Below, piece by piece: positions 1 through 64,000 of a stretch of DNA of 64,000 nucleotides. Position 1 is the first letter of the stretch. The number at the start of each line of letters is the position of its first letter. A program made the translations under genes and the position numbers. Under the pieces are notes generated by a model. The model did not search any database and was not told the DNA's origin. It saw nothing but the letters and a program-made list of their open reading frames with translations. Source of the stretch: Halapricum desulfuricans (GTDB lineage Archaea > Halobacteriota > Halobacteria > Halobacteriales > Haloarculaceae); NCBI RefSeq assembly GCF_017094465.1, contig NZ_CP064791.1, positions 1,488,001-1,552,000 of the forward strand, in the 5' to 3' direction.

Positions 1-147
1 GGCGTCGTAGCCGACCGCGACGGGGCCGTCTTCGAGATACGTCGCAACTGCCTGTCCGACCATCCGAACGCGTGGTTTCGTGAACACGTCCAGCGTCGCT
101 CGCCAGCCGTCGGTGCCGAACTCGATGGCGTCAGCGTCAGTTCCCAT
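1..147 (-). CDS. Phosphohexomutase (phosphoglucomutase/phosphomannomutase family), N-terminal part
   Basis: Only the first 49 codons are present; the gene reads leftwards out of the window. It begins with ATG at 147 and within twelve residues shows FGTDGWRA, the N-terminal hallmark of alpha-D-phosphohexomutases that move phosphate between C6 and C1 of hexoses through a phosphoserine further downstream. The catalytic serine, metal loop and sugar-binding loops lie outside the window, so glucose, mannose or glucosamine specificity cannot be judged. It is likely cytoplasmic and used for sugar nucleotide or glycan precursor synthesis. Confidence 0.85.
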   Translation of the reverse strand, partial: MGTDADAIEFGTDGWRATLDVFTKPRVRMVGQAVATYLEDGPVAVGYDA

Positions 148-244
148 ATCGCCGGCTCGGGTCCCCGCGAGCAAAAAGTTGCCCCATCGTGACTGTCATC
201 GATCCGGACCACGTTGGCGGCTGAATCCTTCCGAATCGGACCAG

Positions 245-865
245 CTACGGCTGCGGATCGTAACTGACGACCGATGCGGCGTCGCGAGCGAACGCCGTCG
301 CGTCCGCGTCGAACGAGTCGGCGTATCGAACGAGCAACAGCAGCACTGTCTCCGGGTTCACGACCCGGTAGCCGTCCATTCGATCGAGAAGCCCAACTGT
401 CTCGAGTTCGCTCGCGCGCTTGCTGATCGTCGGCCGGGAGACTCCGACGGCCTCTGCGAGGTCACCGCCGGTCGCATCGGGGTTTTCAAGAAGCGCGATC
501 AGCATCCCGCGAGCGGTCTCACGCCTGAGATACGATAGCGCGGTCTTCTCGAAGGCGCCGAACCGATCCGCAGGGAAAAACCGTCGGTACTCCCCATCTT
601 CGTGACTCTCGACTGTGCCGGTATCGATCAACTGCCGGAGATGGTGCTGTGTCTCGCCGGTCCCCAGTTGCAGATCGTCACGGACCTTCGAGAAGTGCGC
701 GCCCGGTGTCGCCTCCAGATACCCGACGATGGCGTCACGAGCGTCCGAATCGCCATCCGTGGCTTCGGCCCCACCCGCGAAGCGAGCGATCGAGCCCGCG
801 GTGCCGAGTGCTGCGAACCGTCGCAGCGTCGCCCGCTTGCTCTCGTCGACCCCCTTGTCGCTCAT
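245..865 (-). CDS. Two-domain winged-helix transcriptional regulator with Tat-like N-terminus
   Basis: A 206-residue protein with two winged-helix modules. The first (about residues 45-100) has the pattern HFSKVRDDLQLGTGETQHH. The second (about 115-170) reads DATGGDLAEAVGVSRPTIS and resembles MarR/TrmB-like DNA readers. The first 35 residues are odd for a cytoplasmic regulator: KRATLRRFAALGTAGS looks like a twin-arginine signal or a membrane-proximal segment. The ATG at 865 is preceded by a TATA-like box about 27 nt upstream, which fits a leaderless transcript. Target genes are not evident; the neighbours are a phosphohexomutase and an acetyltransferase. Confidence 0.75.
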   Translation of the reverse strand: MSDKGVDESKRATLRRFAALGTAGSIARFAGGAEATDGDSDARDAIVGYLEATPGAHFSKVRDDLQLGTGETQHHLRQLIDTGTVESHEDGEYRRFFPADRFGAFEKTALSYLRRETARGMLIALLENPDATGGDLAEAVGVSRPTISKRASELETVGLLDRMDGYRVVNPETVLLLLVRYADSFDADATAFARDAASVVSYDPQP

Positions 866-892
866 CGTAGTTCGGTAAGCGGTCCACGAATG

Positions 893-899
893 AAATAAC
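893..899 (-). promoter_or_regulatory. TATA-like box for the winged-helix regulator
   Basis: On the minus strand the sequence reads GTTATTT, centred about 30 nt before the ATG at 865. This is the spacing expected for a leaderless haloarchaeal promoter and supports that start codon. Confidence 0.5.
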
Positions 900-944
900 T
901 TTGCCTACGCGTCGGCGTCCGGTTGTCAGGGTCGCTGCGCGACG

Positions 945-1520
945 CTAGCTGGTGTCGTATTTGTACGTCGCCTCGTCCGGGTCGATCCCGAAGTCCTCGG
1001 GGGATTCGGTCGGTTCCTCCTCCACGTCCGCATCAGCCGCCTTGAACGCCTCACGGCGGTCCGACGGTACCTGGAACTCATCGACCCGCAGCCGGGTCGG
1101 GACGGCGTCGGGCTGAATCGACTCGCGCTTTTCGGCCAGTCGATCCTGTAACTTCCCGGGGAGTGTCTCGGCGTCGACCGGTTCGAAACCGAACTGAGCC
1201 AGATACTCCGGCTGGTCAGTCAACGAGTAGACGACCGAAAAGTCCTCGTCGCTCGCTTTCTGGACCAGTCGCTCGATGACGTGTGCGCCGACGCCCTGGC
1301 CGCGCCACGCTCCGAGGACACCAATGCTTGTCAGTTCACAGATGGGGTCGTCGTCACCCTTGTGGATCCGGATTCGTCCGAACCCGGCTTTCTCGTTCGT
1401 CTCCTCGTCGATCGCGATGACGTAATCGCGCGATCGAAAGGCCGTCTCGTCCAGGCTCATCTCTTCGATCCGATCGAGCAGCCAGACTTCTTCGCGGTTC
1501 TTGGCGTCCCGGACGTACAT
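945..1520 (-). CDS. GNAT family N-acetyltransferase
   Basis: A 191-residue protein with the GNAT fold: a basic N-terminal strand, the central SIGVLGAWRGQGVGAHVIERL segment carrying the R/Q-x-x-G-x-G/A acetyl-CoA pyrophosphate loop (RGQGVG), and a later YLAQFGFE segment typical of the last strand. The C-terminal 50 residues are acidic and probably a haloadaptive extension. I place the start at MYVRDAKN (ATG at 1520) because the 19 residues before it in the same frame look unlike the fold and overlap the divergent promoter. The acceptor substrate cannot be read from the sequence. Confidence 0.8.
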   Translation of the reverse strand: MYVRDAKNREEVWLLDRIEEMSLDETAFRSRDYVIAIDEETNEKAGFGRIRIHKGDDDPICELTSIGVLGAWRGQGVGAHVIERLVQKASDEDFSVVYSLTDQPEYLAQFGFEPVDAETLPGKLQDRLAEKRESIQPDAVPTRLRVDEFQVPSDRREAFKAADADVEEEPTESPEDFGIDPDEATYKYDTS

Positions 1521-1592
1521 ATCTCTCCCTACACCACGGGCATCCAAAAAGGGTCGTGTCTGTGGGTGTGACCACACGTGGTCGCGAGAAAC

Positions 1593-1597
1593 TTATA
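1593..1597 (+). promoter_or_regulatory. TATA-like box for the YdjM-type membrane protein
   Basis: TTATA centred 26 nt before the GTG at 1621. This favours a leaderless transcript starting at that GTG over longer in-frame starts upstream. Confidence 0.55.
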
Positions 1598-1620
1598 CGC
1601 TCAGGCCACCTACCAACACC

Positions 1621-2700
1621 GTGTTCGTCGGACACGCACTGCTGGCGTTCGGCCTCGCGACGCTCGTCGCGGACTGGCGAGGCTGGTCGGCCCGTCGGGC
1701 GCTGACACTCGGTCTCGTTGCCGGTGCGTTCGCTGCTATTCCGGACGCTGACATGATATACACGGTCGTCGCCCTCGACGTCAGCCGGCTGAGCGCCGAC
1801 ACACTGCGCCAGCCGAGCGTCTTCTGGGACGCCAGTCGTGCCATCCACCGGTCGATTACGCATTCACTGCTCATCTCGCTCGCGGCTGGCCCCGCGTTCG
1901 GCGCCTGGGCTGCCGGTACGAGCACGTCTCGCGGGTGGCTCGCTGTTCGTGCGGTTGCGAGCGTCATCCTCCTGTCGCTGATCTGGGCGGCATGGGTCTA
2001 CAGCGGTCTCGCCGGGGCGATCGTGGTTGGGACGTTCGTCGCCGCCGGACTGGTCATCGCCAGACTCGCCCGCACGCGGACGGATCTGTCTGGGCTGACG
2101 ATCGCACTCGTCGCGACTGCCGGGCTGTTGTCCCATCCGTGGGGTGACCTGGTGACCGGCGATCCGCCGCGGCTGCTGTATCCGCTCGATCTGCACGTTT
2201 TCGAGCAGACGGTGTTGCTACACACCGATCCGACGGTCCACCTGCTCGGTGCGTTCGCACTCGAATTGGCCGTTATCTGGCTCGCGGCGCTCGCGATTGC
2301 ACGCGTCTCCGGCCGGCCACTGAGGGCGCTGTTCGAACGCCGCGCCCTCATCGGAGCTGTATACGGGGTGGCCGCGATCGTTCTCACACCGCCGACGCTG
2401 GAGGTGTCGTATCACTTCGTGTTTACGATCCTGGGGCTCGGGCTACTCGTGGGCGTCTTTTCGATCACCGCGAACCCAGTGACCAGGCTCCTGAGACAGC
2501 AGTCTCGACTTCGCCGACACTCGCTCGCCCGTCAGGACGCTGGGTCGCTTCGGCGATCCTGGCTCACTCCCGTGTCGATAGACCTGGACCGGTTCCTCGA
2601 ACGCTATCCGTCGCCGTTCGAAGCCGCGTTCGCCGCTCTCGGCGGCGTGACCGTTGCGTTGTGTAGCTACGGCGCGGTTTACGTACTCGTGGTCGGCTGA
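1621..2700 (+). CDS. YdjM/DUF457-type membrane-bound metal-dependent hydrolase
   Basis: A 359-residue integral membrane protein. The N-terminus reads MFVGHALLAFGLA, followed by IPDADMIY and HRSITHSLL. These His/Asp motifs define the YdjM (LexA-binding, inner-membrane hydrolase) family and are thought to bind metal. Roughly nine hydrophobic segments follow, with a soluble C-terminal tail of about 60 residues containing a basic stretch. The GTG start is chosen because the family motif GHALLA begins three residues later and a TATA-like box sits 26 nt before it. The true substrate of this family is unknown. A shorter relative lies at 39510. Confidence 0.75.
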   Translation: MFVGHALLAFGLATLVADWRGWSARRALTLGLVAGAFAAIPDADMIYTVVALDVSRLSADTLRQPSVFWDASRAIHRSITHSLLISLAAGPAFGAWAAGTSTSRGWLAVRAVASVILLSLIWAAWVYSGLAGAIVVGTFVAAGLVIARLARTRTDLSGLTIALVATAGLLSHPWGDLVTGDPPRLLYPLDLHVFEQTVLLHTDPTVHLLGAFALELAVIWLAALAIARVSGRPLRALFERRALIGAVYGVAAIVLTPPTLEVSYHFVFTILGLGLLVGVFSITANPVTRLLRQQSRLRRHSLARQDAGSLRRSWLTPVSIDLDRFLERYPSPFEAAFAALGGVTVALCSYGAVYVLVVG

Positions 2701-2760
2701 TCGTCGAAGATCGACCGGGTCACACAGAATTTTAACAGTGGGCATGTACAGAACACATAT

Positions 2761-3381
2761 ATGGCTGCCTCCGAACTCGAAAAGCTGCTCTACGACAGCC
2801 GCCGCAACGCGATACTGGGGTGGCTGCTGGTCGTGGTGCTGGCCGGGACCGCCGTCGGCATCGTCGTCTCGACTGGGCCGCTGTGGTCCGTCTTCGCGCT
2901 TGGCGTCCTCGCGCTTGCCCTGCTTCCCCCGGTGGCGTATCGCTCACCGTACGTTATGCTCCCCTGGGAAGTGTTGCTGATGGCCGCGCTGCCGATCATC
3001 GGGATCGCGATCAGCGCGCCACGGCTGTCCGGACAGTCCACGGTGTACTTCGCGATGGCCGCAGTCGCTCTGGTCCTCGCCGTCGAGTTACAGTCGTTCA
3101 CGTCGATCCGGTTTCCACCGTGGTTTGCGGTTGTACTCGTGGTCGTTGCAACCCTGGCCTCAGCCGCCCTGTGGGGGCTTCTACAGTGGGGATTCGACGT
3201 GTACGCTGGCACCAGCTACATTACGACGAACGACGACCTGATGTACGAGTGGCTCTATTCGGCCGTTGCAGGCGTTGTCGCGGGCGTAACGTTCACGCTG
3301 TACTTCAGATGGCGCCAGGACTCGGTCGAAACGATGTTGGAGGACATCGACGAACTGCAGCACAGAGGTGACCATCAATGA
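2761..3381 (+). CDS. Membrane protein, five to six helices, unknown function
   Basis: A 206-residue, very hydrophobic protein. Helices can be drawn at about 20-38, 42-60, 68-85, 95-110, 120-140 and 160-180, with a charged C-terminus (RWRQDSVETMLEDIDEL). No catalytic motif is visible. Its stop overlaps the start of the next gene by the ATGA arrangement, so the two are almost certainly co-transcribed and may form a membrane complex. I do not recognise the family. Confidence 0.7.
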   Translation: MAASELEKLLYDSRRNAILGWLLVVVLAGTAVGIVVSTGPLWSVFALGVLALALLPPVAYRSPYVMLPWEVLLMAALPIIGIAISAPRLSGQSTVYFAMAAVALVLAVELQSFTSIRFPPWFAVVLVVVATLASAALWGLLQWGFDVYAGTSYITTNDDLMYEWLYSAVAGVVAGVTFTLYFRWRQDSVETMLEDIDELQHRGDHQ

Positions 3382-4043
3382 GCGGGCTGGGCTCACGGAT
3401 TCGGCTGTCGGAACGCCGGCAAGCACAGTTGACCCGCCTGATGGAAGTGTCGCTCGTCGGATTGTTCTTCATCGGCGTCGAGCGAGGCAGCACTGGCATT
3501 ATGGTCAACACGGGCGTGTCATTGCTGGTCGCTCGCATTCCGTCGATTCTCGAAAACGATCTCGAACTGCCGATGGATCCACGGATCACGCTGTGGATCA
3601 CTAGTGCCGCGTTCCTGCACGCGCTCGGGACCGTCGGTATCCCGGGACAGAGTGCGAAATTCTACTCCGAGATTCCCTGGTGGGACCACATGACCCACGC
3701 CCTGTCAGCGTCGGTCGTGGCCGCTGCCGGCTACGCGACCGTGCGGGCGATAGACGAACACTCCGAGGACGTGTATCTCCCGTCGAAGTTCATCGCCGTT
3801 ATCATCCTGCTGTTCGTGCTCGCCTTCGGCGTCCTCTGGGAGCTACTGGAGTTCGCGCTCGGCATCATGGGCGATTCCCTGGGGTCGACATCAGTCCTCA
3901 CGCAGTACGGCGTCTACGATACGCTGTGGGACCTCGTCTACAACACCATCGGCGGGATTCTCGTCGCACTGTGGGGGGGAATCTACCTCACTGATCTCGC
4001 GGACGCGATCGGGCAGCGGTTCCTGTCGTCCGACGATTCCTGA
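3378..4043 (+). CDS. Membrane protein resembling the YjdF/DUF2238 group
   Basis: A 221-residue membrane protein translationally coupled to the previous gene (ATGA overlap). The segment PWWDHMTHALSAS, followed by a later WELLEFALG and a DTLWDLVYNTIGG segment, matches the arrangement of YjdF/DUF2238-type proteins, where a D-H-x-x-H motif sits at the membrane edge and an Asp-rich loop precedes the last helix. Five or six transmembrane segments are likely. Biochemical function is unknown for the family. The family assignment is from recognition of the motif only. Confidence 0.65.
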   Translation: MSGLGSRIRLSERRQAQLTRLMEVSLVGLFFIGVERGSTGIMVNTGVSLLVARIPSILENDLELPMDPRITLWITSAAFLHALGTVGIPGQSAKFYSEIPWWDHMTHALSASVVAAAGYATVRAIDEHSEDVYLPSKFIAVIILLFVLAFGVLWELLEFALGIMGDSLGSTSVLTQYGVYDTLWDLVYNTIGGILVALWGGIYLTDLADAIGQRFLSSDDS

Positions 4044-4053
4044 CCCCCGCTCA

Positions 4054-4854
4054 TCACGCGTATTCCCGGAAAAACGACGCGAGCAGCTGCTTTCCATGAT
4101 CCGTCAGGATGCTCTCGGGGTGGAACTGCACCCCGACGTGCGGTTGTGACTCGTGACGAACGGCCATGACGATCGAACGCTCGTCGTCGGTACGTGCTGT
4201 TTCTGCCAGGCAGCCCGGTAGTGCCGTTCGCTCGACGGCCAGGGAGTGATACCGGCCCACCTCGAACGCCGTTGGCAACCCCTCGAAGATCCCCCGTCCA
4301 TCGTGTGTGATCGTCGACGGCTTGCCGTGGACGACATCTTGAGCGTGGCTGACTGGCGCACCGTGTGCCGCACACAGCGCCTGATGCCCGAGACAGACGC
4401 CCAGCGTCGGGATCGACAGCTGTTCGAAGATCGGCATCGAGACGCCGGCCTGCTCGGGCGTTCCCGGTCCCGGCGAGATGACAATCGCGTCAGGATCGAG
4501 TTTGCGGATCCCTTCGATATCGATAGCGTCGTTGCGCCGGACGATCACCTCGCCGTCACCGCCTTCTCGCAGGCTCCGCCCGCTCGAAGTGTCCGCGGAG
4601 CGAAGCTCCGCGCTACTCTCATTGTCCGAGGACTCGCTTCGCTCGTCCTCGCGGCTCGCGGGTCGTCCCTCCCCGCTTACTTTGTCCGAGGACTCGCTTC
4701 GCTCGTCCTCGCGGCTCGCGGGTCCTTCGTCACCGCTCGCTTTATTTGAGGACTCCCTGCGGTCGTCCTCACTCACAATCTCACCGACGTACTGGACGAG
4801 ATTGTACGCGAACGAGTCGTAATTGTCGATCACCAGCACCGACGGCCCGCTCAT
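4054..4854 (-). CDS. pabA: Glutamine amidotransferase subunit (PabA/TrpG type) with a repeat-filled insertion
   Basis: Class I glutamine amidotransferase of the PabA/TrpG family. It starts with [19 protein letters not shown] and has the oxyanion motif [11 protein letters not shown], the nucleophile [10 protein letters not shown] and the His-Glu pair in QFHPESI, so the catalytic triad is intact. It would supply ammonia from glutamine to the component I subunit encoded just upstream (ATGA overlap at 4851-4854). At 266 residues it is about 70 longer than usual: residues roughly 28-98 are an acidic, Ser-rich insertion built on a 20-residue repeat, placed between the first helix and the VIVRRND strand. 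Assignment to folate (PabA) or tryptophan (TrpG) synthesis is uncertain; no other trp or pab gene is adjacent. Confidence 0.8.
4621..4775. repeat. 60-nt tandem repeat inside the amidotransferase gene
   Basis: Two consecutive 60-nt units (4621-4680 and 4681-4740) share about 42 identical leading bases, and a third, diverged and shorter unit follows to about 4775. Each unit contains a hairpin with stem GAGGAC/GTCCTC around an 11-nt loop. The period is a multiple of three, so the protein frame stays open and a 20-residue acidic repeat results. Confidence 0.9.
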
Positions 4855-6362
4855 CGCGACGCCTCCCCGTCGGTCTCGATGTCACTCTTCCCAACGGCGA
4901 AGTCCGTATCGCTCTCCAGGGCCACATCGACGGCGTTGATCAGCGCCCGCGCCTTGTCCAGCGTCTCCTGATACTCCTCCTGTGGGTCCGAGTCGTGAAC
5001 GATCCCCGCACCGACTCGGAGATGGTACTGCTGACCGTATCGGACCAGCGTCCGGATGACGATGTTCAGCGTCGCCCGGTCGTCGAACCCGAAGATCCCG
5101 ATCGATCCCGTGTACGGGCCGCGACGGGTCGATTCGACCTCGTCGATGATCGCCATCGTCCGGGGCTTGGGTGCGCCGGTGATCGTCCCGCCCGGAAACA
5201 CTGCTTCGATCGCGTCCGCGAGCGTCTGTCCCGCTCGCAGACGACCCTCGACCAGCGACACGAGATGCATCACCTCGCTGTAGCGATCGACGCGCCGGTA
5301 CTCGCTCACTTCGACGCTCCCGTACTCGCTGACCTTCCCGAGGTCGTTCCGTTCGAGGTCGACGAGCATCGCGTGTTCGGCCCGCTCTTTCTCGTCTGTG
5401 GTCAGTTCGGCTTCCAGCCGTTCGTCTGCTGCCGGCGTCTCACCGCGCGGGCGCGTGCCGGCGATCGGCTCCGTTTCGAGTCGGTTGCCGTCGCGATCTA
5501 ACAGAAGTTCAGGACTCGCGCTGACGAGATCGACGCCAGGGAACTCAAGCAGTGCGGAGTACGGGGCCGGATTGACCGAGCGTAGCGCCTCGAAGACAGT
5601 GACTGGATGGGCCGCCGCCGGCGCAGTGAGTCGGTGTGAGACGTTCGCCTGGAAGGTGTCGCCCTCCCGGATGTGTTCTTTCACCCGGCGAACACGATCG
5701 GCAAAGGCCGTTCGACCGCAGTCGCTCTCGAAGGTCGCCCGGTCGCGCTCGACCGGCGGCGATCCGACCGTCGGATCGCCATCGAGGACCCCTTCAGCCA
5801 GATCGAGGGCCCGTTCGCGGCCGTGCGCGTATGCCTCGCCTGGGTCTGTGAACGCCCCTTCTGTGTCACCGACACGAGGACAGGCAGTCACGTGCAGCGT
5901 CGTCGGCTGCCCGCGCGGTTCACGCCAGGCGACCAGCCGATCGTAGACGCCCAGTTGCATCCGCGGTAAATCCCGATCACGCGTGGTCGACTCCGGGAGC
6001 GACTCGATCTCGCGGGCGATATCGTAGGAGAGCCAGCCGATCACACCACACGGATAGGGGACTTCGCAGTCCCCGCGTGCGAGTGACTGCTCGCCGACGG
6101 CCGAGTCGAGTGTCGCCAGTGCCTCGTCCCCGGGACTCGTTTCGACTATTCTGTCTGGCTCGACCCCGAAGTAGCCCCATCCTGATCGACCGCCGCTCGT
6201 CCCGAGATAGACACCGCCGCGACCGTCCCGTGCCCGGCGATAGGCTTCGAACGGATCGGCGACTTCGACTGTGACCTCGACCGGGACGCGTGCCCCGTCC
6301 GGGCTAGCCGTCGCTGTCTCCCGAAAGGATGCACGGCCGGTCACGACTCGCGGGTCACTCAT
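4851..6362 (-). CDS. pabB: Chorismate-using synthase component I (aminodeoxychorismate or anthranilate synthase)
   Basis: A 503-residue member of the chorismate-utilising TrpE/PabB/MenF family. The C-terminal half holds the catalytic core: [20 protein letters not shown], the MHLVS segment, [14 protein letters not shown] and the closing [13 protein letters not shown]. It would aminate chorismate with ammonia from the amidotransferase translated next. The residue in PIAGT is alanine, as in anthranilate synthases; classic E. coli PabB has lysine there, although some PabB proteins also lack it. The N-terminal half with GWGYFGVEP resembles haloarchaeal proteins usually called PabB, as I recall them. 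I favour folate synthesis slightly. Confidence 0.75.
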
Positions 6363-6443
6363 TGACTCCTCAGAGCACCGACGGCGGCTTGTAGGTTACG
6401 AGAGTGGCAACGCTGGCCAGAACAGTTCCGTGTCGGTCGTGGG

Positions 6444-7010
6444 TCAGCGGCCGCGGTGTTTCGCCCGCTCGATCCAGGTCTCCAGGCGCTTCTCGGAGAT
6501 ATCGGTCTCCTCCGCGAGCGTTTCGGCGTCCCTGCCAGCCAGGTCCGCCACTGTCTCGACGCCGGCGTCGGCCAGACGGTCCGCGTAGGTCGATCCGATC
6601 CCCTTGATCACGTCTGTCGACTCGTCGGTGCCGGGGTCCGCCTCCGTCGTCGCCTGCTCGGCACTCGTGTCGCTTTCCCCGTCCGTATCGGGTTCGTCGT
6701 CTGTGTCCTCCGATGTCGCCGCCTCCGCGTCGGATTCGAGACTGTCATCGTCCCCGTCGGTCCCTTCGTCCAGCGTGGCGGTTGCCCCCGACTCGGACGC
6801 GCTCTCGCTGTCGGATTCCGTGTCGGTCCCTTTGACGGCGTCTTCGGACTCCGTCGAGGGTTCCCGTTCGACGGTGACCGTCGTTTCGTCCGATCCCGTT
6901 TCGCCACCGGTCCGTGTGTCCTGTGGCGAGCGTCGCTCCGACTGCTGGTCTCGGGATCCGTCGATCCCGATTGCCTCTTTGATTCGATCGAGTACGTCCG
7001 ACAATCCCAT
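6444..7010 (-). CDS. Acidic protein with C-terminal helix-hairpin-helix domain
   Basis: A 188-residue protein in three parts: a short N-terminal helix (MGLSDVLDRIKEAIGI), about 95 residues of Ser/Thr/Asp/Glu low complexity, and a C-terminal helix-hairpin-helix unit starting at IKGIGSTYADRLADAGV and ending ISEKRLETWIERA. The last part matches the nonspecific DNA-binding or protein-binding HhH seen in many archaeal proteins. It lies 25 nt downstream of aroE on the same strand, so it is probably co-transcribed with it. The function is unknown; the linker may tether the HhH to a partner. Confidence 0.7.
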   Translation of the reverse strand: MGLSDVLDRIKEAIGIDGSRDQQSERRSPQDTRTGGETGSDETTVTVEREPSTESEDAVKGTDTESDSESASESGATATLDEGTDGDDDSLESDAEAATSEDTDDEPDTDGESDTSAEQATTEADPGTDESTDVIKGIGSTYADRLADAGVETVADLAGRDAETLAEETDISEKRLETWIERAKHRGR

Positions 7011-7035
7011 ATCCGCGTGTTCGACCTGGGGTTAC

Positions 7036-7827
7036 TTAAAGCCGGCCGCGAAGCGCCGCGTTCATCGCCTCGACCGGGGCGTCCTGTCCGGTCCAGCGCT
7101 CGAAGGCCTCGACGCCCTGATACAGCAGCATCCACGCTCCATCGACGGTCGTCGCGCCGGCGGCTGCTGCGTCGCTGAGCAGTCGGGTCTCGATCGGCGA
7201 GTACACCGCATCGAGGACAGTCAAATCCGCGTGCAGCGCCTCTGCCGGGACCGGCGACTGATCCTCGTCCATTCCGACGCTCGTCGCGTTGACCAACACG
7301 TTCGCGTCCTTGAGGAGTGTCGACAGCTCGTCGAGACCGTGACCGTCAGCACCGGGGACGTCTGCCGCCAGCTCGTGAGCGCGTTCGACGGTCCGGTTGG
7401 CGATCCGGACACGCATACCGGCATCGGCCAGCCCGAACGCCACGGCTCGGCCCGCGCCGCCGGCCCCAACGACGACCGCCGTCCCCTCAAGTGTCACCCC
7501 GTGCTCCCGAAGTGCGCGTACGGCGCCGACAGCGTCAGTGTTGTGGCCGACCGGTCCGCTATCGGTGAATTCGACGGTGTTGACCGCACCGATCCGCGTC
7601 GCGAGGTCGTCCGGTTCGACAGCGTCCAGCGCGTCCTGCTTGAACGGAATCGTCACGTTGAGCCCGACAACACCGAGCGTCGAGGCGGCGTCGATCGCCG
7701 GAGCCGCCGCGTCCGGCTCGAAAGTGACGTATCTGGCGTCGATACCGAGTTCGTCGTATGCCGCCTCGTGCATCGGCGGCGACAGCGAATGCTCGACCGG
7801 GTTTCCGATCAGTCCGAAGACGTCCAT
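7036..7827 (-). CDS. aroE: Shikimate dehydrogenase AroE
   Basis: A 263-residue enzyme that reduces 3-dehydroshikimate to shikimate with NADPH in the route to aromatic amino acids. Substrate-binding SLSP sits at residues 14-17, the catalytic lysine is K63 in TIPFKQ, the partner aspartate is D98 in GHNTDAVG, and the dinucleotide loop GAGGAG is at 121-126, followed by the basic NRTVERA segment that selects NADP. Length and motif order are normal. It precedes the HhH protein gene in the direction of transcription, and the chorismate-using pair lies just beyond, so this is a small aromatic-pathway neighbourhood. Confidence 0.95.
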
Positions 7828-7926
7828 ATTCGGGTCTTGCAGGCAGTCCGGTTAAGCGTTTCATCGCAGATCCAGACTGCAATCACCGGAGAGCCACAGC
7901 GACCGTCCGCATACTGGTGGCTACGG

Positions 7927-8226
7927 TCAGACCAGCCACGTCGTGACTACGAGTGTGATCCCAATGGTGGCCCACCCGATCCCGGTAACGAACAGCGCCG
8001 ACGGCAAGTGCCGGACCAATCGTCGTTCCTCGTGCCACTGCTCGACTGGTATGGTGAACGCGTCCTCGCGGAACCACCAAATTGCGGCGAGCGCGGCCAG
8101 TGGTAGCCCGAAGGCGACCCAAAACAACGCGAACAAGCCGAACTCCAGGGTCCCGAAACACCCATACGCCAGCCAGCCGACCGCGTTCCCAGCCATACCG
8201 ATGGCACTCTTCTGCCGAGCGTCCAT
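7927..8226 (-). CDS. Small membrane protein, unknown
   Basis: A 99-residue protein with three likely transmembrane helices (about residues 8-24, 27-46 and 75-97) and a short hydrophilic loop containing PVEQWHEERRLVRHL. I start it at MDARQKSAIG (ATG at 8226); a further start nine codons upstream is possible. It lies about 115 nt downstream of sufD on the same strand but has no link to Fe-S assembly that I can see. Confidence 0.6.
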   Translation of the reverse strand: MDARQKSAIGMAGNAVGWLAYGCFGTLEFGLFALFWVAFGLPLAALAAIWWFREDAFTIPVEQWHEERRLVRHLPSALFVTGIGWATIGITLVVTTWLV

Positions 8227-8342
8227 ACGTCCCAAACCGACACGCCATTGCATACCGTTTCTGGAATACGGTCAACAGACGATATCGACCAGCGGCTATG
8301 AAAAAGTCGCTCGTGAGCGTCCGAACAGAGAGGGCGACTCGA

Positions 8343-9554
8343 CTACTGGTGTAGCCGTTCGACGACGAGTTCGTCCAGGTCCTCACGGAGCTCGTCGACC
8401 GCGATCTCCTCCATGACGGGCACGAAGAAGCCCTCGACGAGCATGTTCGTCGCACGCTCCTCGTCGACGCCCCGGCTGGTCATGTAGAACAGGTCCTGTG
8501 CGTCGACCTGTCCGACCGTCGCGGAGTGGCTGGCTTCGGTGTCGTGGTTGTTGATGATGAGCTTGGGCGAGGCGTCGGCCTCGCTGTCGTCGCTCAGCAT
8601 CAGGGTGTTCTCGCGCTGGTAGGAGGAGGTGTCCCAGGCGTCGCGGCCGACGTCCTGGACACCTTCGTAGACCGAACGGGCCTCGTCGTCCAGCACGCCC
8701 CGTGTGACGAGGTCGGCGATAGTGTGCTCGGCCTCGTGCCAGACACGGCTCGCGATGTCGAAGTGCTGGTCGTCGTGGCCGAAGAACGCGCCGACGATCT
8801 TCGATTCCGACGAATCGCCGAGCAGCCGGGTTTCGACGCTGGATTTGGTCAGCCGGGAACCGATGTTGCCCTCGATCCAGTTGACTGTGGCGTACTGGGC
8901 GGCGTGGCCGCGCTTGACCGAGAAGTTGTACGCCTCCTCGGTGAGGTTCTGCAGTGCGCCGTACTGGACGTGGGCGTTCTCGGCGGCGTCGATCTCGACG
9001 ATCCCGGAGTAGTACTGTTTGCCGTCTGTCTCAGTGCCGGTCGTCTGCCGTTCGAGGATCGTCACCGACGACGATTCCTCGGCGATGACCAGCGTGTAGT
9101 TGAACAGCGACTGGCTGTGCATCCGTGTCCGGATCTTCACGTCTTCAGCGTCGACACCCTCGGGGACGTAGACGACCGTCCCGGCGCTGAAGAGGGCAGT
9201 CGACAGCGCCGTCAGATAGTCCCGCTGGGGATCGACGACGCTACCGAACGTCTCCTCGATCAGGTCGCCGTGTTCGGCGAGTGCCTCGGACCACTCGAGG
9301 ACGTCGACGCCCTCGGCCTCGATCCGGTCTTTCTCCTGGGCCCGGTCGAGCGGGTCGACGATCCGTTCGTATTCGAGCGCGTCGAGGTTCGTCCAGTCCC
9401 GGCCCGGCGTCCGGATGACGCTGGGCATCTCCAGTTCGTCAAGCGCCTTGAGTGCGTCCAGCCGCGTCTCTAGGAGCCACTCGGGCTCGTCGAGGTCGTC
9501 GCTGATCGTCCGTACCTGTTCCGCTGTAAGGTTTGCGTGTACCTGCGTACTCAT
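8343..9554 (-). CDS. sufD: Fe-S cluster assembly protein SufD
   Basis: A 403-residue SufB/SufD-family protein, the last gene of the sufC-sufB-sufD operon. The N-terminal EPEWLLETRLDALKAL helix is shared with SufB, and the C-terminal half is the right-handed beta helix ending in the diagnostic EASHSATVGQVDAQDLFYMTSRG and the following helical LVEGFF region. SufD pairs with SufB and the SufC ATPase to build Fe-S clusters. The true start is MSTQVHAN (ATG at 9554), 17 nt after the sufB stop; longer open sequence upstream runs antiparallel through sufB and is not coding. Confidence 0.93.
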   Translation of the reverse strand: MSTQVHANLTAEQVRTISDDLDEPEWLLETRLDALKALDELEMPSVIRTPGRDWTNLDALEYERIVDPLDRAQEKDRIEAEGVDVLEWSEALAEHGDLIEETFGSVVDPQRDYLTALSTALFSAGTVVYVPEGVDAEDVKIRTRMHSQSLFNYTLVIAEESSSVTILERQTTGTETDGKQYYSGIVEIDAAENAHVQYGALQNLTEEAYNFSVKRGHAAQYATVNWIEGNIGSRLTKSSVETRLLGDSSESKIVGAFFGHDDQHFDIASRVWHEAEHTIADLVTRGVLDDEARSVYEGVQDVGRDAWDTSSYQRENTLMLSDDSEADASPKLIINNHDTEASHSATVGQVDAQDLFYMTSRGVDEERATNMLVEGFFVPVMEEIAVDELREDLDELVVERLHQ

Positions 9555-9571
9555 GTGATATGCACCGGGGA

Positions 9572-10996
9572 TTACCCGAGCGAACCCTCCATCTCCAGTT
9601 CGATGAGACGGTTCAGTTCGACCGCGTATTCGATGGGCAGTTCCTCGGTGATCGGCTCGATGAAGCCGGCGACGATCATCTGCTTTGCGTCGTCGTCGTC
9701 CAGCCCGCGAGACTGGAGGTAGAAGACGTCCTCGTCGCCGATCTTGCCGACCGTCGCCTCGTGGGCGACGTCGACTTTGCTCTCCTGGATCTCCATGTAC
9801 GGCATCGTGTCGCTGGTCGACTCGTTGTCGAACATCAGCGCGTCGCACTCGACGTTCGTCTTGGAGTTCTCGGCGCCGTCGGAGATGTGGACCAGCCCGC
9901 GGTAGTTCGTACGACCGCCGTCCTTGCTGATAGACTTCGACTCGATAGTCGAGGAGGTGTTAGGCGCGTTGTGATAGACTTTCGCGCCGGTGTCGATGTT
10001 CTGCCCGTCGCCAGCGAAGGCGATGGTGATGTGGTTGTCCGTCGCACCCGGACCCTTGAGGATCGTCGCCGGGTACAGCATCGTGGCCTTCGATCCCATG
10101 GAGCCGGAGACCCACTCCATCGTCCCGTCAGCCTCGACGATCGCGCGCTTGGTGTTGAGGTTGTAGGTGTTCTTCGACCAGTTCTGGACGGTCGAGTACT
10201 GGACGTGTGCGCCCTCGCCGACGAACACCTCGACCCCGCCGCTGTGGAGGTTGATAGCGGAGTACTGCGGTGCCGAACAGCCCTCGATGTAGTGGACTTC
10301 GGCGTTGTCCTCGGCGATAATGAGCGTATGCTCGAACTGCCCCATCCCCTCGGAGTTCATCCGGAAGTACGCCTGAACGGGCATCTCGACGGTGGTGTCC
10401 TCGGGCACGTAGACGAAGCTCCCGCCGGACCAGACCGCCCCGTGAAGGGCGGCGAACTTGTTGTCGCTCGGGGGCACGCACTTCGTCATGAAGTGCTCTT
10501 TGACGAGTTCGGGGTGCTCCTGGACGGCCTTGTCCATGTCCATGAAGATGACGCCCTTCTCCTCCCAGCGCTCCTGCATGTTCTGGTAGACGATTTCGGA
10601 CTCGTACTGGGCGCCAACGCCCGAGAGGGCGTTCTTCTCGGCTTCCGGGATCCCAAGTTTGTCGAAGGTGTCCTGGATCTCGTCGGGGAGGTCCTCCCAG
10701 GATTCCGCGCCGCCCCGGGTCTCGATATCGGGTCGGATGTAGGGGACGATCTCCTCGATCTTGACTTCGCTCAGGTCCGGCTGGCCGGGCCAGTCGGTCG
10801 GCATCGGCATCTGCTGGAACTGTTCGAGCGCCCGGAGGCGGCGTTCGAGCATCCATTCGGGTTCGTCCTTGTCCTCGGAGATGACGCGGACGGTCTCTTC
10901 CGTGAGGCCCTTCTCGGTCTCGAAGGCGGAGCTCTCCTCCTTCTTGAACTCGAAGCGAGCCTCGGTGTCGGTGTCTTTGAGGTCGTCTGAACTCAT
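9572..10996 (-). CDS. sufB: Fe-S cluster assembly protein SufB
   Basis: A 474-residue scaffold subunit of the SUF complex. Recognisable segments are DEPEWMLERRLRALEQF near the start, the GAVWSGGSFVYVPED strand, IIAEDNAEVHYIEGCSAPQ, NWSKNTYNLNTKRA and the C-terminal EATVGKIGDEDVFYLQSRG. The protein holds the nascent Fe-S cluster and binds SufC and SufD. It sits between sufC (56 nt upstream) and sufD (17 nt downstream), the usual archaeal order. Length and motif content are normal. Confidence 0.96.
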   Translation of the reverse strand: MSSDDLKDTDTEARFEFKKEESSAFETEKGLTEETVRVISEDKDEPEWMLERRLRALEQFQQMPMPTDWPGQPDLSEVKIEEIVPYIRPDIETRGGAESWEDLPDEIQDTFDKLGIPEAEKNALSGVGAQYESEIVYQNMQERWEEKGVIFMDMDKAVQEHPELVKEHFMTKCVPPSDNKFAALHGAVWSGGSFVYVPEDTTVEMPVQAYFRMNSEGMGQFEHTLIIAEDNAEVHYIEGCSAPQYSAINLHSGGVEVFVGEGAHVQYSTVQNWSKNTYNLNTKRAIVEADGTMEWVSGSMGSKATMLYPATILKGPGATDNHITIAFAGDGQNIDTGAKVYHNAPNTSSTIESKSISKDGGRTNYRGLVHISDGAENSKTNVECDALMFDNESTSDTMPYMEIQESKVDVAHEATVGKIGDEDVFYLQSRGLDDDDAKQMIVAGFIEPITEELPIEYAVELNRLIELEMEGSLG

Positions 10997-11052
10997 GTTG
11001 TGTATGTTTGTTGTTTTTCCTTGCGGTAAGGGCTTTCTCTAGGTAGTACTGG

Positions 11053-11967
11053 TTACGCCGCGTTGTAGACTTCCTCGCGGACCCAGTCGTAGCCCTTGTC
11101 CTCGAGCTTCTCGGCCAGTTCGGGGCCGCCACTCATCGCGATCTCGCCGTCGAGCATCACGTGGACGTGATCGGGCTCGACGTAGTCGAGGATCCGCTGG
11201 TAGTGAGTGATCTGCAGGATGCCCGCGCCCTGTTCGTCACGCAGCGCGTTGATCCCTTTCGAGACGTCCTGGAGACGGTCGATGTCGAGTCCGGAGTCGA
11301 TCTCGTCGAGCACGGCGATCGACGGCTCCAGAATGGCGGCCTGCAGGACCTCGTTTTGCTTTTTCTCCCCGCCCGAGAAGCCGGCGTTGAGATAGCGGTT
11401 GGCGAACTTCTCGTCCATGTCCAACTGCTCCATCTTCTCCTGGAGGAGCTGCTGGAACTCCGCGACACCGATCTCGCCCTCGTCAGCGGGGCCTTCCATC
11501 GGCGAAGTCTCGTATCCGGCGTCCTCTTCCTCGTCCTCGGTGGCGTCCTCGTCGTCCTCGAACAGCTCCTCGCGCTCTTCGAGCTTGGCGTTGAGCGCCG
11601 TCCGAAGGAAGTTCACCATCGTCACACCCTCGATCTCGGCGGGATACTGGAACCCGAGGAAGACGCCGAGCGCGGCGCGCTCGTTGGGTTCCAGATCGAG
11701 CAGGTTCCAGGTGCGCATGTCCTCGGGGATCTCGAAGTCCTCGCCGAACTCGTCGTCTTCGAGGTGAATGAGCACCTCACCATCGGTCACCTCGTAGGCG
11801 GGATGGCCGGCGATGATCTTCGCTGTCGTGGACTTCCCACTCCCGTTCGGCCCCATCAGCGCGTGGATCTCTCCCGATTCGACTGTGAGATCGACCCCTT
11901 CGAGGATCGTCTCGCCGCCGTCTTCCGCGACTTCTGCGTGGAGGTTCGAAATCTCGAGTACTGCCAT
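11053..11967 (-). CDS. sufC: Fe-S cluster assembly ATPase SufC
   Basis: A 304-residue ABC-type ATPase. The Walker A loop GPNGSGKST is at residues 39-47, the ABC signature appears as SGGEKKQNE, and Walker B is IAVLDEIDSGLD. SufC powers the SufBD scaffold; it does not transport anything. It is about 50 residues longer than bacterial SufC because of an acidic insertion in the helical domain (EEREELFEDDEDATEDEEED), common in haloarchaeal proteins. It is the first gene of the operon; a GTTATGG element on the minus strand near 12000 is a possible promoter. Confidence 0.95.
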   Translation of the reverse strand: MAVLEISNLHAEVAEDGGETILEGVDLTVESGEIHALMGPNGSGKSTTAKIIAGHPAYEVTDGEVLIHLEDDEFGEDFEIPEDMRTWNLLDLEPNERAALGVFLGFQYPAEIEGVTMVNFLRTALNAKLEEREELFEDDEDATEDEEEDAGYETSPMEGPADEGEIGVAEFQQLLQEKMEQLDMDEKFANRYLNAGFSGGEKKQNEVLQAAILEPSIAVLDEIDSGLDIDRLQDVSKGINALRDEQGAGILQITHYQRILDYVEPDHVHVMLDGEIAMSGGPELAEKLEDKGYDWVREEVYNAA

Positions 11968-12177
11968 GTTCTAGGTCAACCGAAAGTGCGTTCGTCGGCC
12001 CCATAACCCTTTCGCATTCATGGGGAATCAGTTTCCGTAACCGAAAAATTGTTTTGCGTCTCGCAACCCGGATCAGGCCACGATTTCTGCTTTACCACGA
12101 ACGGAGGGGCGTTCTCCTCGCACGTTCGATAATCGCTGCGGCGAGTTACAGCGGTAGCGAGGCGAAAGCCCACCCGT

Positions 12178-15100
12178 TCACATGAACTGGCCCAACCCGG
12201 TCTGTTCCTGACCGGTCTTGACCTCGTCCCAGGAGATGCCCAGCGCCTCGATAACTCGGGAGATCGGTCCCTTGAGCGTCTTCTCCAGCATCTTCTCCCA
12301 GTCGACCTCGAACTCCTCGGGAATTTGCTCGTCGTACTCGAAGCAGATCACGTCCGGATCCCGTTTGAACTCCCCGTAAAGGGGGTTCTCGGCGGGATCG
12401 AGCCCCATCTCCGCTTCGACGCGCTCGAAGAAGTCCGGATGGACCTTCTTCAAATACAGTCGCTTGGGCTTGCTCCCGCGCTGGAAGTTCGTACCCAGCA
12501 GGAGGTTGGCGTACTTCGCGCCGCGGACCTGGGCGGTGTCGGTGTCGTAGTTGTCCAGCCGCTTGCCGATGCCGCCGGGGATAGCGACCCGCTCGTAGTC
12601 CATATTACCTTCCAGGAAATCCTCGATGACCTCGTTGAGATAGTCGCTCACCCCGTCGATGTCACCTTCCTTGACGATCATCTCGATGACCTCGAGCTGG
12701 ATCTCTTTGGTGATCGCCGCGATATCCGAGCGCTGGTACTCGAAGCCGGTGATGTCGACGTCGTCGACTTCCTTGCCTTCCTTCCAGACGATGTGACCGG
12801 CGTAGCGCTTCTTCTTGCCAGCCTGGAAGAACCGGCGGTAGAGCTTCTCGAACTCGATCTTGAAACGGTGTTCCTCGGCGTTCAACTGCTCGCGGGCGAA
12901 TTCGTCGTAGGATGCGTTGATCGCCTCCTCGATGTCGAAGCTCCGGTCGATGGACTCTTCTACCGTCGTATCACTCCCCAAACTTATCATAACTGAGTCG
13001 GTGTTATGCAGGACGACACCACCCACTCCGTCGACGAAATTGTCGTTGTTCGCGACGCTGAGATCGTACACGTAACCGTCGTGTTCCTGTTCTTTGAGGA
13101 CTGGGTCGCGCCCGGAACGGTAGAACTGACACGTTCGGATGGTGTAGCTGTCCTTCTCGTCGCGGTACTTGAGTGAGTGTTTCTTGCCTCGCTGTGTGAG
13201 CAGCATCGAAAGCCCGGCCGCGAGTGCCCGACTCGTCGTCTCGTAATCGAAGTTCTCAGTCGCGTACTCCTCGGAGTATCGCGGGAACTCTCTGGACCCG
13301 TCACCTTCGACGAGGATATCGAGAAACAGCTGCTGCTCGTCCTCGGGAAAATGATAGATGAATGATGGAATCCGCTTCCCACGGGAGGTCTGTCCGGCGA
13401 ACTCGCGGAAGAGTACCGCCGCGAGTTCGTTCATCATCTGGAGTTTCTTCGTCCGATCGTCGTACGTCGTCGTGTGCGTCTCATCGCTCGTCTCGTACTC
13501 CGCAGTGCGCTCGTCTCGGGAATCACTATCGACGATACTCGCAGTAGTGTTGTCGAACAACTGGTGATAGTCGCTTTGCAATTGCTCGAGCCACTCGCGC
13601 CGGGATTCAGCGATACTCGCTCCGAACCGACTATCCGTCGTTTCGATCGTCGAAGCACTCCCCTCGGCGATGTACGCCGCAAGCAGTCGAATCAGTGATC
13701 GACCGTCTTCGCTGTCGATATCGATATACCGCTTGACCGTGACTGTCTTCTCCTGGTCCCGCTGGTGCTCGTGACCGAACCAGACACGTTCGTCGTCTGC
13801 GTGCACGCGCTTCGTTTTGGTCGTTGCCTCGTCCTGCCCGACGCTCCGGCCGTCTTCGTACGTCCGTGTGTAGCCGTCGAGTACTTCGTACACGTCGATT
13901 GTCTCGACAGTATCGACTGATGGAAGACCGGGGATCCGAAGCGGCTCTTCGACATCGGCCGGCACAGCTTCGACGAACTCGTCGCCGTCTTCGACGACAT
14001 AAGAGTGGTCGCGTGTCGTCGTCGACTCCCCGAACTTGTGCTGTAGGTTGACGACCGCGTCGTTTGTCTCGTGACGGATCGCCTGTTCGATCGGTTGCCA
14101 CTCCGGCTCGCCCGCAGCACTCAGGGACAGCGCTTCCCATCCGTCGAGTGCACGACGATCCTTTCCGGGTTCGATCGCAGCGACGTCACCGCCGTCGGCC
14201 GTGATACGGACTTCTTGGTCAGTGGACTGTTCGCCGCGCTCGAAGAGGTCCTCAATCGGGAGAATCCGGACTCGCCCGTCTGGATCCAGAACGACCACGG
14301 GACGATCACCGGTCACGCTATCTCCGTAGGCGACTTCGTATCCGAGATCCTCAACAGCATCTTCAGTGTGGTCGATGACTGACCGGCCGGTGGCCGTCAC
14401 GGCGGCGGCGTTGTCCTTGTCGTACAGACGGAAGCGGTCCCACCCCGAAACGCCGTACAATGACTGCCCGACCCACTGGAATTTGCCGTTTCGACCTGCG
14501 AGGACGGTATGATTATCCTCGACAGTGACGCTGTACACACCGTTTTCTGCCTCGCTACGCGTGCCGCTTCGATGCATCCGGAGCGTGTTCTTCGAATCCT
14601 CAGTCACGTAGATCCGGTAGGTACCGCTGTCCTCGTTGTAACTCGCAGTGAGGCCGAGGTGGGCACACAACCGGAGTACGTCGTCCCGCAATTGCCTACT
14701 CGCTGTGCTGTATCGCCAGGAATTGACCTGCCAGTCACCGTCGCCAGCGATGAGCGTCTCGAGGAAGCGCCGCTTCTGGTCGCGACTCGCCTCGAACACA
14801 AACTCCGGGATCCGCTTGCTGAAACTATCTTCGCCAGCGATGTCCTCTAGGAGATTTCCGAGGAGCCGTGACGTGAACTGATACCCGTTCTCGCCAGCAT
14901 AGTAGTCAAAGCCCATCCGATCGAGTAGTTCCCCGATCGCCGCGTGAGTGTCTCGGCCTCTGTCGTCTCCCCCGTCAGCGATCGCCTGTGCGTCCTGTGC
15001 AATCGAGACCGTCGTCGCGGAGCCACGGAATTTCTCGCCGAACTGCTTGTCTTCGGACGTGTAGACTGACCCTTCAGTAATATACCACGCAAGCAGTTCG

Positions 15101-17457
15101 AGGAAGTCGTCACCGTCGTACTGGCGCGGGATCCACTTACGGTTGGCCGCTGTGTGGACGTAGAACGTCGAACACGCGTCCGCAAGGTACGCACGGTGTT
15201 CTTCGAACTCGTCGGCGTCGAAGACGTATCCGGTTGTCTCCGCATCGGCCTTTTGGACCTTGTCCGGATAGTAGCCAATCTCGGCGGCCAGCGTGTGCCC
15301 GTGCACGTCGTTGTCCGCCCAGACCTCGTACTCGCCGTCGTAGAGGTCCGTGAGATCGACGGTCTCGATCCGTTCGCCTGCTGGCCCCGTCCAGTCGTGG
15401 GGTAACTGGTAGTTCGTCGCCCGATCGAGTTCTCCGGCTTCGACGAAGCGGTAGTCGTCCCCGTCCCAGGAAATGCCGTTTGTCTCTGCCTTCCGGACGA
15501 GCATCCGGTGGTTCGGCGTAACGCTGAAGTCGATCTTGTCAGTCTCGATGTCGACCAGTTCACCGTCGTAATCTGGATATTCCCACGTTTCGGTAACGGA
15601 CTTGACCTCCATCCGTAGCGTGTCCGGGTCGATCGAGTACACGTCATCGCCCACATCCAGGTCTCGTATGTTCCGAACGCCGTCCGGAGTTACCACCTCC
15701 GTGTCCGGCGTGAAGCAATTCATAACTACTTTGACACTTCCTTGTTGCCGGTCGTACTGTTCGTACTCTGGAGTGCCTGGCTCGTGCTTATTCCGGAGTT
15801 CCTTTTTTTCTTCGCGTTCTGATAGGAGTTCGGTGACCATCTCGCGGATGATCCCATCAGGCTCCGTCTGGAAGTGTTGACCGTTGGGCGCGACGAAGGT
15901 GTCACCGTCGTAGTCGTCGGGATCGACCTTCGTCTCCGGGGAGGCGTTGATCGTCACCATACACATCGGATAGAGACTCTTCAGGTCCAGTACCGAGACC
16001 ATCTCCTTGACCCCGGTGATCGGATCGAAGACCGCGCCGCCCTCGAACTCCTCGCCGGACTCGACAGTCCCCTTCGAGGGCAGGGCAAACCGGCCGTGGG
16101 CCTTGTGCAGAACGTATAGGTCGACTGCGTCGCCAGGCGTGGGCGCGTCCTCGAGCCGGCACCCGACGAAGGAGGCGATCTCCTCGAAGAAAGCGATTAT
16201 CTCCTGTTTGCGGTCCAGTTCCACGCAGAGTTCGACGTCTCGGAGGTTGTACTCCAGCAACCGCTCGGGATCGTCCTCCCAGAGGTCGCCGATGTCGCCG
16301 GTGTAGGTCTCTTTGCCGGCGCCGAGTTCCTCCTCACCGACCGCCTCGAGTCGGTAGGACTCGAGTTCGGTAAACTGTGTGCGCTTGTACGCCCGCAGGA
16401 GATCGAAGACCACCCGGCCTTTGATGTCCGGCCCCTGCCAGTCGCTGCGCCAGACTTCGTTCACGCGCGAGAGCCGATCGATGTCCAGATTGTAGTCGGT
16501 CGTCGGGTCCACAGCGTCGAGTCGGTCAAGGAGGTACGGCGCGTCGAAATCGGCGAAGTTCCAGCCCGTCAGAATGTCCGGGTCGGTGTCCTCCATGTAG
16601 GAGACGAACGCGTCGAGCATCGCTGGCTCCTCGTCGAAGACCCGGATATCCGCGTCGAGGTCGTCGTCTTCCAGTGGCTCGTAGCCGTCCAGTCGGTCCG
16701 GCACTTCGACACCTTCGCCGGCGTCGTACAGCCAGAGGATGTACTCGTCGCGGTAGGAGTCGTGACTGGCGATACAGATGATCGGTTCCTCTCCTTCCTC
16801 GGGAAACCCCGAGCGGTCGTCGACCTCGATGTCGAACGTCGAGACGCGCGGCTCGGCATCGAGGTCGACGGCTTCGATTTCCTCGTGTGGGACGCGGATC
16901 CGATGGGCGTTCGCGTGCTCCTCGCGACGATCGGGGACGCGGACGCCACTCGTGATGTCCTTGTCGATCAGGAGCCGATCTGGGAAGAGGATGTCCGCCT
17001 CGTAGTGGTCGAACTCGTCGCGGATCTGCCCGACATCTCGTGGTGTCTGTCCAAAGATCCTCGTCAGTGTTTCGCCACGGATCGACTCGTAGCCGGTCTC
17101 CCAGCCGGTGATACGATCCCGGGATCGCAGATCGTCGAAATCCAGATTCGCGGTTGGCGCGTAGAAGTACGGCTTGAACTCGTAGACTTCCACGTGGATC
17201 AGTTCGCGATCGCCCGGCGTCCGACCGAACACGTGTACCACGGGATACTCGTCGTCACCGGACCCCTCGACCGTGTAATCGACCTGTGTGACCGAGAGTT
17301 CGACGGTTCCCTCGGCGTCGGGATACCGGAACTCCTCGGCGTCCACGACGTCGGCAGCGGTGCTCTCCGCGCCAGCGACCGCTGCCGCTTCGTCCTCGGG
17401 CCGGCCCGTTCCGCCCTCGCCGAACGCCGCCAGGCCCGTCTGCTCGCCCTCACTCAT
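12178..17457 (-). CDS. polB: Family B DNA polymerase precursor with two inteins
   Basis: A 1759-residue precursor; removing the two inteins leaves a polymerase of 902 residues, normal for haloarchaeal PolB. Exonuclease motifs are FDIEVD (near residue 208), NFADFDAPYL and YNLRDVELC. Polymerase motif A is LKSLYPM. Motif B (K-x3-N-S-x-Y-G) is split by intein 1 between Asn580 and Ser999, and motif C (Y-G-D-T-D) is split by intein 2 between Asp1046 and Thr1486. Without splicing neither active-site motif exists, so the host depends on both. The extreme C-terminus QTGLGQFM fits a PCNA-interacting (PIP) box. This is the main replicative or repair polymerase, acting on the chromosome. It stands alone, divergent from a small gene. 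Confidence 0.97.
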   Translation of the reverse strand: MSEGEQTGLAAFGEGGTGRPEDEAAAVAGAESTAADVVDAEEFRYPDAEGTVELSVTQVDYTVEGSGDDEYPVVHVFGRTPGDRELIHVEVYEFKPYFYAPTANLDFDDLRSRDRITGWETGYESIRGETLTRIFGQTPRDVGQIRDEFDHYEADILFPDRLLIDKDITSGVRVPDRREEHANAHRIRVPHEEIEAVDLDAEPRVSTFDIEVDDRSGFPEEGEEPIICIASHDSYRDEYILWLYDAGEGVEVPDRLDGYEPLEDDDLDADIRVFDEEPAMLDAFVSYMEDTDPDILTGWNFADFDAPYLLDRLDAVDPTTDYNLDIDRLSRVNEVWRSDWQGPDIKGRVVFDLLRAYKRTQFTELESYRLEAVGEEELGAGKETYTGDIGDLWEDDPERLLEYNLRDVELCVELDRKQEIIAFFEEIASFVGCRLEDAPTPGDAVDLYVLHKAHGRFALPSKGTVESGEEFEGGAVFDPITGVKEMVSVLDLKSLYPMCMVTINASPETKVDPDDYDGDTFVAPNGQHFQTEPDGIIREMVTELLSEREEKKELRNKHEPGTPEYEQYDRQQGSVKVVMNCFTPDTEVVTPDGVRNIRDLDVGDDVYSIDPDTLRMEVKSVTETWEYPDYDGELVDIETDKIDFSVTPNHRMLVRKAETNGISWDGDDYRFVEAGELDRATNYQLPHDWTGPAGERIETVDLTDLYDGEYEVWADNDVHGHTLAAEIGYYPDKVQKADAETTGYVFDADEFEEHRAYLADACSTFYVHTAANRKWIPRQYDGDDFLELLAWYITEGSVYTSEDKQFGEKFRGSATTVSIAQDAQAIADGGDDRGRDTHAAIGELLDRMGFDYYAGENGYQFTSRLLGNLLEDIAGEDSFSKRIPEFVFEASRDQKRRFLETLIAGDGDWQVNSWRYSTASRQLRDDVLRLCAHLGLTASYNEDSGTYRIYVTEDSKNTLRMHRSGTRSEAENGVYSVTVEDNHTVLAGRNGKFQWVGQSLYGVSGWDRFRLYDKDNAAAVTATGRSVIDHTEDAVEDLGYEVAYGDSVTGDRPVVVLDPDGRVRILPIEDLFERGEQSTDQEVRITADGGDVAAIEPGKDRRALDGWEALSLSAAGEPEWQPIEQAIRHETNDAVVNLQHKFGESTTTRDHSYVVEDGDEFVEAVPADVEEPLRIPGLPSVDTVETIDVYEVLDGYTRTYEDGRSVGQDEATTKTKRVHADDERVWFGHEHQRDQEKTVTVKRYIDIDSEDGRSLIRLLAAYIAEGSASTIETTDSRFGASIAESRREWLEQLQSDYHQLFDNTTASIVDSDSRDERTAEYETSDETHTTTYDDRTKKLQMMNELAAVLFREFAGQTSRGKRIPSFIYHFPEDEQQLFLDILVEGDGSREFPRYSEEYATENFDYETTSRALAAGLSMLLTQRGKKHSLKYRDEKDSYTIRTCQFYRSGRDPVLKEQEHDGYVYDLSVANNDNFVDGVGGVVLHNTDSVMISLGSDTTVEESIDRSFDIEEAINASYDEFAREQLNAEEHRFKIEFEKLYRRFFQAGKKKRYAGHIVWKEGKEVDDVDITGFEYQRSDIAAITKEIQLEVIEMIVKEGDIDGVSDYLNEVIEDFLEGNMDYERVAIPGGIGKRLDNYDTDTAQVRGAKYANLLLGTNFQRGSKPKRLYLKKVHPDFFERVEAEMGLDPAENPLYGEFKRDPDVICFEYDEQIPEEFEVDWEKMLEKTLKGPISRVIEALGISWDEVKTGQEQTGLGQFM
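13003..14319 (-). mobile_element. PolB intein 2 (motif C site) with LAGLIDADG endonuclease
   Basis: A 439-residue intein inserted within Y-G-D/T-D, the catalytic motif C (the known pol-c type of site). It begins with Ser1 (SVTGDRPVVVLDPDG), has a block B of TTRDH at residues 101-105 and ends with the canonical VVLHN before Thr. The central region carries two LAGLIDADG-type helices, LLAAYIAEG (212-220) and DILVEGDGS (334-342), each keeping its acidic residue, so the homing endonuclease may still be active. Residues 255-290 are Ser/Thr/Asp-rich. Confidence 0.93.
14464..15717 (-). mobile_element. PolB intein 1 (motif B site) with LAGLIDADG endonuclease and Gln C-terminus
   Basis: A 418-residue intein inserted in motif B between K-V-V-M-N and S-L-Y-G (the known pol-b type of site). 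It begins with Cys1 (CFTPDTEVVTPDG) and has block B as TPNH at 67-70. Two LAGLIDADG-type helices follow, LLAWYITEG (208-216) and TLIAGDGDW (321-329). Block F is VYSVTVEDNHTVLAG. The C-terminus reads FQWVGQ before extein Ser: the usual His-Asn pair is Gly-Gln. Splicing would need glutamine cyclisation without the penultimate histidine. Confidence 0.92.
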
Positions 17458-17534
17458 GTTGTTCCCATTTTGGCAGGGCCCCTAAAAACACCCGCGGTCG
17501 GGCCGGCAATCCCTGACGCATGGACAAGGCTTTT

Positions 17535-17552
17535 GGTATGGCGTCTCATACC
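17535..17552. promoter_or_regulatory. Palindrome overlapping the promoter of the 59-residue protein gene
   Basis: A perfect inverted repeat, GGTATG, six-base spacer, CATACC, lies 14-31 nt before the ATG at 17566, where the TATA and transcription start would be. It could be an operator for a dimeric regulator. The site is in the divergent region between polB and this gene. Confidence 0.45.
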
Positions 17553-17565
17553 AGCGTCTGAAGTC

Positions 17566-17745
17566 ATGTCGAACCGCGTCAACGCAGCAGGAGAGTCGGA
17601 TCGTGCGGCAACCCCCGAGACGATGACCGGCGCGGAGACAATCGAAGCCTACGAGGACAGCGGCACCGTAGTGTTTTACGACGCGGAGAACCCACTCGCC
17701 TGGGTCGAATCGGATTCGGCGGTCGCGCTAGAGGACGCCATCTGA
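17566..17745 (+). CDS. Small conserved haloarchaeal protein (DUF7331-like)
   Basis: A 59-residue soluble protein. The C-terminal half, TVVFYDAENPLAWVESDS, is a motif I associate with the haloarchaeal DUF7331 group; the N-terminal half is variable and polar. The function is unknown. I choose the ATG at 17566 because the conserved part follows it directly and because a palindromic element with promoter spacing lies just upstream. A longer reading frame through this region runs antisense to polB and is not credible. Confidence 0.65.
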   Translation: MSNRVNAAGESDRAATPETMTGAETIEAYEDSGTVVFYDAENPLAWVESDSAVALEDAI

Positions 17746-18014
17746 TACTGAGGGCGATACGTTCCTGAAGCTATTCGGCACGTCGTCGTGCCGACATTTC
17801 GAAAGGGTGTAGCCACCAGTACGGGAAGAAACGAGCGTCGTCTGTGGATCACAATTCTTGCCGAAACGAGCGAGCGCGTTTTTCGGCACCGTTCGGGTTC
17901 AACGGCGTCTATGAGTCCTGCACTGTGAGAAAGGCCCGCGAGCGGCGTCACAGGAAACGGTGGATCCAGCCACTAGCAGTCGCCTGAATATGACGGGGCC
18001 CGTCGACCGATACG

Positions 18015-18470
18015 ATGAGCGAAGCAGACCACATCGAACAGTTCGCGGTTTCGGCCGCGAGTGAGAGCGAAACGAAAACCGTCGTCGAGGCGCGCGAATT
18101 CGAGTTCGTCGTCGACGAGCCCACCGAACTCGGGGGGACGAACGACGGTCCGAATCCCGTGGAGTACCTCATCGGGGCGTGGGCGGGCTGTCTCAACGTC
18201 GTCGTGCACACCGTCGGCGAGGAGCGCGGGATCGAGATCGGTGACGTCGAGATCGGGATCGAGGGCGACCTCGACCCCAGAAAGTTCCTCGGTGTTACCG
18301 ACGACGGGAGAGCCGGATACCGGGAATTGCGAGTCGACGTCGAAATCGAGTCCGACGCGGATCAAGGGGCCCTGGATGCGTTCGCTGCGGCCGTCGAAGC
18401 GCGCTGTCCCGTCGGTGACAACATCGCGAACCCGACGCCGACCGAGGTCACGGTCGACGCCTCCGCGTAG
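18015..18470 (+). CDS. OsmC family peroxiredoxin-like protein
   Basis: A 151-residue OsmC/Ohr-fold protein. The two family cysteines are present: C59 in GAWAGCLNVV and a second in RCPVGDNI near residue 129, which together reduce organic hydroperoxides or act on small thiol substrates in the family. The PVEYLIGAWAGC segment is the typical central helix. It is a single-gene unit starting at ATG 18015, about 270 nt after the previous gene. In that preceding gap I see no gene or RNA. Confidence 0.88.
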   Translation: MSEADHIEQFAVSAASESETKTVVEAREFEFVVDEPTELGGTNDGPNPVEYLIGAWAGCLNVVVHTVGEERGIEIGDVEIGIEGDLDPRKFLGVTDDGRAGYRELRVDVEIESDADQGALDAFAAAVEARCPVGDNIANPTPTEVTVDASA

Positions 18471-18564
18471 GGACAGGGGCCGACAGAGAGCGCGCGAGTG
18501 CCGTCGAACGAACGTGCTGACCGACCGCGGAACGTTTTTCGGCCCCCCTCACGAACCACGAGGT

Positions 18565-18894
18565 ATGTTCGACGGGTCCGACGAGCAGTCACCACACGAA
18601 CCCGACGAGTTCGACCCGGACTCGCTCGGGCCCGGCGGGTTCGACACGGATTCACTCGGGCCTGAGGTGCCCAGTGCACCTGATCCACCGGAGAGCGACG
18701 ACGCCGACCCGGCGGTTCGCGGGCTGTTCTGGTGGCTCGTTCTCCTGGCGAACGTCGCGCTGTTGGCCGCCAGCCTCGGGGTCATGTTCGTCGCCTTCCA
18801 GGGCTGGTGGGCGCTCGGGACACAATTCACGCTCGCGGGCGCGATTCTCGGGCTCTACGTCTATTATCGAGTCAAACGATTCCAATCAGACTGA
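18565..18894 (+). CDS. Small membrane protein with acidic N-terminus
   Basis: A 109-residue protein. The first 45 residues are Asp/Pro/Ser-rich and contain two imperfect DSLGP repeats; two hydrophobic helices follow (about 53-72 and 80-97), ending with YYRVKRFQSD. It resembles a group of haloarchaeal uncharacterised membrane proteins, but no function is known to me. A run of six T follows about 60 nt after the stop and may end transcription. Confidence 0.65.
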   Translation: MFDGSDEQSPHEPDEFDPDSLGPGGFDTDSLGPEVPSAPDPPESDDADPAVRGLFWWLVLLANVALLAASLGVMFVAFQGWWALGTQFTLAGAILGLYVYYRVKRFQSD

Positions 18895-18902
18895 TCTAGT
18901 TT

Positions 18903-18944
18903 TCCTCGGCGATCCGATCGAACGCGTCGATTATCGCCCGCTTC
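18903..18944. repeat. Duplicated 3' end of the DHH gene, outer copy
   Basis: This stretch repeats 19051-19092 with one mismatch in 42 bases, including 35 identical bases (18910-18944 and 19058-19092). Read on the minus strand it encodes the same last residues as the DHH gene (FDRIAEE) followed by Asn and a stop at 18896-18898. It therefore looks like the original gene end, now separated from the gene by about 148 bp. Confidence 0.85.
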
Positions 18945-18952
18945 CCCACAGC

Positions 18953-18958
18953 TTTTTT
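18953..18958 (+). terminator. T-run, possible terminator of the membrane protein gene
   Basis: Six consecutive T, about 60 nt after the stop at 18894. A short hairpin (GGGCC, three-base loop, GGCCC, 18975-18987) follows. T-rich runs end transcription in archaea, so this is a weak candidate. Confidence 0.35.
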
Positions 18959-19027
18959 GCGTTTGGGTATCCTCGGGCCGTCGGCCCTGCGGGTACCACT
19001 CACGGCAAAAACTTGGGAAAAAGACCG

Positions 19028-19040
19028 CTCGCTTCGCTCG
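19028..19040. repeat. Copy of the 13-mer hairpin-loop element
   Basis: CTCGCTTCGCTCG lies next to the stop codon of the DHH gene. With its flanks it forms CCGC, 11-nt loop, GCGG. The same 13-mer occurs at 4633-4645, 4693-4705 and 43941-43953. Confidence 0.75.
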
Positions 19041-19046
19041 CGGGTG

Positions 19047-20111
19047 CTACTCCTCCGCGATCCGATCGAACGCGTCGATTATCGCCCGCTTCGCCACCGC
19101 TCCCTGTGTCGTCCAGTGATGCGCGTAATCGAGCATGTCGTCGTAGATGTCGGGTTTACAGCCCGCCGCGCGGGGGTGGCCGCCGCCGTTGACCTGTTCG
19201 GCCACCTCGTGGCACCGCTCGAACGACTCGGTCCCGCGCAGACTCGCACTCCCCGCGGGTTTGACGATTACGGCGGCGTCGGCCCCCCGTTCACGCAGCG
19301 CCTCGGCGACCTCGTTTTGCGAACAGCGGCCGTAGGTCACGCCGACAGTCCAGGGGCCGATCTCCCGCAACTGAGCGCGCTCGATTGCCTTCTCGATCAG
19401 CGCCTCCTTCTCGACGCGTTTCTCCTTCAGATACTGCTCGACATCGGCCGGCAGGTCAGCGCCGTGTTCGCTGACGGCCGCAAGGTACTCTTCGGGTTCG
19501 CTCCAGTGGGAGAAATCCGCCAGATCGTCGCTTCGGGGATCCTCGCGGATCCAGAGGTCGTGATCGCGAGTGACCGCGACCAGATCGACCAGTGCCTCGT
19601 CGAATTCGTGATCGAGCTCGCGCAGCGCGACATCGGCCGAACATTCCTCGTCGGACTCGCCGACAACCAGCTCGACGCCGGCGGCCCCCACGAGCTCGGA
19701 GAGGTCGTCGTTCCACTGGTGATGGTCGAACCAGCGGCTCTCGCCCGCCCTCTCGGCCAGCGTGTCGAGCGCCTCGATGTCGTCGGCCCGGTCCGGACAG
19801 AGATCACAGATGAAAACGTCCGCTCCGGGATCGAGATACTCCGCCGTCCAGGCGAGCCGCTGCTGGAGTTCGTGGGGACTCGCGGGGACGAGCGCAGCGT
19901 CGCCACGCGTGGCTCGAACGAGCGCGACGCAAGCCAGCCCGTCGGCGTCAGGGTCAGCTATGACGACCGTGTCGGCGTCCGCGAGCGCGTCCTCGACCTC
20001 CTGCTTCTGTTCGGTCCGCGTGAGGTCGTCCGGTCGGAAGAACCCCTCTCCGGGGAGCACTGACTTGCGCTCCAGCGACAGCGACTCGTCGTCGATGAGA
20101 TCAGCGTTCAT
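19047..20111 (-). CDS. DHH/DHHA1 family phosphoesterase (RecJ-like)
   Basis: A 354-residue protein of the DHH superfamily. Motif I is ADPDADGLA near residues 52-60, the DHH motif is WFDHHQWND, and the C-terminal DHHA1 domain ends with the substrate loop GGGHPRAAGCKP. These manganese enzymes cut phosphodiester bonds in single-stranded nucleic acid (RecJ), short oligonucleotides or cyclic dinucleotides; this one is shorter than bacterial RecJ, so nanoRNase or RecJ-like activity is equally likely. It lies 2 nt after a universal stress protein gene on the same strand. Its 3' end is duplicated about 148 bp further on. Confidence 0.87.
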   Translation of the reverse strand: MNADLIDDESLSLERKSVLPGEGFFRPDDLTRTEQKQEVEDALADADTVVIADPDADGLACVALVRATRGDAALVPASPHELQQRLAWTAEYLDPGADVFICDLCPDRADDIEALDTLAERAGESRWFDHHQWNDDLSELVGAAGVELVVGESDEECSADVALRELDHEFDEALVDLVAVTRDHDLWIREDPRSDDLADFSHWSEPEEYLAAVSEHGADLPADVEQYLKEKRVEKEALIEKAIERAQLREIGPWTVGVTYGRCSQNEVAEALRERGADAAVIVKPAGSASLRGTESFERCHEVAEQVNGGGHPRAAGCKPDIYDDMLDYAHHWTTQGAVAKRAIIDAFDRIAEE

Positions 20112-20113
20112 CG

Positions 20114-20578
20114 TCAGGCCCCCGTCTCGCCGGGTACCGGTACGTCACGTTGTTCGTCGGGGTCGAGCTGTCGGGCCGTCAGCACCGGCACAGGCGACCG
20201 GCGAACGACTGCCTCGGCGACGCTACCGAGCAGGAACGAGTGGTCTCCGTGGCGGCCACGCGTGCCTGTGACGATGAGATCCGCATCGACCTCTGCCGTG
20301 TAGTTGCAGATCTCACTGGCGGGATCGCCCTCTCGAACCGCCGTGGTCACGGTGTCGTCCTGCGCGTCGATTTCGGAGAGTGCTTCCTCGCCGCGGGCCC
20401 GGAGGGCGGTACGGAGGTCGTCACGCACGGCCTCCGGCGACGTCTCGACCTCCGTTTCGTCGACGACGTAGAGCGTGTGGATCGTCGCGTCGAATCGGTC
20501 TGCGAGGTCGAACGCGAGCGTGACGGCCCGGGCGGCGCTTTCCGACCCGTCGGTCGCGAGCACGACTGTCTCGAACAT
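20114..20578 (-). CDS. Universal stress protein (UspA family)
   Basis: A 154-residue UspA-fold protein: VVLATDGSESAARAV at the start, a central YVVDETEV strand, and the ATP-binding signature G-x2-G-x9-G-S present as GTRGRHGDHSFLLGSVAE, so it should bind nucleotide. The start at MFETVVLATDG (20578) is chosen because this is the first strand of the fold. The DHH phosphoesterase gene follows after 2 nt. Another usp gene diverges from it 100 nt away. Confidence 0.9.
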   Translation of the reverse strand: MFETVVLATDGSESAARAVTLAFDLADRFDATIHTLYVVDETEVETSPEAVRDDLRTALRARGEEALSEIDAQDDTVTTAVREGDPASEICNYTAEVDADLIVTGTRGRHGDHSFLLGSVAEAVVRRSPVPVLTARQLDPDEQRDVPVPGETGA

Positions 20579-20678
20579 ACACCCACCTACTGGCGGTGAC
20601 AGGATAAAAGGGGTGGAGACGAACGCGAACTGGCGGTCCTCGGTGGCTTTTTGCCACCACCGGACAGATACGTCAGCA

Positions 20679-21131
20679 ATGGCCGTCGAAATCGACACTG
20701 TGCTCGTCCCCGTCGACGACACCGAGGAGGCCGAACGTGCCGTCGAATACGCTGTCGCGATCGCCCAGCGCTACGGTGCGAGCATCCACATCCTGCACAT
20801 CGTCGACGACTCCGTGGCGCGCGCCATCCAGCGCGACGAGATCGACGCCGATGCCGTCGCCGAGGAGCACCGCGCGTTCATGGCCGCGGTACGAGAGCTA
20901 ACCAGAGACGCCGACGGCGATGTCGAGGCGACTCAGTCGTCCGCTGCCGGCTTCTCGGCGGAGCGGCTCAGCCAACATCCCGTCAACGTCGTCCTGGATT
21001 CGGCCGAGGAGATCGGTGCCGACATGATCGTCGTACCTCGGGAGAGTACCAGCGACGCCCCCGGAGCGATGCTCGGCAAGGTCGCCCAGCACGTCCTCTC
21101 GTACGCGAGCCAGCCCGTCCTGTCTGTATAG
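20679..21131 (+). CDS. Universal stress protein (UspA family), degenerate nucleotide loop
   Basis: A 150-residue UspA-fold protein beginning IDTVLVPVDDTEEAERAV and ending VAQHVLSYASQPVLSV. The usual glycine-rich nucleotide loop is altered to PRESTSDAPGAMLGKVAQ, so ATP binding is doubtful. A T-rich element (CTTTTTG) sits about 28 nt before the ATG at 20679. It is transcribed divergently from the other usp gene, suggesting shared control. Confidence 0.88.
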   Translation: MAVEIDTVLVPVDDTEEAERAVEYAVAIAQRYGASIHILHIVDDSVARAIQRDEIDADAVAEEHRAFMAAVRELTRDADGDVEATQSSAAGFSAERLSQHPVNVVLDSAEEIGADMIVVPRESTSDAPGAMLGKVAQHVLSYASQPVLSV

Positions 21132-21200
21132 GCGTTGTCGGCAACGATTCGTGTGTACTGACGGGAAATCGCGGGGAAAGATACTCCGTTAGGAAGGAAG

Positions 21201-21731
21201 TCAATGGAGGCGGATCGACATCTCGATCTCGAAGCTCTCGGTGCCGCAGATCTCGAAGCCGACCTTCTTGTAGAGTTCGATCGCCGGTTCGTTCCACCGC
21301 TCGACGGTCAGCCAGACGGTCTCGATATCCGCTCGTTGTGTGTGGCCCAGCAGCGTCTGCAGCAGTTCGGTGCCGATGCCGGCGCCCTGGTGTGTATTGA
21401 GCACGAATATCGCCAGCTCGTAGCCCTCACTGTCGTCGGGAACGAGCATCGAGTGGCCGACAGCGTCGTCCCCGTCCCAGGCGATGACGTTCAGACAGTC
21501 CGCTGCCAGTACCGTGTCGAGCCAGTTGTCGATGGCATACTCCTTGACCGGCGGGATCCCCTGAGCGCGATCGGCAGGGTCAAATGCCGTGTACATCTCC
21601 ACGAGCGCCTCTCGGTCGTCCAGCCCGGCGGAACGGATCTCGATCTCCCGGTCGTTCTTGTCAGTGATCGTCCGCGGGGGCGACGGGAACTCACCGGCCG
21701 GCTCGTCGGGGTAGGTTCGGTTGACAGTCAT
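21201..21731 (-). CDS. GNAT family N-acetyltransferase (RimI-like)
   Basis: A 176-residue acetyltransferase. IEIRSAGLDDREALVEMY is the first strand-helix, LAIFVLNTHQGAGIGTELLQ carries the acetyl-CoA loop (Q-G-A-G-I-G) and NEPAIELYKKVGFE is the family C-terminal motif. The acceptor may be a protein amino group, but this cannot be shown. Its gene start overlaps the stop of a usp gene (21728-21731), so the two are translated from one message. Confidence 0.85.
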   Translation of the reverse strand: MTVNRTYPDEPAGEFPSPPRTITDKNDREIEIRSAGLDDREALVEMYTAFDPADRAQGIPPVKEYAIDNWLDTVLAADCLNVIAWDGDDAVGHSMLVPDDSEGYELAIFVLNTHQGAGIGTELLQTLLGHTQRADIETVWLTVERWNEPAIELYKKVGFEICGTESFEIEMSIRLH

Positions 21732-22108
21732 CGAACGAGGGTCACCGGGGTTTCGGAGTTGAGGACGACGAACTCGGCGACGCTCCCGAGCTGGATCTTG
21801 CCGAGCGTGCTTCGGTTCCCTCCGGCGATAACCAGTCGATCGAAGTCCTCGCCGTCGACGATTTCGACGAGCGTCCCCGCGACGTGACCGTCGATGTGAC
21901 GGATCTCGGTATCGACGCCGTGACCTTCGAGCTCCGACCGTATCCGCTGCTCGATCTCAGCAGGTGTGGCTTCGACCGCGGTGTCGTCGTAGATCGCGAT
22001 CGAAACGTCGTCGCCGGCGGCCTCGGCCCGTTCGATCGTCTGTCGAAAGGCCTTCCAGGACTCCTCGCTCCCGTCGTGGCCCAGCAACACGTTCATACGA
22101 CCGCTCAT
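21728..22108 (-). CDS. Universal stress protein (UspA family)
   Basis: A 126-residue UspA-fold protein starting MSGRMNVLLGHDGSEESWKAF and ending with the nucleotide-loop version GGNRSTLGKIQLGSVAEFV and the strand VTLVR. I place the start at ATG 22108; MNVLL twelve bases later is the other option. It is the first gene of a two-gene unit with the GNAT gene. This is the third usp gene within 2 kb. Confidence 0.85.
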   Translation of the reverse strand: MSGRMNVLLGHDGSEESWKAFRQTIERAEAAGDDVSIAIYDDTAVEATPAEIEQRIRSELEGHGVDTEIRHIDGHVAGTLVEIVDGEDFDRLVIAGGNRSTLGKIQLGSVAEFVVLNSETPVTLVR

Positions 22109-22203
22109 GGGGGCTGGGCTGTTAAGTATCAGGGGTCGTCGGGGCACGTCACGGCGGCCGTCGCGGCGACACGCTTTTTCGCGGGGCAATCACACTGTCA
22201 TCT

Positions 22204-22848
22204 ATGACAGAGACACCATCAGGGGACGACGCACCCGAGAACGCGGATCCGACAGGTACGGACGCCGCCGGCGATCCGTCCGTCACAGCCGAGTCGGGAA
22301 GCGACGACCCCGATCGAGACGTACCCGAGGACGTACAGAAGTACGATCGATTCAAGAAGATCGACGGCTCGACCTACGACCGCGCGAACGATTTTCTGCG
22401 CGAGCGAACCTACATCACGGCCCGCGAGTGGGCGATCGCCCGGCTCTGTGCCGATTTCCGGACTGAAACTGGTGTCGAAATGACGAAGATCGGCGAGAAC
22501 CTGCCCGAGCTGGTCCCTTTCATGACCGATACCTACTCGCCGCAGGCAGTCAATCAGGCTCGGGCATCCTTCGAAGAGAAGGTCCGCAAGGCCGGTGCGA
22601 CCTTCCTCTACGGAGCGATGTGTGACTTCTTCACCGCCGAGGAGCTGGACGACGTGATGTACGAGGCGACCGAGGTCGCGAAGTTCCTGCTCGAAGTCGA
22701 GGGCGTCGATCTGGCCGTCGAGGACGAACTCGAGGCCGAAGACCGTATTTCGAGCGTGATGCGTGACGTGCGCGAGCAGTCCGCTGCGCTCCGTCACGAC
22801 GAGGTGACGTGCCCAGAGTGTGGTCACGAGTTCGAAGCCGGCGACTAG
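22204..22848 (+). CDS. Conserved haloarchaeal protein with C-terminal zinc knuckle (DUF5806-like)
   Basis: A 214-residue protein. The first 50 residues are acidic and disordered. A conserved helical domain follows (KYDRFKKIDGSTYDRAN, then TAREWAIARLCADF), and the tail is CPECGHEF, half of a zinc-ribbon. I associate the whole with the haloarchaeal DUF5806 group. The abundance of helices and the CxxC end suggest a nucleic-acid or protein-binding role, but no function is known. A T-rich element (GCTTTTTCG) lies about 30 nt before the ATG. Confidence 0.7.
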   Translation: MTETPSGDDAPENADPTGTDAAGDPSVTAESGSDDPDRDVPEDVQKYDRFKKIDGSTYDRANDFLRERTYITAREWAIARLCADFRTETGVEMTKIGENLPELVPFMTDTYSPQAVNQARASFEEKVRKAGATFLYGAMCDFFTAEELDDVMYEATEVAKFLLEVEGVDLAVEDELEAEDRISSVMRDVREQSAALRHDEVTCPECGHEFEAGD

Positions 22849-22894
22849 GATCTCCGGTCGAAAGGCGTTTCCTGATCGCCCGGTATCTCCGTGT

Positions 22895-23233
22895 ATGAGC
22901 CTCGATGATCTCACTGCGGACGTTACGGACGCGGCAAGCGAGCTCGGCGACTCCATCGACGTGACCCTCGATCGGGAGACTCGAACCGAGCTCGCGATGT
23001 TGACCGCCGCGATGGAACCGACCGACGCCGACGAACTCGTCCGTCGCGCCGTCCACGCGTTCTTCCAGCAACAGGTCGACATGGGACGGCTCGATTTCCA
23101 GCTTCGCGAGCAGTACGACGTGACCTACGACGAATATCTGTCCGGGATGACCTTCGACGAGATGACCGGCGGCGCGGGCGCGATGGGCAGCGGACCGAGT
23201 GGCGATCCCGACGACCGGCGCTACCAGTTCTAG
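22895..23233 (+). CDS. Small helical protein, possibly ribbon-helix-helix-like
   Basis: A 112-residue protein. Residues 18-60 (IDVTLDRETRTELAM, then DADELVRRAVHAFF) have the spacing of a strand followed by two helices, as in ribbon-helix-helix DNA-binding proteins, but I cannot confirm that. The C-terminal 25 residues are Gly-rich. I choose the ATG at 22895 because longer in-frame sequence overlaps the upstream gene's stop. It is probably co-transcribed with the gene before it. Confidence 0.55.
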   Translation: MSLDDLTADVTDAASELGDSIDVTLDRETRTELAMLTAAMEPTDADELVRRAVHAFFQQQVDMGRLDFQLREQYDVTYDEYLSGMTFDEMTGGAGAMGSGPSGDPDDRRYQF

Positions 23234-23271
23234 TCCAAACGCCCAAGAGAAGCGACGGCCGATACCCACGT

Positions 23272-23391
23272 ATGGAATCCGATCAGCCACCGTGGCGCGC
23301 GCTGACCGAAAGCGTTCTCGGGTACGTCCTGCTGGGAGCGATCGTCTTTCTGACGATGTTCGTGATCCCGTACCTGCTGTTCGTGGCCTAA
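23272..23391 (+). CDS. 39-residue membrane protein
   Basis: A 39-residue protein with a polar start (MESDQPPWRALTES) and one long hydrophobic helix from residue 15 to the end (VLGYVLLGAIVFLTMF). It lies 38 nt after the preceding gene on the same strand and its stop overlaps the stop of the opposite gene by two bases. Its length, single helix and coding-like third-base GC support a real small protein; no function is known. Confidence 0.55.
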   Translation: MESDQPPWRALTESVLGYVLLGAIVFLTMFVIPYLLFVA

Positions 23392-23585
23392 TCGAGCAGT
23401 TGACCGATCCGCTGAGGTTCGCCCGACAGGGACGGCTCCGTTTCGACGATCTTGAGCACCTCGTGGTCGGTCACGTCGGGGTAGGACTTCCCGATAGCGT
23501 CCTCGATGAGCGACTTCTCTAGGCGGAACTCGTGGCCCTCGTAGATCACGTCGACACCCTGCTCGTCGAACGAAAGAACTGTCAT
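23388..23585 (-). CDS. Small conserved haloarchaeal protein (DUF5800-like)
   Basis: A 65-residue protein: VLSFDEQGVDVIYEGHEFRL, then KSYPDVTDHEVLKIV and LSGEPQRIGQLLD. I recognise this as the haloarchaeal DUF5800 group, small alpha/beta proteins of unknown role. The full length matches the group. It is transcribed towards the 39-residue membrane protein gene and away from the bactofilin-like gene. Confidence 0.7.
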   Translation of the reverse strand: MTVLSFDEQGVDVIYEGHEFRLEKSLIEDAIGKSYPDVTDHEVLKIVETEPSLSGEPQRIGQLLD

Positions 23586-23685
23586 TGGCCGTCGTTAGTG
23601 GCGGTGATTCAAAACGGGCCCGATCCGGGTCGCACCGATACCAGCGACTGACCCCGGCCGGCTCCGTCCGATTGCCCGCCGCCCG

Positions 23686-23709
23686 CGTCAGACGCCCGTC
23701 AGACGGGCG
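23686..23709. promoter_or_regulatory. Two CGTCAGACG sites one helical turn apart, with a hairpin
   Basis: CGTCAGACG occurs at 23686-23694 and at 23697-23705, 11 bp apart. Each copy is itself CGT-CAG-ACG, a small palindrome. The second copy also lies in a perfect 7-bp stem (CGCCCGT, CAG, ACGGGCG, 23693-23709). The pair lies 19-42 bp upstream of the TATA-like box at 23728, so it could be an activator or repressor site for the bactofilin-like gene. Confidence 0.5.
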
Positions 23710-23727
23710 AATGACGCGTGCTGGGGC

Positions 23728-23734
23728 TTTAATA
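23728..23734 (+). promoter_or_regulatory. TATA-like box for the bactofilin-like gene
   Basis: TTTAATA centred 27 nt before the GTG at 23758. It supports a leaderless message and the GTG start. Confidence 0.6.
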
Positions 23735-23757
23735 CAGACGATAACGGTATAACTGGT

Positions 23758-24984
23758 GTGCTGTTCCGCTCGGACCCACTGGACGAACTGTCGATTCCAG
23801 ACGGCACGACCGTCGAAGAACACGACCTCGTGACCGACGGGGACGTGCTGGTCGGCGGCCAGTCGACGGTCGAGTTCGGGGTCCGCGGGCGAAACGTGAT
23901 CGCCGGCGAGCGCGTTCGCTTCGGCGGGCACATCGAGGCCGAAGGCGACTGCCGGCTGGACATGTGGTGTGACGTGGCGGACAACGTGCTGGTCGGTGAG
24001 GACGCCTATCTGGGCGAGCGAGTCCACGTCGGCGGCCAGCTGAAGGTCGCGGGCGACATCGACATCGGCGACGACGTCGACATCGAGGAGGGCTTCGAGG
24101 CCAACGGCTGGATCGTCATCCGCAATCCCATGCCGACGATCGTCTTCCTGTTCGTCTATCTCGGCCAACTGCTGCGGATCGGCGAGGAAGAAGCCGCCGA
24201 GAATACGCTCTCGGAGCTACTCGATACCGACCGGGAGGACGACCCGATCGTGATCCCGCGCGGCGCGACCGTCGGCGACGACGCCTGGCGCGTCTCCACG
24301 CCCGCGCGGATGGGTGACGACTGCCGGATCCACGGCAACATCCGCGCCGCGGACGTGACGGTCGGACGGGACAACGTGATCTTCGGGAGCCTGCGGTCGA
24401 AAGGCGACATCGTCGTCGGACGTGGCAGCGACGTCAAGGGCAACGTGACCACCCGCAACGGGGACGTCGCGGTCGGCCCCGGCGTGAAGATCTGGGGCGA
24501 TATCGCGGCCGAGAACGTCCAACTCCACGAGAACGCCACCGTCGACGGGACGATCCGCGCCAGCGGGGAGATCCAGCTACACACCGATGCCGTGCTGGAC
24601 GGTCCCGACGAGGACGCCGAGGCGATGGCCGAGATGGCCGCCGAGATGGAGGGCGCGTCGGCTCCGGTCGCCGGGGACGGAGTAGCCGAAGACGGATCTG
24701 AAGAAGACGCGTCCGCTGGAGCCGAGCCGGACGATGGTGAGTCGGCCGCAGACGAATCGAGCGAAGACGAACCGAACGACGAGCCTGCCGAAGGCGATCC
24801 TGCTGAAGTCGAGAGTGAGTCCGCCGTGGACGAATCCAGCAAGGATCGGCCCGGTGGGGACGTGCCCGACGACAGCGTCTCCGAGGGCGAGACTGACCGG
24901 GAATCGGACGCCGACGCAGCTACAGAGCGACCGGAGACGACCGGAGACGGCCCCGACGGCGACCACCCCGATCCTGCCACCTGA
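23758..24984 (+). CDS. Bactofilin-like polymer-forming protein with acidic tail
   Basis: A 408-residue protein. Residues 1-285 are short beta-strand repeats with a glycine/valine/aspartate turn pattern (GDVLVGGQSTVEFGVRG, VGRDNVIFGSLRSKGDIVVG, PGVKIWGDIAAENV), as in bactofilins and other right-handed beta-helix polymer proteins. A hydrophobic segment near residues 125-140 (TIVFLFVYLGQLL) could touch the membrane. Residues 290-408 are an acidic Ser/Asp/Glu tail of low complexity. It may form a cell-shape or surface-associated scaffold. The start is GTG 23758, directly after a well-spaced TATA box. Confidence 0.75.
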   Translation: MLFRSDPLDELSIPDGTTVEEHDLVTDGDVLVGGQSTVEFGVRGRNVIAGERVRFGGHIEAEGDCRLDMWCDVADNVLVGEDAYLGERVHVGGQLKVAGDIDIGDDVDIEEGFEANGWIVIRNPMPTIVFLFVYLGQLLRIGEEEAAENTLSELLDTDREDDPIVIPRGATVGDDAWRVSTPARMGDDCRIHGNIRAADVTVGRDNVIFGSLRSKGDIVVGRGSDVKGNVTTRNGDVAVGPGVKIWGDIAAENVQLHENATVDGTIRASGEIQLHTDAVLDGPDEDAEAMAEMAAEMEGASAPVAGDGVAEDGSEEDASAGAEPDDGESAADESSEDEPNDEPAEGDPAEVESESAVDESSKDRPGGDVPDDSVSEGETDRESDADAATERPETTGDGPDGDHPDPAT

Positions 24985-25020
24985 TCGAACGCAGTCCGGG
25001 TCGTGGTCTGGCGCGTGGAT

Positions 25021-25758
25021 TTACAGATCTTTGCCGCCGTTGGCGTCGATAACCTCGCCGGTGATGAACGACGACCGGTCGCTCGCCAGAAACGCGACGA
25101 TCTCCGCGATTTCCTCGGGAGTGCCCAGTCGGCCGAGTGGCGTATCCTCCCGGATCCCGTCTTTGACGTGCTCGGGAAGCGCTTCGACCATCCTGGTGGA
25201 AATGAAGCCGGGCGCGACGCAGTTGGCAGTCGAGCCCTTGGGTGCGAGTTCGAGCGCGAGCGTCCGTGTGAACCCGAACATGCCGGCCTTGGCCGTCGCG
25301 TAGTTGGCCTGCCCGAAGTTGCCGCCCTTGCCGATGATGCTGGAGATGTTGATCAGCCGCCCCTCCGCTGCAGCGGCCAGGTCGTCGTAGAACGTCTGGG
25401 TGGCGTGGAACGCACCGTCGAGATGCACGTCGAGGACGGTATCCCACTCCTCGTGGGACATCTCGGTGAACTTGACGTCCTGGTTGATCCCGGCGTTGTT
25501 CACCAGTACGTCGACCTGTCCGAACTCCCTGTGGACTCTGTCGCCCATTCGCTGGACGGCCTCGATATCGGTCACGTCAGCCTGGGCGATCAACGCCGTG
25601 CCTCCCGCCGCTTCGACAGTAGCGGCGGTCTGTTCGGCCCCCTCTCTGGAACTCCTGTAGTTCACCACGACGTTGTGTCCGTCCTCGCCGAACCGCTCGG
25701 CGATGGCCCGACCGATCCCGCTCGAAGATCCCGTAACGACACAGGTTTTCGCTGTCAT
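25021..25758 (-). CDS. SDR family 3-oxoacyl reductase (FabG/PhaB type)
   Basis: A 245-residue short-chain dehydrogenase. TGSSSGIG at residues 9-16 binds NAD(P)H, NNAG is at 87-90, and the catalytic Ser140, Tyr153 and Lys157 are all in place (YATAK). It ends with TGEVIDANGGKDL, typical for FabG and the haloarchaeal acetoacetyl-CoA reductase PhaB. It should reduce a 3-oxoacyl thioester; whether for fatty acids or polyhydroxyalkanoate cannot be settled, as no pha or fab partner is near. The 284-nt region after its start shows no gene, only AT-rich sequence likely to hold promoters. Confidence 0.88.
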   Translation of the reverse strand: MTAKTCVVTGSSSGIGRAIAERFGEDGHNVVVNYRSSREGAEQTAATVEAAGGTALIAQADVTDIEAVQRMGDRVHREFGQVDVLVNNAGINQDVKFTEMSHEEWDTVLDVHLDGAFHATQTFYDDLAAAAEGRLINISSIIGKGGNFGQANYATAKAGMFGFTRTLALELAPKGSTANCVAPGFISTRMVEALPEHVKDGIREDTPLGRLGTPEEIAEIVAFLASDRSSFITGEVIDANGGKDL

Positions 25759-26042
25759 ATGTGTGATGACTCTCTATCGCTTCAAAATGATGGCGTCCCT
25801 GGCAAATATTCCCGATCGACGCTGTCCGATGTGTTTCGTCAATCACAAGCACCGCATGACTTCGCACAGCCGTAACGTGAACCGCATTGTAGCGTTTTGG
25901 GTGCGTTCGACACCCCCTCACCCACCAGCGTATACAGGCAGCAGGCCAATGGCTATTTGGAATGGTATATCATGGTATTTATGCTCCGCTGTTGGTCGCT
26001 GTGTTCTCACCCAAGCAGGCTAGCGACATACCCGTCTGTGGG

Positions 26043-26375
26043 TCAGCTGTACCGAGTCGCGACCCAGTCGATGATCACGCCGTAGGCCACGCCAGCGAAG
26101 AAACTCGGCCAGTCGCGGAACTCGCTGGTGAGCGTGATCGCCGTCGTGACCACCAGTCCCAGCAGCAAACCTCTGAGGAAGACGTTGTACTCCGAATCGA
26201 CGATCCGGAGCCCGCCCGCGAGCCCGATCAGCAGTCCCATCACGACTCGATTGTACCACATCGAGAACAGAAACAGTTCGTTGCCAGCAAAGCCGATCCG
26301 GAGACCGACTCCGGCGATGCAGAACAGCCCCAGAAACGCCCCCGTGAGGACGCCGATCGTGAGTCGCCTGTCCAT
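26043..26375 (-). CDS. Small membrane protein, unknown
   Basis: A 110-residue hydrophobic protein with three or four transmembrane helices (about 5-27, 41-58, 66-84 and 88-106). It starts MDRRLTIGVLTGAFLG, and the ATG at 26375 follows directly. The segment MWYNRVVMGLLIGLAGG resembles other haloarchaeal small membrane proteins. It is divergent from ychF, with about 130 nt between the starts. No function is known. Confidence 0.65.
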   Translation of the reverse strand: MDRRLTIGVLTGAFLGLFCIAGVGLRIGFAGNELFLFSMWYNRVVMGLLIGLAGGLRIVDSEYNVFLRGLLLGLVVTTAITLTSEFRDWPSFFAGVAYGVIIDWVATRYS

Positions 26376-26502
26376 ACCGACACATCTGTCGGATCGGAAA
26401 TGAATATTGGGGTCAGCAGTCCCTCTCTGTTGGCCGGTGGGGATCGGCTGCGGGGCTCACGCGATCGAAATCCCCTTGGACCGGGGGCGCCCACTCGAAG
26501 GC

Positions 26503-27684
26503 ATGCTCTCGATCGCGCTTGCCGGGAAACCCAACGCCGGCAAGTCCACCTTCTATCAGGCGGCGACGATGGCCGAGGTCGACGTGGGCAACTACCCGTT
26601 CACGACGATCGACGCCAACCGCGGAGTCACTCACGTCAGGACGGACTGCCCGTGTCTCGACCTCGAGGAGCGCTGCGGGAACGAACGCTGCCACGACGGC
26701 AAACGTTACGTCCCCGTGGAGTTGCTGGACGTCGCGGGACTGGTCCCAGGCGCACACGAGGGGCGAGGGCTGGGCAACCAGTTCCTGGACGAGCTCTCGA
26801 ACGCCGACGTCATCTTGCACGTCGTCGACGCGGCGGGCGCGACCGACGAGGAGGGCGAGCCCGTCGAGGTCGGCGAGCACGATCCCCTCTCTGATCTGGA
26901 TTTCATCGAGACGGAACTGGACCTGTGGCTGGCCAGCATCGTCGAGCGCAACTGGGAGTCGGTCGAGCGCGCCTCCCGATCGCCGGACTTCGACCTGGAC
27001 GAGGCACTGGTCGATCTGCTCAGCGGCGTCGGGGCGAGCGAGCTCGACGTCTCCCGGGCGTTGCGTGACCTCGACCATCCAGAGGATCCCCTCCAGTGGA
27101 CCGACGACCACCGCGAGGCGCTGGCCGAGGACATCCGCCAGCGGACGAAGCCAATCGTCGTCGTGGCCAACAAGGCCGACATCGCACCTGAGGAGAACCT
27201 GCGACGGCTGCAGGAGTCCGCCGACGCGGTCGTCCCAGCGACGGCGGACGGCGAACTGGCGCTCCGGAAGGCCGCTGAGGCGGGCGTGATTGGCTACGAT
27301 CCGGGCGACGACGACTTCGAGATCACCGACGACGTGAGCGACCAGCAACAGCAGGGTCTCGAACGGATCCGCGAGGTCATGGCCGAGTGGGGGGGAACCG
27401 GTATTCAGGAGGCGCTCGATTACGCCGTCTACGATCTGCTCGATCACATCACGGCCTATCCCGTTCAGGACGCGACCCACTGGACCGACGGCCAAGGAAA
27501 CGTCCTGCCCGACGCCTTTCTGCTGGCGAGCGGCTCGACCCCGAAAGACCTCGCGTATACGGTCCACAGCGACATCGGCGACGGCTATCTCCACGCTGTC
27601 GACGCCCGCAAGGATATGCGGATCAGCGACGACGAAGAGCTCGAGGAGGGTGACGTGATCAAGATCGTCTCGACGGCGAACTGA
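26503..27684 (+). CDS. ychF: Redox-regulated ATPase/GTPase YchF (OLA1-like)
   Basis: A 393-residue Obg-related P-loop protein. G1 is GKPNAGKST at residues 8-16, G2/G3 include PFTTIDANRG and DVAGLVPGAHEGRGLG, and a NKADIA guanine-type motif follows. A helical insertion and a C-terminal TGS domain complete the YchF/OLA1 layout. YchF binds ribosomes and prefers ATP in bacteria and eukaryotes. I place the start at ATG 26503 (MLSIALAGKPNAG) because the P-loop begins eight residues later, whereas a longer frame adds an unrelated N-terminus. Confidence 0.93.
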   Translation: MLSIALAGKPNAGKSTFYQAATMAEVDVGNYPFTTIDANRGVTHVRTDCPCLDLEERCGNERCHDGKRYVPVELLDVAGLVPGAHEGRGLGNQFLDELSNADVILHVVDAAGATDEEGEPVEVGEHDPLSDLDFIETELDLWLASIVERNWESVERASRSPDFDLDEALVDLLSGVGASELDVSRALRDLDHPEDPLQWTDDHREALAEDIRQRTKPIVVVANKADIAPEENLRRLQESADAVVPATADGELALRKAAEAGVIGYDPGDDDFEITDDVSDQQQQGLERIREVMAEWGGTGIQEALDYAVYDLLDHITAYPVQDATHWTDGQGNVLPDAFLLASGSTPKDLAYTVHSDIGDGYLHAVDARKDMRISDDEELEEGDVIKIVSTAN

Positions 27685-27751
27685 TTGTCGAGACACTCCC
27701 TTCTCGAAGGTCCCCCGAATACGGACGGATTCGCCGGTACGACCGGGGCTG

Positions 27752-27913
27752 TCAGGCCAGGATCGTATTACACGACGGGCAGACGTAGAGCGTGTCGCTA
27801 CTCTTGCCCGCGCCCATCGGCGCGATCCCACCGCTGTCGACTTCGAGTTTCTCGAGTTCGTCGGCGCTGATCAACGATCCACAGTGCGGACACGTTGCTC
27901 GATCGACGGTCAT
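27752..27913 (-). CDS. Small zinc-ribbon protein
   Basis: A 53-residue protein with two CxxC knuckles: CPHCG at residues 8-12 and CPSCN near the end. The pair should bind one zinc ion as a zinc ribbon. I choose MTVDRATCPHCG (ATG at 27913) rather than the longer frame because the extra residues are Leu/Phe-rich and unlike a zinc ribbon. Such proteins often bind nucleic acids or act as adaptors; the partner is unknown. Confidence 0.7.
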   Translation of the reverse strand: MTVDRATCPHCGSLISADELEKLEVDSGGIAPMGAGKSSDTLYVCPSCNTILA

Positions 27914-27960
27914 ACCCGAACGTAGGAATCCAAATAATAAAAGCGAACAGCCATGCGAGT

Positions 27961-28332
27961 TCACCTCCAGTTAGAGCGATCGAAGACGAACGTCGAGACG
28001 TGCGCTGCCAGCTCGCGTGCCCCCTCCTCGCTGGACTCGTGGAGATCGCCCGAGACCGGTCCCGCCTCGCCACCGACCCCCTCAGCCTGCGAGATCGGAT
28101 CGGTCCCAGTCGGGTAGGGTCGCCGGTCGCCAACCGAGTCACGAAGCCGCTGGACTACTTCGGACCGTAACGCGGTGTCGAGATGTGAGAGATCGTAGCG
28201 GACGATCCAGCCACGACGGGCGTTGCGGATCGCGACGACCGGCTGCTCGTTGCCGGCGTTGTGCTTCCAGAGCATCTGCCGCTCGGCGTCACTGCCGTAG
28301 ACCGGCACGTTCGACGGGTCGAGACTAGCCAT
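27961..28332 (-). CDS. Uncharacterised soluble protein
   Basis: A 123-residue protein, Arg- and Asp-rich, with no domain I recognise. The middle (QPVVAIRNARRGWIVRYDLSHL) looks like two strands and a helix; the rest is polar, with a Gly/Glu-rich stretch around residues 85-105. It lies 47 nt upstream of the zinc-ribbon gene on the same strand. The 192-nt gap after it holds no convincing gene. Confidence 0.5.
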   Translation of the reverse strand: MASLDPSNVPVYGSDAERQMLWKHNAGNEQPVVAIRNARRGWIVRYDLSHLDTALRSEVVQRLRDSVGDRRPYPTGTDPISQAEGVGGEAGPVSGDLHESSEEGARELAAHVSTFVFDRSNWR

Positions 28333-28524
28333 TGTCTCCCGTTAGGAACGCCGGTATATGACCGTGTCGGCTACTGAGGTGGGCCGACTCCGGCGTCCGA
28401 CGAGCTCCCGCACGCACCGAAATGTAGTTCCGGCCGTGACAAGACACGGTTCCACTGCCCGCAAACGACACGGTATGGGTCGTCTGTCAGAAAGACCTAT
28501 GTATTAGGATATCGTAATATTATA

Positions 28525-29103
28525 ATGGTGAGGGGAATGTCACCATCCACCACGACCCGCTTCGACTCGGAGACGGTCTACCAGAGTCGGATCGCGGGCG
28601 ACCAGCAGTGTGGGGAACCGGATACGACAATCAGCGTCACGGAGGGTGGAGTACACGCAGTGCCGACAAAGAGTACTGAGAACGCGCTCGAGTTTACCCT
28701 CTCACACGAGGATATCACGGGGCTGCAGTGCCAGGGGGTGTTGAACAGGTCGGTCACAATCGAGACTGACGAGGCGTCCTACGAGATACCGACGACAATG
28801 TTGGACGAAAGCCGTTTCAGGCAGGCCATCGTCGAGTACAGCGACCTCTCGAACCCTTGCAGGCGAGTTGCCGTCGATCGGCTGGGAGTGTGCCCGTGCG
28901 CGGCCGGCTCGTCGCTTGGGTGTCTGCTCATCGTCGCGGGGGTCGGGCTCGTCCTCTCGGTTTTCGGCGCACTTCTCGGGGTCGGCGCGATCGCCGCCGG
29001 GACTGCGCTACTCCTGCTGGCGTATCTGTCTCGAAAAGTCTCACAGTGGCGCGGGTCCAACCGCTGGGAACGAACGAACGGACCGGGGAAATCGGCTGTC
29101 TAA
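28525..29103 (+). CDS. Membrane-anchored protein, unknown
   Basis: A 192-residue protein with a soluble, beta-rich N-terminal part (residues 10-115) and two hydrophobic helices near 128-150 and 150-168, ending with basic residues. Cysteines occur at GDQQCG, LQCQG, SNPCRR and CPCAAGSS. ATG at 28525 is taken; MSPSTTT twelve bases later is an alternative. An AT-rich stretch lies right on the start (28510-28524), so the promoter may overlap it. I do not recognise the family. Confidence 0.55.
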   Translation: MVRGMSPSTTTRFDSETVYQSRIAGDQQCGEPDTTISVTEGGVHAVPTKSTENALEFTLSHEDITGLQCQGVLNRSVTIETDEASYEIPTTMLDESRFRQAIVEYSDLSNPCRRVAVDRLGVCPCAAGSSLGCLLIVAGVGLVLSVFGALLGVGAIAAGTALLLLAYLSRKVSQWRGSNRWERTNGPGKSAV

Positions 29104-29118
29104 CCGTCGCGAGCGACG

Positions 29119-29427
29119 CTATTTGTCTACCTGTTCTCGGACGACTTCTCGGATCGTCTCGACACCGTCGACAATACGTTCGTCGGCCACGGCATAGTAA
29201 CTGTTCACGCCGTCGCGCTCGCGGGTGACGATTCCTCGATCACGCATCAGTTTGAGATGCTGGGAGACCGTCGATTGGGAGATGCCGGTGAGACGCTCGA
29301 TATCGGAGACAGAGTACTGCTCACCGTTCTTGAGCACGTCGAGGATCTTCAGTCGATTCGCGTTAGAGCAGACGCTACAGAAATCCGCGTGCGCCTCGTA
29401 GAACCGCTCGTCTTCCAGGTCGGGCAT
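29119..29427 (-). CDS. ArsR family transcriptional regulator with CxxC
   Basis: A 102-residue winged-helix regulator. The recognition helix is in LTGISQSTVSQHLKLM, followed by the wing RDGVNSYYAV. The first helix carries CSVC (C17 and C20), a plausible metal or redox sensor site in ArsR/SmtB-type repressors. The start MPDLEDERFY (ATG 29427) is supported by a TATA-like box 27 nt upstream on the minus strand. It diverges from a membrane protein gene with a CxCxCC motif, which is the likely target. Confidence 0.8.
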   Translation of the reverse strand: MPDLEDERFYEAHADFCSVCSNANRLKILDVLKNGEQYSVSDIERLTGISQSTVSQHLKLMRDRGIVTRERDGVNSYYAVADERIVDGVETIREVVREQVDK

Positions 29428-29452
29428 ACACACAACGTGGGCTGTCTGAAAC

Positions 29453-29460
29453 AAATAAGG
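29453..29460 (-). promoter_or_regulatory. TATA-like box for the ArsR gene
   Basis: CCTTATTT on the minus strand, centred about 29 nt before ATG 29427. It supports a leaderless transcript. Confidence 0.5.
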
Positions 29461-29504
29461 TTCGCTCCGCTGTCTCTCCGCTCGTGAGCTCGCACTGTCG
29501 AGAT

Positions 29505-29519
29505 ACTACCACCCGTAGT
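29505..29519. promoter_or_regulatory. Inverted repeat, possible ArsR operator
   Basis: ACTAC, five-base spacer, GTAGT lies between the two divergent genes, 48-62 nt before ATG 29567. The arms are short, so the call is weak, but the position between the regulator and its likely target fits an operator. Confidence 0.3.
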
Positions 29520-29535
29520 GTTCCGCGAAGGTCAC

Positions 29536-29542
29536 ATAAATA
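29536..29542 (+). promoter_or_regulatory. TATA-like box for the CxCxCC membrane protein gene
   Basis: ATAAATA centred about 28 nt before ATG 29567. This selects that ATG as a leaderless start over one 15 bases upstream. Confidence 0.6.
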
Positions 29543-29566
29543 TGGTCTCAGGTGCAATCTGGCACA

Positions 29567-30751
29567 ATGTCGCCGGATTCGAGTGGCCAAGCACGGATCT
29601 CCCCTCCTGACAGCACTACTCTCCGTCCGTTCCTCACAGTGTTCGTGAGTGTTGTCGCCCTCACGCAGGTCCCACTCGTCTCCGCTCACGAGGCGACTGC
29701 GACCGGCGGGATCACACCGGGGCACGGCATCGCGCTCGCGTTGGTCGGCGTCGTCGTTCTCGTCGGCAGTGCTGTCTTCAAGCGAACGAACCACTTCCGG
29801 CCGACGCTCGCACTCTACGGCGTCTTCGTCGGAATCTCGCTCACCGCGCTCGGGACGATTCTCTTCGAAGGGTTGTCCCCGGACCCGACCTACACCGCGC
29901 GTTCGATGCCATTCCCCCGATCGTGGTATCAGCCGCTCGCGCTGTCCGTCGGGACTGCAATCGCGGTCGGGAGCCTCCTCGCGGGCCGGATTCGCTGGCC
30001 GAACCGCCCGCGGTACGCGCTGGCCGGCCTCCTGCTGGGACTGTGGATCGCCTACCCCTATCTCGTTCCGGGGTCCGCCAGCGATACACACCCGCTGGGA
30101 TACGCTATCGTTCTCGTGACACCGATTTTGGTAGGATACGTCCTCTGGATCGACGCCGGCGATGCGATCCGGACTGCACTCCGGGACCGTGTCGCTCGAC
30201 GGTTCGGGATCGGGACCGCCGTCGTCCTGCTCCTGTTTTTCTTCGGTGTGACCGGCTACCTCTCGTTCTTCCCGGAGGACGGTGCGCCCCACGAAATTAC
30301 AGTTGCCGTCCTGCCGACGATCTACCAACTGGTCTCCTGGCCGACGCTCGAAATCGCGATCCCGCACATCCCGCTGTTTCTGGCGGTTTCGCCCGGGCAA
30401 CTACTGATCCTCGGGACGCTGAGCGGGCTCATCGGACTGAACGGCGCGCTCATCGCCCGCCAGTGGCGCGCTGAAGCACGGGCCGGCCTGACTGAAGGGA
30501 CGGCGGGCAGTGCCGCCGTCGTCGGCACGTGCACGTGTGGGTGCTGTGGCCCCCTCGTCGCCAAGATCGCCGGGCTAGTTGCCGGCCCTGCCATCGCCGC
30601 GCCGTTGTACTGGGTCTTCGTCGACCCGATGTCGCCGCTCAGCGCGCTGTTCGTCGTCGGGAGTCAGCTCCTGTTCGCTGGCAGCATCATCTACGCGGTG
30701 CAGTCGACACAGGACCTCGATCTGTCCGTGACAGTCAGACCGTCCGATTGA
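29567..30751 (+). CDS. Multi-pass membrane protein with TCTCGCC motif
   Basis: A 394-residue integral membrane protein with about nine hydrophobic helices. The C-terminal part contains TCTCGCC (residues 321-327; C322, C324, C326, C327) just before the helix LVAKIAGLVAG. His residues occur at SAHEATA near the first helix, at GHG and in IPHIPLF. Such thiol/His arrangements fit metal binding or thiol redox, but I do not recognise the family. Divergent from an ArsR regulator with its own CxxC, it is probably induced by a metal or an oxidant. An alpha/beta hydrolase gene follows on the same strand after 74 nt but has its own promoter. Confidence 0.65.
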   Translation: MSPDSSGQARISPPDSTTLRPFLTVFVSVVALTQVPLVSAHEATATGGITPGHGIALALVGVVVLVGSAVFKRTNHFRPTLALYGVFVGISLTALGTILFEGLSPDPTYTARSMPFPRSWYQPLALSVGTAIAVGSLLAGRIRWPNRPRYALAGLLLGLWIAYPYLVPGSASDTHPLGYAIVLVTPILVGYVLWIDAGDAIRTALRDRVARRFGIGTAVVLLLFFFGVTGYLSFFPEDGAPHEITVAVLPTIYQLVSWPTLEIAIPHIPLFLAVSPGQLLILGTLSGLIGLNGALIARQWRAEARAGLTEGTAGSAAVVGTCTCGCCGPLVAKIAGLVAGPAIAAPLYWVFVDPMSPLSALFVVGSQLLFAGSIIYAVQSTQDLDLSVTVRPSD

Positions 30752-30794
30752 ACCTCGATACTGTGAGAGACGGACTTGCAACAGCCGCCGGACG

Positions 30795-30800
30795 TTATAT
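30795..30800 (+). promoter_or_regulatory. TATA-like box for the alpha/beta hydrolase gene
   Basis: TTATAT centred 28 nt before ATG 30826. It selects MKLRSVL as the start and shows that the gene is not simply an operon partner of the membrane protein. Confidence 0.55.
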
Positions 30801-30825
30801 GTCGCTCTCGCTCCAATACCCGAAT

Positions 30826-31749
30826 ATGAAGCTTCGAAGCGTCCTCGCCGCCGGCGTCGGTGGTCTCGGCCTCGCCGCCGCGAGCAACCGTCTCTTGCAA
30901 GCGAACGCCGACGATCTGGAGCCCCCGCTGCCCGGCGGCCGCCGATCGTATCGCTGGCGCGGGTTCGACGTCGGCTACACGAAAGCGGGCGACCCGGAGG
31001 ACCCACAGCTCGTGTTGGTCCACGGGATCAACGCTGCTGGGACCAGCCGCGAGTTCGAGACCATTTTCGAGTCGCTGGCCAAGGAGTACCACGTCATCGC
31101 GCCGGACCTGCCCGGGTTCGGCACCTCCGATCGGCCGCCGCTTCTGTACTCGGCACCGCTGTACGAGCAGTTCCTCCTGGACTTCCTCGGGGACTTGACC
31201 GACGAGCCGACCGTCGTCGCGTCGGGCCTCTCCGGGGCGTACGCGACTCTCGCCGCGAGAGAAGTCGACGTGTCGGAGCTGGTGTTGCTCTGTCCGACCG
31301 ATACGACGATGGGCGGCAGAGGCGAGCGTACCTGGGTGCGGTCGCTTCTACGCTCGCCGCTGGTCGGGCAGGCGCTGTTCAACGCCCTCGTCAGCAAGCC
31401 CTCGATGCGCCATTTCCACGCCGATCACGGCTACTACGACATGGACAACCTCACCGAAGCGCGACTCGATTACGAGTGGCACTCGGCCCACCAGGATGGC
31501 GCCCGGTTCGCCCCGGCGTCGTTCCTCGGCGGGTTCCTCGATCCCGAACAGTCGCTCGAAGCGGAACTACCGGACGTCGACGCCCCCGTGACGCTCGTCT
31601 GGGGCCGGGACGCCTCGACGACGCCACTGGAGGCTGGACGGTCACTCGCGGACGCCGTCGACGCGAAGCTGGTCGTCTTCGACGAGGCGAACCTCCTCCC
31701 GCACGTCGAACACCCCGAGCAGTTCGTCGAGCTACTCCTCGAAGAATAG
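30826..31749 (+). CDS. Alpha/beta hydrolase
   Basis: A 307-residue serine hydrolase fold. The oxyanion region is LVLVHGINAAG (from residue 62), the nucleophile is S136 in SGLSGAYA, the acid is probably the Asp in VWGRDASTT and the histidine is in LPHVEHPEQF. The first 25 residues (VLAAGVGGLGLAAASNRLL) form a hydrophobic segment that may anchor it to the membrane. The substrate is unknown; fold and spacing fit esterases or haloperoxidase-like hydrolases. Confidence 0.85.
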   Translation: MKLRSVLAAGVGGLGLAAASNRLLQANADDLEPPLPGGRRSYRWRGFDVGYTKAGDPEDPQLVLVHGINAAGTSREFETIFESLAKEYHVIAPDLPGFGTSDRPPLLYSAPLYEQFLLDFLGDLTDEPTVVASGLSGAYATLAAREVDVSELVLLCPTDTTMGGRGERTWVRSLLRSPLVGQALFNALVSKPSMRHFHADHGYYDMDNLTEARLDYEWHSAHQDGARFAPASFLGGFLDPEQSLEAELPDVDAPVTLVWGRDASTTPLEAGRSLADAVDAKLVVFDEANLLPHVEHPEQFVELLLEE

Positions 31750-31766
31750 ATCTTCGCCGCCCGGTG

Positions 31767-32039
31767 TCACATTCCCATGTCCTCGGCCGGTTCGGGGACC
31801 GGCAGATCGTGCGCGGCGACGCCGAGCAGTTCCGCGGCGTGATCGAGCGCCATATCGAACCCGTAGTAGCGTTCGAGTTCGTCGCCGTCGGCGCTCGGGC
31901 GCACCTTCAACATTGCGTAGCCGTCGATATTTTGCGCGATCGCGGCAGTCGCCCCCTCGCGCTCGAAGGTGAGCAGACGCTCGGTCCCGGTTTCCTCGTA
32001 TCTGGCCGTGATCCCGTTGTCGGTGACAGATGCACTCAT
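31767..32039 (-). CDS. Small uncharacterised haloarchaeal protein
   Basis: A 90-residue protein, MSASVTDNGITARYEETG to the end. It alternates strands and helices (LLTFEREGATAAIAQN, YGFDMALDHAAELLG) and has no catalytic motif I can name. I start it at ATG 32039; a longer frame adds 21 residues with no sign of conservation. It lies 59 nt downstream of the endonuclease V gene on the same strand, so it may be co-expressed with it. Confidence 0.6.
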   Translation of the reverse strand: MSASVTDNGITARYEETGTERLLTFEREGATAAIAQNIDGYAMLKVRPSADGDELERYYGFDMALDHAAELLGVAAHDLPVPEPAEDMGM

Positions 32040-32098
32040 CGACCGGTGCTGAGGACTACAGATAGTCCAACGTTCCGGTTCGATCGGGACTGGAGCCG

Positions 32099-32884
32099 TC
32101 ACTCGAACGTTCCTTTGGCCTCGTCTGCGAGCGAGTCAGCCAGTCGAGTCGGCTCCGGGAGTTTGTAGCCCCCACAGGTCCGGGCGACGACGTCGACGGC
32201 TGTCGAGGCGCTGATCCGATGACCGGGACTGACGTACAGCGGGTTGATGCTGGTCGAGCCGCTGTCGTACTGACGGCTCTGGTAGGCGTAGCCGATCACG
32301 GTGCCGTCCGGAGCGGTCACGCCCTCGTCAGCCTCGATCGGAATCCGTTCGCCCTCGGCCAACCGCTCGGGGATCGGCTCTCGCGGGGTGCCACAGAGGA
32401 GGTTCTTCGCGACGCCGATTGTCGGGTGATCGAGCGTGACGCCAACGTGCGTCGCCAGTCCGGCCTGCCGGAAGTGGATCCGACCGCTGCCGTCGACGAC
32501 GGTCAGATCCGGGGTTACTGACAGCGCCTGCAGGGCCGCGAGGACGGCGTTGCCCTCCCGGAAACTCAACAGTCCCGGGATGTAGGGAATCGCCGTCTCC
32601 GCGACAGCCGTAGCCGTTTCGATCACCTCGCCGGCGCGGAGCGCGACGGCAGCGCTGACAGCGCGGTCGTCTTCGAGAAACGCCTGGTCGACGCCGGCGA
32701 TGACCGGCGGGTCGGCGTCGGCCAGCGGCCGCTGATCGCTGTCCCGATCGATCGTGACGCGGTCGGGATCGAAGTCGAGGTCGTCCTCGAAGACGGCCGC
32801 CTCGGCGATGTCGTCCTGTAGGGCCTCCATCTCCCCACGTGCGAGGCTCCCGTCCGGAACGAACTCCGGGTAGACGGGCTCCAT
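32099..32884 (-). CDS. nfi: Endonuclease V
   Basis: A 261-residue enzyme that cuts DNA (or RNA) one base 3' to deaminated adenine (inosine). Metal ligands are D66 (AGVDQAF), E110 (YIPGLLSFREG) and D131 (DGSGRIHFRQAGLATHVG), all present. GVAKN and SPGHRIS complete the family pattern. The length is slightly above the bacterial norm, with an N-terminal addition of about 35 acidic residues. The AN1-rhomboid gene lies 2 nt upstream on the same strand, so co-transcription is likely. The enzyme belongs to DNA repair. Confidence 0.93.
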   Translation of the reverse strand: MEPVYPEFVPDGSLARGEMEALQDDIAEAAVFEDDLDFDPDRVTIDRDSDQRPLADADPPVIAGVDQAFLEDDRAVSAAVALRAGEVIETATAVAETAIPYIPGLLSFREGNAVLAALQALSVTPDLTVVDGSGRIHFRQAGLATHVGVTLDHPTIGVAKNLLCGTPREPIPERLAEGERIPIEADEGVTAPDGTVIGYAYQSRQYDSGSTSINPLYVSPGHRISASTAVDVVARTCGGYKLPEPTRLADSLADEAKGTFE

Positions 32885-32886
32885 CG

Positions 32887-33828
32887 TCAGAACGGGCCGC
32901 GGCGCCGACCGGGACCGCCCGGGCCACCCGGACCGCCGGGCCCACCACCGCCAAAGCGGAGCTGGTTCGGCGTGCGTACTCGGTTTTTCACTCGCTGACC
33001 GTAGACAAGTCCAATCACCAGTCCAAGCAGATGTGCCAGGTTAGCGACGTTTCCGCCCGTGAGACCGGTTTGGACGCCGAAGATTCCAACTGCACTCAGA
33101 AGCGCAAACCCCGCGGTGAGAATCCAGATCGGGACCGGGATCAAGAAATAGAGATACACGCGCAGGTTGGGGTTGAGTACCGTCAGTACACCCATAATTG
33201 CGAGGCCGGCTCCGCTGGCCCCAACGACGCCGCCCCATCCTGGAGCGGCACCAAGCCCCTCGTATATCTGGAGGGCGACCTGTCCGAGTCCGGCTATCGC
33301 GCCACTCGCGATGAACAGGGCACTGAAGTCACGGGACCCGATGTAGTCCTCGACGAGCCGACCGAAGAAGAAAATCACGATGCTGTTGACCGCAATGTGA
33401 CCGAAGCTCCCGTGCGCGAAGATCGACGTTACCCACGTCCAGACGTATTCGGGATGTTGCGGGGTTAGCACGAACAGGAACCGATGGAGTTCGGAACCGC
33501 CAATGGTCGCTACGATTGCCTGGAAAATGAACGTGAGCCACATCGCCCCGAGGAAGACGTAGGTCATGTTCCCCCGGAAGTACCCGAGGAAACTACCTGG
33601 CCCGGCGTCGATTCCGAGCCGGTCGGCCAGCCCGCCGGAGCCGGTACTCGACGCGTCGACGCTGGTATCGAAGCCGCTATCGAAGACGCCGTCGGGATCG
33701 CCCCAGTCGTCGAGTCCCGGACAGTCGTGATTCTCCGGCAGGCGATGATCGGCACAGAACGTCCCGCCGCAGTGGCGGCACTGATACGGCATGTTCGTCT
33801 GCTTGCCACACACGTCGCAGGTCGCCAT
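32887..33828 (-). CDS. Rhomboid intramembrane serine protease with N-terminal AN1-type zinc finger
   Basis: A 313-residue protein. Residues 1-36 form an AN1-like zinc finger (C4, C7, C17, C20, C25, H28, H34, C36). After an acidic linker, six to seven helices make a rhomboid: the catalytic serine is S205 in GASGAG and the histidine is H266 in NLAHLLGL, with N148 in the oxyanion region. It would cleave membrane proteins inside the bilayer. The C-terminus is a basic, Gly/Pro-rich tail. ATG 33828 is chosen because the zinc finger starts four residues later; a longer open frame runs into the divergent gene. Confidence 0.9.
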   Translation of the reverse strand: MATCDVCGKQTNMPYQCRHCGGTFCADHRLPENHDCPGLDDWGDPDGVFDSGFDTSVDASSTGSGGLADRLGIDAGPGSFLGYFRGNMTYVFLGAMWLTFIFQAIVATIGGSELHRFLFVLTPQHPEYVWTWVTSIFAHGSFGHIAVNSIVIFFFGRLVEDYIGSRDFSALFIASGAIAGLGQVALQIYEGLGAAPGWGGVVGASGAGLAIMGVLTVLNPNLRVYLYFLIPVPIWILTAGFALLSAVGIFGVQTGLTGGNVANLAHLLGLVIGLVYGQRVKNRVRTPNQLRFGGGGPGGPGGPGGPGRRRGPF

Positions 33829-33949
33829 TACCACCTGCTTCGGACTGATGGGGCAAATGGATTGTGTTTGGTCGACCTGAACGGGTGGGCACGTCCCGTC
33901 TCGAAACCGCGTTCGGACGCGTGGATTTTTCTCGATGCGGTTCTGACGG

Positions 33950-34435
33950 GTGAACGTGCAAGAGTACCAGCGCAAGCAACTGCTCGAACGCGTCGAGCGC
34001 GAGGGGGCGACGGTCGGGACCGCCATCCCCGAGGAGATCGACGTCCAGGAAGAGACGATCGACCTCCGATCGTTCGTCTTCGAGATCAAGCGCCGGGAGA
34101 CGGTCCCGCCCGGCGAGCACGAGCGCGTCGAGCAGGCAAAGCGCAACCTCCGACGCGAACGCCGAAAGCGCCGTCGGCGTCTCGAATCGGAATCGATCTC
34201 CTATCAGGAGGGTGAGCGACTCACGGAGGCGATCGTCGGGATCGACCGTGCGCTGGAGGCGCTGGAGTCGCTGGGGCCGTCGGACATCGAAAGCGAAAAG
34301 CAAGCAAAGGAAGCGGCCGATCAGAAACGATGGATGACGTTTCTCAAGCAGGCGCTGGGTCGCGATGAGACGGGCGGCGCTGGACCACGCGGAGGGACAG
34401 ACGGCAGCCGCGATTCACACGGAGGGAGACGATGA
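33950..34435 (+). CDS. Charged helical protein of the PolX operon (DUF5788-like)
   Basis: A 161-residue, highly charged protein; most of residues 1-110 should be long helices (QEYQRKQLLERVEREGATVG, then VEQAKRNLRRERRKRRRRLE). I associate it with the haloarchaeal DUF5788 group. The start is GTG 33950, or GTG 33956 six bases later. Its stop overlaps the polX start (ATGA at 34432), so it is made with PolX and may be its partner or a nucleic-acid binder. Function is unknown. Confidence 0.65.
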   Translation: MNVQEYQRKQLLERVEREGATVGTAIPEEIDVQEETIDLRSFVFEIKRRETVPPGEHERVEQAKRNLRRERRKRRRRLESESISYQEGERLTEAIVGIDRALEALESLGPSDIESEKQAKEAADQKRWMTFLKQALGRDETGGAGPRGGTDGSRDSHGGRR

Positions 34436-36171
34436 CCCGCAACGACGCCGTCGCCGATCGGCTGGCGGAGATGGCCGATCGGCTCGACGCGATGGACGTC
34501 GAGTACAAGCCCCGGGCCTACCGTCGGGCGGCCGAGAACGTCCGCGAACATCCCGAACCGATCGAGCGCCTCGCGAGCGAGGGCGAAGACGTCGTCGGAG
34601 AGATCGACGGCGTGGGCGACGCCATCGCGTCGAAGATCGTCGAGTACGTCGAGACCGGGTCGATCGACGAACTCGAAGACCTCCGCGAGGAGCTGCCCGT
34701 CGAGATCGACGCGCTGACCAGCGTCGAGGGGGTCGGTCCGAAGACCGTCGGCACGCTCTACGAGGCCCTGGAGATCCGGACGCTGGATGACCTCGAAGAC
34801 GCCGCGGAGGCGGGCGAGATCCAGGCGGTCAAAGGCTTCGGCGCGAAGACCGAACAGAACATCCTGGAGGGGATCGAGTTCGCCAGGCAGGCCCACGAGC
34901 GACAGTTACTGGGCGAGGCCGTCCCGCTCGGGGAGGCCGCGCGGTCGTATCTCGCCGACCAGCCGTCCGTCGAAAGCGTCGAAGTCGCGGGATCGCTACG
35001 GCGCTGGAAACCGACGATCGGCGACGTCGACGTGCTGGTCGGCAGCGACGACGGCGAGAGCGCCATCGAGGCGTTCACCGACTGGGACCACGCCGAGACG
35101 GTGATCGAGGCCGGCGGGACGAAAGCGAGCCTGCGCGTCGGGTCGGTCCGGGTCGATCTCCGGGTCGTCGCACCCGAGGAGTTCGGAGCTGCACTCCAGT
35201 ATTTCACCGGGAGTCGCGATCACAACGTCGCGCTACGCAACAGGGCGATCGAGCGCGAGCTGAAGATGAACGAGTACGGCGTCTTCGACGTGTCAGAAGT
35301 CGACGAGCCGGACGCCGGACAGCGCGTCGGCGAGCGGGTCGCCGGCGAGACCGAGGAGTCGATGTACGCGGCGCTGGAGCTGCCGCTCGTGCCGCCGGAG
35401 CTGCGGGAAGGACGTGGCGAGATTGAGGCCGCGGCGGCGGGCGAACTGCCGGACCTACTTGCGGAGGGAGACGTTCGCGGGGACCTTCACACGCACACGG
35501 ACTGGTCGGACGGCGACAACTCAATCGCGGAGATGATCGAGGCCGCGGCGGCGTTCGGTCACGACTACGTCGCGATCACCGACCACGCCACCGGTCCGGG
35601 GATGGTCGGCGGCGTCGGGGTCGACGACGAGACGCTACGCGACCAGATCGGGGAGATCCGGGCCGCTGCCGACGACGTCGACATCGAGGTCTTTGCGGGC
35701 GTGGAGGCCAACGTCGGCGAGGACGGCTCGATTTCGGTTGCGGATGACGTGCTCGCCGAACTGGATCTGGTCGTCGCGTCGCCCCACGCGGCCCTGTCCG
35801 GCGACGGGACGGACCGGTTGATCGCCGCAGCCGAACACCCCCAGGTCGACATCATCGGGCACCCGACGGGGCGGTATCTCAACCGCCGCCCGGGGCTGAA
35901 TATCGAATACGACCGGCTGGCCGCAGCAGCGGCCGAGGCGGGGACGGCACTCGAGGTCAACGCCAATCCGCGGCGACTCGACCTCGGCGGACAGGCCGTT
36001 CGCGCAGCGGTCGAGGCCGGCGCGACGATCGTGATCGATACGGACGCCCATCGGCCTGACAGCTACGAGTACATTCGCTACGGGGTCCACACCGCACGTC
36101 GCGGCTGGGCCGAGGCGGACGACGTACTCAACACGCGCGATGCCGGCGGGATCAGGGGGTTCCTGGACTGA
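34432..36171 (+). CDS. polX: DNA polymerase X with C-terminal PHP domain
   Basis: A 579-residue family X repair polymerase. Helix-hairpin-helix units (GEIDGVGDAIASKI, TSVEGVGPKTVG, VKGFGAKTEQNI) precede the nucleotidyltransferase core, where GS187-188 and D198/D200 (IGDVDVLV) plus a third Asp in VRVDLRVV bind metal. The PHP domain starts at DLHTHTDWSDGD (residue 351) and keeps its His/Asp ligands; in bacterial PolX it gives 3'-5' exonuclease and AP endonuclease activity. It fills short gaps in base-excision repair and end joining. The ATG overlaps the previous gene, and the next starts in its stop (36171). Confidence 0.94.
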   Translation: MTRNDAVADRLAEMADRLDAMDVEYKPRAYRRAAENVREHPEPIERLASEGEDVVGEIDGVGDAIASKIVEYVETGSIDELEDLREELPVEIDALTSVEGVGPKTVGTLYEALEIRTLDDLEDAAEAGEIQAVKGFGAKTEQNILEGIEFARQAHERQLLGEAVPLGEAARSYLADQPSVESVEVAGSLRRWKPTIGDVDVLVGSDDGESAIEAFTDWDHAETVIEAGGTKASLRVGSVRVDLRVVAPEEFGAALQYFTGSRDHNVALRNRAIERELKMNEYGVFDVSEVDEPDAGQRVGERVAGETEESMYAALELPLVPPELREGRGEIEAAAAGELPDLLAEGDVRGDLHTHTDWSDGDNSIAEMIEAAAAFGHDYVAITDHATGPGMVGGVGVDDETLRDQIGEIRAAADDVDIEVFAGVEANVGEDGSISVADDVLAELDLVVASPHAALSGDGTDRLIAAAEHPQVDIIGHPTGRYLNRRPGLNIEYDRLAAAAAEAGTALEVNANPRRLDLGGQAVRAAVEAGATIVIDTDAHRPDSYEYIRYGVHTARRGWAEADDVLNTRDAGGIRGFLD

Positions 36172-36635
36172 TGTCGGGAGACGAACGGCAGCCGGCGCTG
36201 TTGCTAGACACGATGCTCGGGAAGCTCGGGACGTATCTGCGGATGTGTGGGTACGACGCCGCCTACGCGTCGAGTCGCGGCGTCGAGGACGACCACGAGA
36301 TACTCGCGCTCGCCGAGACGGAAGGCCGAACGGTCGTCACCAGAGACGTCGCCCTCGCAAGACGAGCCCCCGAGGCGGTCCTGATCGAGTCCCGTGATAC
36401 AGTCGATCAGTTGCGGGAGTTCCGCGACGCAGGATTCGGGCTCGAACTCGAAGACGAGCCCTCGCGATGCGGTGCCTGCAACGCCCCGTTGGCAAGGGTC
36501 GCGCCGGAGGAGCCCACGCCGGACTACGCCCCGGAGCCCGACTACGAGGCCGTTTGGCGTTGTCGGGAGTGCGGCCAGCACTTCTGGCGCGGGAGTCACT
36601 GGGACGACGTCGCGGCGACGCTTTCGGAGCTGTAG
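36171..36635 (+). CDS. Mut7-C domain RNase-like protein with zinc ribbon
   Basis: A 154-residue protein of the Mut7-C family: LLLDTMLGKLGTYLRMCGYDA, then TVVTRDVAL gives a PIN-like acidic core. The second half holds a zinc ribbon with CGAC and CREC knuckles, ending QHFWRGSHWDDV. Mut7-C proteins are predicted nucleases. It overlaps the polX stop (TGATG at 36169), so it is translated from the same message, a strong hint of joint function in nucleic-acid processing. Confidence 0.85.
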   Translation: MSGDERQPALLLDTMLGKLGTYLRMCGYDAAYASSRGVEDDHEILALAETEGRTVVTRDVALARRAPEAVLIESRDTVDQLREFRDAGFGLELEDEPSRCGACNAPLARVAPEEPTPDYAPEPDYEAVWRCRECGQHFWRGSHWDDVAATLSEL

Positions 36636-36695
36636 CTGTCGTCCCAGCGGCGTATCACAACACCATTGTATCCCGGGCGTGCGTAGTCACAGTCG

Positions 36696-37190
36696 ATGAG
36701 CCTCGAGGAGACGGCGAAGCGACGCCTGGCCGATATCGTGGCGCTCGCGCCGACCAAGAACGGCGAACTCCAGGATCGGTGGGACATGGACAGCGGCAGC
36801 GAGGTCCATCAGTACCTCGAATCGGAACTGAAAGACTACTACTATCGCAACGAGGACAGCCTGATCTGCGCGACGCCCGAGGGCCGCCAACTCGTCGAAG
36901 ACGCGGGCCTCGTCGAGGGGACCGAGGACGACCAGCACGTCACCGTGCCCCCCGTCCAGGCGGACATCCTCGACGTACTCGCCGGGCCGGACGAACAGAC
37001 ACAGAGCGTCGTCTCGGTCTACCACGCGCTGGGTGACGCCGGGCACGACTACGAGGTCGACGACGTCCGCTCGGCCCTGCACAGCCTCGTCGAGAAGGGC
37101 GTCGTCGAACGTGTCCGCAAGACCGTCCCCACCTTCCGTCTCGCTGTCGAGCGATCCGAACTCGAAGTCGAAGAACTCGACTCGAGCTGA
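36696..37190 (+). CDS. Winged-helix-like protein (DUF5797-like)
   Basis: A 164-residue protein with two helix-rich halves. RRLADIVALAPTKNGELQDRW and VQADILDVLAGPDEQTQS look like winged-helix modules, the second ending VVERVRKTVPTFRLAV as a wing. I associate it with the haloarchaeal DUF5797 group. It starts 60 nt after the Mut7-C gene and may belong to the PolX operon, perhaps as its regulator or DNA-binding partner; that is inference. Confidence 0.65.
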   Translation: MSLEETAKRRLADIVALAPTKNGELQDRWDMDSGSEVHQYLESELKDYYYRNEDSLICATPEGRQLVEDAGLVEGTEDDQHVTVPPVQADILDVLAGPDEQTQSVVSVYHALGDAGHDYEVDDVRSALHSLVEKGVVERVRKTVPTFRLAVERSELEVEELDSS

Positions 37191-37211
37191 TCGGACAACG
37201 GACGTCCCACA

Positions 37212-38258
37212 TTACTTGTCGTGTCTACCGAGTCCCGGCCGCCGCCGCAGTCGCTGACGGTCGAGCAGTCGCTTGATACCCGCACCCGGCCCGCCGTCGA
37301 TCGGCCAGCCACGTGTCCGCCAGGCAGGCGGTTCGGGCTCGTACTCCCGACAGCTGCCGTGACAGGCGCTGGCGGTCTGATGGCACTCTTTGGCCCCACA
37401 GTAGGGCACGAACCCGGCCGGAACGTCACGCAACTCGAAGTGTCGACAGTCCGGCCGCATCGTCTCGGCGTACGACCGGAACCCGCGTTCGTAGGCCCGC
37501 TCGGCGATCGCCAGTCGCTTCGCTCGCTTCCAGTCGGGGTCGACGTACGAAAACCGGGCGGCGGACGCGTCGCGGCCGCCACCGTCCGGGCGCTGCTCGA
37601 TCCGGGTGCCCGGTTCGTCCGGCGACAGCGACCGCGGCCGCCAGAGCACGCTGGCGCCGGCCCCGTCGACGAGCACGATTCCCGCCTCGACCGGGATGTC
37701 CTCCAGCAGCGCACGCGTTGGCTCGTCCTCGTCGTCCGCTGTCGCCACCCACACCTCGTCGGCCAGGCCGACGGCGACATCCCGCTGAAGTTGTTCGCCC
37801 AGCACGCGCGCGGCACTGGCGTCCAGGTCCGGTTTGTTCTCGATCGCGATGATCCGCTTGACCCAGTCCGGATAGGTCCACCGTCGCCGGATCTGCAGAC
37901 GATTCCCCCGCGTTCGCGTCTCGAGGATATCGCGGTCCGCGGCGCGGTGGATCGACTCCCGAACGTACCGCCACGGATAGCCGGGATCGGGCAGAGCGTC
38001 GCGATACCACGCCCACTCCTCAGGCGCATACTGGAGTACGTCAAGCAGGTCCGAGTCCAGGCGCGCGTGTCCGAACCGAGCACGCTCGCGAAGCGCGTCC
38101 GGATCGGCTTCGATCACGATCGTATCCCAGCGGCGCCGTTTCGTGCCGAGCTGTCGGGCGACGACGATCGGATCACTGCGCGCCCGACCGGGCGGCCAGG
38201 ATCGCTCGGCCCACTGGCAGACCTGCAACTCGAAGACGAACTCGCTGTCCGGGTCCAC
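37212..38258 (-). CDS. DUF5787-like protein with PD-(D/E)XK-type motif and cysteine cluster
   Basis: A 348-residue protein. A winged-helix-like region (residues 60-120) is followed by YPDWVKRIIAIENKPDL: P130-D131 and E140-N141-K142 have the spacing of a PD-(D/E)XK nuclease core, and the helix RVLGEQLQRDVAVGL after it fits the fold. The C-terminal part carries five cysteines (C271, C287, C292, C299, C303), enough for a zinc or Fe-S site. I associate the protein with haloarchaeal DUF5787. It lies tail to tail with the PolX group. Nuclease activity is inference. Confidence 0.65.
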   Translation of the reverse strand: MDPDSEFVFELQVCQWAERSWPPGRARSDPIVVARQLGTKRRRWDTIVIEADPDALRERARFGHARLDSDLLDVLQYAPEEWAWYRDALPDPGYPWRYVRESIHRAADRDILETRTRGNRLQIRRRWTYPDWVKRIIAIENKPDLDASAARVLGEQLQRDVAVGLADEVWVATADDEDEPTRALLEDIPVEAGIVLVDGAGASVLWRPRSLSPDEPGTRIEQRPDGGGRDASAARFSYVDPDWKRAKRLAIAERAYERGFRSYAETMRPDCRHFELRDVPAGFVPYCGAKECHQTASACHGSCREYEPEPPAWRTRGWPIDGGPGAGIKRLLDRQRLRRRPGLGRHDK

Positions 38259-38303
38259 GCGTGAGTACAGACGCCACGCGTGGAAAACCGTATCGCTGGC
38301 CGG

Positions 38304-38738
38304 CTAGAGTTCGCCCTCGGCCCCTTTCTCGTTGAGGAACTCGTGGGCCTCTTCGAGAATCTCACGCGGACCGTCCTGCGTGACGGTGTTTATCGCCTGC
38401 TCGTAATCACGCCACTGCAGGTCCCGGTGTTCGTTTGAGAGTTCCGCACTCGCCTCGTAGGACTTGGCGATGAACAGGTGAACGGTCTTGTGGATGGTGT
38501 TGCCGTCCGCCTCGAAGATGTAATCGTAATCCTCGCGGAACCCGTCGATGAGTCGGAACTCCTCGATGCTTGCTTCTTCTGTCACTTCTCGGATGGCCGT
38601 CTGCTGTAACTCCTCGTCGCCTTCGACCCCGCCTTTGGGGAACTCCCAGTCGCCGGGCCGGCTCTTCAACAGGAGGTATTCACGACGGCCACGCGTATCG
38701 CGAAAGAGGATCGCTCCCGCGCTCGTGGCCTCTATCAT
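38304..38738 (-). CDS. Nudix hydrolase (Ap4A hydrolase-like)
   Basis: A 144-residue Nudix protein. The box starts at G37 (GGVEGDEELQQTAIREVTEEASI): the Glu residues of R-E-x-x-E-E are intact, but the usual Gly near the end is Ser. The short size and the WEFPKGG lead-in match bis(5'-nucleosyl)-tetraphosphatases, which clear Ap4A. The 177-nt gap beyond its start shows no gene. It is an unlinked single gene. Confidence 0.88.
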   Translation of the reverse strand: MIEATSAGAILFRDTRGRREYLLLKSRPGDWEFPKGGVEGDEELQQTAIREVTEEASIEEFRLIDGFREDYDYIFEADGNTIHKTVHLFIAKSYEASAELSNEHRDLQWRDYEQAINTVTQDGPREILEEAHEFLNEKGAEGEL

Positions 38739-38915
38739 TACTGATGTATATTCGACCGGTACTTAAGAGAATATCGGAGACGCCGAACACGCCTATGACA
38801 CACGCAAACGGGATGTCTCTTCTGGCCGTCCCGCCAAACGATTCGATACCAATCACCGGCAGTTGCCAGCCCCGACAGCCGATAGTATCACCTCGGTCGC
38901 CTACGGAGATACATT

Positions 38916-39440
38916 ATGGACTCCTCCAAGACGACGCGCGATCTGGCCGCGCAGGTTCGAGAGCGACTCCTCGACACAGGCGAAACACTCGCAGTCGTCG
39001 AGACCTGCACCGGCGGTGGCGTCGGCAGAGCGGTGACCGCCGTTCCGGGAGCCAGCGACTACCTCGACCGCGTGCTCGTCCCCTACGACTACGACGCCTT
39101 GCGCACGTTGACGGGCGTCAATCGCGAGACGCTCGACGACCACGGTGCCGTCAGCGAAGCCGCGACCGTCGAACTCGCGAACGCCGCCCGCGATCTGGCC
39201 GACGTGACGTGGGGAATCGCCAACACCGGCGTCGCCGGGCCCGGCGGCGGCTCAGCCGAGATGCCCGTCGGGACGGCCATCATCGGCGTCGCGTACGCCG
39301 CCCCCTGGGAGAGCGGCGACTCGGAAACGTCCGCCGAGCGCTATCGCTTCGACGGCGACCGCAACGCGGTCCGCGAGCAGGTCGTCCAACAGTCGCTGCG
39401 GGATCTCCTCACGGCCATAGACCGAGAGCGCAACGAGTGA
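38916..39440 (+). CDS. CinA C-terminal domain protein (NMN amidohydrolase-like)
   Basis: A 174-residue stand-alone copy of the CinA C-terminal domain (PncC type), which deamidates nicotinamide mononucleotide in NAD salvage in bacteria. VETCTGGGVG is the active-site loop (bacteria mostly have AES-C-TGG), SDYLDRVLVPYDYDAL replaces the usual G-G-V-V-x-Y-x segment, and GVAGPGGGS is well kept. The altered middle makes its exact substrate uncertain. The MoCF half of CinA is a separate gene at 56030. Confidence 0.8.
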   Translation: MDSSKTTRDLAAQVRERLLDTGETLAVVETCTGGGVGRAVTAVPGASDYLDRVLVPYDYDALRTLTGVNRETLDDHGAVSEAATVELANAARDLADVTWGIANTGVAGPGGGSAEMPVGTAIIGVAYAAPWESGDSETSAERYRFDGDRNAVREQVVQQSLRDLLTAIDRERNE

Positions 39441-39509
39441 GCGCGGTCAGTCAGCGTGACGGTCCTGCGAGGGAAACGCTTGAGTCGCTGCCGTCCGTCG
39501 ATTCGATCG

Positions 39510-39995
39510 ATGAACAAACGCGGGCACGTGCTGAACGCCGTCCTGTTGAGCGTCGGAATCGGGATTCTGGTCCAGCCGAGCGGTGACCTTGCGACCGTTC
39601 GGATGATCGCGGAAGTGCTCGTCCCGGTGGTGCTCGGGGCGCTGTTCCCGGACGTGGATACGGCGTTCGGGAAGCACCGCAAGACGCTGCATAACTTGCC
39701 GGTGCTGGCGGTCGTGCTCGCGTATCCGATCTACTTCTCGAACTTGCAATACGTGTGGGTCGGCGTTCTCACGCATTACGTCCTCGACGTGTTCGGCAGT
39801 CGCCGCGGGCTCGCGCTGTTTTACCCGCTCTGGGACGAGGAGTTCAACATCCCGCTCGGCGTGCCCGTCAGCAGCAAGTGGGCGACGCCGATGATGCTCA
39901 CAGTAACTGCCTTCGAGCTCGTCATCGGTGCCGGACTCATCTACGCCACCCCGCCATCGGTCCAGGCCGCCGCCCAACAGGCAATCGGCCTCTAG
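39510..39995 (+). CDS. YdjM-type metal-dependent membrane hydrolase, short form
   Basis: A 161-residue integral membrane protein with four helices. PDVDTAFGKHRKTLHN and LTHYVLDVFGSRRG provide the His/Asp set of the YdjM/DUF457 family. ATG 39510 is used because MNKRGHVLNAVLLS begins the first helix; upstream frame is basic and not a likely signal. It is a shorter relative of the gene at 1621. Its stop overlaps the opposite PHP gene by 4 bp. Confidence 0.75.
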   Translation: MNKRGHVLNAVLLSVGIGILVQPSGDLATVRMIAEVLVPVVLGALFPDVDTAFGKHRKTLHNLPVLAVVLAYPIYFSNLQYVWVGVLTHYVLDVFGSRRGLALFYPLWDEEFNIPLGVPVSSKWATPMMLTVTAFELVIGAGLIYATPPSVQAAAQQAIGL

Positions 39996-40756
39996 ACGAC
40001 CCGGATGTCGTCGAACTGACCGCCGTAAGCGACGTGACCGGGATGGGTCGCCTCCATGTCGGATAACACGACCCGATCGATCTTCTTCCAGGTGTTCTCG
40101 TAGCCCAGATGGGAGAACTCGAACAGTTTCCGAGCCCGGTGTCCGTATCCCGATCGGTGGAAGAGTCGTCGGGGGGTCCCGCCTTTGAGTGCCGCCACGA
40201 GCGCCGATTCGTCCCCGATTTCCGCGTCGAAGGTCGTCCACACTTCCCCGACGGTCCCCGGGAGATGCGCATACGACGAGGTGAACGCCGGCAGGTCGAG
40301 TTCGCTTGCCAGCGACTGTGCGCGCCGGTTGTGCCACGGCAGGTGTTTGGGGTTGTACGCCTCAACCGCATCGATCAGATCGCGATACTTTTCGAGTCGC
40401 GTGCGGTCGAGACTGACCGTCAGAAACGTCGGATGTGGCGCGAGGACGGTCGCGTCCTGACGGTGTAGTTCGTCCATCGCTCCCTCAAGCGTGACGAAGT
40501 CCGGGATCGGCGCGTCGAGATCGAGCGCCAGCACGTGCCGTCGGTCGTGCCACGGTCCGGTGAAGATCTCCCGGCCCGGCACGACGGTCAACTCCTCGTC
40601 ACTGTAGGCCGCTGCCCGCTGTTCGATCGTCGGCCAGCGCGTGAAATGCGGCGCGTACACTAGCACGTCCAGACCGCGGGCTTTCGCCCGTTCGCAGATG
40701 TCCTCGTCAAGCACCTTGACGTGCAGGTCGACGCGGGTTCCCTCTGTCGCTGTCAC
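39992..40756 (-). CDS. PHP domain metal-dependent phosphoesterase
   Basis: A 254-residue PHP-fold protein. DLHVKVLDEDI is the first metal motif (normally D-x-H-x-H; here the second His is replaced by Lys-Val), followed by VYAPHFT, VVPGREIFTG, LAPHPTFL and a late SYAHLPGT. The motifs are near complete, so phosphoesterase activity on small molecules or nucleic acids is likely, with the first motif weakened. The GTG at 40756 is chosen because the frame before it is unlike the family. Confidence 0.75.
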   Translation of the reverse strand: MTATEGTRVDLHVKVLDEDICERAKARGLDVLVYAPHFTRWPTIEQRAAAYSDEELTVVPGREIFTGPWHDRRHVLALDLDAPIPDFVTLEGAMDELHRQDATVLAPHPTFLTVSLDRTRLEKYRDLIDAVEAYNPKHLPWHNRRAQSLASELDLPAFTSSYAHLPGTVGEVWTTFDAEIGDESALVAALKGGTPRRLFHRSGYGHRARKLFEFSHLGYENTWKKIDRVVLSDMEATHPGHVAYGGQFDDIRVV

Positions 40757-40806
40757 TGTTTGGGCTATTCCGGTCAGGGCAATGAGCGTTTCTGATCGCG
40801 CCGTAG

Positions 40807-40815
40807 TTTTATAAT
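40807..40815 (+). promoter_or_regulatory. TATA-like box for the zinc-finger protein gene
   Basis: TTTTATAAT centred 28 nt before ATG 40839. The same A+T block may also serve the divergent PHP gene. Confidence 0.6.
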
Positions 40816-40838
40816 CTTCTCGAACGCTACGTGCAGGT

Positions 40839-41144
40839 ATGACCAGCTGGGAATGTGCGATTGAGGGCGACGGCCGAACGTTCGACCGGGTCGAAGATCT
40901 CATCGTCCACCAGGCGACAGATCATCAGCGCGTCGAATGTCAGGTCTGTGGCACAGTCCTGCCCGACGGCTATTTCGCGATCCGACACGCCTTCGAGGAG
41001 CACAGTCGCGCCGAATACGTCCGCGCGTACGACGCGACGGCGAAGGAGGTCCGCGAACGTGAAAGCATCAAGGAAACGATCGAGAGCGAGGCCGACCTCC
41101 GGGAAGTAGTCGATCGACTCGAAGGCGGCTCCAGTTCGTTCTGA
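40839..41144 (+). CDS. Small zinc-finger-like protein
   Basis: A 101-residue protein. ECAIEGDGRTF, then DLIVHQATDH, then CQVCG and GYFAIRHAFEEHS provide Cys and His pairs spaced like one or two C2H2-type zinc fingers. The rest is a charged helix. Haloarchaea have many such small proteins, usually thought to bind nucleic acid; this one has no known function. Confidence 0.65.
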   Translation: MTSWECAIEGDGRTFDRVEDLIVHQATDHQRVECQVCGTVLPDGYFAIRHAFEEHSRAEYVRAYDATAKEVRERESIKETIESEADLREVVDRLEGGSSSF

Positions 41145-41195
41145 ATCCGTATCCTCCTATTCCATCAGGATAAATTATATCAATTCGAGTGAGAA

Positions 41196-41203
41196 TATTT
41201 ATA
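41196..41203 (+). promoter_or_regulatory. TATA-like box for the secreted small protein gene
   Basis: TATTTATA centred about 29 nt before ATG 41229, within an AT-rich patch (41155-41205). Leaderless start. Confidence 0.6.
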
Positions 41204-41228
41204 ACGGTTCGCTGAGCGTTCTCGGGTA

Positions 41229-41594
41229 ATGTGGGTGGGACGTACTCGGCGGTTCGGTATCGTACTATCAGTGGTTATTGTCGCGGCTTTCGCTGGTGGG
41301 ACGACTGTCTCCAGCGGAAACCCCGACCGTGTCTGTGGGCTGGGAGACACGGCAATCGTCGAAGTCGACCGGAGCGTCTCGACGGTGTCGATCAGCGGCA
41401 AGGTGACGGAACGGACCGCAGCGAAACTGATCGTCGACGACGGAACTGGAACGGCTCTCGTCTACGCGGATGGCAACGCGACGAGCGGCGATTGCATCAC
41501 CGTATCCGGCCTGGCACAGCAAACGTCGGGGCTCGATCGGGGCGTCGACATCGTCGTCCTCGCAGACGGAGGTCGTATCGAGAGTCGACGTTAG
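41229..41594 (+). CDS. Exported or membrane-anchored small beta-barrel-like protein
   Basis: A 121-residue protein. Residues 8-28 (FGIVLSVVIVAAFAGGTTV) form a signal or anchor helix. The rest reads VSISGKVTERTAAKLIVDDGTGTALVYADG and SGDCITVSGLA, the strand pattern of an OB-fold, with two cysteines (C36 and C93) that could pair outside the cell. It ends with four bases overlapping the opposite Tfx-type gene. The function is unknown. Confidence 0.6.
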   Translation: MWVGRTRRFGIVLSVVIVAAFAGGTTVSSGNPDRVCGLGDTAIVEVDRSVSTVSISGKVTERTAAKLIVDDGTGTALVYADGNATSGDCITVSGLAQQTSGLDRGVDIVVLADGGRIESRR

Positions 41595-42061
41595 TCACCA
41601 CTCGTCTGTCGGCGGACGCGGATTTCCCCGTCCGCGCTGACGGATACGAGCAGGTCCGTCCGGACTTCCCGCCCGACGACGGCGTCCCCGGCGCCGTCAG
41701 CGATCTCCCCGAGGAGTTCCGGTGCCGTATGCGGGACCTTCACGTCGGCTTCGTCACAGGCGTCGAAGACATCCGACGGAACGTCATAGAGGTCCGTCCC
41801 TGACACGACTTGGACCCGAACCGGCGACCGCAGTGCCTCCGCCACTGCGACGGTGTCACGAGCCTTACGGACGTTTTCCCGCGCACTGGACTCGATGCTG
41901 GCGACGTTCGCTCGGGACGTTCCGAACCGCTCGGCGATCGCCGACTGGGTGAGTCCCCGTTCGCGAAGCGCCAGCACCTCGGCCTGACGGCGGGTGAGAA
42001 TCGACTCATCGGGGTCGAACCCGGCACGTTCGAGAATCGTATCCGCATCAGTTTCTGTCAC
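41591..42061 (-). CDS. Tfx family DNA-binding protein
   Basis: A 156-residue protein. The N-terminal helix-turn-helix, LTRRQAEVLALRERGLTQSAIAERFGTSRANVASIE, matches Tfx, an archaeal regulator first described upstream of the molybdenum formylmethanofuran dehydrogenase genes of methanogens. The C-terminal half is a predicted alpha/beta sensor domain. In haloarchaea its targets are not known to me. It lies 8 nt downstream of the TRAM gene in the same direction. Confidence 0.85.
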   Translation of the reverse strand: MTETDADTILERAGFDPDESILTRRQAEVLALRERGLTQSAIAERFGTSRANVASIESSARENVRKARDTVAVAEALRSPVRVQVVSGTDLYDVPSDVFDACDEADVKVPHTAPELLGEIADGAGDAVVGREVRTDLLVSVSADGEIRVRRQTSGD

Positions 42062-42069
42062 GGTTCGGT

Positions 42070-42519
42070 CTAGCTGCCCCAGAAGTTGTCGCGGCTGCCC
42101 AGTCGCGGCCCCTCGTCGTCCGCTTCGTCGACGTTGTCGTCGGTTTCGCTCTCGGCGTCGACCGACTCCTGGTCGGCGTCCTCATCCATCGGGAGTCGCT
42201 CAAGTTCCCTGGCTTTCGCGTGGTTGGAGTGGACGTTCGTTATCTTCACGCGAGCACGAGCGTCGGGCAGTACGCCGTCAACGAGCACGATGAAGCCGTC
42301 GTCGGTTCGACCGACACCGGCACCACTCTCGTGAATATCTTCGATATCGACGACGACCTCCTCGCCGATTGTCACTGGCTTGGATTGGAGGTCCTCGATC
42401 GGCTGGTTATAGTGGTTGCACCACTCGGCTCCGCCGCGGTCGCCGTAGTGCTGACACCCCATCCCGGAGATGCGCTCGGTGAACTCGGGGCAGTCGTCCG
42501 CAAGTGGACAGTCCGCCAT
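42070..42519 (-). CDS. TRAM domain RNA-binding protein
   Basis: A 149-residue protein. The N-terminal part has four cysteines (CPLADDC, GMGCQHYG, EWCNHYNQ), a likely zinc site. The middle is a TRAM beta-barrel (GEEVVVDIEDIHESGAGVGR to RARVKITNVHSNHAKARE), an RNA-binding domain seen in tRNA-modifying enzymes and archaeal cold-shock-like proteins. The tail is acidic. It probably binds RNA. Confidence 0.85.
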   Translation of the reverse strand: MADCPLADDCPEFTERISGMGCQHYGDRGGAEWCNHYNQPIEDLQSKPVTIGEEVVVDIEDIHESGAGVGRTDDGFIVLVDGVLPDARARVKITNVHSNHAKARELERLPMDEDADQESVDAESETDDNVDEADDEGPRLGSRDNFWGS

Positions 42520-42599
42520 CGTACCTGCGGTTACGCGGGATAGCAGTAAACGCTTGCGGGTTCACATCGGCCGTTACCAGCCGGTTTCGACTACGGCCC

Positions 42600-43766
42600 C
42601 TACTCACACCGGCTGAGGTGATCGGACGAGGTGACGAATCCTTCGTCCCCGAGTCGTTCAGCAACGGGGTCGGCGAGTCGTTCGTTCCCAGGTGCGGGAT
42701 AGTCGAGCCAGCCGCCGTCGCTGTGGACTCCGCCGTCGACTTCGCCGACGACGTTGTGCAGGAGGGCATGCGTGACTGTCGCGCCGCGGATCGAGACGTT
42801 ACCGTCGTAATTCGTGAATTCGGTTCCATCGACGACTGCCGCGTAGCCGGGCGTCTCGACGTATCCGATCGGTCCCTCCGCTCCGGCGGTGCCGAGCGTA
42901 ATCTGGTGGTACGTGCAAAATCGATCGCCGAGTCGCTGTCTCGTATAAAACTGATCGACGTGAGTATCGTCCGTGATCGACACCGGACGGTCAAGTTCCC
43001 CACCGCGATCGCCACTGTCGACGACATGCAGCGCGATCCCGCTCGATCCGTCCGGGTTTTCGACCGGCATCGAGGCCCAAACGTCCCGAAGCTGCGTCCG
43101 TTCGCTGTCACTGAGTCGTGAGACGCCATCGCCGTAGTCGATCTGCACGTACAGATCCAGTCTATCGGGATCGGCGTCCGGGAGCGGGGCACCGTCCGGC
43201 GTGTGCCCGGCACGCTCCCACTCGTCTGCGAGCCCGTCGCCGTCCGTGTCTTCGTACTGTCCGCGAGGGATATCAGTCCCGTTCCCACGGCGGACTGCGT
43301 CGTCCGCGAACCGGTCTTCGACCTCGGTGGCCACGTCCCCCTGCCGGATGTCCCTGACAACGTCGTCAACCCCCGTGCCTTCAGTGAGTGCAGCTCCGAA
43401 CCACGGGAGGACGACCGCGAGCCCGACGAACAGCACGGCGATGAACGCGATCATGAACACAGGTGCCGCTATTGCGGACGATTCTGGCCGAAGTCGGTCG
43501 ATCCCGCCTGCGAGCCGAGAGCCGACGACACCGACCGAGGTGAGCAGGCGCACGAATCCGGCGAAAAGCAGCAGCGAAACGAGCACAAAGACAGCCAGGA
43601 ACGCTGCGACCGGCACCCACTCGGGCGCTTGCAGGTGCACGCCCTGCCACTGTCCTCGGACGAACGCCGCGGCTGCAGTAAACAGTCGAAACAGCGTCCC
43701 CGAAACCGTCAACACGAGAACGGTCACGACGATCGCCCCGACGATTCTCCGGTCCAGTCGCGGCAT
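42600..43766 (-). CDS. Membrane protein with calcium-type loop and degenerate metalloprotease-like motif
   Basis: A 388-residue protein with three N-terminal helices (about 8-28, 50-72 and 100-122) and a soluble domain. DTDGDGLADEWE at residues 173-184 is a calcium-binding loop. In the last third, THALLHNVVG (H333, H337) lines up with the zinc motif H-E-x-x-H-N-x-x-G of metalloproteases, but the catalytic Glu is Ala. It may be a former protease that binds metal or peptides. I find no named family. The 80 nt before the TRAM gene hold no gene. Confidence 0.6.
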   Translation of the reverse strand: MPRLDRRIVGAIVVTVLVLTVSGTLFRLFTAAAAFVRGQWQGVHLQAPEWVPVAAFLAVFVLVSLLLFAGFVRLLTSVGVVGSRLAGGIDRLRPESSAIAAPVFMIAFIAVLFVGLAVVLPWFGAALTEGTGVDDVVRDIRQGDVATEVEDRFADDAVRRGNGTDIPRGQYEDTDGDGLADEWERAGHTPDGAPLPDADPDRLDLYVQIDYGDGVSRLSDSERTQLRDVWASMPVENPDGSSGIALHVVDSGDRGGELDRPVSITDDTHVDQFYTRQRLGDRFCTYHQITLGTAGAEGPIGYVETPGYAAVVDGTEFTNYDGNVSIRGATVTHALLHNVVGEVDGGVHSDGGWLDYPAPGNERLADPVAERLGDEGFVTSSDHLSRCE

Positions 43767-43940
43767 GTACGACGGCTATTTCGACGAATCAGTAATAACT
43801 CTGTCTACCGGATCCGTTCGGATTTTCCGAGACTTCTCGCCCTGCTCGACATCTCGCTACTCCTTCGCGGGTCACATCCGTTTCCCGCTCCGGTTCGAGA
43901 TTCCTCGCTACACTCGGAATCTCGCTACTCCACCTCACGG

Positions 43941-43953
43941 CTCGCTTCGCTCG
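43941..43953. repeat. Copy of the 13-mer hairpin-loop element
   Basis: CTCGCTTCGCTCG between stems ACGGC and GCCGT, downstream of the HMG-CoA synthase gene. It is the fourth exact copy of this 13-mer in the window. Confidence 0.75.
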
Positions 43954-43967
43954 CCGTTCGCTTTTTC

Positions 43968-43987
43968 GAGGTCGCTGGCGCGACCTC
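43968..43987. repeat. Hairpin just after the HMG-CoA synthase stop
   Basis: GAGGTCGC, TGGC, GCGACCTC: an 8-bp perfect stem with a 4-base loop, one base from the stop codon at 43989. In the direction of that gene it is followed by an A run, not a T run, so it is not a standard terminator. It may protect the 3' end. The surrounding 222-nt gap also repeats TCTCGCTACTCC at about 43850 and 43918. Confidence 0.6.
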
Positions 43988-43988
43988 G

Positions 43989-45323
43989 CTATTCCACGTA
44001 CGTATACTTCCGCTCACCCATCCGACCCCAGCCGTCGAAGACGAACTCCTCTTCGGGCGTGGTAAGGGGATCGACGTCGGTCGTCTCGTCGTGGTTGTGC
44101 ACGTCGTGGATCTTCTCGTATTCGTCCCAGGTGAGATCGTATCGTTCGACCAGCTGGTCGTCGACGTTGAGCTGGGCGATTTCGTCCTCCCAGCCGGGTT
44201 GGACCGTCTCGCCGTGGATTTCGGCCTGTGCACCCGATCCGTAAGAGCCGACCAGCAGCCGCGAGTTGTCGAGGTCGATCCCGTTCTCTCGGGCGTGTTT
44301 GAGTGCCGAGATGCGAGCAACGTGAACGGAACTGGTGTACCAGTTGCCGACTCGCGAGGAGATCTCGATGGTCGGCGCGACGGCACGCTCGTACCACTCC
44401 TGATAGCGGTCGGTTTCGGTCAGCTTGTCCGTGTACTCCTTGAGTGCATCCCGGTACTGTTCGTCGTCGTCGAACGCCTCGGGTCGGGGCTGGCGACCGA
44501 TCTCCTCGGCGAGTGCGTCCTCGACCTCGGTGTCGCGAGCGACGTGTCGATACCCCAGCGGCGCGGCCTTCCGGACCATGCCCGGGAACGGCGTGTGAAA
44601 CGGGATGAAATCGAAGTCGTCGGGATGGGTTTCGACCTGCGTCTCGTAGTCCTCCAGCGCTTCACGCATCCGCATGAGGTAGACCTGCATCGAACGTTTG
44701 CCGTCGACGCTGGGGAACTGCTGGTTGGGCTTGAGGAAGTCCGTCTCGTCGGCGCTCCCGTACCCCTGCTCGGGCTCGATCGTGACGACGTCCGGGTCCT
44801 CGTCGATGAGCATCGCCACGGCACCGGCGCCCTGGGTCGCCTCGCCCGAGTCGCCGCGTTCGTAGAGAGCTGTATCAGTCGTGATCACGAGCGCTGCACG
44901 GCCGCGGTTCTTATCGGCGGCGATCCAGTTGACGGCGTCGTCGATGCTCTGCGTGCCTGCGATACAGGCGAACTTCCGCTCGCCCTTGTTGGCGTGATGG
45001 AAGTCGTCGTCGTAGATCTGCTCCAGACAGCCCGCGACGTACGTCGAGACCGGCTTGGAGTGGTCGAACGCGCTCTCGGTCGCGACGTCGATCCGGCCGA
45101 TGTCCTCGGGCTCTAGCCCCTTGCGCTCCATCAGTCGCTTGGAAGCGTTGGCCGCCATCGTCACGATGTCCTCGTATGCGTCCGGGAACGAGCTCGAATG
45201 GAGACCCAGCCCCTTCGTATATTTGCCCGGGTCTTCGTCCTTCGCTTCGGCGAACGTCCCCGGAAGGTCCATCTTGAGCTTGCCCGACCGGAACTCGACG
45301 GCGTCGATGCCGATCTCTGTCAT
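43989..45323 (-). CDS. hmgB: Hydroxymethylglutaryl-CoA synthase
   Basis: A 444-residue thiolase-fold enzyme that joins acetyl-CoA and acetoacetyl-CoA to HMG-CoA, the second step of the mevalonate pathway that makes archaeal lipid chains. Catalytic residues are E83 (VATESAFDHSKP), C120 (FACIAGTQS) and H243 (FIPFHTPFPG). The C-terminal SYGSGAQAE loop is normal. ATG 45323 is chosen over a GTG six bases earlier. The gene is alone, divergent from the oxidoreductase at 45429. Confidence 0.93.
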   Translation of the reverse strand: MTEIGIDAVEFRSGKLKMDLPGTFAEAKDEDPGKYTKGLGLHSSSFPDAYEDIVTMAANASKRLMERKGLEPEDIGRIDVATESAFDHSKPVSTYVAGCLEQIYDDDFHHANKGERKFACIAGTQSIDDAVNWIAADKNRGRAALVITTDTALYERGDSGEATQGAGAVAMLIDEDPDVVTIEPEQGYGSADETDFLKPNQQFPSVDGKRSMQVYLMRMREALEDYETQVETHPDDFDFIPFHTPFPGMVRKAAPLGYRHVARDTEVEDALAEEIGRQPRPEAFDDDEQYRDALKEYTDKLTETDRYQEWYERAVAPTIEISSRVGNWYTSSVHVARISALKHARENGIDLDNSRLLVGSYGSGAQAEIHGETVQPGWEDEIAQLNVDDQLVERYDLTWDEYEKIHDVHNHDETTDVDPLTTPEEEFVFDGWGRMGERKYTYVE

Positions 45324-45428
45324 ATACACCCGTTGGGACGGGGAACTGGGTTAAGTGTTTGTCGACTCCTGTTACGTCGATTGTCGAAATACGTCGGGTT
45401 TTTGTCCGACGCGCGTCCCACCCCGACT

Positions 45429-46496
45429 ATGGCACAGCGAGTTATTCACGTCGGCTGTGGCGGCTGGGGCGCGATGTGGTGTCACGAGTTCCTTCCGGCG
45501 AACGTCGAAGACGGGACGGTCGAAGTCGTCGCTGCCGTCGACCGGAACCCCGACGCGCTGGAGAACGCTCACGAAGGGCTGGGACTGCCCGAAGATCGGT
45601 GTTACACCGATCCTGAGCGAGCGTTCGCCGCCCACGACGCCGAGTTCGCGACGCTGGCCGTACCGCCTGCGGAGCGACGACCGCTGGTCGAGAGTGCGCT
45701 CGAACACGGGCTGGATCTGCTCACCGAGAAACCGATCGCGCCGACTCTCGATGAAGCGATCGAGATCGCCGATCTGGTCGAGGAAGCGGACGCGAAGATG
45801 GCCGTGACGATGAGCCATCGCTTCGACCGCGACAAGACAACGCTCCGGCGGCAGATCCAAAGCGGCGAGTACGGCCCGCTCGACTACCTGGTAATGCGGT
45901 TCACCCAGCGATATCGCCAGCGCGACGAATGGGTCGCCGGACGGCCCTACGAGATGGACCACCCGCTACTGGTCGAAGGCGGCGTGCATCACCTCGATCT
46001 GCTCGCATCACTCGCGGGGGCGAAATGCGAGCAGCTCTACGCACGCACGTGGAATCCCGAATGGAGCGATTTCAGCGGCGACTCACAGGTCCTGGTGACG
46101 ATGGAGTTCGAGAACGGCGTCCGGGCGACGTACGAGGGTGCGACGACCAACGCCGTGGCGCTCAACGGCTGGGAGAACGAGTACATCCGCGCGGAGTGTC
46201 GCGACGCGACGCTGGAACTCGACGCACGCGAGTTGACCGCCTACCCATACGACCCCGACGCCGAACCCAGACACAACGCGACGGGCCCACCGGAGGGAGA
46301 GTCGATCCCGCTGGAAGACGGCGAGAAGTGGATGAACGCGTGGCTCGTCGAACGGTTCACGGAGTGGCGCGCCGGCGGCGAGCCGATGGATACCCGTATC
46401 GAGGCAAACCTGCAGTCGATGGCGCTAATCGAAGCCGCGATGCGCTCGAGTGAACGTGACGAACCGATCGCAGTGCAAGAACTGCTCGAGAAGTGA
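45429..46496 (+). CDS. Gfo/Idh/MocA family oxidoreductase
   Basis: A 355-residue NAD(P)-dependent sugar-type oxidoreductase. HVGCGGWGAMW is the dinucleotide loop at the N-terminus, TEKPIAPT carries the family catalytic Glu-Lys-Pro, and EGGVHHLDLL has the family histidines. Members oxidise, reduce or epimerise sugars, inositols and biliverdin. Its place just before two surface glycan proteins suggests a sugar substrate. ATG 45429 is chosen because the fold starts there. Confidence 0.88.
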   Translation: MAQRVIHVGCGGWGAMWCHEFLPANVEDGTVEVVAAVDRNPDALENAHEGLGLPEDRCYTDPERAFAAHDAEFATLAVPPAERRPLVESALEHGLDLLTEKPIAPTLDEAIEIADLVEEADAKMAVTMSHRFDRDKTTLRRQIQSGEYGPLDYLVMRFTQRYRQRDEWVAGRPYEMDHPLLVEGGVHHLDLLASLAGAKCEQLYARTWNPEWSDFSGDSQVLVTMEFENGVRATYEGATTNAVALNGWENEYIRAECRDATLELDARELTAYPYDPDAEPRHNATGPPEGESIPLEDGEKWMNAWLVERFTEWRAGGEPMDTRIEANLQSMALIEAAMRSSERDEPIAVQELLEK

Positions 46497-46619
46497 ATAT
46501 TGTTGTCAGGAAGTCCGGGAAGGCAGTCTGTGAGTCGTCTCGTGCCCGGAGACGGCAGTTCCCTCGATTCACGGAAAAACCGTGATGTTTTTGTTCCTCG
46601 CGTATTATCATCTTTAGTC

Positions 46620-48899
46620 ATGAGACGGAGACAGTACCTCAGCAGTGTCGCAGGTATCAGTGCAGTGTCAGCACTTGGTGTCCAGTCGGTCGGAGCAGAA
46701 GTCAGCCAGCTGTCGAGTCTGGCGGCCCAGACTGACGGGACGATGACGATCAATGACCCCGAGGGCGACGACATCGGGCCGGGTTCGTATACATACCCGG
46801 CGAATCTAGAAAAGGGACAATTCGACGTTACACAACTCGACGTCGAAGAGACCGATACCCACTGGGAGTTCACGGCCCACATGGGCGTCCAGAACAACGG
46901 ATTCGACAACGACGCCGGGTTCAGCACGCAGGTCATCCAGCTGTATATCCGGGATCCGAACGCGCCCGACGATGCGCCAACGTCCTCGGAATCGCGACTG
47001 GGTGCTGTCTCGACGTTCCAGAACGAGTATCATTATCGGGTACACGTCCAGGCCGGCAACACGCTGCTCGAGCACGCCGGGCAGGATCCGGAAGGCGAGG
47101 ATTACGAGCCCCTCGTGTCCGGCTTCCCCGCGTCCGGCGATACCGAGAACAACACGATCAGCTTCTCGGTTCCCAAGGAGCCGTTCGATACCGCGAACTT
47201 CGCCGAGATGAGCGGCGCGATTATGATGTTCAGCCAGGACGGGTTCGGCGTCGGCGGCATCCGACAGGGCTTCGTATCAGGCGAGGCCGCCGACTGGAAG
47301 TTCGGTGGTGCCAAAGAAGGTGCCCTCGAGAGCGCACCGCGAGTGATCGATCTCGTCGGTCCGGAAACGGTCATCAATCAGGAGGAGGCCCTCGCCTACA
47401 GCGAGGGATCGCCGCCGTCGATCCCGCTGTACAGCATGGCCGATCTGGTGGCCGGTGGGACGATCAACGATCCCGAAGGCGACGATAACGGACCGGGGAC
47501 GTACACGTATCCGGCAAATCTAGAGAAGGGACAGTTCGACGTGACCGGCGTCGATCTGAACACGACTCCGGACCACTGGGAGTTCACGGCCCACATGGGC
47601 GTCCAGAAGAACCAGTTCGGGCTGGACGCCGGGTTTAGCTCGCAGGTCATCCAGCTATATATCCGAGATCCGAACGCACCTGACGATGCTCCTACCTCGG
47701 CCGAATCGCGACTGGGTGCTGTCTCGACCTTCCAGGAGGAATACCACTACCGAGCACACGTCCAGGCCGGCAACACGCTGATCGAGCACGCCGGGCAGGA
47801 TCCGGAAGGCGAGGACTACGAGCCCCTCGTGTCGGGCTTCCCCGCCTCCGGCGATACCGAGAACAGCACCATCAGCTTCAGCCTTCCGAGAGATACGTTC
47901 GACTCCGATCGCCTCGGCGATCTGAAGATAACGATGCTGGTGTTCAGCCAGGACGGCTTCGGCACCGGTGGTATCCGACAGGGCTTCGTCACTGGCGAAG
48001 CGTCCGACTGGAACTTCGGCGGCGCCAAAGAAGGCGCGATCGAGAGCGCACCGCGGGCACTCGATCTCGTCGGCCCCGACAACGTCGTCGAACAGGAGGA
48101 GAGCCTCTCCTACAGTGCGGGTTCGCCGCCGTCGATCCCGCTGTTCAACGTGACCTCGCTGGTGACCGGCGAGGCTGCCGTCGGAATTTCGGCAGTTGCG
48201 GCCCCAATCGGCGACGTCTGGGCGACCCTCGATGGGACACTCAACGGGACGAACTCCGAAGCTGACGGGGACGTCGATCTGACCTACCAGTGGGAACAGA
48301 CCGGTGGGCCCGAGGCCGAAATCGCTGACACGAGTGCCGCGGAGACGACGTTCACGGCACCCGAGGTCCAAGAGGAAACGACGCTGGAGTTCACGCTGAC
48401 CGTCACCGATCCGGACGGCAACGAGGCCACCGACACGACGACAGCGACGATCAAGCCACAGTCAGCGAACGACGCGCCGATCGCCGACGCCGGCGAGGAC
48501 CAGACGGCCTCGCCCGGCGACGCGGTCTCGCTGCAGACAGTCAACTCGGAAGACCCCAACGGCGGGACGCTCTCCTTCCAGTGGACACAGACCGGTGGGA
48601 CTCCCGAGGTCGATCTGCTCGGGGCAGACAGTTCCGGAGCAGCCTTTACCGCGCCGGACGTCGACGAGGAGACGACGCTGACCTTCGAGCTCGCCGTCAG
48701 TGACGGTCAGGGCAAAACCACTACCGACACTGTGAGCGTCACCATCTCACCCAGCGACGGAGGTGGCACCGAGACCGAGACCGAATCCGGAGACGGCTTC
48801 GGTCCCGGCTTCGGTGCGGTGACCGGTCTGGTCGGTGCTGCGGGCGGTGCCGCATACGCGGCCAAGAGCCGTCTCGGTAGCAACGAAGACGAAGAGTAA
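46620..48899 (+). CDS. Tat-exported surface protein: two glucodextranase C-domains, two PKD-like domains, PGF-CTERM
   Basis: A 759-residue secreted protein. The N-terminus RRRQYLSSVAGISAVSALG is a twin-arginine signal. Residues about 41-277 and 281-516 are two near-identical glucodextranase C-terminal-type domains (INDPEGDD, GPGSYTYPANL, VIQLYIRDPNAPDD); the repeat spacing is 714 bp with high DNA identity. Two PKD/REJ-like domains follow (TYQWEQTGG, FQWTQTGG). The end DGFGPGFGAVTGLVGAAGG is a PGF-CTERM signal, for archaeosortase-linked lipid anchoring. No catalytic domain is present, so it may bind glycan. ATG 46620 begins the signal. Confidence 0.85.
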   Translation: MRRRQYLSSVAGISAVSALGVQSVGAEVSQLSSLAAQTDGTMTINDPEGDDIGPGSYTYPANLEKGQFDVTQLDVEETDTHWEFTAHMGVQNNGFDNDAGFSTQVIQLYIRDPNAPDDAPTSSESRLGAVSTFQNEYHYRVHVQAGNTLLEHAGQDPEGEDYEPLVSGFPASGDTENNTISFSVPKEPFDTANFAEMSGAIMMFSQDGFGVGGIRQGFVSGEAADWKFGGAKEGALESAPRVIDLVGPETVINQEEALAYSEGSPPSIPLYSMADLVAGGTINDPEGDDNGPGTYTYPANLEKGQFDVTGVDLNTTPDHWEFTAHMGVQKNQFGLDAGFSSQVIQLYIRDPNAPDDAPTSAESRLGAVSTFQEEYHYRAHVQAGNTLIEHAGQDPEGEDYEPLVSGFPASGDTENSTISFSLPRDTFDSDRLGDLKITMLVFSQDGFGTGGIRQGFVTGEASDWNFGGAKEGAIESAPRALDLVGPDNVVEQEESLSYSAGSPPSIPLFNVTSLVTGEAAVGISAVAAPIGDVWATLDGTLNGTNSEADGDVDLTYQWEQTGGPEAEIADTSAAETTFTAPEVQEETTLEFTLTVTDPDGNEATDTTTATIKPQSANDAPIADAGEDQTASPGDAVSLQTVNSEDPNGGTLSFQWTQTGGTPEVDLLGADSSGAAFTAPDVDEETTLTFELAVSDGQGKTTTDTVSVTISPSDGGGTETETESGDGFGPGFGAVTGLVGAAGGAAYAAKSRLGSNEDEE
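46741..48170 (+). repeat. Internal tandem duplication (714-bp period) of the glycan-binding domain
   Basis: Two copies, about 46741-47455 and 47460-48170. Long identical stretches include the segment from CTGGGAGTTCACGGCC, which lies at 46863 and 47577. This points to a recent duplication within the gene. Confidence 0.8.
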
Positions 48900-48946
48900 G
48901 CGTTCTCGTTTTCGTTCGTTGACTCATCTTCACGATCGATGGATGG

Positions 48947-48956
48947 TTTTATTATA
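48947..48956 (+). promoter_or_regulatory. TATA-like box for the amylase gene
   Basis: TTTTATTATA about 95 nt before ATG 49047. Transcription would begin near 48975, giving a leader of about 70 nt, unlike most genes here. Confidence 0.55.
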
Positions 48957-48970
48957 CTCGTCGTCTAACT

Positions 48971-49027
48971 CAGCGGCTACGACGCAGTTCCCGTTGGCTC
49001 CCGGTGCGGTGCCGGAGCCAGCCGCTG
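48971..49027 (+). promoter_or_regulatory. Nested hairpin in the leader of the amylase gene
   Basis: The outer stem is CAGCGGCT (48971-48978) with AGCCGCTG (49020-49027), 8 bp and perfect. The inner stem is GGCTCCCGG (48996-49004) with CCGGAGCC (49012-49019), 8 bp with one bulged C. The two 3' arms touch. It ends 19 nt before the ATG and lies after the promoter, so it could be a structured leader; it could also be the terminator of the preceding gene. Confidence 0.5.
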
Positions 49028-49046
49028 CGCGAAGCCCCAACAGGGA

Positions 49047-52000
49047 ATGAAACGACGACAGTACCTCGGCGGCATGGCCACCCTCGGTACGTTTTCGGCC
49101 ATGCCTGCAGTTACGGAAGGCGCACAGTCACTGGTAACGACACGCTCGGTCGGCGACAGTCATCATCCCGGACCACCACGCGTGATGCACGCCGGCGAGA
49201 AACTCGTCGATCCGCTCACGCCGGATTACAGGGGGGATGGGGCTCCGGACGGCCGGAGCGTGCTCGCGCCGCGCATCCCCGAACCCGAACGGGATCCCGA
49301 CAACTACGGGCCGGAAGCGTTTACGTGGCGGGTCGTCGACACGCCCGACGACAGCGAAGTCACTGGATTCTACTCGAATCCCGGGGAGTACGGCTACCAA
49401 TCGGGCGTCGAGGAGTTCGATCCCGACGTTCCCGGGACGTACACGCTGGAACTCGACGCACCGGACGGAACCCACCAGTTGACAGTCAGAGTGTTTCCCG
49501 AGCCGGCAGATGGTTCGGCAGGCCCACCACGGGTCGACCCCGAGAGCGACTACGAAGACGGCGAGTTCGTGATCGACGCCAACGGGACCCCTGCGCCGGA
49601 CAGCGCGACCGCGCCAGCGGACCTGTCCGTCGAGTTCCTCGTCGACGATCGCGACGGGTTGGCGGCGGACGATCTGACAGTCGAAGACGCGACTGCGACC
49701 GTTCCAGCCGACGCAGTCGAGGGGACTGCGCGTGTCCACGTCGTCGCTGCCGACGACCAGCCCGGAATCATCGGGACGGTCGAACTCGACGCCGACGCGG
49801 GCGAGACGGCACGGCCCGACACGCCGCCGACGTGGATTCACGATTCGGTGATGTACACGATCTTCACGCGGTCCTTTGGCTCCGAAGCGGGTGAGGTCGA
49901 CTTCCAGTACCTGCAGGACCGGGTCGACTACCTCGCCGATCTCGGCGTCGACGTCGTCTGGCTGACGCCGATCGTCGAGGCAACGACCCACGTCGAGGAC
50001 GACCCCGCGGGCGGTCCCCACGGCTACGACACGACCAACTACTTCGAGACCGCCGATCCCCTGGGCTCTGTCGAGGCGTACGAGGCGTTCGTCGAGGCCT
50101 GCCACGAGCAAGACATCAACGTCTGTTTCGACCTGGTGATCAATCACACGGACATCCGACACCCCTTCTTCGCCGACGCCGACGAAAACGGGACGGACTC
50201 GAAGTACTACGAGTGGTTCGAACGGCTCGAAGACGGCACCCCCAACCACTACTTCGGCTGGACGGATCTGATGAACGTCAACTACCAGTCGGTCGCGATG
50301 CGCGAGCACATCCTCGCGGCCGTCGATTTCTGGACGGACATCGTCGACGGCTTCCGGTGTGACATCGCGTACGGCGTCCCGCACGACTTCTGGAAGGAAG
50401 TCCGACAGCTGATCCGCGCCAAGGACAGTGACGTCTTCCTGCTGGACGAGGCGATCCCCTACGGCCCGCGGTTCAGCGAAGGCGAGTTCGACATGCACTT
50501 CGACGAGGTACTGGCCGAGAACGTCCGCTCGATCGGCCAGGGCGGCGTCGACGCCGAGCAGGTGCTGGAGGCGACCACCGAGCGCAAACGGCGCGGCGTG
50601 CCCGACTGGACGGTCTTCCTGCAGTACGTCGAGACCCACGACATGCGCCGGTACCTCGACGTCGCCGAGAAGACCGCCGAACGGGCCGCCGCCGCGGCGA
50701 CGTTCACGCTGCCGGGCGTGCCGATGATCTACTACGGCCAAGAGCGTGCGATCGCCGAGTATAGCGAACGCCGAATGGAAGAACGCGGCCACTTCCGGTC
50801 GTTCATGAACTGGGAGGAGTACGACGAGAGCCACCTCGCGTTCTACCAGTCGCTCATCGACGCCCGCAAGGAGGTGCCGGCACTCCAGCACGACGCCGCC
50901 CTCCGTGGTGCGTACTACGACAGCGACTCCGAACAGGTCGTTGCCTACGGCCGCGACGCGGGCGATCAGCGCGTCGTGGTCGTCCTGCACTTCGGGGAGG
51001 GGACCGAAACGGTCGCGCTGCGCGGTCCCGTCTCCTCGACCGACCTCGTCTCCGGGAGCGACCTCGGAGTCGAGTCCGACGACGATCTGACCCACGTCGA
51101 GGTCGATTCGGTCGCCGTGCTGGAGACGCCCTCGCTGTCCGGCCTGGGGTCGCACCTGGCAGGGACCGACGACGAGGTCGGCGACGACCACGGCCCCGGC
51201 GGCTACACCTATCCGACCGGCGACGGCTACGCCGACGGCGCGTTCGATCTGACGAGGATCGACGTGCACGAGACCGACGGCGAGTACCAGCTCCGGTTCT
51301 CGATCGACGGGCCCATCGAGAATTTCGCGGAGTACGACAGCGGGTTCTCCGCACAGCACGTCCAGGTGTACGTCCGGGATCCGACGGCTCCGGACGGCGG
51401 CGAGGTCGCCCGCGAGGGGCTGGACGCGCGACTGGCAGAGCCCTACCAGTACCGGATCGTCGCAGACGGCGAGCACGGGGCGCGCGTCGAGACGCCCGAC
51501 GGGGAGGTCGTCGCCGAGGGATCGGTCTTCGCGAGTCCGTCGACGGGCTCGATCAGGATCGACATCCCTGATTACGCGATTCCGGGAGACCTCACCGGAC
51601 TCGAACTCGCGCCACTGTTGCTCGGCTACGACCCCGACGCACCGGGCAACGTCATGGGTGTCGGCGAGTCCGCAGGCGAGCACCAGTTCGGCGGTCGATC
51701 CGACGAGAACGCCCCGCAGGTGATCGACATGGTCACGCCCGAGGGAATCACACAGGCCGAGGCGCTCGATTCGGCCGAGATTCCCTACGTCGTCCTGGGC
51801 GATCCCTTCGACGGCGAGGCAATTGCGCGGTTCGAGGACGAGACGGGCGACGACCACGGCCCCGGTTCCTACACGTACCCGGAGGAGGAACTGTCCGCGG
51901 GTGATCTGGACGTCGAGTCGGTGACGGTCTACGACGACGGCGACCGCTACCGCTTCGCGTACCGCTTCGCCGACGGGTTGACCAACCCCTGGGGCGGCGA

Positions 52001-53909
52001 CTACGGCTTCTCGGCCCAGCACCTGCAGGTCTACGTCCGCAATCCAGCCAGCGATGCGCCGACAGCGACCGACGGCCGGGCGGGGACGAACGTCGCCTTC
52101 GCCGATCCCTACCACTACCGGATCAACGTCGAGGGCTACGACGGCCATAGCGTGGTCGAGAACGGCGCCGGCGAAGTCGTCACCGACGACGTGACCGTCG
52201 GGGCCTACCAGTCGATGGACACGATCGCCTTTTCGGTCCCCAAGTCGGCGCTCGGCGGCGGGATCGACAGCGCCGAGATCGCGCCGCTGGTCTTCGGATT
52301 CGATCCCGACGGACCGGGGCGCGTCCGTCAGGTCGGAGCCACGGCGACGGAGACGGCGTTCGGCGGCGGCACGACGGGTGACGATCCGGCAGTCATCGAC
52401 ATGCTCCTCCCGGAGGGCGAGTCCCAGGACGACGTTCTGGAGTCCGGCGACGCGCTACCGTATCTCTCGCTGGCCGGCTTCTCCGGGACGCTCCTCCACA
52501 GCTGGGACGACGGGATCGGCGATGATCACGGCCCCGGAAGCTACACCTATCCAGAATCTGATGATATACCGGACGATGTCTACGACATCACGAACGTCGA
52601 ACTGTACGAAACCAGCGACAGGTACCGGTTCGTTTACTATCTGAACGGCCCGATCACGAATCCATGGAGCGGTGGCGACGGCTTCTCGCTGCACAACTTC
52701 CAGGTGTACATCAGAGATCCGGAGGGGGCGGACCTCCCCGCCACGACGGAAGCCCGCGAGGGAGTCAAGGCAACCTTCAGGCGGCCATATCACTACCGGA
52801 TCGCAGTCGACGGCTACAGCGTGCGAAACGTTGTCGCCGGCGACGGCGAGACTATCACGCAGGACATCGAGGCGCAGGCCTATCCCGACCTCGGCGCAGT
52901 CGCGTTCGACGTGCCAAGCGACGCGTTCGAACGCGACCTGGACGATCATCACTTCGTGCCCCTGATCCTCGGTCACGACTCCTACGGCACTGGAGCCGTT
53001 CGCACGGTCAGCGAAGATGGCGGCAAGTGGAAGTTCGGCGGTGCCAAAGAAGGCGCGGCCGAGAACGCGCCGCGAGTCATCGATATGATCACTCCTGGCG
53101 GCGTCTCCCAGTCGGAGGCGCTGTCGTACTCCGCGGACGAGCAGGCACAGCTCCCGTACGTGCCTGAGATCGAAGGCGAGCCGGGCCAGCCGATCGCCGT
53201 CGCCAACGCCGACGGGCCGGCGTTCGCGACGACCGACGTCGAACTGGACGGATCGGGCTCGAGCGACCCCGAAGAGCAGGATCTGACCTACGAGTGGACA
53301 CAGACGACCGGGCCGGACGTGGCGCTGTCGGAGTCGACCGGGGCACAGCCGACGTTCACCGCTCCGGATGTCGACGGGGAGACTGATCTGGCGTTCGAAC
53401 TCAGCGTCAGCGACCCGGACGGCAACGAAGCGACCGACACGGTCACGGTGACGATCCGCCCCCAATCGTCGAACGACGCACCGATCGCCGACGCCGGCGA
53501 GGACCGAACGGTCGATCCGGGTGAGACGATTTCGCTGCAGGCGGTCGACTCCGAAGACCCCAACGGCGGGTCACTCACCTTCCAGTGGGCACAGACCGGT
53601 GGGACGCCGGAAGTCAAGCTGACGGGTGCCGACAGCGTCGGCGCGGCGTTCACTGCGCCGGAGGTCGACGGAGACACGACGCTGACCTTCGAAGTGACTG
53701 TCGACGACGGACAGGGGAAGACGGCGACTGACGCCGTCGACATCACCGTCCGCGGGACCGGTGAAACGGCGACCGAGACGGGCGACGGCTTCGGCCCCGG
53801 CTTCGGTGTCGTCAGTGGCGCACTGGGCACTGCCGGTGGCCTCGCGTACGCAGGCAAGTCACTGCTGGATGGCGAGTCGGGGGTGACCGACGACAGCGAC
53901 GAGCAGTAG
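49047..53909 (+). CDS. Tat-exported GH13 alpha-amylase with three glucodextranase C-domains, PKD-like domains and PGF-CTERM
   Basis: A 1620-residue surface enzyme. KRRQYLGGMATLGTFS is a Tat signal. A linker/N-domain leads to the GH13 barrel (residues about 260-650): region I DLVINHT (362), region II GFRCD with nucleophile D439, region III DEA with acid E468, region IV THD with D532. It should cut alpha-glucosidic bonds; starch, pullulan or dextrin cannot be told apart. Three glucodextranase C-type domains (starting near 705, 925 and 1150, each GDDHGPG-x-YTYP), two PKD-like domains (about 1385-1575) and a PGF-CTERM end follow. The gene shares its domains with the gene before it. ATG 49047 starts the signal. 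Confidence 0.88.
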   Translation: MKRRQYLGGMATLGTFSAMPAVTEGAQSLVTTRSVGDSHHPGPPRVMHAGEKLVDPLTPDYRGDGAPDGRSVLAPRIPEPERDPDNYGPEAFTWRVVDTPDDSEVTGFYSNPGEYGYQSGVEEFDPDVPGTYTLELDAPDGTHQLTVRVFPEPADGSAGPPRVDPESDYEDGEFVIDANGTPAPDSATAPADLSVEFLVDDRDGLAADDLTVEDATATVPADAVEGTARVHVVAADDQPGIIGTVELDADAGETARPDTPPTWIHDSVMYTIFTRSFGSEAGEVDFQYLQDRVDYLADLGVDVVWLTPIVEATTHVEDDPAGGPHGYDTTNYFETADPLGSVEAYEAFVEACHEQDINVCFDLVINHTDIRHPFFADADENGTDSKYYEWFERLEDGTPNHYFGWTDLMNVNYQSVAMREHILAAVDFWTDIVDGFRCDIAYGVPHDFWKEVRQLIRAKDSDVFLLDEAIPYGPRFSEGEFDMHFDEVLAENVRSIGQGGVDAEQVLEATTERKRRGVPDWTVFLQYVETHDMRRYLDVAEKTAERAAAAATFTLPGVPMIYYGQERAIAEYSERRMEERGHFRSFMNWEEYDESHLAFYQSLIDARKEVPALQHDAALRGAYYDSDSEQVVAYGRDAGDQRVVVVLHFGEGTETVALRGPVSSTDLVSGSDLGVESDDDLTHVEVDSVAVLETPSLSGLGSHLAGTDDEVGDDHGPGGYTYPTGDGYADGAFDLTRIDVHETDGEYQLRFSIDGPIENFAEYDSGFSAQHVQVYVRDPTAPDGGEVAREGLDARLAEPYQYRIVADGEHGARVETPDGEVVAEGSVFASPSTGSIRIDIPDYAIPGDLTGLELAPLLLGYDPDAPGNVMGVGESAGEHQFGGRSDENAPQVIDMVTPEGITQAEALDSAEIPYVVLGDPFDGEAIARFEDETGDDHGPGSYTYPEEELSAGDLDVESVTVYDDGDRYRFAYRFADGLTNPWGGDYGFSAQHLQVYVRNPASDAPTATDGRAGTNVAFADPYHYRINVEGYDGHSVVENGAGEVVTDDVTVGAYQSMDTIAFSVPKSALGGGIDSAEIAPLVFGFDPDGPGRVRQVGATATETAFGGGTTGDDPAVIDMLLPEGESQDDVLESGDALPYLSLAGFSGTLLHSWDDGIGDDHGPGSYTYPESDDIPDDVYDITNVELYETSDRYRFVYYLNGPITNPWSGGDGFSLHNFQVYIRDPEGADLPATTEAREGVKATFRRPYHYRIAVDGYSVRNVVAGDGETITQDIEAQAYPDLGAVAFDVPSDAFERDLDDHHFVPLILGHDSYGTGAVRTVSEDGGKWKFGGAKEGAAENAPRVIDMITPGGVSQSEALSYSADEQAQLPYVPEIEGEPGQPIAVANADGPAFATTDVELDGSGSSDPEEQDLTYEWTQTTGPDVALSESTGAQPTFTAPDVDGETDLAFELSVSDPDGNEATDTVTVTIRPQSSNDAPIADAGEDRTVDPGETISLQAVDSEDPNGGSLTFQWAQTGGTPEVKLTGADSVGAAFTAPEVDGDTTLTFEVTVDDGQGKTATDAVDITVRGTGETATETGDGFGPGFGVVSGALGTAGGLAYAGKSLLDGESGVTDDSDEQ

Positions 53910-53966
53910 GCCACGCTGACGGGAAAAGCTAAAGACTTAACCGCGTCACAGGCCCAGGTACGCACA

Positions 53967-54503
53967 ATGGCTTTTGAGGATCTCCTGGAGGACCCGGTCA
54001 TACAGAAGTACCTCCACGAACTCGTCGGACCGAAGGGGATGCCCGTCGCCGCCGCGCCGCCGGACGGCGAAGTGACGGACGAGGAACTGGCGGAGGAGTT
54101 GGGCCTGGAGCTCAACGACGTCCGCCGGGCGCTGTTCATCCTGTACGAGAACGACCTGGCGAGCTATCGTCGGCTACGCGACGAGGATTCGGGCTGGCTG
54201 ACGTACCTGTGGACGTTCCACTACGAGAACATCCCGGAGCAACTCGAAGGCGAGATGCACCGGCTGCTGGAGGGCCTCGAGGAACGCCGCGAGTACGAGT
54301 TCGAACACGAGTTCTACCTGTGTGAGAACTGCGGGATCCGATTCGAGTTCGGCGAAGCGATGGACTTCGGCTTCGAATGTCCCGACTGTGGCTCGCAGCT
54401 CGACGCGATGGAGAACACGATGTTGCTCGAGGCGATGGAAGAACGTATCGAACAGCTGCGCGACGAACTCAACGTCGAACCGGATTCGGAAGTACAAGCC
54501 TAA
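53967..54503 (+). CDS. tfe: Transcription initiation factor E (TFE, alpha subunit)
   Basis: A 178-residue archaeal TFE: an N-terminal winged helix (VTDEELAEELGLELNDVRRALF) and a C-terminal zinc ribbon with two pairs of cysteines (CENCGIRF, CPDCGSQL). TFE helps open the promoter with RNA polymerase. A CTTAACC element near 53940 is a possible promoter. It starts an operon with overlapping genes, the next beginning within its stop (54503). Confidence 0.95.
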   Translation: MAFEDLLEDPVIQKYLHELVGPKGMPVAAAPPDGEVTDEELAEELGLELNDVRRALFILYENDLASYRRLRDEDSGWLTYLWTFHYENIPEQLEGEMHRLLEGLEERREYEFEHEFYLCENCGIRFEFGEAMDFGFECPDCGSQLDAMENTMLLEAMEERIEQLRDELNVEPDSEVQA

Positions 54504-55174
54504 TGGTCGTCCTTGCAACCAAGTGTTACGTCGCCGGCGATGCCCGCCAACGAGCGCTGGACTCGCTGTCCGCACAGGTCGGGAACCTGCTGGGCGAACT
54601 CGACGTGACCTACGACGTCGGTATTCGCGACGACGACTTCCCGTCGGTGACCGTCAAGGGAGACGACAAAACGGTCGCTCAGAACCTCCTGCGTGAGGAG
54701 TTCGGCGAGATCACGCCACACCTCACTCCGGGCGAGGTACACGTCGGCACGCTCGAACGCTGGGACGACGACGGGTTCTACCTCGACGCCGGCCGAGAGG
54801 TCCACGTCCCGGCTTCGGAACTGGATCTCGGACCCGGATCGCCCGAGCAGATCCGGACGCGGTTCGGCCTCGTCCAGCATCTCCCGCTGCGGTTCGTCCC
54901 CCGGGAAGACGAGCCGGCACGGCTGGCCGACGCGGAGCGAGACCGCCTCTACGAGTGGACGCGCGGCAACGGCCGGGTCAACGTCAACAGCGCGACCCGG
55001 GCGGAGGTCCGGGCGACGGTCAACCGCGCCGGCCACGCCCAGGATATCGTCACCGTCGAACGGCTCGGACTGCTCGAACAGAGTATCGTCTGCACGGAAG
55101 ACACCGACCCACCGGGACTGCTCTCGAGTATCGGGTCGTATCTCTCCGCGGAGTTGCTCGCTGTCGTTCCATGA
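54503..55174 (+). CDS. DUF2110 family protein
   Basis: A 223-residue protein translationally linked to tfe (TAATG) and to the next gene (ATGA). It starts MVVLATKCYVAGDARQR; the middle (EVHVPASELDLG) and the end (ERLGLLEQSIVCTEDTDPPG) match the archaeal DUF2110 group, which is often beside tfe. The function is unknown; the context suggests transcription or translation. A helix-hairpin-like VNVNSATRAEVRATVN sits at residues 156-171. Confidence 0.8.
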   Translation: MVVLATKCYVAGDARQRALDSLSAQVGNLLGELDVTYDVGIRDDDFPSVTVKGDDKTVAQNLLREEFGEITPHLTPGEVHVGTLERWDDDGFYLDAGREVHVPASELDLGPGSPEQIRTRFGLVQHLPLRFVPREDEPARLADAERDRLYEWTRGNGRVNVNSATRAEVRATVNRAGHAQDIVTVERLGLLEQSIVCTEDTDPPGLLSSIGSYLSAELLAVVP

Positions 55175-55923
55175 ACCGCCGGCTGCTCGCACTCATTGGA
55201 CTGGGCGTCCTGCTCGTACTCGCGGGCTGTCTCGGCGGGTCCGGCCCGTCGGGCGAACAGCTCCGGGAGGACGCCGACTACGACTGGAACACGAGCGCCA
55301 ACGGGACGCTCCAGCTAGGTGGGGACAGCTACACGGCCGTCTACGAGATCCACAACACCTCGCAGCTGGATCTTTACCAGCGAGACACGTTCAACAACCG
55401 CGAACCGCTCCCGATCAGTGCGTTGCAGTTCCGCTATCCCAACGGGACGGTCGTCGACGCGTCGGCGTTCGACATCTCGACCAACGCCGAGCGGATTCGG
55501 CTGGAACCACCCAACCGCACTGGCAAGATCGCATACTCGGTCGAACAAAACGGCAAAGCCGTCCAGACGGCGACGTTCGTCGATGGCAGTTACGAGGTCG
55601 TGCTCCCGCCGAACACCGATGTCGGCGTGCCGATCCTCTCGAACGTCGCCCCCGGCGGCTACGAGACCGAAACGATCGACGGGCAGGTCCACATCACCTG
55701 GAACGACGTCGATAGCGACGAGCTGGTCGTCGAGTACTATCTCGAACGGGACCTATGGTTGTTCGGCGGCCTGTTCGTGCTACTCGTGTCTGTCGGTGTC
55801 GGCGGCGGGCTCTACTACTGGCGACAGATCCGGTCGCTGCAGGACCGCCGCGAGGAGGTGGGCCTCGACGTCGAAGACGACGACCTTGACGACCGAGGAC
55901 CGCCCCCCGGCATGGGCCGATAA
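55171..55923 (+). CDS. Lipoprotein with C-terminal membrane helix (DUF5803-like)
   Basis: A 250-residue protein. MNRRLLALIGLGVLLVLAG precedes Cys20, a lipobox, so it is a lipid-linked exported protein. A beta-rich domain of about 175 residues follows, then one helix (LWLFGGLFVLLVSVGVGGG) and an acidic cytoplasmic tail. I associate it with haloarchaeal DUF5803. It is the third gene of the tfe operon (ATGA overlap), an odd partner for a transcription factor. Confidence 0.75.
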   Translation: MNRRLLALIGLGVLLVLAGCLGGSGPSGEQLREDADYDWNTSANGTLQLGGDSYTAVYEIHNTSQLDLYQRDTFNNREPLPISALQFRYPNGTVVDASAFDISTNAERIRLEPPNRTGKIAYSVEQNGKAVQTATFVDGSYEVVLPPNTDVGVPILSNVAPGGYETETIDGQVHITWNDVDSDELVVEYYLERDLWLFGGLFVLLVSVGVGGGLYYWRQIRSLQDRREEVGLDVEDDDLDDRGPPPGMGR

Positions 55924-56029
55924 GCCGCCTCGGCCAGAGAGAGTCGATAAGTCGCCCTGACCGGAAGTCCCGTCGATCGGACCGGAGCAGGGCGACACAC
56001 CTTTGCTATCGAGTCCACAACAACCGGGT

Positions 56030-56731
56030 ATGCGCGTCGCGCTGGTGTCCGTCGGTGACGAGTTGCTGGCCGGCGACACCGTCAACACGAACGCCGCGTG
56101 GCTCGCCCGCCAGCTGACTGATCGTGGTGTCACCGTCGAGCGTGTCACGGCCGTCCCGGATCGTCGCGAGGACATCGCGAGAGTCGTCAACGAATACCGT
56201 GCCGAGTACGATGCCGTGCTGGTCACCGGCGGAATCGGTCCCACACACGACGACGTGACGATGGAGGCCGTCGCGGCGGCTGTCGGTCAGCCGATGGAGG
56301 CGAGCGACGCGGCCCTGGAGTACATCGAGACCCAGCGCGGGTACGCTCGCGAGGATCTGACCGACGGCACGGCCGGGATCCCGGCCGGCGGCACGTTCAT
56401 ACCGAACCCGGAGGGCGTTGCCCCGGGCTGTCACGTCGAGAATATCTACGTGTTGCCGGGCGTACCCGAGGAGATGCGCGGCATGTTCGGCGAGATCGCC
56501 GACCAGTTCAGCGGAACGGTCCAGCACGTCGAGCGTGTCACTGTTGACGAGCCCGAAAGTGCGCTCCTCGATCGAATCGAGGAGCTCCGCGGGCGGTTCG
56601 ACGTCACTATCGGCGTCTATCCCGGCGAGTACGTCAGGGTGAAGCTGTCCGGCCCCGACAGTGTGACAGTCGAGAGCGCCGCATCGTGGCTCCGCGAGCG
56701 CGTCGAGGCGCCGGACGATCAATCGAGATAG
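56030..56731 (+). CDS. CinA N-terminal (MoCF, molybdopterin-binding) domain protein
   Basis: A 233-residue protein of the MoaB/MogA-like CinA family: VSVGDELLAGDTVNTN, VLVTGGIGPTHDDVTMEAV and YVLPGVPEEMRGMF are the three signature segments. In bacterial CinA this domain is fused to the amidohydrolase domain; here it is alone and that domain is at 38916. It may hydrolyse ADP-ribose or bind a related nucleotide. ATG 56030 is chosen because MRVALVSVGDE is the first strand. Confidence 0.88.
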   Translation: MRVALVSVGDELLAGDTVNTNAAWLARQLTDRGVTVERVTAVPDRREDIARVVNEYRAEYDAVLVTGGIGPTHDDVTMEAVAAAVGQPMEASDAALEYIETQRGYAREDLTDGTAGIPAGGTFIPNPEGVAPGCHVENIYVLPGVPEEMRGMFGEIADQFSGTVQHVERVTVDEPESALLDRIEELRGRFDVTIGVYPGEYVRVKLSGPDSVTVESAASWLRERVEAPDDQSR

Positions 56732-56841
56732 AGTTCCTGCAGCCAGGCGTAGGTCAACACCAGTCCGCCGACGGCGACGATCGCCCCGGCGAGGTTGATC
56801 AGATCCCCGTTGACGGCCGTTTCGGCGAGTGCCACGAACAT
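56719..56841 (-). CDS. 40-residue membrane protein
   Basis: A 40-residue protein, MFVALAETAVNGDLINLAG to YLD, with one hydrophobic helix (IVAVGGLVLTYAWL). Its ATG at 56841 lies about 27 nt after a minus-strand TATA-like box, which strongly supports a leaderless gene. Its end overlaps the end of the opposite CinA-type gene by 13 bp. The function is unknown. Confidence 0.6.
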   Translation of the reverse strand: MFVALAETAVNGDLINLAGAIVAVGGLVLTYAWLQELYLD

Positions 56842-56863
56842 ATCAGCTACTCCGGGAGCAGGG

Positions 56864-56871
56864 TATAAAAA
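56864..56871 (-). promoter_or_regulatory. TATA-like box for the 40-residue membrane protein gene
   Basis: TTTTTATA on the minus strand, centred 26 nt before ATG 56841. Confidence 0.6.
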
Positions 56872-56943
56872 TGTCGGCGACCGACCCGAGGGAATTGCGC
56901 GTCGTACCGTGGTGTTTTCCCGGCACGCCACCGTGGACCGGGT

Positions 56944-58023
56944 ATGCGCACGATCGGGTTCGTCGTCAATCCTATCGCCGGTATGGGCGGGCGCGTGGGA
57001 CTGAAAGGCACTGACGACAGGCTACAGCAGGCCCGCGATCGCGGCGCACAGCCGCGCGCGCCGGAGCGCGCCCGCCAAGCCCTCGACGCGATGGCGGCAA
57101 GCGGCGTCGAGATCACGCTCGTCACCTACGCCGGGATCATGGGCGAGTCGGTCGCCCGCGAGGCGGGGTTCGACCCGGTCGTCCTCGGTGCACCCGACGC
57201 TGGCCGCGATGCCACCATCGGCGAGACGGTGGCTGACGATACGCGCGCAGCCGTGCGATCGTTCCTCGATCGGGGTGTCGATCTGATCGTCTTCGTCGGC
57301 GGCGACGGGACGGCCGTCGATGTCGCCGAAGCCCTCGACGGCGCAGACGTGCCGATTTTCGGCGTACCCGCCGGCGTCAAGGTCTACTCGTCGGTCTTCG
57401 GCGTGACACCGCGGGCCGCCGGACGGATCGCCGCGACGTTCGACACAGTCACCGAGGGCGAGGTCAACGACATCGATGAGGACGCGTACCGAGAAGGACA
57501 GGTCCGCTCCGAGTTGTACGCCGTCGTGACCGTCCCACGGGCGGACCAGCGCCAGTCGAGCAAGCAACTCGCCGGCGGCACGGTCGAAGCCGTCGCCGAA
57601 GGGGTCGCCGAAGACGTTCGCGAGGGTGCGACGTACGTGTTCGGCCCCGGCAGCACGGTCGGTGCGATCGAGTCGGCACTGGGACTGGACGGATCGCCGC
57701 TGGGCGTCGACGTCTGGCGTGACGGCGAGTTGCTGGTCGAGGACGCGCGTGAAAGCGAGATCCTCGACACGCTGGGTGAGGACAACGTGATCGTCGTCTC
57801 GCCCATCGGTGGACAGGGGTTCGTGTTCGGCCGCGGGAACCAGCAGCTCTCACCCGCGGTGATCCGCCGGTGCGAGATCGAGATCGTCGCTTCGCGCCGG
57901 AAAGTCGACCAGCTGGGCGTCCTCCGGGTCGACACCGGCGACGCCGACCTGGACGAACAGCTACGGGGCTGGCAACGCGTCCGCGTCGGCCGGTTCGAGC
58001 GCCGGCTCATGGAGATCGTGTGA
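56944..58023 (+). CDS. ATP-NAD kinase family protein
   Basis: A 359-residue protein of the NAD kinase/AcoX superfamily. VVNPIAGMGGRVGLKGTDD starts the fold, VFVGGDGTAVDVAEAL holds the GGDGT motif, and FGVPAGVKVYSSVFG and VSPIGGQGFVFGRG complete the pattern. It resembles the archaeal group with an extended C-terminal part rather than plain NAD kinase, so the substrate may be NAD or another polyol or diacylglycerol-like compound. Confidence 0.8.
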   Translation: MRTIGFVVNPIAGMGGRVGLKGTDDRLQQARDRGAQPRAPERARQALDAMAASGVEITLVTYAGIMGESVAREAGFDPVVLGAPDAGRDATIGETVADDTRAAVRSFLDRGVDLIVFVGGDGTAVDVAEALDGADVPIFGVPAGVKVYSSVFGVTPRAAGRIAATFDTVTEGEVNDIDEDAYREGQVRSELYAVVTVPRADQRQSSKQLAGGTVEAVAEGVAEDVREGATYVFGPGSTVGAIESALGLDGSPLGVDVWRDGELLVEDARESEILDTLGEDNVIVVSPIGGQGFVFGRGNQQLSPAVIRRCEIEIVASRRKVDQLGVLRVDTGDADLDEQLRGWQRVRVGRFERRLMEIV

Positions 58024-58133
58024 CCGACTCGTGATTCGGGTGTGAACAGGAACCATGCGTACTACATTGACAAATGGCCAGATATGGTCGTGTATGCACA
58101 AAGTTAAGGTACGCTGCAGATCATAAAGGGCAT

Positions 58134-59183
58134 ATGGAAACCCGTAAGGTACAGCGACTGGGGCCGTCAACGCTTGCGATGACGCTTCCGGCCCAATGGA
58201 CCACGAATCAGGGGGTCGAGAAAGGCGACGAGGTGTCGTTACGGATCGGCGACAAGGGAACGCTGACAGTACTGCCCGAATCCGTACAGTCCGAGGAGTC
58301 GGAAGCCGTCATCCACGCGGCGGATCTGGACGCCGACAGTCTCGAACGGGCGATCGTCGCCCAGTACGTGCTCGGACGGCGGATCATCCACGTCGATGCT
58401 GGTGAGGGTGAGACACTTTCGAGCGAGCATATAAACGCGGTCTACAACGCCGAGACCCAGTTGATGGGGCTGGGCGTCATCGAGGAGACGCCGGACCGGA
58501 TCGCGATCCGGTGTTCGGTCGACGCCGAAGACTTCACGCTCGACAACCTCATCGAGCGCCTGGAGTCGACCGGATCGACGATGCGCAACGAGGGGATCAA
58601 AGCGCTCGCACACGGCAATCCCGACCTCGCACAGCGTGCGCTCAACCGGGAACGGCAGGCGAACAAGATCTTCGTGCTCATGCTCCGGTTGATCTTCACC
58701 GCCTACCAGAATCCCAACCTCGCGCGGGCCGTCGGGCTGGATGACGGCTTCCCGCTGATCGGCTACCGGTCGATCGCGAAGAACCTCGAGCTGACCGCCG
58801 ACAACGCCGAGGACATCGCAGATATCGCGATGGAAGCCGAGGATCACTCGCTGACGGTCGATTCCTCGACGATGAAGCGGATCCGCGACTTTACCGACCA
58901 GGTGAACGAGATGACCGAGCAGGCCGCTCACGCCGCCGTCGAGCGCGATTACAACGCCGCGATCGAAGTCCGCAAGCAGTACGCCGAAGTCGAAGATTGT
59001 GTGCAGGACATCCTCGACGATCTGCCCGAGATGGACAACACGGACCTCCTTGAGATCAGGGAGGTACTCGTCAGCCTCCAGCAGACGGCCGAGTACGCCG
59101 TCCGGAACGCCGAGATCGCGACGAACCTCGCGCTCAACGAGGAGAGCGAGCACACGACGATCCGAACGCCGACCGGCGAATGA
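58134..59183 (+). CDS. PhoU-domain phosphate uptake regulator with AbrB-like N-terminus
   Basis: A 349-residue protein. The first 50 residues (METRKVQRLGPSTLAMTLPAQW) are an AbrB/SpoVT-type DNA-binding domain, followed by two PhoU-like helical bundles (SIAKNLELTADNAEDIADIAM, then EVEDCVQDILDDL). It is probably a cytoplasmic regulator of phosphate transport or phosphate genes. ATG 58134 is chosen because the AbrB domain starts there. No pst genes are near. Confidence 0.85.
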   Translation: METRKVQRLGPSTLAMTLPAQWTTNQGVEKGDEVSLRIGDKGTLTVLPESVQSEESEAVIHAADLDADSLERAIVAQYVLGRRIIHVDAGEGETLSSEHINAVYNAETQLMGLGVIEETPDRIAIRCSVDAEDFTLDNLIERLESTGSTMRNEGIKALAHGNPDLAQRALNRERQANKIFVLMLRLIFTAYQNPNLARAVGLDDGFPLIGYRSIAKNLELTADNAEDIADIAMEAEDHSLTVDSSTMKRIRDFTDQVNEMTEQAAHAAVERDYNAAIEVRKQYAEVEDCVQDILDDLPEMDNTDLLEIREVLVSLQQTAEYAVRNAEIATNLALNEESEHTTIRTPTGE

Positions 59184-59213
59184 ATTAAGTAGCGACTGCC
59201 GGTAGCGACTGGT

Positions 59214-59402
59214 ATGGGCGAAACTGCCGGGAGTTCGGACATGGGGATCGGCCTCGGTATGTTGTTCGGCGCACTCGCACTGGCTGGTGCTGCAGTGATG
59301 TATCTCGCCGTCGACGATCAAGTGTTCGCAGCGACCGGGTTCGCCGTCGCTGTGATCGCAGGATCGATCGCGATCGGTGCGCTGCACGTGTACGCATCGT
59401 AG
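59214..59402 (+). CDS. Small membrane protein with two helices
   Basis: A 62-residue protein, MGETAGSSDMGIGLGMLFG to the end, with two hydrophobic helices (about 11-32 and 38-58). It begins 30 nt after the PhoU-type gene on the same strand. I know no function. Confidence 0.55.
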   Translation: MGETAGSSDMGIGLGMLFGALALAGAAVMYLAVDDQVFAATGFAVAVIAGSIAIGALHVYAS

Positions 59403-59409
59403 CAAACGA

Positions 59410-59416
59410 TTTTTAC
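59410..59416 (+). promoter_or_regulatory. T-rich promoter element for the 73-residue protein gene
   Basis: A run ATTTTTA centred about 26 nt before ATG 59439; it may also end the preceding transcript. Confidence 0.45.
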
Positions 59417-59438
59417 TGTTCAGAACGTACCATCGGGT

Positions 59439-59660
59439 ATGGGCGAGTTCAGCGAGGAAGAGCAGCGGATTCTGGAGTACGTCCGCGAGCGTGCCGCAGG
59501 CGGTGAAGCGTATCTCCGGGCGAAACAGATCGCCGAGGGGATCGGCCTCTCGGCGAAGCAGGTCGGTGTTCGGCTCCCGAAACTCGCCGAGAAAACCGAG
59601 GAGGTCGACATCGAAAAGTGGGGGCGTGCCCGATCGACGACCTGGCGGGTCACGCGCTGA
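59439..59660 (+). CDS. Small winged-helix protein (DUF7123-like)
   Basis: A 73-residue protein. EEEQRILEYVRERAAGGEAY, then AKQIAEGIGLSAKQVGVRL and WGRARSTTWRV form a winged helix: three helices and a wing. I associate it with haloarchaeal DUF7123. It may be a DNA-binding regulator. Confidence 0.65.
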   Translation: MGEFSEEEQRILEYVRERAAGGEAYLRAKQIAEGIGLSAKQVGVRLPKLAEKTEEVDIEKWGRARSTTWRVTR

Positions 59661-59721
59661 CGAACTGTGCGGTCGCCCACGGAGACACGTCCTTTTTGCT
59701 CCCCCAGGTTGTAGTGGTGAT

Positions 59722-60156
59722 ATGACGATTCGGGTCGAGCGGGAGGTAGCCGTGCCGGTCCCGCCCGAGCGCGTCTGGGAGTATCTCGTCGAGCCGGCAA
59801 ACCGGGCCCGGCCGATCAGCGTGGTCACCGACTTCGAACTCGACGACGAGACGGGTCGGAATGCGACCTGGCACATCAGGCTACCGATCCCGCTGATCGA
59901 CCGGACGATCGCCATCGAGACGGAGGACGTGACTCGCGAGCCGCCGGAGTACGTCAAGTTCGTCGGCCGCTCGAAGGTGATGCACGTCGTCGGCGAGCAC
60001 GAACTCGAACGAACCGAGGAGGGAACGCGATTGACCAATCGCTTCACCGTCGAAGGACGGGTTCCCGGCGTCGAACGCTTCTTCAAGCGGAACCTCGAAG
60101 CGGAGTTCGACAACATCGAGGACGCACTGTTCGAAGACCTCGGGTTGCACCACTAG
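59722..60156 (+). CDS. SRPBCC (START-like) family protein
   Basis: A 144-residue protein. IRVEREVAVPVPPERVWEYL is the usual first strand and helix, and the end RFFKRNLEAEFDNIEDALFE is the long C-terminal helix of the SRPBCC fold, like CoxG. Such proteins bind lipids or hydrophobic molecules. ATG 59722 is chosen because the fold starts there. The 194-nt gap after it holds no gene that I can see. Confidence 0.75.
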   Translation: MTIRVEREVAVPVPPERVWEYLVEPANRARPISVVTDFELDDETGRNATWHIRLPIPLIDRTIAIETEDVTREPPEYVKFVGRSKVMHVVGEHELERTEEGTRLTNRFTVEGRVPGVERFFKRNLEAEFDNIEDALFEDLGLHH

Positions 60157-60350
60157 ACAGGACCCTTTATAGGCTCGCAGTCCATACCGGAAGAGTGCCG
60201 GTACGACGCTTTTCTCGTCGATACCGGCAGACCGACGATCCGCCTCGCTGCTCGGCCACGCCGCTCGCCTCGACCGTCCGGACGGTCATCTCCCACCTCG
60301 TCCGCTCTCTCATCGTCGGCACGTTTGCTGCACCCCCATCAACCGCAGTC

Positions 60351-62414
60351 TCACGAGTTATCAGACCGTCCCGGAGCGAGTCCGTACGGTTCCCCGCGCA
60401 GGTGGCTCTCGACCAGCAAGACGTACGTCGCCTGACTCCACTGGAGATTCGAGTTCCAGTCGACCGTGCCGTCACTCGCGACCCGCTCGGGGAGCAGGTC
60501 TGCCGTGGTCGTCCACTCGCCTGCGTGTTCGCGGACGTGTGTTGTCACCGCGTCCGGATCGAGGCCGCTCTGCCAGCGGACCACATCGGCGTAGGCTTCA
60601 CACAGGGGCCAGCCGCCGTCGTCCGGTCCGCCGGTCGGCGTGTATCGGTCACCGGGATAGCGACCGATGCAAGGCGTCTCTTCTGCCACCCACGCCGGAT
60701 CCTCGGTCAGTTCGACCGTCGAGCGCATCGTGTCGGCGTCCGCAGCGACGACGTTCCACGGCCAGTAGGCCATGAACGCCGCCGCGTCAGGCCGGGCGTC
60801 GGGTGCAGGGTCGCCGCCGTGTTCCGGTTTATCGGCAGTCACGAAGTGATCACCGTAGGGCGTCCCCGTCCGGTAGCAGTACGTCTCGAAGTTGTCCGCC
60901 CACACGTCGGCCCGCTTGCGACACCGGACTGCGAACTCGTCCTCACCACGGGCCTCGGCCAGCTCGGCCATACATCGCAGGCCTGCGATAGCGGCCGCCG
61001 ATCCCTCCGTGGAGTGGCCCCACGTCTCCTCCCAGGGGTCCTGATGAGCGTCGGGAAACCCCCAGCCGTTGTCCCACTCCAGCAGGAACTCCGCAGCACG
61101 GCGGGACATATCGTAGTGTACATCGAGGACGCCGTCGTCGCCGGTCTCCCGCCAGGTCAGCCAGTGGGCGTAGATCGGCCCGCCGACCTGGTCGAGCTGG
61201 AGGGCAGTCCAGTGGGACGAGCCGTCCGTATAGTAGTTCTGCCACCAGGTGCCGTGACGTTCGATTCCGCGGTCGTCTACCACGTCACCGGTGATCTGGA
61301 CGTCATCCAGCCACGCGACGGCGTCCCGAGCTTCCCGATCAGCGCCAGCCGCCAGCAGCGCCTGGATCATGATCACCTGATCGCGCGGCCAGATGAACCG
61401 GTAGGTCATGTTCTTGGGCTTGAACGCGCCGGCAACCATCCCGCCGGAGCTGTCGCGAGCAGCCCGAATCGCTGTCAACGACCGCTCGTAGCGATCGTCG
61501 ACCGCGTCCTCGCCGGTCGGGGCGGTTGTGACGCCCGCGTGCCAGGATTCCCAGGCGTCGGCGAAGGCCGCGCGATCGGTCTCGTACCCCGCGTCGAGAG
61601 CGGCGACTGCGTGATCGATAGCCGACTCGGCGTCGTGAGCGAAGCCGATGGCAGTCGTCCACTCGACCCGCTCGATGTCCTCGACGAACAGGCCGAACCC
61701 GCCGTCCAGATCACCCGCGCCCGCCGTGGAATTGGTGAGCCAGCCGTTGTTGTCCTCGTAGATCTCTGCCCAGGCGCTACGCTCGCGGCCGGTCGACTCG
61801 CCAGCGTGGCCGATCCGATAGCCGTCGAAACGCCGCTGTCCGTCGTGTTCCTGAACGATCGCCAGAAAGCGGTCGTCGTCGTCGGCCACGATCACGTCGT
61901 GGTCGGGGGTACACCGCGCCTGCGCCTCGTGGACGGCGTTTGGATCCTCGTGACTGTGACCGTTGATCCCGAAGTTGAGCAGCGTGTACAGCGTCCGATC
62001 ACCGGCCTCCTCGAAGGTGGCCTCGCTGTGGATCGTCATCGAGCAGCGATCGACGCTCTCGACGACCCGCTGGGAGAGGGTCGCACCCATCCCATCGGCG
62101 AAGACGAACTCGTTATCGAGATGAATCTCGGGGACGCGGCTGGACGCCCAGTCGACGTCGCTCGCGACGGCGTCGTCGCGGTTGTCAAGCGTCTGCTCGC
62201 GCTCGGGATCCCACAGCAACGTGTGGTAATCGTAAAACAGTTCGATGTCAGAGCGGAACGCGGACGTCTCCTCGATGATCGCCCCCTCGGCGTCGATCCG
62301 GGGGTTCGCGGCGTAGCAATTGGCTGAAACCAGCACGTGCTGGCCGTCACCCGCCGGTGTGCTCGCGATGGCATCCTTGTCGCTGGGTACCTGAAAGTCG
62401 ATCGGGGGCTCCAT
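60351..62414 (-). CDS. GH15 family glucoamylase-like enzyme, cytoplasmic
   Basis: A 687-residue enzyme from ATG 62414. It has an N-terminal beta-sandwich (residues 1-270) and an (alpha/alpha)6 barrel. FIWPRDQVIMIQALL, DPWEETWGHSTEGSA (general acid Glu), WPWNV and LLPERVASDG-NLQWSQATYV (base Glu in PER) fit GH15. No signal is visible, so it should release glucose from short alpha-glucans inside the cell. A GTG at 62495 would add 27 residues, but the minus-strand CTATTTC element near 62445 fits the ATG better. Confidence 0.85.
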   Translation of the reverse strand: MEPPIDFQVPSDKDAIASTPAGDGQHVLVSANCYAANPRIDAEGAIIEETSAFRSDIELFYDYHTLLWDPEREQTLDNRDDAVASDVDWASSRVPEIHLDNEFVFADGMGATLSQRVVESVDRCSMTIHSEATFEEAGDRTLYTLLNFGINGHSHEDPNAVHEAQARCTPDHDVIVADDDDRFLAIVQEHDGQRRFDGYRIGHAGESTGRERSAWAEIYEDNNGWLTNSTAGAGDLDGGFGLFVEDIERVEWTTAIGFAHDAESAIDHAVAALDAGYETDRAAFADAWESWHAGVTTAPTGEDAVDDRYERSLTAIRAARDSSGGMVAGAFKPKNMTYRFIWPRDQVIMIQALLAAGADREARDAVAWLDDVQITGDVVDDRGIERHGTWWQNYYTDGSSHWTALQLDQVGGPIYAHWLTWRETGDDGVLDVHYDMSRRAAEFLLEWDNGWGFPDAHQDPWEETWGHSTEGSAAAIAGLRCMAELAEARGEDEFAVRCRKRADVWADNFETYCYRTGTPYGDHFVTADKPEHGGDPAPDARPDAAAFMAYWPWNVVAADADTMRSTVELTEDPAWVAEETPCIGRYPGDRYTPTGGPDDGGWPLCEAYADVVRWQSGLDPDAVTTHVREHAGEWTTTADLLPERVASDGTVDWNSNLQWSQATYVLLVESHLRGEPYGLAPGRSDNS

Positions 62415-62555
62415 GTGTGTCTGTACCACGCGAGGCTGGGTGAAATAGCTGTGGCCGGCGTGCGTCTCGCCTGCCCGGGCGCGAGCCTGTGACACACGAG
62501 ACCTTGATCGCCTCCCCGGACATACCGAGGTCTCGATCGCCTCCCGGAGAGACGG

Positions 62556-64000
62556 TTACTCTTCGAGTGCGTTCTCGAAATGTGCGGCCGTGACCGATAT
62601 TTCGTCGGCGTACTCGTTGGCCTCCTCGGGTGCGTGAGCGAGCACGATATCGTCGATAGCGGCGATCGTGGCCTTTCGGACCAGCGCCTCGATCTCCGCG
62701 CCGGAGTACCCCTCCGTCCTGGTCACCAGCTCTTCGAGGTCGACGCCCCCGCCGAGGGGCTTGTCTCGCGTGTGGACGTCGAGTATTTTCCGTCGGGCGT
62801 CGGCGTCGGGCAGAGGGACCTCGATGTGCTCTTCGAGTCGCCCGGGTCGCAACAGCGCGTCGTCGATCGCAGCCTTGCGATTGGTCGCGGCGACGACGAC
62901 GAGGTTGGGGTTCTCGGCGACCCCGTCCAGTTCAGTCAGTAGTTGGGAGACGACGCGCTCGGTCACCTCGTTGGAGTCCCCACGTCGGCCCGCGATGGCG
63001 TCGATCTCGTCGAGGAAGACGATCGTCGGCGCGGTCTGGCGAGCCCGATCGAACACTTCCCGGACCGACTCCTCGGACTCGCCGACGTATCGATCCAGTA
63101 GCTCGGGGCCGTTGACGTGAACGAAGTTGACCCCACTTTCGCCGGCCAGCGCTCGCGCGAGCAACGTCTTGCCAGTCCCTGGAGGCCCGTGTAACAGGAC
63201 GCCGCTGGGCGGTTCGGTGTCGGCGGCGTCGAACAGCGGCCCGTACTGTAGCGGCCACTCGACGGCCCGTTCGAGCGCCTCCTTGGCGTCGTCCAGCCCA
63301 CCGACGGCCTCGAAGTCGACGCTCGGGGATTCGGCGACGTACTCCCGCATCGCCGAGGGGTCGACCGATGCCAGTGCCGCCTCGAAGTCCTCGCGACTGA
63401 CCGTCGGCCGTTCCTGATCCCGTCGCAACGCGTGCATCGCGGCCTCGGTCGTCAGGCTCTCGACGTCGGCACCGACGAACCCGTGCGTCCGCTCGGCGAT
63501 CCGGTCGAGGTCAACGTCCGCTGCCAGTGGCATCCCTCGCGTGTGCACATCGAGGATTTCCCGGCGACCGTCGACGCCCGGCACGCCGATCTCGATCTCC
63601 CGGTCGAAGCGCCCGCCCCGGCGCAACGCGGGGTCGACCGCATCGACGCGGTTAGTCGCACCGATGACCACGACACGGCCACGGTCTTCGAGCCCGTCCA
63701 TCAGCGTCAGTAGCTGGGCGACCACACGGTTCTCCATGTCGCTGTCGTCGTCGCGAGCGCCCGCGATCGAGTCGACTTCGTCGATGAACAAGATCGCCGG
63801 GGCGTTCTCGGTCGCCTGATCGAACGCCTCGCGCAGCCGCTCCTCACTTTCGCCCTTGTACTTCGAGACGATTTCCGGACCGGAGATGACATCGAAGTAG
63901 GCATCGACCTCGTTCGCGACCGCCCGGGCGATCAGCGTCTTGCCGGTCCCCGGCGGGCCGTACAGCAAGACGCCGCTCGGCGGCGCGATCGACAGCCGCC
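62556..64000 (-). CDS. CDC48/VCP-type AAA+ ATPase, 5' end outside the window
   Basis: At least 480 residues; the coding frame continues to the window edge, so the start is missing. It has two AAA modules. D1 has GPPGTGKT, FIDEVDSIAG and the arginine-finger region ALRRGGRFDREIE. D2 has HGPPGTGKTLLARALAG, FLDEIDAIAGRR and LLRPGRLEEHIEV. Both Walker A and B are intact. CDC48 unfolds tagged or damaged proteins, often for the proteasome. The missing N-terminal substrate-binding domain lies to the right. Confidence 0.92.
   Translation of the reverse strand, partial: RLSIAPPSGVLLYGPPGTGKTLIARAVANEVDAYFDVISGPEIVSKYKGESEERLREAFDQATENAPAILFIDEVDSIAGARDDDSDMENRVVAQLLTLMDGLEDRGRVVVIGATNRVDAVDPALRRGGRFDREIEIGVPGVDGRREILDVHTRGMPLAADVDLDRIAERTHGFVGADVESLTTEAAMHALRRDQERPTVSREDFEAALASVDPSAMREYVAESPSVDFEAVGGLDDAKEALERAVEWPLQYGPLFDAADTEPPSGVLLHGPPGTGKTLLARALAGESGVNFVHVNGPELLDRYVGESEESVREVFDRARQTAPTIVFLDEIDAIAGRRGDSNEVTERVVSQLLTELDGVAENPNLVVVAATNRKAAIDDALLRPGRLEEHIEVPLPDADARRKILDVHTRDKPLGGGVDLEELVTRTEGYSGAEIEALVRKATIAAIDDIVLAHAPEEANEYADEISVTAAHFENALEE

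Follow-up and report, generated by a model that had tools for sequence, protein, structure and literature searches.

A non-catalytic protein with glucodextranase C-type domains encoded next to a GH13_49-type amylase in Halapricum desulfuricans: a putative starch-binding partner

The gene pair and its domain architecture

The stretch of DNA analysed here, a 64-kb window of the Halapricum desulfuricans genome (2.88 Mb in two contigs, with 17 GH13 matches), contains two open reading frames on the forward strand, separated by 147 bases. The first encodes a protein without catalytic domain (P1), the second a putative surface α-amylase (P2). Directly upstream of P1, a gene for a MocA-type oxidoreductase is located. 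The features of the locus are as follows.

45426..46496, + strand: GFO/IDH/MocA oxidoreductase gene, directly 5′ of P1 (Pfam, gene neighbourhoods)
46620..48899, + strand: P1, non-catalytic partner, 759 aa (Pfam, AlphaFold, omega of about 0.29 against the partner of the congener G002)
46620..46697, + strand: P1 twin-arginine-type signal MRRRQYLSSVAGISAVSALGVQSVGA (sequence; other partners start alike)
46740..47441, + strand: P1 glucodextranase C-type domain (GDC, PF09985) 1 (Pfam, AlphaFold, fold matches)
47454..48161, + strand: P1 GDC 2, 76% identical to GDC 1 (domain comparison)
48198..48476, + strand: P1 PKD-like domain 1 (Pfam)
48489..48767, + strand: P1 PKD-like domain 2 (PF22352, K319L-like; Pfam)
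48780..48896, + strand: P1 C-terminal GPGFG tail, apparently diverged PGF-CTERM-like (TIGR04126 score, tail profile)
48947..48956, + strand: TATA-like box TTTTATTATA 5′ of P2 (conserved in G002 and G003 as TTTTATT)
48970..49046, + strand: P2 5′ leader with conserved hairpin (comparison with orthologues, profile search)
49047..53909, + strand: P2, putative α-amylase with predicted surface display, 1620 aa (ORF, Pfam, NCBIfam)
49047..49124, + strand: P2 twin-arginine-type signal MKRRQYLGGMATLGTFSAMPAVTEGA (sequence)
49860..50810, + strand: P2 GH13 catalytic domain (Pfam, motif positions)
51159..51812, + strand: P2 GDC 1 (Pfam)
51825..52475, + strand: P2 GDC 2 (Pfam)
52497..53171, + strand: P2 GDC 3 (Pfam)
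53202..53774, + strand: P2, two PKD-like domains (Pfam)
53772..53906, + strand: P2 C-terminal GPGFG tail, apparently diverged PGF-CTERM-like (tail profile)

Both proteins have a twin-arginine motif at the start, M(R/K)RRQYL, which leads into a hydrophobic stretch. They share the GDC (two copies in P1, three in P2) and the PKD-like domain PF22352 (two copies each), while a GH13 barrel (PF00128) is found only in P2, which is in line with the first-pass annotation of this DNA on all four points. PF09985 was matched with 263.7 bits in P1 (E 1.6e-78) and with 460.5 bits in P2 (E 1.2e-138), both above the Pfam gathering score of 22 bits. No catalytic family was matched in P1 by Pfam, and the full-length AlphaFold model of this protein (mean pLDDT 73.7) consists only of four beta domains and disordered ends. 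P1 contains no cysteine and therefore no lipobox. A contig search for a named relative returned seven matches, all bacterial and confined to the PKD region, none of which was taken as such.

P2 carries all hallmarks of GH13_49 α-amylases (e.g. MalA of Haloarcula japonica) that are named in the sections of PMC11239784 drawn on here. These are a cysteine directly before the nucleophile (GFRCD, aa 435–439), an aspartate before the acid/base residue (LLDE, aa 465–468), a glutamate in CSR-IV (ETHD, aa 529–532) and GQ at the end of CSR-VII (YYGQE, aa 562–566). The best NCBIfam model for P2 is that of MalA (NF041321), from which it departs by a score (541 bits) under the cut-off of 875 and by its Tat signal and PGF-like tail. 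In the same sections of PMC11239784, archaeal GH13_49 members with PKD domains and GDCs, the latter termed ‘glucodextranase-like binding domains’, are already described, so that P2 appears to be of a known kind. A non-catalytic neighbour of such an amylase is not described in these sections, and the new part is the recurrent partner rather than the architecture of the amylase.

The tails of both proteins had been assigned to PGF-CTERM in the first pass. With the curated model TIGR04126, P1 reached 16.1 bits only (cut-off 24.5) and P2 gave no match at E ≤ 1. A profile built from 14 such GPGFG tails and run against this genome does, however, link both to true PGF-CTERM proteins: besides the four GDC proteins encoded here (73–79 bits), its only further matches were four proteins of the same genome at 25–30 bits, all of which pass TIGR04126. 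On account of these further matches, the tails are, judged by sequence, best called diverged PGF-CTERM-like signals. In addition to this tie to true members, they have a PGF motif, basic end residues and a hydrophobic stretch, the latter being weak (mean Kyte-Doolittle 1.2–1.3) and rather glycine-rich. The gene for archaeosortase A (TIGR04125) is present in the genome.

P2 has a TATA-like box of its own and, like its G002 and G003 orthologues, a leader of about 75 nt. The hairpin in this leader contains three base pairs that are changed on both sides and still paired; its folding z is about −2.3 in G000 and G002. Haloarchaeal transcripts are mostly leaderless, and a 5′ leader such as that of P2 is unusual among them. 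Given the box and the conserved leader, P1 and P2 may be transcribed separately, and a single transcript of both genes would not be assured. Three further candidates in these upstream regions were rejected. The hairpin does not define a wider regulatory family, strong matches being restricted to G000, G002 and G003 (others at E 0.003–0.008). A small upstream ORF in the leader has a start codon only in G003 and substitutions which, by eye, are not coding-like. A palindromic operator TCACGGAAAAACCGTGA at 46569 before P1 is not kept in G002 or G003. The partner genes share a box, CGTGA(N)2TTTWT, approximately 32–39 bases 5′ of the start codon (46581–46593 in the window; also upstream of L057:5923, L056:12913 and L060:8837), which differs from that of the amylase genes (GATGG(N)3-TTTTATT).

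Fold, distribution and recurrence

GDC 1 of P1 was modelled by AlphaFold with a pLDDT of 97.2 from 76 sequences, and the top fold match was domain C of the glucodextranase of Arthrobacter globiformis I42 (PDB 1ug9, Z 25.4), which belongs to the same family (profile E 9e-43). The Arthrobacter enzyme, a GH15 member, bears a single copy at its C-terminus, whereas P1 has two copies and no enzyme part. The next match was CBM74 of Ruminococcus bromii Sas6 (PMC13271388) with maltodecaose (PDB 7uwv; Z 10.1, 13% identity in this fold-level comparison), followed by CBM9 (Z 6.3); the rows thereafter are immunoglobulin-like folds of unrelated antibodies (Z 5.6 or less). In the profile search, no sequence match between CBM74 and the GDC was found. 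The conserved aromatic positions of GDC 1 comprise Y17, Y19, W42, Y97-H98-Y99 and W186. By its predicted fold, the GDC may be a carbohydrate-binding module, although likeness in fold does not prove binding.

The domain is present in 34 of the 146 genomes searched in the haloarchaeal family and in 119 of 392 genomes of the order. Among 67 GDC-bearing ORFs of the family, 32 encode GH97, 21 GH13 and two GH15 enzymes, while 12 are without catalytic domain, several of these being contig ends or frameshift halves. All catalytic GDC carriers checked (55 of 55) are GH13, GH97 or GH15 proteins.

The congener G002 has the same gene order as found here, namely HMG-CoA synthase, MocA-type oxidoreductase, partner (GDC-PKD-PKD), amylase and TFE. 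In G003, the locus is split into two halves approximately 0.6 Mb apart. The left half comprises HMG-CoA synthase, MocA, a GH97-GDC enzyme and a 763-aa partner, the right half a 556-aa partner, the amylase, a 541-aa partner and TFE; thus, partners flank the amylase on both sides and the third adjoins the GH97-GDC enzyme. The region before TFE in G004 contains a frameshifted amylase gene and a GH97 gene; elsewhere in this genome, two GH13-GDC amylase genes are followed by a gene for a GDC protein of 379 aa. An 827-aa GDC-only ORF of G004 (L058) was discarded as a partner, since it is the second half of the frameshifted amylase. The MocA-type gene before the partner is kept in G002 and G003 and truncated in G001 and G005, where the locus is deleted: MocA stops after codon 29 or 42 and joins sequence before TFE, with 73 bases of P2 retained in G005. 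The end points of the two MocA-P1-P2 deletion scars (L116, approx 7835–7935, and L117, approx 8021–8053) differ.

Outside the family, two genomes of another haloarchaeal family (G202 and G209) encode a 377-aa protein with Tat signal, GDC and PGF-like tail directly after a MalA-type GH13 enzyme. The amylase has no Tat motif in these genomes, so that the membrane may separate the two proteins there. Altogether, non-catalytic GDC genes adjoin an α-glucan hydrolase gene in eight of the ten cases found (P1, one in G002, three in G003, two in G004 with one of them broken, and one each in G202, G209 and G195), a count in which the cases within the genus are not mutually independent and the second family counts separately. 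The exceptions are the partner genes of G195 (L129) and G004 (L061), with no amylase nearby. Adjacency by chance is estimated at one or two per hundred for each gene (about 20 such genes in about 2,900). Some of the partner genes sit in fragmented assemblies. The omega values for P1 (0.28–0.36) reveal purifying selection, and P1 is therefore not debris.

Putative role and origin of the partner

The Sus and Sas systems of gut bacteria include starch-holding proteins with no catalytic activity. Neither an archaeal equivalent nor a binding assay of the GDC was found in the open-access literature, and an earlier description of such a partner may exist. SusD, SusE and SusF of Bacteroides resemble P1 in concept, as proteins that capture glycans next to a surface GH13 enzyme without being catalytic themselves. 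Their domains are unrelated to those of P1, which has no SusD Pfam domain at E ≤ 0.01 and neither an outer membrane nor a TonB transporter partner, so the SusD-like comparison drawn in the first pass applies to the idea only. GH97, the family to which SusB belongs, is represented at the locus in both G003 and G004. In R. bromii, Sas20 is a surface-associated starch-binding protein separate from the amylases (PMC9112005). P1 is alike in idea to Sas20 and to Sas6 with its CBM74, but it shows no sequence-level match to Sas proteins, has a PGF-like tail and contains no recognised dockerin, cohesin or CBM26. Neither Dockerin_1 nor Cohesin was matched in this genome, and a dockerin-cohesin assembly of the Sas type was not found in it.

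P1 is probably a Tat-exported, C-terminally anchored protein whose GDCs bind α-glucan beside the GH13_49 amylase P2. It would leave the cell folded via the Tat route and be held at the cell surface by its tail, with the two PKD domains as spacers standing it off the cell. The two GDCs would serve as carbohydrate-binding modules that hold starch-like α-glucan near the S-layer, and P2, itself equipped with three GDCs, would cut the glucan held by P1. Of the readings considered, that of a starch-binding partner, put forward in the first pass, is best supported, since the catalytic GDC carriers all belong to α-glucan-active families, CBM74 and CBM9 are the nearest carbohydrate-binding relatives of the predicted fold, P1 is under purifying selection and the pair recurs; the PGF-CTERM assignment did not stand at the curated cut-off. 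Glycan binding by P1, its display at the surface and its cooperation with P2 are what we infer from these data.

Both P1 and P2 already have an anchor-like tail, next to which a second anchor would be redundant. It is thus rather unlikely that the GDC is an attachment module for the cell's own surface glycans or S-layer glycoprotein and that P1 is a scaffold or spacer positioning enzymes instead of capturing substrate, even though Pfam describes PF09985 as SLH-like and the GDC arrays are located at the C-terminal, wall-proximal side. Some GDC enzymes stop right after the GDC without a recognised anchor, and in these the domain itself could anchor. The nearest carbohydrate-binding fold relatives of the GDC, however, bind polysaccharide substrates, and a set of catalytic carriers made up entirely of GH13, GH97 or GH15 enzymes fits substrate targeting better than general anchoring.

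The ligand of P1 might also be a non-starch glycan (dextran, a pullulan-like glucan or a self-made exopolysaccharide), as the amylase neighbourhood does not name it. The domain takes its name from glucodextranase, an α-1,6-glucan enzyme, the GH97 and GH15 carriers cover several α-specificities, and the P1-type GDCs have clade-specific residues (e.g. W42 and W186). We regard such a ligand as improbable, since three species of the genus have the partner beside the GH13_49 amylase and another family shows an independent association with MalA-type amylases.

In the domain tree, the GDCs of P1 fall into one group (support 100/98) with the GDCs found in the other partners and with GDC 3 of a 1862-aa amylase encoded in this genome, apart from all three GDCs of P2. 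P1 and P2 thus share the same kinds of domains, as had been noted before, but not by a simple duplication of the neighbour, and a tandem duplication of the C-terminal half of P2 as the source of P1 is rejected on the basis of this tree, the 1862-aa amylase being encoded at another locus. Because of this grouping, the partner most likely goes back to the half of another amylase that carries the binding and anchoring parts, and was then placed or kept beside P2. That P1 is only a by-product, i.e. an amylase C-terminal half that was copied through domain shuffling and has no distinct function, would agree with this clustering and with PKD-tail cassettes that look common to several genes of one genome, but is very improbable for a protein with its own Tat signal, promoter-like region, full open frame and internal duplication, an omega of about 0.29 and recurrence in two families. 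In G002, near-identical PKD and tail segments were observed in the partner, the neighbouring amylase and a 1859-aa amylase (L057:6733-7482, L057:11764-12501 and L068:10217-11008), which suggests gene conversion; an exchange of these segments among the genes of a genome thus seems to have taken place.

If P1 binds α-glucan, as the reading as a starch-binding partner predicts, starch would be captured and cut by different surface proteins in haloarchaea, and a domain that is widespread among them would gain a testable function. More tentatively, the GDC could represent an unrecognised α-glucan-binding family akin to CBM74 and be part of a modular haloarchaeal starch adherence, with recurrent pairs of an amylase and a GDC-only surface protein and with interchangeable anchors (PGF-like tails for the majority of species, dockerin-like repeats for one congener).

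Dockerin-like repeats, recognised by eye, replace the PGF-like tail at L059, L065, L066 and L115 (G003 and G004), where they form the ends of some GDC enzymes and of a 379-aa GDC protein. In G004, Dockerin_1 matches above the cut-off and one ORF joining cohesin and dockerin were found. These features possibly belong to an archaeal cohesin-dockerin starch system. Downstream of the gene pair, a GH15-like protein with Glucodextran_N but no GDC is encoded within the window (60351-62495, − strand); from its sequence, it is a probable glucoamylase or oligosaccharide glucosidase.
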